Source of the DNA: Halobacteriovoraceae bacterium
GTDB taxonomy: Bacteria; Bdellovibrionota; Bacteriovoracia; Bacteriovoracales; Bacteriovoracaceae
Direction of reading: 5' to 3'
DNA length: 12,530 nucleotides
Assembly (NCBI GenBank): GCA_018663815.1
Contig: JABJPQ010000518.1
Location: 1 to 12,530, forward strand
Shown piece by piece: positions 1 through 12,530 of the stretch (the first letter of the stretch is position 1; each line of letters begins with the position of its first letter). Under the pieces are notes generated by a model. It saw only the letters and a list, made by a program, of their open reading frames with translations, searched no databases and had not been told where the DNA came from. The position numbers and the translations under genes were made by a program.

Positions 1-980
1 CGGTGAACATAAGATTCATTATCCTGTGGTAGAGAAAAGTTGATAACATGAGTAAGGTCACTTACATCAATTCCTCTGGCCGCAACATCAGTACAAACAA
101 GTAAGCTGATTCTTTTTTGTTTAAATTTTCTCATAGTAAGGTCACGTTGCTCTTGTGACATATCTCCATGGAGAGCATCAGAAGCAAATCCGCGTACATT
201 TAATTCATCTGTTAACTCTTTTGCACCAACTTTAGTTCGCATAAAAACAATTGCATAAGTATTTTGGTTATAATCAAGAAAGCGGCAAAGTGCTTCGGCC
301 ATATCACGTCGACTTACAATACAGTATTTTTGATCAACAGAATCTGAGGTTAGAATTTTTTGAGTAACTTTAACTAGCTCTGGATTACAAAAATGTTTAT
401 TAATAAGATTTAGGATTTGTCTTGGCATTGTTGCTGAGAACATCCAAATTTTCTTCTCAGGAACTTCAGCTAAAATTTCTTGAACATCATCAAAAAATCC
501 CATATCAAGCATTTCATCTGCTTCATCTAAAATAACATATTTACACTTTTCTAAATCAAAAGCACCACGGCCCATGACATCTAAAAGTCTCCCAGGTGTT
601 CCCACGATGACCTGAGGTTTCTTGGTTCTTAAATCTCTTAATTGTCCTGAGATTGAGACACCACCATAAACGGCCAAAGTTCTTACTGGCTCAAACTTTG
701 AAAGTTTATTAATTTCTTCACATATTTGATTAGCCAGCTCTCTTGTTGGCGCAATAACCATTGCTTGAATATGTCTTGCTTTTAAGTCTAGCTTTTCAAG
801 TAACGGCAGCGTAAAAGCTGCTGTTTTACCTGTTCCAGTTTGAGCTTGTCCAATAAAGTCAATTTCATCTGCAATAAGCATTGGAATTGATTTTTCTTGA
901 ATTTCGGTTGGTTCTTTGAAGCCCATAGCTTCAATGGCCTTCATAGAAGACGCTCGCAGATTTAAATCTGTAAATAACAT
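1..980 (-). CDS. DEAD-box ATP-dependent RNA helicase, DeaD/CsdA-like (3' end outside window)
   Basis: This is an ATP-dependent RNA helicase that remodels RNA duplexes, for example in ribosome assembly or mRNA decay in the cytoplasm. The first 326 residues are present, starting MLFTDLNLRASS. In order I see the Q-motif region (F21 ... PTEIQ 24-28), motif I AQTGTGKT (46-53), Ia PTRELA (78-83), Ib TPGR (128-131), II DEAD (152-155), III SAT (182-184), IV IVFMRT, and V ARGID (301-305). The reading frame runs off the left edge after SYVH, just before the expected motif VI (HRIGRTGR), so the C-terminal tail is missing. That tail separates DeaD/CsdA, RhlE and DbpA types, so the subfamily is not settled; the very short N-terminus and the SYVH ending resemble DeaD/CsdA. 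The start is supported by an AAGGAC ribosome-binding site a few bases upstream. The gene is preceded by a long leader, described separately. Confidence 0.96.
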   Translation of the reverse strand, partial: MLFTDLNLRASSMKAIEAMGFKEPTEIQEKSIPMLIADEIDFIGQAQTGTGKTAAFTLPLLEKLDLKARHIQAMVIAPTRELANQICEEINKLSKFEPVRTLAVYGGVSISGQLRDLRTKKPQVIVGTPGRLLDVMGRGAFDLEKCKYVILDEADEMLDMGFFDDVQEILAEVPEKKIWMFSATMPRQILNLINKHFCNPELVKVTQKILTSDSVDQKYCIVSRRDMAEALCRFLDYNQNTYAIVFMRTKVGAKELTDELNVRGFASDALHGDMSQEQRDLTMRKFKQKRISLLVCTDVAARGIDVSDLTHVINFSLPQDNESYVH

Positions 981-1100
981 GATTTGTCCTTGTAGTCGTA
1001 ACTGAGTAAACATTTGCCCAGTGGTTTATCCACCGAGTTCCTGTGTGCAGTATGCTACTAGGCGCTTAGTGGAATTTAAAATTTTGATGGTTGTATCATA
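981..1100 (-). promoter_or_regulatory. Leader and putative promoter of the DEAD-box helicase gene
   Basis: On the minus strand a TATGAT box (1095-1100) could be a -10, giving a leader of roughly 105-110 nt. No -35 at the usual 16-18 bp is convincing; a TTGTCA (1112-1117) lies only 11 bp upstream. The leader RNA can form a hairpin at 1019-1035 (CGGTGG, loop ATAAA, CCACTG: six pairs including one G-U). The + strand copy would have an A-C mismatch instead, so the stem favours transcription from the minus strand. A second short inverted repeat, ACTA/TAGT, lies at 1057-1070. Helicase genes of this family often have long regulatory leaders; that this one is regulatory is inference. Confidence 0.35.
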
Positions 1101-1511
1101 GAAAAATGTAATGACAAGAGAATACTAACGCAGTGTAATTAATGCAAAATGCATGAGTATCTAAAACCCTTCTCTATGATTAGATGATTTAAAAATATAA
1201 TCAACACCTGACATGGACTTAATTTTTTAAAGCCAAGGAAGAAACACAAAACGGTTTTGGTAATCACCAGAAACTCTATCAAATAAATAACAAGGAAGAC
1301 CTAGGTATGCATGATGAGCCTCATGATGATTTTAATTAAATAAACACACTAATAAATTTGGGGAATATTAATGAGCTAATGTGTTTAACTTGTTCTTGAT
1401 ATTTTAGGGGCTTAACAAACATACAAGGTAGTAAGACTTAATAAAACAGGTTTTTAGTATGGACAAAAGTAGCTACAATTAACAAAGCACTTACTCAATT
1501 GAGATAAGTTT
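1101..1511. other. Gene-poor AT-rich spacer
   Basis: No convincing gene lies between the helicase promoter and the end of the 740-aa gene. What can be seen: an 8-bp inverted repeat TAAACACA (1341-1348) / TGTGTTTA (1380-1387) with a 31-nt loop; a repeated CATGATGA (1310-1317 and 1322-1329); a ten-codon ORF (1307-1339) behind an AAGGAA; and a probable terminator hairpin at 1489-1509. None is enough to call an RNA gene. Confidence 0.5.
1489..1509 (-). terminator. Possible intrinsic terminator of the 740-aa secreted protein gene
   Basis: Just past the TAG stop at 1512-1514, the minus-strand RNA reads ACTTA, T, CTCA-AT-TGAG, TAAGT. This is a nine-pair stem with one bulged T and a tiny loop. It is followed by GCTTTGTT rather than a clean run of U, so termination may be weak or Rho-assisted. 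Confidence 0.4.
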
Positions 1512-3734
1512 CTAAATTCGACATTGCTTAAACATTTCCTCGTATTGCTCAACTACTTTTTTCTTAGAAACCATCGGAGTAATACAAATTCCACCGGCAC
1601 AACCTTTATTTTCAAGTATTCCCGCTACACTTAAAAAGTCTTTTGCTTCAGGCGTTCCGGGTGTGATCTCTAAACGTAGCATTTCTTCACCGTAATCCTT
1701 TTCAAGCTTTTGCATGATCTTCTCATCTCCACGAATTCGAGCAAGATTAACACGATTAAGTACTTTTTCATCAGGTATTTCAATCTTGTGCTCAGCTAGA
1801 ACATTTTGAATTCTTGCAAGACGTAAATGTTTATCAGTAAAATCCAGATTTAGTTTTTTAATTTTCTCTGCTAAAATAATTTGATCCGCTTCACCCAATG
1901 ATGAAATCTTATCAGTTAGCTTTAAGTACTCATCTTCAGGTAATCCATCGAACAATGCTTTATGAAATACTTTATTTTTACCCAGTTCACTCTTACCTAG
2001 TGTTTTTCTTCCTTTATTAATCGCTTTGCGAGCACGGTAAGCCTGACCTACTTTAAAGCCAAATGGTGCAGTTGCAAGATCAACCATAAGAAAAGCCCAT
2101 GCTTCCTGGGTTTCAAGCATAGCTTCTCTAGCCTCTTCTTGTCTTTTACTTCCAAGCATAACCAAAGCGTCAAGACTATGGTCCTTAAACTCAAAGTGGT
2201 TATATTCTTTAATAGTCACGGCACCCGTTGCTGCGACAGCGACACCTGAAAGCCATAAACATGGAGGACCACAAACCGTAGAGCCTGCTATACCAAACCC
2301 CATACTTAAGAGAGCTCCACCTATTTGAAAGCCAGTTAACTCTCCTGAAATATCATTTTTTCTCGCCTTTTCAAGAGCTACACAATGTGCTTGTTGAAAT
2401 GATTTTAAGTATGGTGCTAATTGAGTCTTGGGTCCAAATTTTTTCAATGTTGTTTGTAAAAAATCATTCTCAACTTTTTTTACAAATTCAGCGTCTTGTA
2501 TTAAACCTTGTCCTTTAGTCTCACAAATTTTTTCGATTAGCTCATCATTTTTAGTAACTTTATATTTTACTTCATCTTGATAAAGTGATTGAAATTTCTC
2601 TTTAAATGTTGGGTTTTTCTTTAAAAAGTCAGTTATCTTTACTTGAGCAATATCAGCTCCCATTTTATCATCACCAAAAGATTTAATCAGGCTAGCAACT
2701 TCACGCATCAAATCTTTTCCTCCTTCAGTTCTTCTTAGTTTTTTTAAACTATTTTTCATTAATGGTGTTTTTCGAAAATCTCCCATTTGTGTTTCATACT
2801 TAGTCGTTTTTAGCATATTTTTAGCAAAGTTTCCCATTTTATCATAGTGATCGTTCTCCCTAATATACATAGGATCCTTAAATATTAAATCATTAATTAG
2901 CTTTAGCTCTGTTTCACTTTTTTCCTTTAATTTTTCAACGTTATCCATTGTTGTTTTTAATAAATTAGTTTGTTCTTTTTTGTAAATAATACATTTATCT
3001 TTATTATAACTAAGCTTAGCAATTGTATTACACGGTGAAGTCGAAAGTGCTCCCGTCGGTAAATAACGAACCTCACCTCTATTAATATTTTTAATTTTAT
3101 CACCAAGTTTTTTTAAACTTTCATCATAAGCTTCGATGAGACTTTTAAGTTGAGGTCTTTTTTCTACACCTTTTTCCGCAGCAATAAGACCCATCAGCTT
3201 ATTTGATAAAATCAGGTTTCTCGTTTTATCATTAGTAAATTTTTTACGATAATTATCAAATTGATTATCTATATGTCTGATTCTACTACTAATACCAAAG
3301 ATTTCTTTGGAGCAATTATACTCATTACCCATATGCCTATCTTTAAGAGGTAACCTCAGATCAAGCTCATCAAATGGAGCAATTAAATCTCTTTTTTGAT
3401 CAAGTAGTTTAGCTATAGCAACTTTAGCAATGTTGTTTTCAAACTCAAAATGTTTAAAGTCAGTGGATAATTTGAGAATATCCTCTAGAACTGATTCCTG
3501 ATCATTTATTTCCTGCGAATTACATGTTTTAAACTTATGATCTTTTTTACAATACTTTGGGGCTAATTTACCAAACTCATCTTTAACTGCAACTGCGTCA
3601 CTTTCCTTCCCTTTTTCTATCCTCTTATCTTCAACAACTTTTAGTTTTTTGGATTCAAGAGGTTTTTGAGAGACTTCCATAGCGAAGAGTGGGTGAAAAT
3701 TTGAACAGAATAATATTATTAGTAGTTTTTTCAT
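1512..3734 (-). CDS. Large exported cysteine-rich helical protein with a glycine-rich hydrophobic hairpin, unknown function
   Basis: I do not recognise this 740-aa protein. It begins with a Sec signal peptide (residues 1-18, MKKLLIILFC ... PLFA, likely cleaved before MEVS), which fixes the start codon. The mature protein is lysine-rich and mostly helical, with a charged linker at about 20-60 and long amphipathic helices at 150-450. A hydrophobic segment at 465-507 contains two glycine/alanine-rich stretches (GFQIGGALLSMGFGIAG and LSGVAVAATGAV) separated by CGPPC (488-492). A second semi-hydrophobic stretch lies at 545-562. The mature chain has twelve cysteines (62, 71, 141, 235, 248, 404, 451, 488, 492, 712, 717, 738), an even number that suggests disulfides in the periplasm or outside. 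The tail carries GCAGGICI (711-718). It is divergent from the 1149-aa secreted protein and has its own sigma-28 promoter; no Shine-Dalgarno is visible. It may insert into a membrane, but that is inference. Confidence 0.88.
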   Translation of the reverse strand: MKKLLIILFCSNFHPLFAMEVSQKPLESKKLKVVEDKRIEKGKESDAVAVKDEFGKLAPKYCKKDHKFKTCNSQEINDQESVLEDILKLSTDFKHFEFENNIAKVAIAKLLDQKRDLIAPFDELDLRLPLKDRHMGNEYNCSKEIFGISSRIRHIDNQFDNYRKKFTNDKTRNLILSNKLMGLIAAEKGVEKRPQLKSLIEAYDESLKKLGDKIKNINRGEVRYLPTGALSTSPCNTIAKLSYNKDKCIIYKKEQTNLLKTTMDNVEKLKEKSETELKLINDLIFKDPMYIRENDHYDKMGNFAKNMLKTTKYETQMGDFRKTPLMKNSLKKLRRTEGGKDLMREVASLIKSFGDDKMGADIAQVKITDFLKKNPTFKEKFQSLYQDEVKYKVTKNDELIEKICETKGQGLIQDAEFVKKVENDFLQTTLKKFGPKTQLAPYLKSFQQAHCVALEKARKNDISGELTGFQIGGALLSMGFGIAGSTVCGPPCLWLSGVAVAATGAVTIKEYNHFEFKDHSLDALVMLGSKRQEEAREAMLETQEAWAFLMVDLATAPFGFKVGQAYRARKAINKGRKTLGKSELGKNKVFHKALFDGLPEDEYLKLTDKISSLGEADQIILAEKIKKLNLDFTDKHLRLARIQNVLAEHKIEIPDEKVLNRVNLARIRGDEKIMQKLEKDYGEEMLRLEITPGTPEAKDFLSVAGILENKGCAGGICITPMVSKKKVVEQYEEMFKQCRI

Positions 3735-3741
3735 AGATCAC

Positions 3742-3768
3742 TTATCGGTACTTTCATTTATCCCTTTA
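3742..3768 (-). promoter_or_regulatory. Sigma-28 (FliA) promoter of the 740-aa secreted protein
   Basis: Read on the minus strand: TAAA (3768-3765, within TAAAGGGA), a 15-nt spacer, then ACCGATAA (3749-3742). This matches the FliA consensus TAAA-N15-GCCGATAA at all positions except the first base of the -10. Counting seven bases past the -10 puts the transcription start at about 3735, one base before the ATG at 3734, so the mRNA should be essentially leaderless. Confidence 0.85.
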
Positions 3769-3794
3769 GTTCATTTTATTTCTTTCCTTATTTT

Positions 3795-3821
3795 TAAATT
3801 TATTTAACTATTTTCCGATAA
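3795..3821 (+). promoter_or_regulatory. Sigma-28 (FliA) promoter of the 1149-aa collagen-patch protein
   Basis: TAAA (3795-3798), a 15-nt spacer, then TCCGATAA (3814-3821). It has the same spacing and the same single deviation from GCCGATAA as the divergent promoter at 3742-3768. The predicted transcription start is about 3828, the A of the ATG. The two TAAA boxes are back to back, separated by 26 bp of pyrimidine-rich sequence. Confidence 0.85.
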
Positions 3822-3827
3822 AGTCTC

Positions 3828-6800
3828 ATGTTAAAGACTCTTTTCATATTATCATTATTTATCTCTATAGCAGCTCTAAGCCAGCCTCTCTACACAACCA
3901 AGGGAGACAAAGGAAATGCAGCTATTGATGGCACTGACGGTGTAAGTCCTGGTGCCCATGGAGGGCATGCAATCGCTCCAACTGACGCCCAACACTCCGG
4001 TCCAATAACTCTCAATATTCGAGAGGTTAAAGATACTGATGGTAAGCTTAGATTTAAAATCTCAAGTGATATGCGCAATGCGGATGGTACAATTAAAGGG
4101 CAGTTTGATCATTTATTTGAAGTTGATCAAAATGGTTTTATTCTTCAGGATCATACTGGTCTCACTAAACATGTTGAGGAAATAAAGTTTGATTCTAGTG
4201 GAGCAACCTCTCATGGTGGAGGAGATGGAGGGGATGGAAAGAAAGGTCCTAGAGGACCTAACGGTAACAATGCCACTCGTTGGACCAACGGTGAAAGTGG
4301 AGGAACAGGTGGATCTGGTGGTAATGCTGGTCTTGGAACTAATCCTTCCCAAAGTGGAAATGCTGCAAAAACAAATGTAAATGTTCCTCATGATCAGACC
4401 CATCTTCTCATGCACCTTGAAGAGGATTCATCTGGACTTATGGATGGTAATATAAAAGGTGGTGCTAAAACATGGCCTGGAAAACATGGAGTACCAGGCC
4501 AAGGTGGTGAAGGTGGTAGTGGTGGTTCGAGCTACAGCTGGACAACAACAACAAATCATACCCGCTCTGGGTCAGACGGGAAAACTGAACACTACACCGA
4601 AACACATCACCACTCAAACCCAGGTGGAAGTAATGGTTCAAGAGGCCCGAGAGGATTTGCTCAAAACTCAATATTAAGAGACAAACCAGCCGGAAAAAAT
4701 GCTCAAATGGCCATAAATATAACCCAAGCTAACGGAGAAGTAACAACTTATAAAAATGGCCGTTACGATTTAAGTATCGTGCAAGATGCTGAGTATAAAT
4801 CTGCGGCTGCTTATAATGGAATTGTAGATGGTATCATTGAGCCAGATGAAATGGTTAGTGTAAAATACACCATTAGAAATACTTCAGATATGCCTACTCC
4901 TAAACGAGTCGCTCACCTCGCTGTCTTAGATTCTCAGGGTGTAAGATCAACGGATAAAACTCATATCGTGGATATTCCAGAGCTAAAGCCTGGGCAAACA
5001 TGGGTAACCGAGAGCATTTATATCAAGGCTACCTCAGATATTAAACTACCTGTTAAAGGTGATGCTACTGTTGAAAAAGGTAAGCTAACTCCAAGAGTTA
5101 CTCAATCAGGAACTGGTGCTCCAGGTGATGAAAAAGTATATAAAAGAGCCGATAGAAAAACGGGCTTTGATATCCAACAAGCCGCAAAACTTGATGATCA
5201 AGTTGATATCAAAGGATCTAGATCTCTTGTTCCAGGTAGCGAAGAAACATGGGTTGAGATTAAGCTAATTAACAACTCTAATATCAGTGCCATTGGTAGA
5301 GACACAGACACACCGAGACAATTTAGTACGCGCCAACAATTTTTAGCCGTTGATGGCATAGGTCCAGATGATATAATTGTCACCAACGAAGCTGGAAATG
5401 AAATTAGTCTCAAAGAAGAACTTATTGCTGAACATAAAAAAATTCCAAAGGGTGAATCAAAAACTCTAAAGCTTAAAATTAAAATAAAACCAGGAATGAC
5501 TCCGTACTCTAGTGGAAAACTTCAAACAATTCTTAATCGAGGAGCTCTGAATGACTTATTAGGCTCTCAGGATATTCAAGTGCAAGATGTAGAAATACAA
5601 GCGGTTAAACTTTTTGATCCCCACAAAAAACCAGATGTAATCTTGGTAACTAATTCTGAAACTAGTAAAGAAGCTGTTGCCGCTTATAAAGAAAAAATGA
5701 AAAAGCTAGGCAAGGTGGTTGAAGATTATAATATTTCTTATTATTCCGCTTTTGATATTGATAAACCTCCCCTGAGTGAACTTGATTCAAAAAAAACAAC
5801 CATTATGGTTATGAATAATGAATATGGCCCTGAGACACATCAAGCTGGAAACAGGCTTAAATTAGGTCAGACATTAGATGCTGTTCACAATAAGAAAATG
5901 AAAATTATGTTCTTAGGTCCTGGCTCACCAGGATCAGATCTTGCAACTAGATTATCCCCCGCGGTTAAGAAGAAAGAAGATTTAAAGGTTAAAAAACATG
6001 CTTCAAAAAATAAATTTAACAAAGCTCAAAAAAAATCAAAAAGCCAAACCTCAACGATTGCCACTGATAATGCAGATGAAATCCAAGTTAAACAAAGATT
6101 TGTCTATGGAAAAACTAATCATAAGAAATTAAAAAAACAGGCGGAAGCACAAAAAGATCATCTTAATATGATTGATCCCAGGGGACGATATGTTGTGGTC
6201 AGAAGTAAGCATAATGATGGGTACAAACCAACAGGAAATTTCTGGGATGATCTTATGCCAGGATTGCGAAATTTTTTCTCTAGTCGCCCAGTTGGATCTT
6301 ACACCATTTTACGAACAAGTGATATTGATGACTCTGGAGTTAGTAACTTAAAAGTTAGTCAAAAAACCATGAATGATCCTAACTTTATTAAAGGCTATGA
6401 CTTTGAACTTGCTTACATTAAACAATTAGATTTTGAAGAAAAACTTGATCTACTAGATAATTTAAAAGGAACAGATGAGCTCTTTAAAAAAGATAGCGCA
6501 CTTTACAATGCCATTATCTCAGACCTCGCGGAAGAGCAGGCCATACTAAGAGATTCAAAGGATGCAAACCCTCGTAAACTAAAAGAGTTATCTCAATACA
6601 ATTTTAAAAATAAAATAAATCCCGCAACGAAAAAATTTGATTTTTTTGTTGAGCTTTTTTCTGAGTTAAATCACTTAAACATAGTTTCAAAAAAAAGTAT
6701 GTTTAATAGACTTGCCTCTCATAATAAAAAACATCTCAAATATTTCAAAAAAAATTCATCCCTCTTTAAGGGATCTGGTCAAAATAATAAAGACAAATTT

Positions 6801-7277
6801 TTTGATAAAGTTGAAGCTAGAAGTGATGAAAAAATGACTAAACTTAAAGAACAAAGAGCAGAAAACAAAGTAAAAATTAAAGCAGCTAGACATGAACAAT
6901 ACAAAAATCTTCCTTGGTGGAAAAAGCCAATTACAGTTTTCCTTTCGGATCCTGAGCTTGATGGAGATAAAAAAAATCTTCAAGCAACATTACACCCGGT
7001 TGAATCAAAAACATTTTTAATTGAATCTAATAGACAAAGAGGCTTTGGAATAGATATCGGTCGAAATATAATGCCAGAAAACGTTGTTACCGGAGAAGAA
7101 GTATACGCGCGAGAACAACGATCAAAAGCCAATTACGATAATAAAGTAGATGAAAAAGTTGCTTATGAGTCTCATCAAAGAAAGAAAAGTACTGGAAGAG
7201 CCGTCGCAAAGTCTCTTACTTCTGGAGTTAATCACGATCTTAACGAATGCATTTTAAAAGCTTTAACAGGTCATTAA
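3828..7277 (+). CDS. Large exported protein with four collagen-like Gly-X-Y patches, unknown function
   Basis: This 1149-aa protein has a Sec signal peptide (MLKTLFILSLFISIAALSQP, cleaved near 18-20), which supports the start; no Shine-Dalgarno precedes it. The N-terminal third has four short collagen-like runs of Gly-X-Y: 131-148 (six triplets, including GKK GPR GPN), 155-166, 218-235 (GKH GVP GQG GEG) and 267-278 (GSN GSR GPR), plus a degenerate run at 26-40. Predicted beta segments and a His/Thr-rich stretch (238-263) lie between them. Residues 310-600 look like two beta-sandwich domains (CARDB-like pattern, e.g. EMVSVKYTIRNTS 341-353 and SEETWVEIKLINNS 471-484). Residues 603-705 look alpha/beta (DVILVTNS, TTIMVMNNE, MKIMFLGPG). 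A lysine-rich linker (713-740) and a charged helical C-terminus follow. It has one cysteine (1141) and no C-terminal anchor motif. It is probably a surface or secreted fibrous protein; assignment of function is not possible. It is transcribed divergently from the 740-aa exported protein. Confidence 0.9.
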   Translation: MLKTLFILSLFISIAALSQPLYTTKGDKGNAAIDGTDGVSPGAHGGHAIAPTDAQHSGPITLNIREVKDTDGKLRFKISSDMRNADGTIKGQFDHLFEVDQNGFILQDHTGLTKHVEEIKFDSSGATSHGGGDGGDGKKGPRGPNGNNATRWTNGESGGTGGSGGNAGLGTNPSQSGNAAKTNVNVPHDQTHLLMHLEEDSSGLMDGNIKGGAKTWPGKHGVPGQGGEGGSGGSSYSWTTTTNHTRSGSDGKTEHYTETHHHSNPGGSNGSRGPRGFAQNSILRDKPAGKNAQMAINITQANGEVTTYKNGRYDLSIVQDAEYKSAAAYNGIVDGIIEPDEMVSVKYTIRNTSDMPTPKRVAHLAVLDSQGVRSTDKTHIVDIPELKPGQTWVTESIYIKATSDIKLPVKGDATVEKGKLTPRVTQSGTGAPGDEKVYKRADRKTGFDIQQAAKLDDQVDIKGSRSLVPGSEETWVEIKLINNSNISAIGRDTDTPRQFSTRQQFLAVDGIGPDDIIVTNEAGNEISLKEELIAEHKKIPKGESKTLKLKIKIKPGMTPYSSGKLQTILNRGALNDLLGSQDIQVQDVEIQAVKLFDPHKKPDVILVTNSETSKEAVAAYKEKMKKLGKVVEDYNISYYSAFDIDKPPLSELDSKKTTIMVMNNEYGPETHQAGNRLKLGQTLDAVHNKKMKIMFLGPGSPGSDLATRLSPAVKKKEDLKVKKHASKNKFNKAQKKSKSQTSTIATDNADEIQVKQRFVYGKTNHKKLKKQAEAQKDHLNMIDPRGRYVVVRSKHNDGYKPTGNFWDDLMPGLRNFFSSRPVGSYTILRTSDIDDSGVSNLKVSQKTMNDPNFIKGYDFELAYIKQLDFEEKLDLLDNLKGTDELFKKDSALYNAIISDLAEEQAILRDSKDANPRKLKELSQYNFKNKINPATKKFDFFVELFSELNHLNIVSKKSMFNRLASHNKKHLKYFKKNSSLFKGSGQNNKDKFFDKVEARSDEKMTKLKEQRAENKVKIKAARHEQYKNLPWWKKPITVFLSDPELDGDKKNLQATLHPVESKTFLIESNRQRGFGIDIGRNIMPENVVTGEEVYAREQRSKANYDNKVDEKVAYESHQRKKSTGRAVAKSLTSGVNHDLNECILKALTGH

Positions 7278-7322
7278 CTTCATTTAGCTTTACTTCCCCC
7301 AGATAAAACGATAAAAAATGGC

Positions 7323-7559
7323 ATGACAGATCAAGAAAAAGACAGACTTGTAGCTTATTTTGACACTCTAAAAGATAAAAATGCTGAACAAGTTATGAGT
7401 AAAGTTGAAAATCACCTAGATGATGAAGCAATAGAAATATTCGTGGAGCATATTGAAGATTTTTACGGTGTAGAAGATGATGAAGAGCTTGGAATGTTAG
7501 CCCAACTCATGATCTCTGGTTATATTGCAGCTAAAGAAACTGCCACTCCACTTAATTAG
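7323..7559 (+). CDS. Small acidic helical protein, unknown
   Basis: This 78-aa protein (MTDQEKDRLVAYF...) has 20 Asp/Glu against 6 Lys/Arg. It has no signal peptide or membrane segment, so it is predicted to be cytoplasmic and helical, with an acidic stretch EDFYGVEDDEEL in the middle. It begins 45 nt after the collagen-patch gene on the same strand and could be its co-transcribed partner. No Shine-Dalgarno is visible. Upstream AACGATAA (7307-7314) resembles a sigma-28 -10, but no TAAA lies 15 nt before it. Its ATG overlaps a two-codon ORF, ATG GCA TGA (7318-7326). Its stop overlaps by 4 nt the stop of the convergent gene. The consistent amino-acid pattern makes it a likely real gene, but I recognise no family. 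Confidence 0.7.
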   Translation: MTDQEKDRLVAYFDTLKDKNAEQVMSKVENHLDDEAIEIFVEHIEDFYGVEDDEELGMLAQLMISGYIAAKETATPLN

Positions 7560-8365
7560 AGTTGATTTTCTACTTCCTTCCAAAATCTACGCATTAACGA
7601 CGTTTCAAGTAAAAAATAATTGGCTTTTTGTACCGATTCTAAAAATGGCTTATTTTCAGCCTTAACCTCTAAATACCTTAGGTATTCCCAAAACTCATGT
7701 GAGGTCTCTCCCTCAATAAAAAGTTTCTTTAAGTTTTCAAAATTCCCATTATTAGTTTCTGCGCAACTTAATGTCCAATGGCCATGTGAGCATGAATACT
7801 CAGCAATTGGAAAAATCATTTTAAAATACCCTCGCAACTGAATTAAAACATCAGCGCTACGATGGACCTCTCCAAGAGGGCCTAATTTTACTAGGTTAGA
7901 TATGTCATCCGTGTAGGAGAGCTTAAATAAAAGAATAATCTTATTTTCTTCTATTTTGAGCCACCAGCTATCACCTGGATCTGAGATGTTTAATACCCTT
8001 TCTTCAAAGATTGAAAATCTTTTATTTCCAAGTTGGGCTCTAATATTTTGGGCTATCTCAAAACGATCACACTCAAAAAATTGCAGCTTCGTTTCAATGG
8101 GTTCATCCCCTTCATTTAAACGTAAAGCAGGAAACATATCTGGGTGTTTTATAATATTTTTGTATTCTTTTTTTAAATTAGCAGTAGGATGAATTCTTAA
8201 AACAAAGGTCGATGATTTTTTTTGTAAATGATAAATAAGTCCGGGAACTTCCTCTGGCAGCTTTTCATCTTTTGCAAATAGCTTTGCGAAAAAGCCCGAT
8301 CCAGCTTTTGGCTTTTCAAGATCGTTAAACGTCTCTTGAACGAGAAAATTAATATCATCAAACAT
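7556..8365 (-). CDS. Hypothetical cytoplasmic protein, 269 aa
   Basis: I recognise no domain. The protein has no signal peptide or transmembrane segment and alternates beta-like stretches (e.g. FVLRIHPT, WWLKIEENKIILLFKLSY) with a helical C-terminal third rich in aromatic residues. Two in-frame ATGs exist, at 8371 and 8365. An AAGG at 8375-8372 directly abuts the first but sits 6 nt before the second, so I chose 8365 (MFDDINFLVQ...). The 16 N-terminal residues look helical and are followed by a Lys/Gly-rich linker (KPKAGSGFFAKLFAKDEK). It lies 32 nt downstream of the YggT-family gene on the same strand and is probably the last gene of that operon. Its stop overlaps the end of the convergent acidic-protein gene by 4 nt. 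Confidence 0.85.
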   Translation of the reverse strand: MFDDINFLVQETFNDLEKPKAGSGFFAKLFAKDEKLPEEVPGLIYHLQKKSSTFVLRIHPTANLKKEYKNIIKHPDMFPALRLNEGDEPIETKLQFFECDRFEIAQNIRAQLGNKRFSIFEERVLNISDPGDSWWLKIEENKIILLFKLSYTDDISNLVKLGPLGEVHRSADVLIQLRGYFKMIFPIAEYSCSHGHWTLSCAETNNGNFENLKKLFIEGETSHEFWEYLRYLEVKAENKPFLESVQKANYFLLETSLMRRFWKEVENQL

Positions 8366-8397
8366 AAACATCCTTGTTCGTATTTAAATTTTATAGC

Positions 8398-8619
8398 TTA
8401 CCAAAGTGACGGAATGATCTGTAACGCAATTAAAACAATTATTGAGCTAAAATCAAAAGGTAAATCCTTTGGTAAGATTTTTCTAATAGGATCACAGGTA
8501 AAACCAGCAAGCTTTTTTACCATTTTAGCCCATTCATGATGCTTATATTGAGGTATATAGCTCAACACAATATCTGCTAAAATTATCCATGTATAAATGC
8601 CAATTAATAATCGTATCAT
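8398..8619 (-). CDS. YggT-family inner membrane protein
   Basis: A 73-aa protein with two hydrophobic segments (about 2-22 and 57-72) and, between them, DPIRKILP (43-50) and FDFSSI (55-60). These match the YggT family signature of a Pro-Arg-x-x-x-Pro loop followed by a D-F-S-P/S motif before the second helix. It is a single-repeat YggT; the E. coli protein has two repeats. Family members are inner-membrane proteins associated with cell-division or osmotic phenotypes, with no defined biochemical activity. The Shine-Dalgarno is weak (AGTGA before the ATG). It sits 49 nt downstream of the 4-TM protein gene and 32 nt upstream of the 269-aa gene, so all are probably co-transcribed. Confidence 0.85.
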   Translation of the reverse strand: MIRLLIGIYTWIILADIVLSYIPQYKHHEWAKMVKKLAGFTCDPIRKILPKDLPFDFSSIIVLIALQIIPSLW

Positions 8620-8668
8620 ATCACTATAGTTTAAAAATATTAGTATGTGATGGCAAAGACTTTTTAAG

Positions 8669-9007
8669 CTAGATGCGGTAATTTACCAGATAACTTGAAA
8701 GTGTCAAAAAACCAACGGAGAGCCAAAAAGCTTTTACAGCGTGAAGCGGAAACCTCTTTACTGCAACATGCCCCAATCCACCAACTATTAACCAAATCAC
8801 CATTTTAATATTTAACCAAAGTGGCCATACTCCAGGCGCAGCAAATTTCTTCAAGCCCATACCTGCAACCATGATTAAAAGAAGACTAAGCCCGGTAATT
8901 ATTTTTTGCTTCTTTGATGAATTCCCTGTGTAGGCTGCAACACCAAACATAGAGAAAAAAATCACAATAGAGACTATATGTAATATCCGATAAAATTCAA
9001 AACTCAT
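8669..9007 (-). CDS. Small four-helix integral membrane protein, possibly SirB-like
   Basis: A 112-aa protein with four predicted membrane helices at about 4-25, 35-52, 61-82 and 90-108. Histidines at 10, 80 and 89 lie near or within helices, and there is an N-terminal RILHIVSIVIFF motif. This resembles SirB2-like or CopD-like small membrane proteins that start with a helix containing a conserved LH, but the match is from memory and weak. The start is well supported by AGGAG 6 nt upstream. That ribosome-binding site overlaps the TAG stop of pepD, so the two are probably translationally coupled (9-nt gap). Confidence 0.85.
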   Translation of the reverse strand: MSFEFYRILHIVSIVIFFSMFGVAAYTGNSSKKQKIITGLSLLLIMVAGMGLKKFAAPGVWPLWLNIKMVIWLIVGGLGHVAVKRFPLHAVKAFWLSVGFLTLSSYLVNYRI

Positions 9008-9016
9008 AATTAACTC

Positions 9017-10471
9017 CTATATTTTGCTTAAAACAGCCTTAAATAAATCCCAAAATTGTTCAACACTTGGGATGTAGACTCTCTCCTCAGGGGAGTGAGC
9101 ACCTTTAATAGTTGGGCCAAAAGAAACAACTTCAATTGGACCTATCTTATCCTTTAATATCCCACACTCAAGTCCAGCATGGATAGCAGTAATTTCAGGT
9201 TTTTCGTGATAAATTTCAGTATACGTTTTTTTAACCAAATCAAGTACCGAATTCTTTCTTACTGGCTTCCAACTTGGATATTCGGAATGATTTTCGACCA
9301 TCATTCCAAAAATATCACCTAAGGTTTTAATTTCTCTTTCTAGTCGCCTCACTTCTTCACGATCAAAAAATCGTAATGAGCTTTGAGTGTAGGTATTTCC
9401 ATTTACCACAAAGAATCTGGCTAAGTTATTACTGACTCCTACAAGCTTTTGATCTTCTAAATCTCGGCTATGAGCTCCATGAGGAAATAAGACAAGGTAC
9501 TTAATAACCTTTTGAGCCTCTTCATTATCAAGTACTTTACCTGAAAAATGAGGCTGTTCCACAAGCGTAAAAGACAAATTTTGATCATTTTGAGGAAGAA
9601 AATTTTGCCATTTTTTAATTAATAAAGCTCCTATTTCCTCTAATTTCTCCTTATTTTTAAGGTCAAAAAGAAGAACGGCCTGAGCGTCTCTTGGAATAAT
9701 ATTATGTGCTTTACCCGCTCTAATTTCATGAATTTCAAAAGGAAAACTCCAATTTATCTCATCTAATAACTCGGCTAAAAACTTAATAGCATTTCCACGT
9801 TGCTCATGAATATCAACGCCAGAATGACCACCTAAGAAACCTTCCACCTGTAATTTGAAACAAGAAAATCCTTCAGCAGGAGAAACTTGTTGTACTTTAC
9901 TATTTAGCTCGTAATCAATTCCACCGGCACAACCAATATATAAACTTCCCCACTCTTCAGTATCAAGATTTAGCATTTTTTTACCGCTCAGATACTTTTC
10001 CTCAAGCCCAAGAGCACCATTTAGCCCTGTTTCCTCATCGACGGTAAAAAGTAATTCCAGTGGTGGGTGTACTAATGACTCATCAAAGATTGTCGCTAAA
10101 GCAGCGGCACATCCTATTCCATTATCGGCTCCCAAAGTCGTCCCTTCCGCTTTTAGCCAATCTCCATCAACCTTTGTTTGAATGGCATCTTCATTAAAAT
10201 CAATTTGGATATCATGAAGAGCATCTGTAACCATATCAATATGATTTTGAATAATAACGGAATCATCTTTTTCTCTACCATTTTTTCCTGGAACATAAAT
10301 AATGATATTTCCCGCTTGATCAACGACGTGTTTCAGTTTGTGAGCAATGGCAATATTTTCCAAATAAAGAGTAATTTTCTCTTCTCGTTTACTCGGTCTT
10401 GGTGTTTGAGTAAAATCATAAAAAATATTCCATAGATGTTTCGGACTTTGTGGATAATTTTGTGGTTTCAT
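9017..10471 (-). CDS. pepD: Aminoacyl-histidine dipeptidase (peptidase D, M20C)
   Basis: A cytoplasmic zinc metallopeptidase hydrolysing Xaa-His dipeptides such as carnosine and other unblocked dipeptides, serving peptide catabolism. Visible M20 metal-site motifs are H77-x-D79 (NHIDMV), D116 (GADNGIG), the catalytic E146-E147 (VDEETGL), D170 (NLDTEE) and the C-terminal H459 (GAHSPEER), so all expected ligands are present. A lid/dimerisation domain with GGHSGVDIHEQRGNA lies between. The frame extends to 10531, but I place the start at 10471 (MKPQNYPQSPKHLWNIF): a GGAG lies 6 nt upstream, and the resulting 484 residues match the usual length (E. coli PepD 485). It is the first gene of a leftward cluster with the 4-TM, YggT-family and 269-aa genes. 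Confidence 0.96.
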   Translation of the reverse strand: MKPQNYPQSPKHLWNIFYDFTQTPRPSKREEKITLYLENIAIAHKLKHVVDQAGNIIIYVPGKNGREKDDSVIIQNHIDMVTDALHDIQIDFNEDAIQTKVDGDWLKAEGTTLGADNGIGCAAALATIFDESLVHPPLELLFTVDEETGLNGALGLEEKYLSGKKMLNLDTEEWGSLYIGCAGGIDYELNSKVQQVSPAEGFSCFKLQVEGFLGGHSGVDIHEQRGNAIKFLAELLDEINWSFPFEIHEIRAGKAHNIIPRDAQAVLLFDLKNKEKLEEIGALLIKKWQNFLPQNDQNLSFTLVEQPHFSGKVLDNEEAQKVIKYLVLFPHGAHSRDLEDQKLVGVSNNLARFFVVNGNTYTQSSLRFFDREEVRRLEREIKTLGDIFGMMVENHSEYPSWKPVRKNSVLDLVKKTYTEIYHEKPEITAIHAGLECGILKDKIGPIEVVSFGPTIKGAHSPEERVYIPSVEQFWDLFKAVLSKI

Positions 10472-10498
10472 TGTATTCTCCAGTAATATCAAGCATCG

Positions 10499-10525
10499 TT
10501 TATATTCAAAAAGTGCAAATGACAA
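10499..10525 (-). promoter_or_regulatory. Weak candidate promoter of pepD
   Basis: On the minus strand TTGTCA (10525-10520) is followed after 15 nt by TATAAA (10504-10499). This would place the transcription start about 20 nt upstream of the chosen ATG. Both boxes resemble sigma-70 elements, but the spacer is 2 nt short. Confidence 0.3.
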
Positions 10526-10639
10526 AGTCATGCCAACAACGCCTTTACAATCGTTTCAACGCCTCTTATGAATCAATAAAGAAGAAGAATATAGCATTTA
10601 AAACATGATTTATCATCTTATATCCGCTAATATTTTAGC

Positions 10640-11011
10640 ATGAGGAAAATTACCGGAGTGATTATATTTATCTTTTTATTTACATCTTGTTCGCTATTTA
10701 AAAGCAGAGATAAAGAAAGAAAACTTCAAACAAAAATCATCCACGAGATAGCTGAAAAATCAGAAGACTTCGCCCAGTGTACCCACCAAAGCAACCTCTT
10801 TAAAAAATTTAACCAAGACAGAATTCGCGTTGTTCTTCACATTGCGCTAAATAGCTCAGGCCAAATCGAGCGGTTTAAACTGGATGAGAAGCTGTATCCT
10901 GAAAACTTTGCTGAGTGCATCTTTAAAATAATTGACTTGATCTCATTTCCAAAATTTCAAAAAAATAAAATTATTGAGTTTGAGCAGCCTTTTATTTTTT
11001 CAAAAGAATAA
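10640..11011 (+). CDS. Small lipoprotein with AgmX/PglI-like (TonB C-terminal-like) domain
   Basis: A 123-aa protein with a lipoprotein signal peptide: MRK, hydrophobic stretch, lipobox FTSC with the lipidated Cys at 17. Ser at +2 predicts the outer membrane. Residues 47-120 match the pattern of the AgmX/PglI C-terminal domain of myxobacterial gliding/adventurous-motility proteins: a cysteine (C47), beta strands RIRVVLHIALNSSGQIE, a second cysteine in AECIFKII (C93), then SFPKF and a final EFEQPFIF. C47 and C93 probably form a disulfide. That domain usually ends much longer proteins; here it stands alone on a lipid anchor. No Shine-Dalgarno precedes the ATG. It is divergent from pepD and overlaps the convergent methyltransferase gene by 20 nt. 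Confidence 0.82.
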   Translation: MRKITGVIIFIFLFTSCSLFKSRDKERKLQTKIIHEIAEKSEDFAQCTHQSNLFKKFNQDRIRVVLHIALNSSGQIERFKLDEKLYPENFAECIFKIIDLISFPKFQKNKIIEFEQPFIFSKE

Positions 11012-11642
11012 TAAGATCCTTCTCCTGGGAATGCAGATCAAATGAAAAAAACTCTTGAATCCAATGAAATGTTTTTAATGAAAATAAATTTATATGAGTG
11101 TCATCATTTATATAATGCCATTTCCCTAGGTCTATATTGGCCGTACGCAATCCAGTACTAATTACAAATAAAGCATCTGAGTTTAATAAATGAGCGATCC
11201 GTTCAATTTCTTGGCGCGGGTTATTCATGTGCTCAATCACTTCACACAAAGTTAAAAAGTCATATTTTTGATTAAAGTGAGAATTCTTATTAGCATATAT
11301 TGGATCGAACCCCATAAAGTTAGTAAAACCCTCCTCTCCCATAATTTCAATGAGCATTGGATAAGGGCCACAACCGTAATCTAAACCCCTAGCATCTTTA
11401 TTTGAAATATTGGCGATGAGTGGATCAACCAGCCTTCTCAAAAACCGCTCATACCCTTTTGAACGAATATGATTTTCATGTAAATCGTAGCGGGATTTCT
11501 CAACCACCACTTGAAGTAACTGCGAACGGTCAACAAAAGTTAAATCACAGTCTGGACAACGATAGAAATCTCTTTTATGCAATTTTTGGTGAAATTCGAA
11601 AATGGCATTTTGATTTAGACATAATGGGCAATCAAATGACAT
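10992..11642 (-). CDS. Class I SAM-dependent methyltransferase with N-terminal zinc ribbon
   Basis: A 216-aa methyltransferase of unknown substrate, predicted cytoplasmic. An N-terminal zinc ribbon has CPLC (5-8) and CPDC (29-32). Motif I GLDYGCGPYP (86-95) is the SAM-binding glycine loop, D113 in FMGFDP fits the ribose-binding acidic residue, and CEVIEH (133-138) is the motif typical of UbiG-like/Methyltransf_23 enzymes. HINLFSLKTFHWI (183-195) matches the usual C-terminal element of that group. Its ATG lies inside the end of the DUF502 gene (11-nt overlap), so translation is probably coupled; only a poor ribosome-binding site is seen. The last 20 nt overlap the end of the lipoprotein gene on the other strand. 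Confidence 0.9.
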   Translation of the reverse strand: MSFDCPLCLNQNAIFEFHQKLHKRDFYRCPDCDLTFVDRSQLLQVVVEKSRYDLHENHIRSKGYERFLRRLVDPLIANISNKDARGLDYGCGPYPMLIEIMGEEGFTNFMGFDPIYANKNSHFNQKYDFLTLCEVIEHMNNPRQEIERIAHLLNSDALFVISTGLRTANIDLGKWHYINDDTHINLFSLKTFHWIQEFFSFDLHSQEKDLIILLKK

Positions 11643-12231
11643 TTTTATCTGCTTTTATCCAACCTGTAATCGCCAGTTTGATTGCTTTTTCAACTGGAAT
11701 ATCCAGTTCCTTGACCTGGGAGCGATCAACAATGGCCGTAAAACCACCCAACATATAACTCATAGGTATGTAAACGGCGATTTTATCTTCAGTAAAAGTT
11801 CCTGCTGGCATATCATCAAATTCTTCCCGAGTAACAAGTCCAATTGACTGCACCCCAAGACTGCCCAAGTTCACAAGAACGACTTTTTTCATACTATCTG
11901 GCCCAGCTCCACCGAACAAAGAAATTAAATCTCTCAGTGGGTTATAGATCGCTTTTATAAAGGGAACCTTTTCGAATTGATTAATAAAAAAATTAATCAC
12001 ACTTCCAGTGATAAAGTTGCTCACTAAAATACCAACAACAACCATTAAGATAATTGTTATAACAATTCCCAAGCCTGGAATATAAAGACTTGGCCCAACG
12101 AGCTGTTTTATTAAATTTCCAAATAAATTTTCAGCTTGATTGAGAATCACTAAAAATAAATAAATACTTAAAGTGATAGGCATAACAACAATTAAGCCTC
12201 TCCAAAAAAGTCGGTTAATTATTTTAAGCAT
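11632..12231 (-). CDS. DUF502-family membrane protein
   Basis: A 199-aa protein with two transmembrane segments (about 8-31 and 51-74) and a soluble C-terminal domain. Diagnostic stretches are RGLIVVMPIT (11-20), IPGLGIVITI (51-60), EKVPFIKAIYNPLRD (87-101) and VYIPMSYMLGGFTAIV (153-168). These align with the DUF502 pattern (hydrophobic hairpin, P-x-x-x-x-IY, then V-[FY]-[IV]-P ... GG). The biochemical function of the family is unknown. The start is supported by AGAGGA 5 nt upstream of the ATG. It is the promoter-proximal gene of a pair with the methyltransferase, beginning 71 nt past the terminator of the histone-like gene. Confidence 0.93.
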   Translation of the reverse strand: MLKIINRLFWRGLIVVMPITLSIYLFLVILNQAENLFGNLIKQLVGPSLYIPGLGIVITIILMVVVGILVSNFITGSVINFFINQFEKVPFIKAIYNPLRDLISLFGGAGPDSMKKVVLVNLGSLGVQSIGLVTREEFDDMPAGTFTEDKIAVYIPMSYMLGGFTAIVDRSQVKELDIPVEKAIKLAITGWIKADKNVI

Positions 12232-12302
12232 ATTTATCCTCTTGTCAGTTTATTCAATGGCAAATAATACTCGTTTAGTTTTGAAAAGAGTAGAGAATTG
12301 GC

Positions 12303-12330
12303 AAAAAAAAAGGGCCCTCAAAGAGGACCC
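12303..12330 (-). terminator. Intrinsic terminator of the Lys/Ala-rich protein gene
   Basis: The minus-strand RNA forms GGGTCCTC, loop TTT, GAGGGCCC (eight pairs including one G-U), immediately followed by nine T residues. It lies 22 nt past the TAA stop. Hairpin, loop and tail are all canonical. Confidence 0.93.
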
Positions 12331-12352
12331 CATTATGAAGAAAAGTACTAAA

Positions 12353-12530
12353 TTACTTCTTCTTAGCTACTTTTTTAGTAGCTTTTTTCTTAGCCACTTT
12401 TTTAGTAGCTTTTTTCTTAGCTACTTTTTTAGTCGCTTTTTTCTTAGCTACTTTTTTAGTCGCTTTTTTCTTAGCTACTTTTTTAGTCGCTTTTTTCTTA
12501 GCTACTTTTTTCTTGGCAGCTTTTTTCTTC
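12353..12530 (-). CDS. Histone H1-like Lys/Ala-rich protein, C-terminal part (5' end outside window)
   Basis: The last 58 residues are present, made almost only of Lys, Ala, Thr and Val: a KKKAAKKKVA lead-in, five tandem KKKATKKVA units, and a final KKK. Such tails are typical of bacterial histone-H1-like or HU-like nucleoid proteins, where they bind DNA non-specifically; that role is inferred because the N-terminal domain lies outside the window. The opposite strand would read as a Phe/Ser repeat with no start. The canonical terminator 22 nt downstream confirms the minus strand. Confidence 0.85.
   Translation of the reverse strand, partial: KKKAAKKKVAKKKATKKVAKKKATKKVAKKKATKKVAKKKATKKVAKKKATKKVAKKK
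12371..12505. repeat. Five tandem 27-bp repeats encoding KKKATKKVA
   Basis: Five in-frame 27-bp units: 12371-12397, 12398-12424, 12425-12451, 12452-12478 and 12479-12505. The last three (towards the N-terminus of the protein) are identical. The first two differ only at synonymous third positions (Ala GCT for GCG, and Val GTG for GTA in the first). This suggests recent expansion by slippage or unequal recombination, with selection on the protein sequence. Confidence 0.95.

Follow-up and report, generated by a model that had tools for sequence, protein, structure and literature searches.

A spacer of 93 bp (25% GC) that separates two divergent long genes of a Halobacteriovoraceae bacterium carries two outward-facing FliA (sigma-28) type promoter sequences, and each of these runs almost up to the start codon of its gene. 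We consider it likely, with a probability of roughly 70%, that they are a pair of FliA promoters fused to the two ATGs, which produce leaderless mRNAs for two exported proteins of the motile, prey-seeking stage. Under this reading the back-to-back promoters would give joint expression, at that stage of a Halobacteriovoraceae-type bacterium, of two proteins that are unrelated to each other and probably exported. FliA-bound RNA polymerase would initiate on the A of each ATG or next to it, and ribosomes would recognise the 5'-terminal AUG of the resulting leaderless mRNAs instead of a Shine-Dalgarno sequence. The pair would then represent one case of family-wide fusions of FliA promoters with start codons, many of them ahead of genes for exported proteins. 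The DNA analysed, referred to here as the window, is one entire contig of 12,530 nucleotides (C168) from a genome assembly of 717 contigs and 3.35 Mb that is about 81% complete. Promoters running up to start codons are the most interesting part of this locus, and a preliminary description had overlooked the short distances, 6 and 7 nt, that separate the -10 boxes from the ATGs. The features of the locus are:

1512..3734, minus strand: gene 1, open reading frame for a Lys-rich protein of 740 aa
3735..3741, minus strand: 7-nt gap (GTGATCT) from the -10 box to the ATG of gene 1 at 3734, no Shine-Dalgarno sequence seen
3742..3768, minus strand: FliA (sigma-28) type promoter of gene 1, exact match; -35 TAAA at 3768-3765, N16, -10 CCGATAA at 3748-3742
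3769..3794, no strand: AT-rich gap of 26 bp between the two -35 boxes
3795..3821, plus strand: FliA (sigma-28) type promoter of gene 2, exact match; -35 TAAA at 3795-3798, N16, -10 CCGATAA at 3815-3821
3822..3827, plus strand: 6-nt gap (AGTCTC) from the -10 box to the ATG of gene 2 at 3828, no Shine-Dalgarno sequence seen
3828..7277, plus strand: gene 2, open reading frame for a protein of 1149 aa

Both sites have the FliA core boxes TAAA and CCGATAA at 16-nt spacing, and this head-to-head TAAA-N16-CCGATAA pair accounts for all exact matches in the entire window. The preliminary description had reported TAAA-N15-(A/T)CCGATAA on both strands, with 26 bp between the TAAA boxes and each site correctly placed for its gene; these elements are present as described, each just upstream of its long open frame. 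Polymerases at the two promoters may share the gap between the -35 boxes as an upstream contact region. Scans of the window with Rfam models and for tRNAs returned nothing.

Extended boxes of sigma-28 in E. coli are TAAAGTTT for -35 and GCCGATAA for -10. The sites had been called near-perfect, which is correct for the core boxes; measured against the E. coli consensus, the extended boxes depart from it on both the minus strand (TAAAGGGA/ACCGATAA) and the plus strand (TAAATTTA/TCCGATAA). We surveyed 99 distinct exact sites in eight genomes (the window organism's own, three of its genus and four of its family), comprising every listed site in six genomes and part of those in G013 and G018. The extension preference is weak among them, position 5 being G in 43% and the base preceding CCGATAA being G in 15%, so the extended E. 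coli boxes do not define the FliA motif in the Halobacteriovoraceae family.

The low GC content of the spacer makes it conceivable that the sites are chance matches in AT-rich DNA. Two exact sites were obtained in none of 200 dinucleotide shuffles of the window; when the spacer alone was shuffled, at least one match appeared in 11 of 20,000 shuffles and two in none of them. A chance origin of the pair was rejected on these shuffles, in agreement with the earlier view that two such sites within 93 bp are unlikely to arise by chance. A whole-genome scan found 16 exact TAAA-N16-CCGATAA sites versus one for the reversed control pattern, and 20 versus three when a spacer of 15 or 16 nt was allowed. 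With one mismatch allowed the counts were 187 and 110; such matches are therefore mostly background, which is the second point in favour of chance and the reason why all family surveys were restricted to exact sites. Weighing the shuffles and the genome-wide excess against these two points, we regard chance as highly improbable. In 23 family genomes (own included) exact sites sum to 282 versus 66 reversed, with G007 alone opposing the trend, while 13 genomes from other families of the phylum give 60 versus 42, so that exact-site enrichment is far stronger inside the family than outside it.

The exact sites are also found where promoters are expected. In the eight-genome survey 78 of the 99 fall outside long frames and have a start codon no more than 200 nt away; among 4000 positions drawn at random from those loci, 504 do. 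Of the genes behind the 78 upstream sites, 48 satisfy a crude signal-peptide rule, versus 191 of the 504 reached from random positions. Ten of the 16 exact sites of the window organism pass this upstream test and six fail it, so some exact sites are background.

The six include a recurrent site at an FHA-like gene (name assigned by eye). An exact site occurs 62-72 nt before this gene in the window organism and in three fetched relatives of its genus (loci L024; L185 and L195, both in G001; L207; L213). In all four genus genomes it sits inside the end of the preceding gene, as a recurrent intragenic FliA promoter would. The assembly with two of these FHA-type sites, G001, also contains two FliA genes (contigs C1 and C20), each 92% identical to that of the window organism, and has 9% contamination; two strains may be combined in it. 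Another exact site lies 38-41 nt upstream of a gene that resembles citrate synthase by eye in two of the four genus genomes (L026 and L217), which may link central metabolism with the swimming stage.

The cognate sigma factor of such promoters is encoded in the genome: a protein of 261 aa matches the FliA model TIGR02479 with 270.8 bits (cut-off 189.6). Its closest named relatives, 92% identical, are from Halobacteriovoraceae bacterium assemblies, in line with the earlier guess that the organism is related to Bdellovibrio. Because fliA is present and the exact sites are enriched and placed before genes, the two window sites are very likely sigma-28 promoters, as first proposed, and the sequence data support FliA control of the window genes well.

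A different factor could nevertheless read these sites, or a sigma-70 promoter could mainly drive the two genes, in which case the FliA-like match would not be a working promoter. Two further proteins are hit by the FliA model without reaching its cut-off, so the genome has other FliA-type sigma factors, and a sigma-70-like site matching at 9 of 12 positions occurs on the minus strand at 3834-3807. Flagellin genes provide another point, since none of the six flagellin matches in the genome has an exact FliA site upstream. In two places (L062/L064 and L066) a one-mismatch site precedes a flagellin by about 125 nt, and L065 has a weaker two-mismatch site, while the unit at L063 has no site within two mismatches; the start of L067 was not placed in this check. 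These upstream sites mildly favour the FliA reading, and only mildly because one-mismatch sites are mostly background genome-wide. A scan for sigma-70 promoters between 3400 and 4200 gave matches at chance level (three found, 2.7 expected), and that candidate was rejected. Moreover, the -10 box in the window is the one published for FliA (PMC3627812), and exact sites in the family are strongly placed upstream of genes. Control by another factor is thus quite unlikely.

In-frame stops directly 5' of both ATGs leave no possibility of an earlier start codon, and inspection by eye revealed no Shine-Dalgarno sequence near either ATG, so that both genes have the ATG start without Shine-Dalgarno sequence of leaderless genes. 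In Campylobacter jejuni sigma-28 boxes are located 6-8 nt before mapped RNA starts, according to the available part of PMC3847290. Given this offset and the gaps of 7 nt before gene 1 and 6 nt before gene 2, the predicted +1 is the A of the ATG at 3734 and 3828, respectively, or a nucleotide next to it, and both mRNAs are probably leaderless. A FliA start so near the ATG would leave no room for a Shine-Dalgarno sequence.

Such short gaps recur in the family. Across 129 family genomes an ATG follows an exact site at 5-8 nt in 244 cases, at 1-4 nt in 76 and at 9-12 nt in 88, although these counts are not independent since related genomes share genes. Among 150 listed of the 244, a gap of 7 nt is the commonest (58), followed by 6 nt (42) and by 5 and 8 nt (25 each). 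In samples of these ATGs, a frame of at least 60 aa was opened by 12 of 17 at 6 nt, 15 of 18 at 7 nt and 5 of 7 at 8 nt (32 of 42 for 6-8 nt together), compared with one of nine at 5 nt and three of 20 at 1-4 nt. At 9-12 nt nine of 20 ATGs also open frames, so this gap class has a soft upper edge. The crude signal-peptide rule fits 20 of the 32 frames with gaps of 6-8 nt, three pairs among which are similar to each other.

These pairs are similar proteins from different genomes (L288/L378, L361/L364 and L272/L367), the first with a lipoprotein-like start containing NCSQK. Their sequences suggest recurrent leaderless-type families of exported proteins.

A similar picture was obtained from the 99-site survey, in which frame-opening ATGs number zero at 0-4 nt, 13 at 5-9 nt and four at 10-14 nt, with 9, 8, 7, 11 and 10 in the following five-nt bins. 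Starts that open frames at 5-9 nt are 13 ATG, no GTG and one TTG. The eighth nucleotide after the -10 box is a purine in 79% of the 99 sites, which fits the expectation for +1, though the ninth (74%) and tenth (70%) are purine-rich too. In a comparison with TATAAT, made to see whether leaderless starts might occur beyond FliA promoters, the gap distribution had a bump at 6-7 nt, and a control word had one at 8 nt in the same data, where many loci are homologous. Taken together, these sequence patterns fit two classes of FliA promoters in the family, one fused to start codons and a larger one with leaders, and both window genes belong to the start-codon-fused class.

The leadered class is the basis for a further alternative, in which the FliA promoters are real and the mRNAs have short or normal leaders, owing to transcription from further upstream or translation from a later start codon. 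In its favour, 59 of the 78 upstream FliA sites have gaps of at least 15 nt, many with an AGGAG-like sequence ahead of the start (by eye). An earlier start codon is excluded by the in-frame stops, however, and the next in-frame Met is residue 19 in gene 1 and residue 82 in gene 2, either of which would remove the signal-peptide-like part of the protein. The lack of a visible Shine-Dalgarno sequence at both ATGs also argues against leaders, and the preference for gaps of 6-8 nt would be unexpected if every such gene had one. We therefore consider leaders unlikely for the window genes and leaderless mRNAs the better explanation.

The preliminary description had proposed that both proteins are secreted. 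By eye both N-termini are hydrophobic and signal-peptide-like, and the crude rule agrees for the 1149-aa protein and does not call the 740-aa protein; the window proteins are probably exported. The product of gene 1 has weak hydrophobic segments between residues 471 and 508, which could form a membrane hairpin, and carries the motif ENKGCAGGIC at its C-terminus. It has no match to a known protein family in Pfam or NCBIfam. Its last 195 residues are 31% identical to an open frame in the genus relative G003. A search with the C-terminal part recovered the fragment itself and a single other protein, P0012, which has 29% identity and may be identical with the one in G003. Within 59 genomes we detected the gene's own copy, the match to its C-terminal part in G003 and, in G002, a short and weak match that contains a stop.

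The product of gene 2 contains a collagen-like Gly-rich region and a long C-terminal part to which no domain was assigned. Residues 333-396 match DUF7932 (PF25560) with 28.1 bits, above the Pfam gathering cut-off of 27; the Pfam entry names no function. No NCBIfam match was found for this protein, and sequence searches against solved structures gave no match for the window proteins. Nine other proteins match gene 2 over 42-100% of its length, the closest (P0002) with 53% identity over the whole length and the remainder with 23-27%. Its profile matches 14 of 129 family genomes (own included), several over the Gly-rich part only, and a pattern scan of named genomes yielded no relatives. In another member of the family, one homologue with DUF7932 (L179:1-6014, G020:C21) is located near flagellin genes with one gene in between. 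At the end of the window a 27-bp tandem repeat (5.6 copies, 12360-12529) reads on the minus strand as Lys/Ala/Thr-rich repeats resembling, by eye, a histone-H1-type tail.

It had also been proposed to see whether both promoters are kept in orthologous spacers; conservation of the two genes as a unit was looked for and not found. At three homologues of gene 2 with a located start (L034 not included) the best match to the FliA motif has three mismatches, and none counts as a FliA-like site. Judging from these sequences, FliA control is not conserved at those three members of the gene-2 protein family. The stretches around these three gene-2 homologues (L177-L179) contain no match to gene 1, for which no full-length relative was found among the best 8000 candidates scored, a number at which a miss is possible. 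Head-to-head exact pairs with 10-40 nt between the -35 boxes occur in three of 129 family genomes, the only two besides the window being L295 (G084:C14) and L296 (G019:C100). One of the two frames in each of these has a 5-7 nt gap, and their proteins have no similarity to the window proteins. Since the layout is rare and the other two pairs are unrelated to the window proteins, the gene pair seems to have been arranged recently or locally and does not look like a conserved module.

The attack-phase connection is drawn from Bdellovibrio bacteriovorus. According to the parts of PMC3627812 available, 92 of 140 mapped attack-phase promoters of strain HD100 carry the FliA motif TTAAG-N16-CCGATA, as the preliminary description had stated in general terms, and FliA runs most of the attack-phase programme there, with surface proteins, proteases and many unknown proteins among its targets besides flagella. 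The gene for FliA could not be deleted in this species, and FliA control of the Bdellovibrio TAD pilus promoter was demonstrated with reporters in E. coli that lacked its own fliA and was supplied with FliA (PMC5430801, in part). In a toolbox paper from 2025, three FliA promoters were robust in attack-phase cells and two others were moderate (PMC12622784, in part). From this species we infer an attack-phase role and timing for the window genes, and perhaps their products are exported proteins of the swimming stage that serve in prey contact.

The locus shares the -10 core CCGATA and a fliA gene with B. bacteriovorus, a member of a different family, whose -35 TTAAG-N16 differs from the TAAA-N16 of the window by one letter or one base (PMC3627812, in part). 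The window locus also differs in that its two promoters stand head to head, each fused to a start codon, with transcription starts predicted from sequence. In leaderless mRNAs of C. jejuni and Helicobacter pylori the ATG likewise lies right behind the -10 box, without a ribosome-binding site, but the -10 box there is that of sigma-70 (TAnAaT), whereas in the window it is that of sigma-28 (PMC3847290, in part). Many targets of the window-type FliA fusions look exported. Among DUF7932 proteins, gene 2 passes the Pfam cut-off as a member, and the three homologues examined differ from it in lacking a FliA site. The word "leaderless" does not occur in the main text of PMC3627812, and we found no paper on FliA-driven leaderless genes in the open-access literature, judged by title or the opening of the abstract.

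The role of FliA as a global regulator of the attack phase rests on work with Bdellovibrio, and its sequence signature now extends to a marine family whose genomes in this analysis are mostly metagenome assemblies. The preferred gap of 6-8 nt suggests that a number of FliA-target genes bypass Shine-Dalgarno initiation. More tentatively, with chances that we put slightly below even, Halobacteriovoraceae and their kin may possess a class of start-codon-fused FliA promoters that delivers exported predation-stage proteins from leaderless mRNAs. If this is true, FliA would tie stage-specific transcription to another way of starting translation, perhaps one that suits non-growing attack cells. The target list is rich in unknown, probably exported proteins, which are candidates for a role in prey contact.
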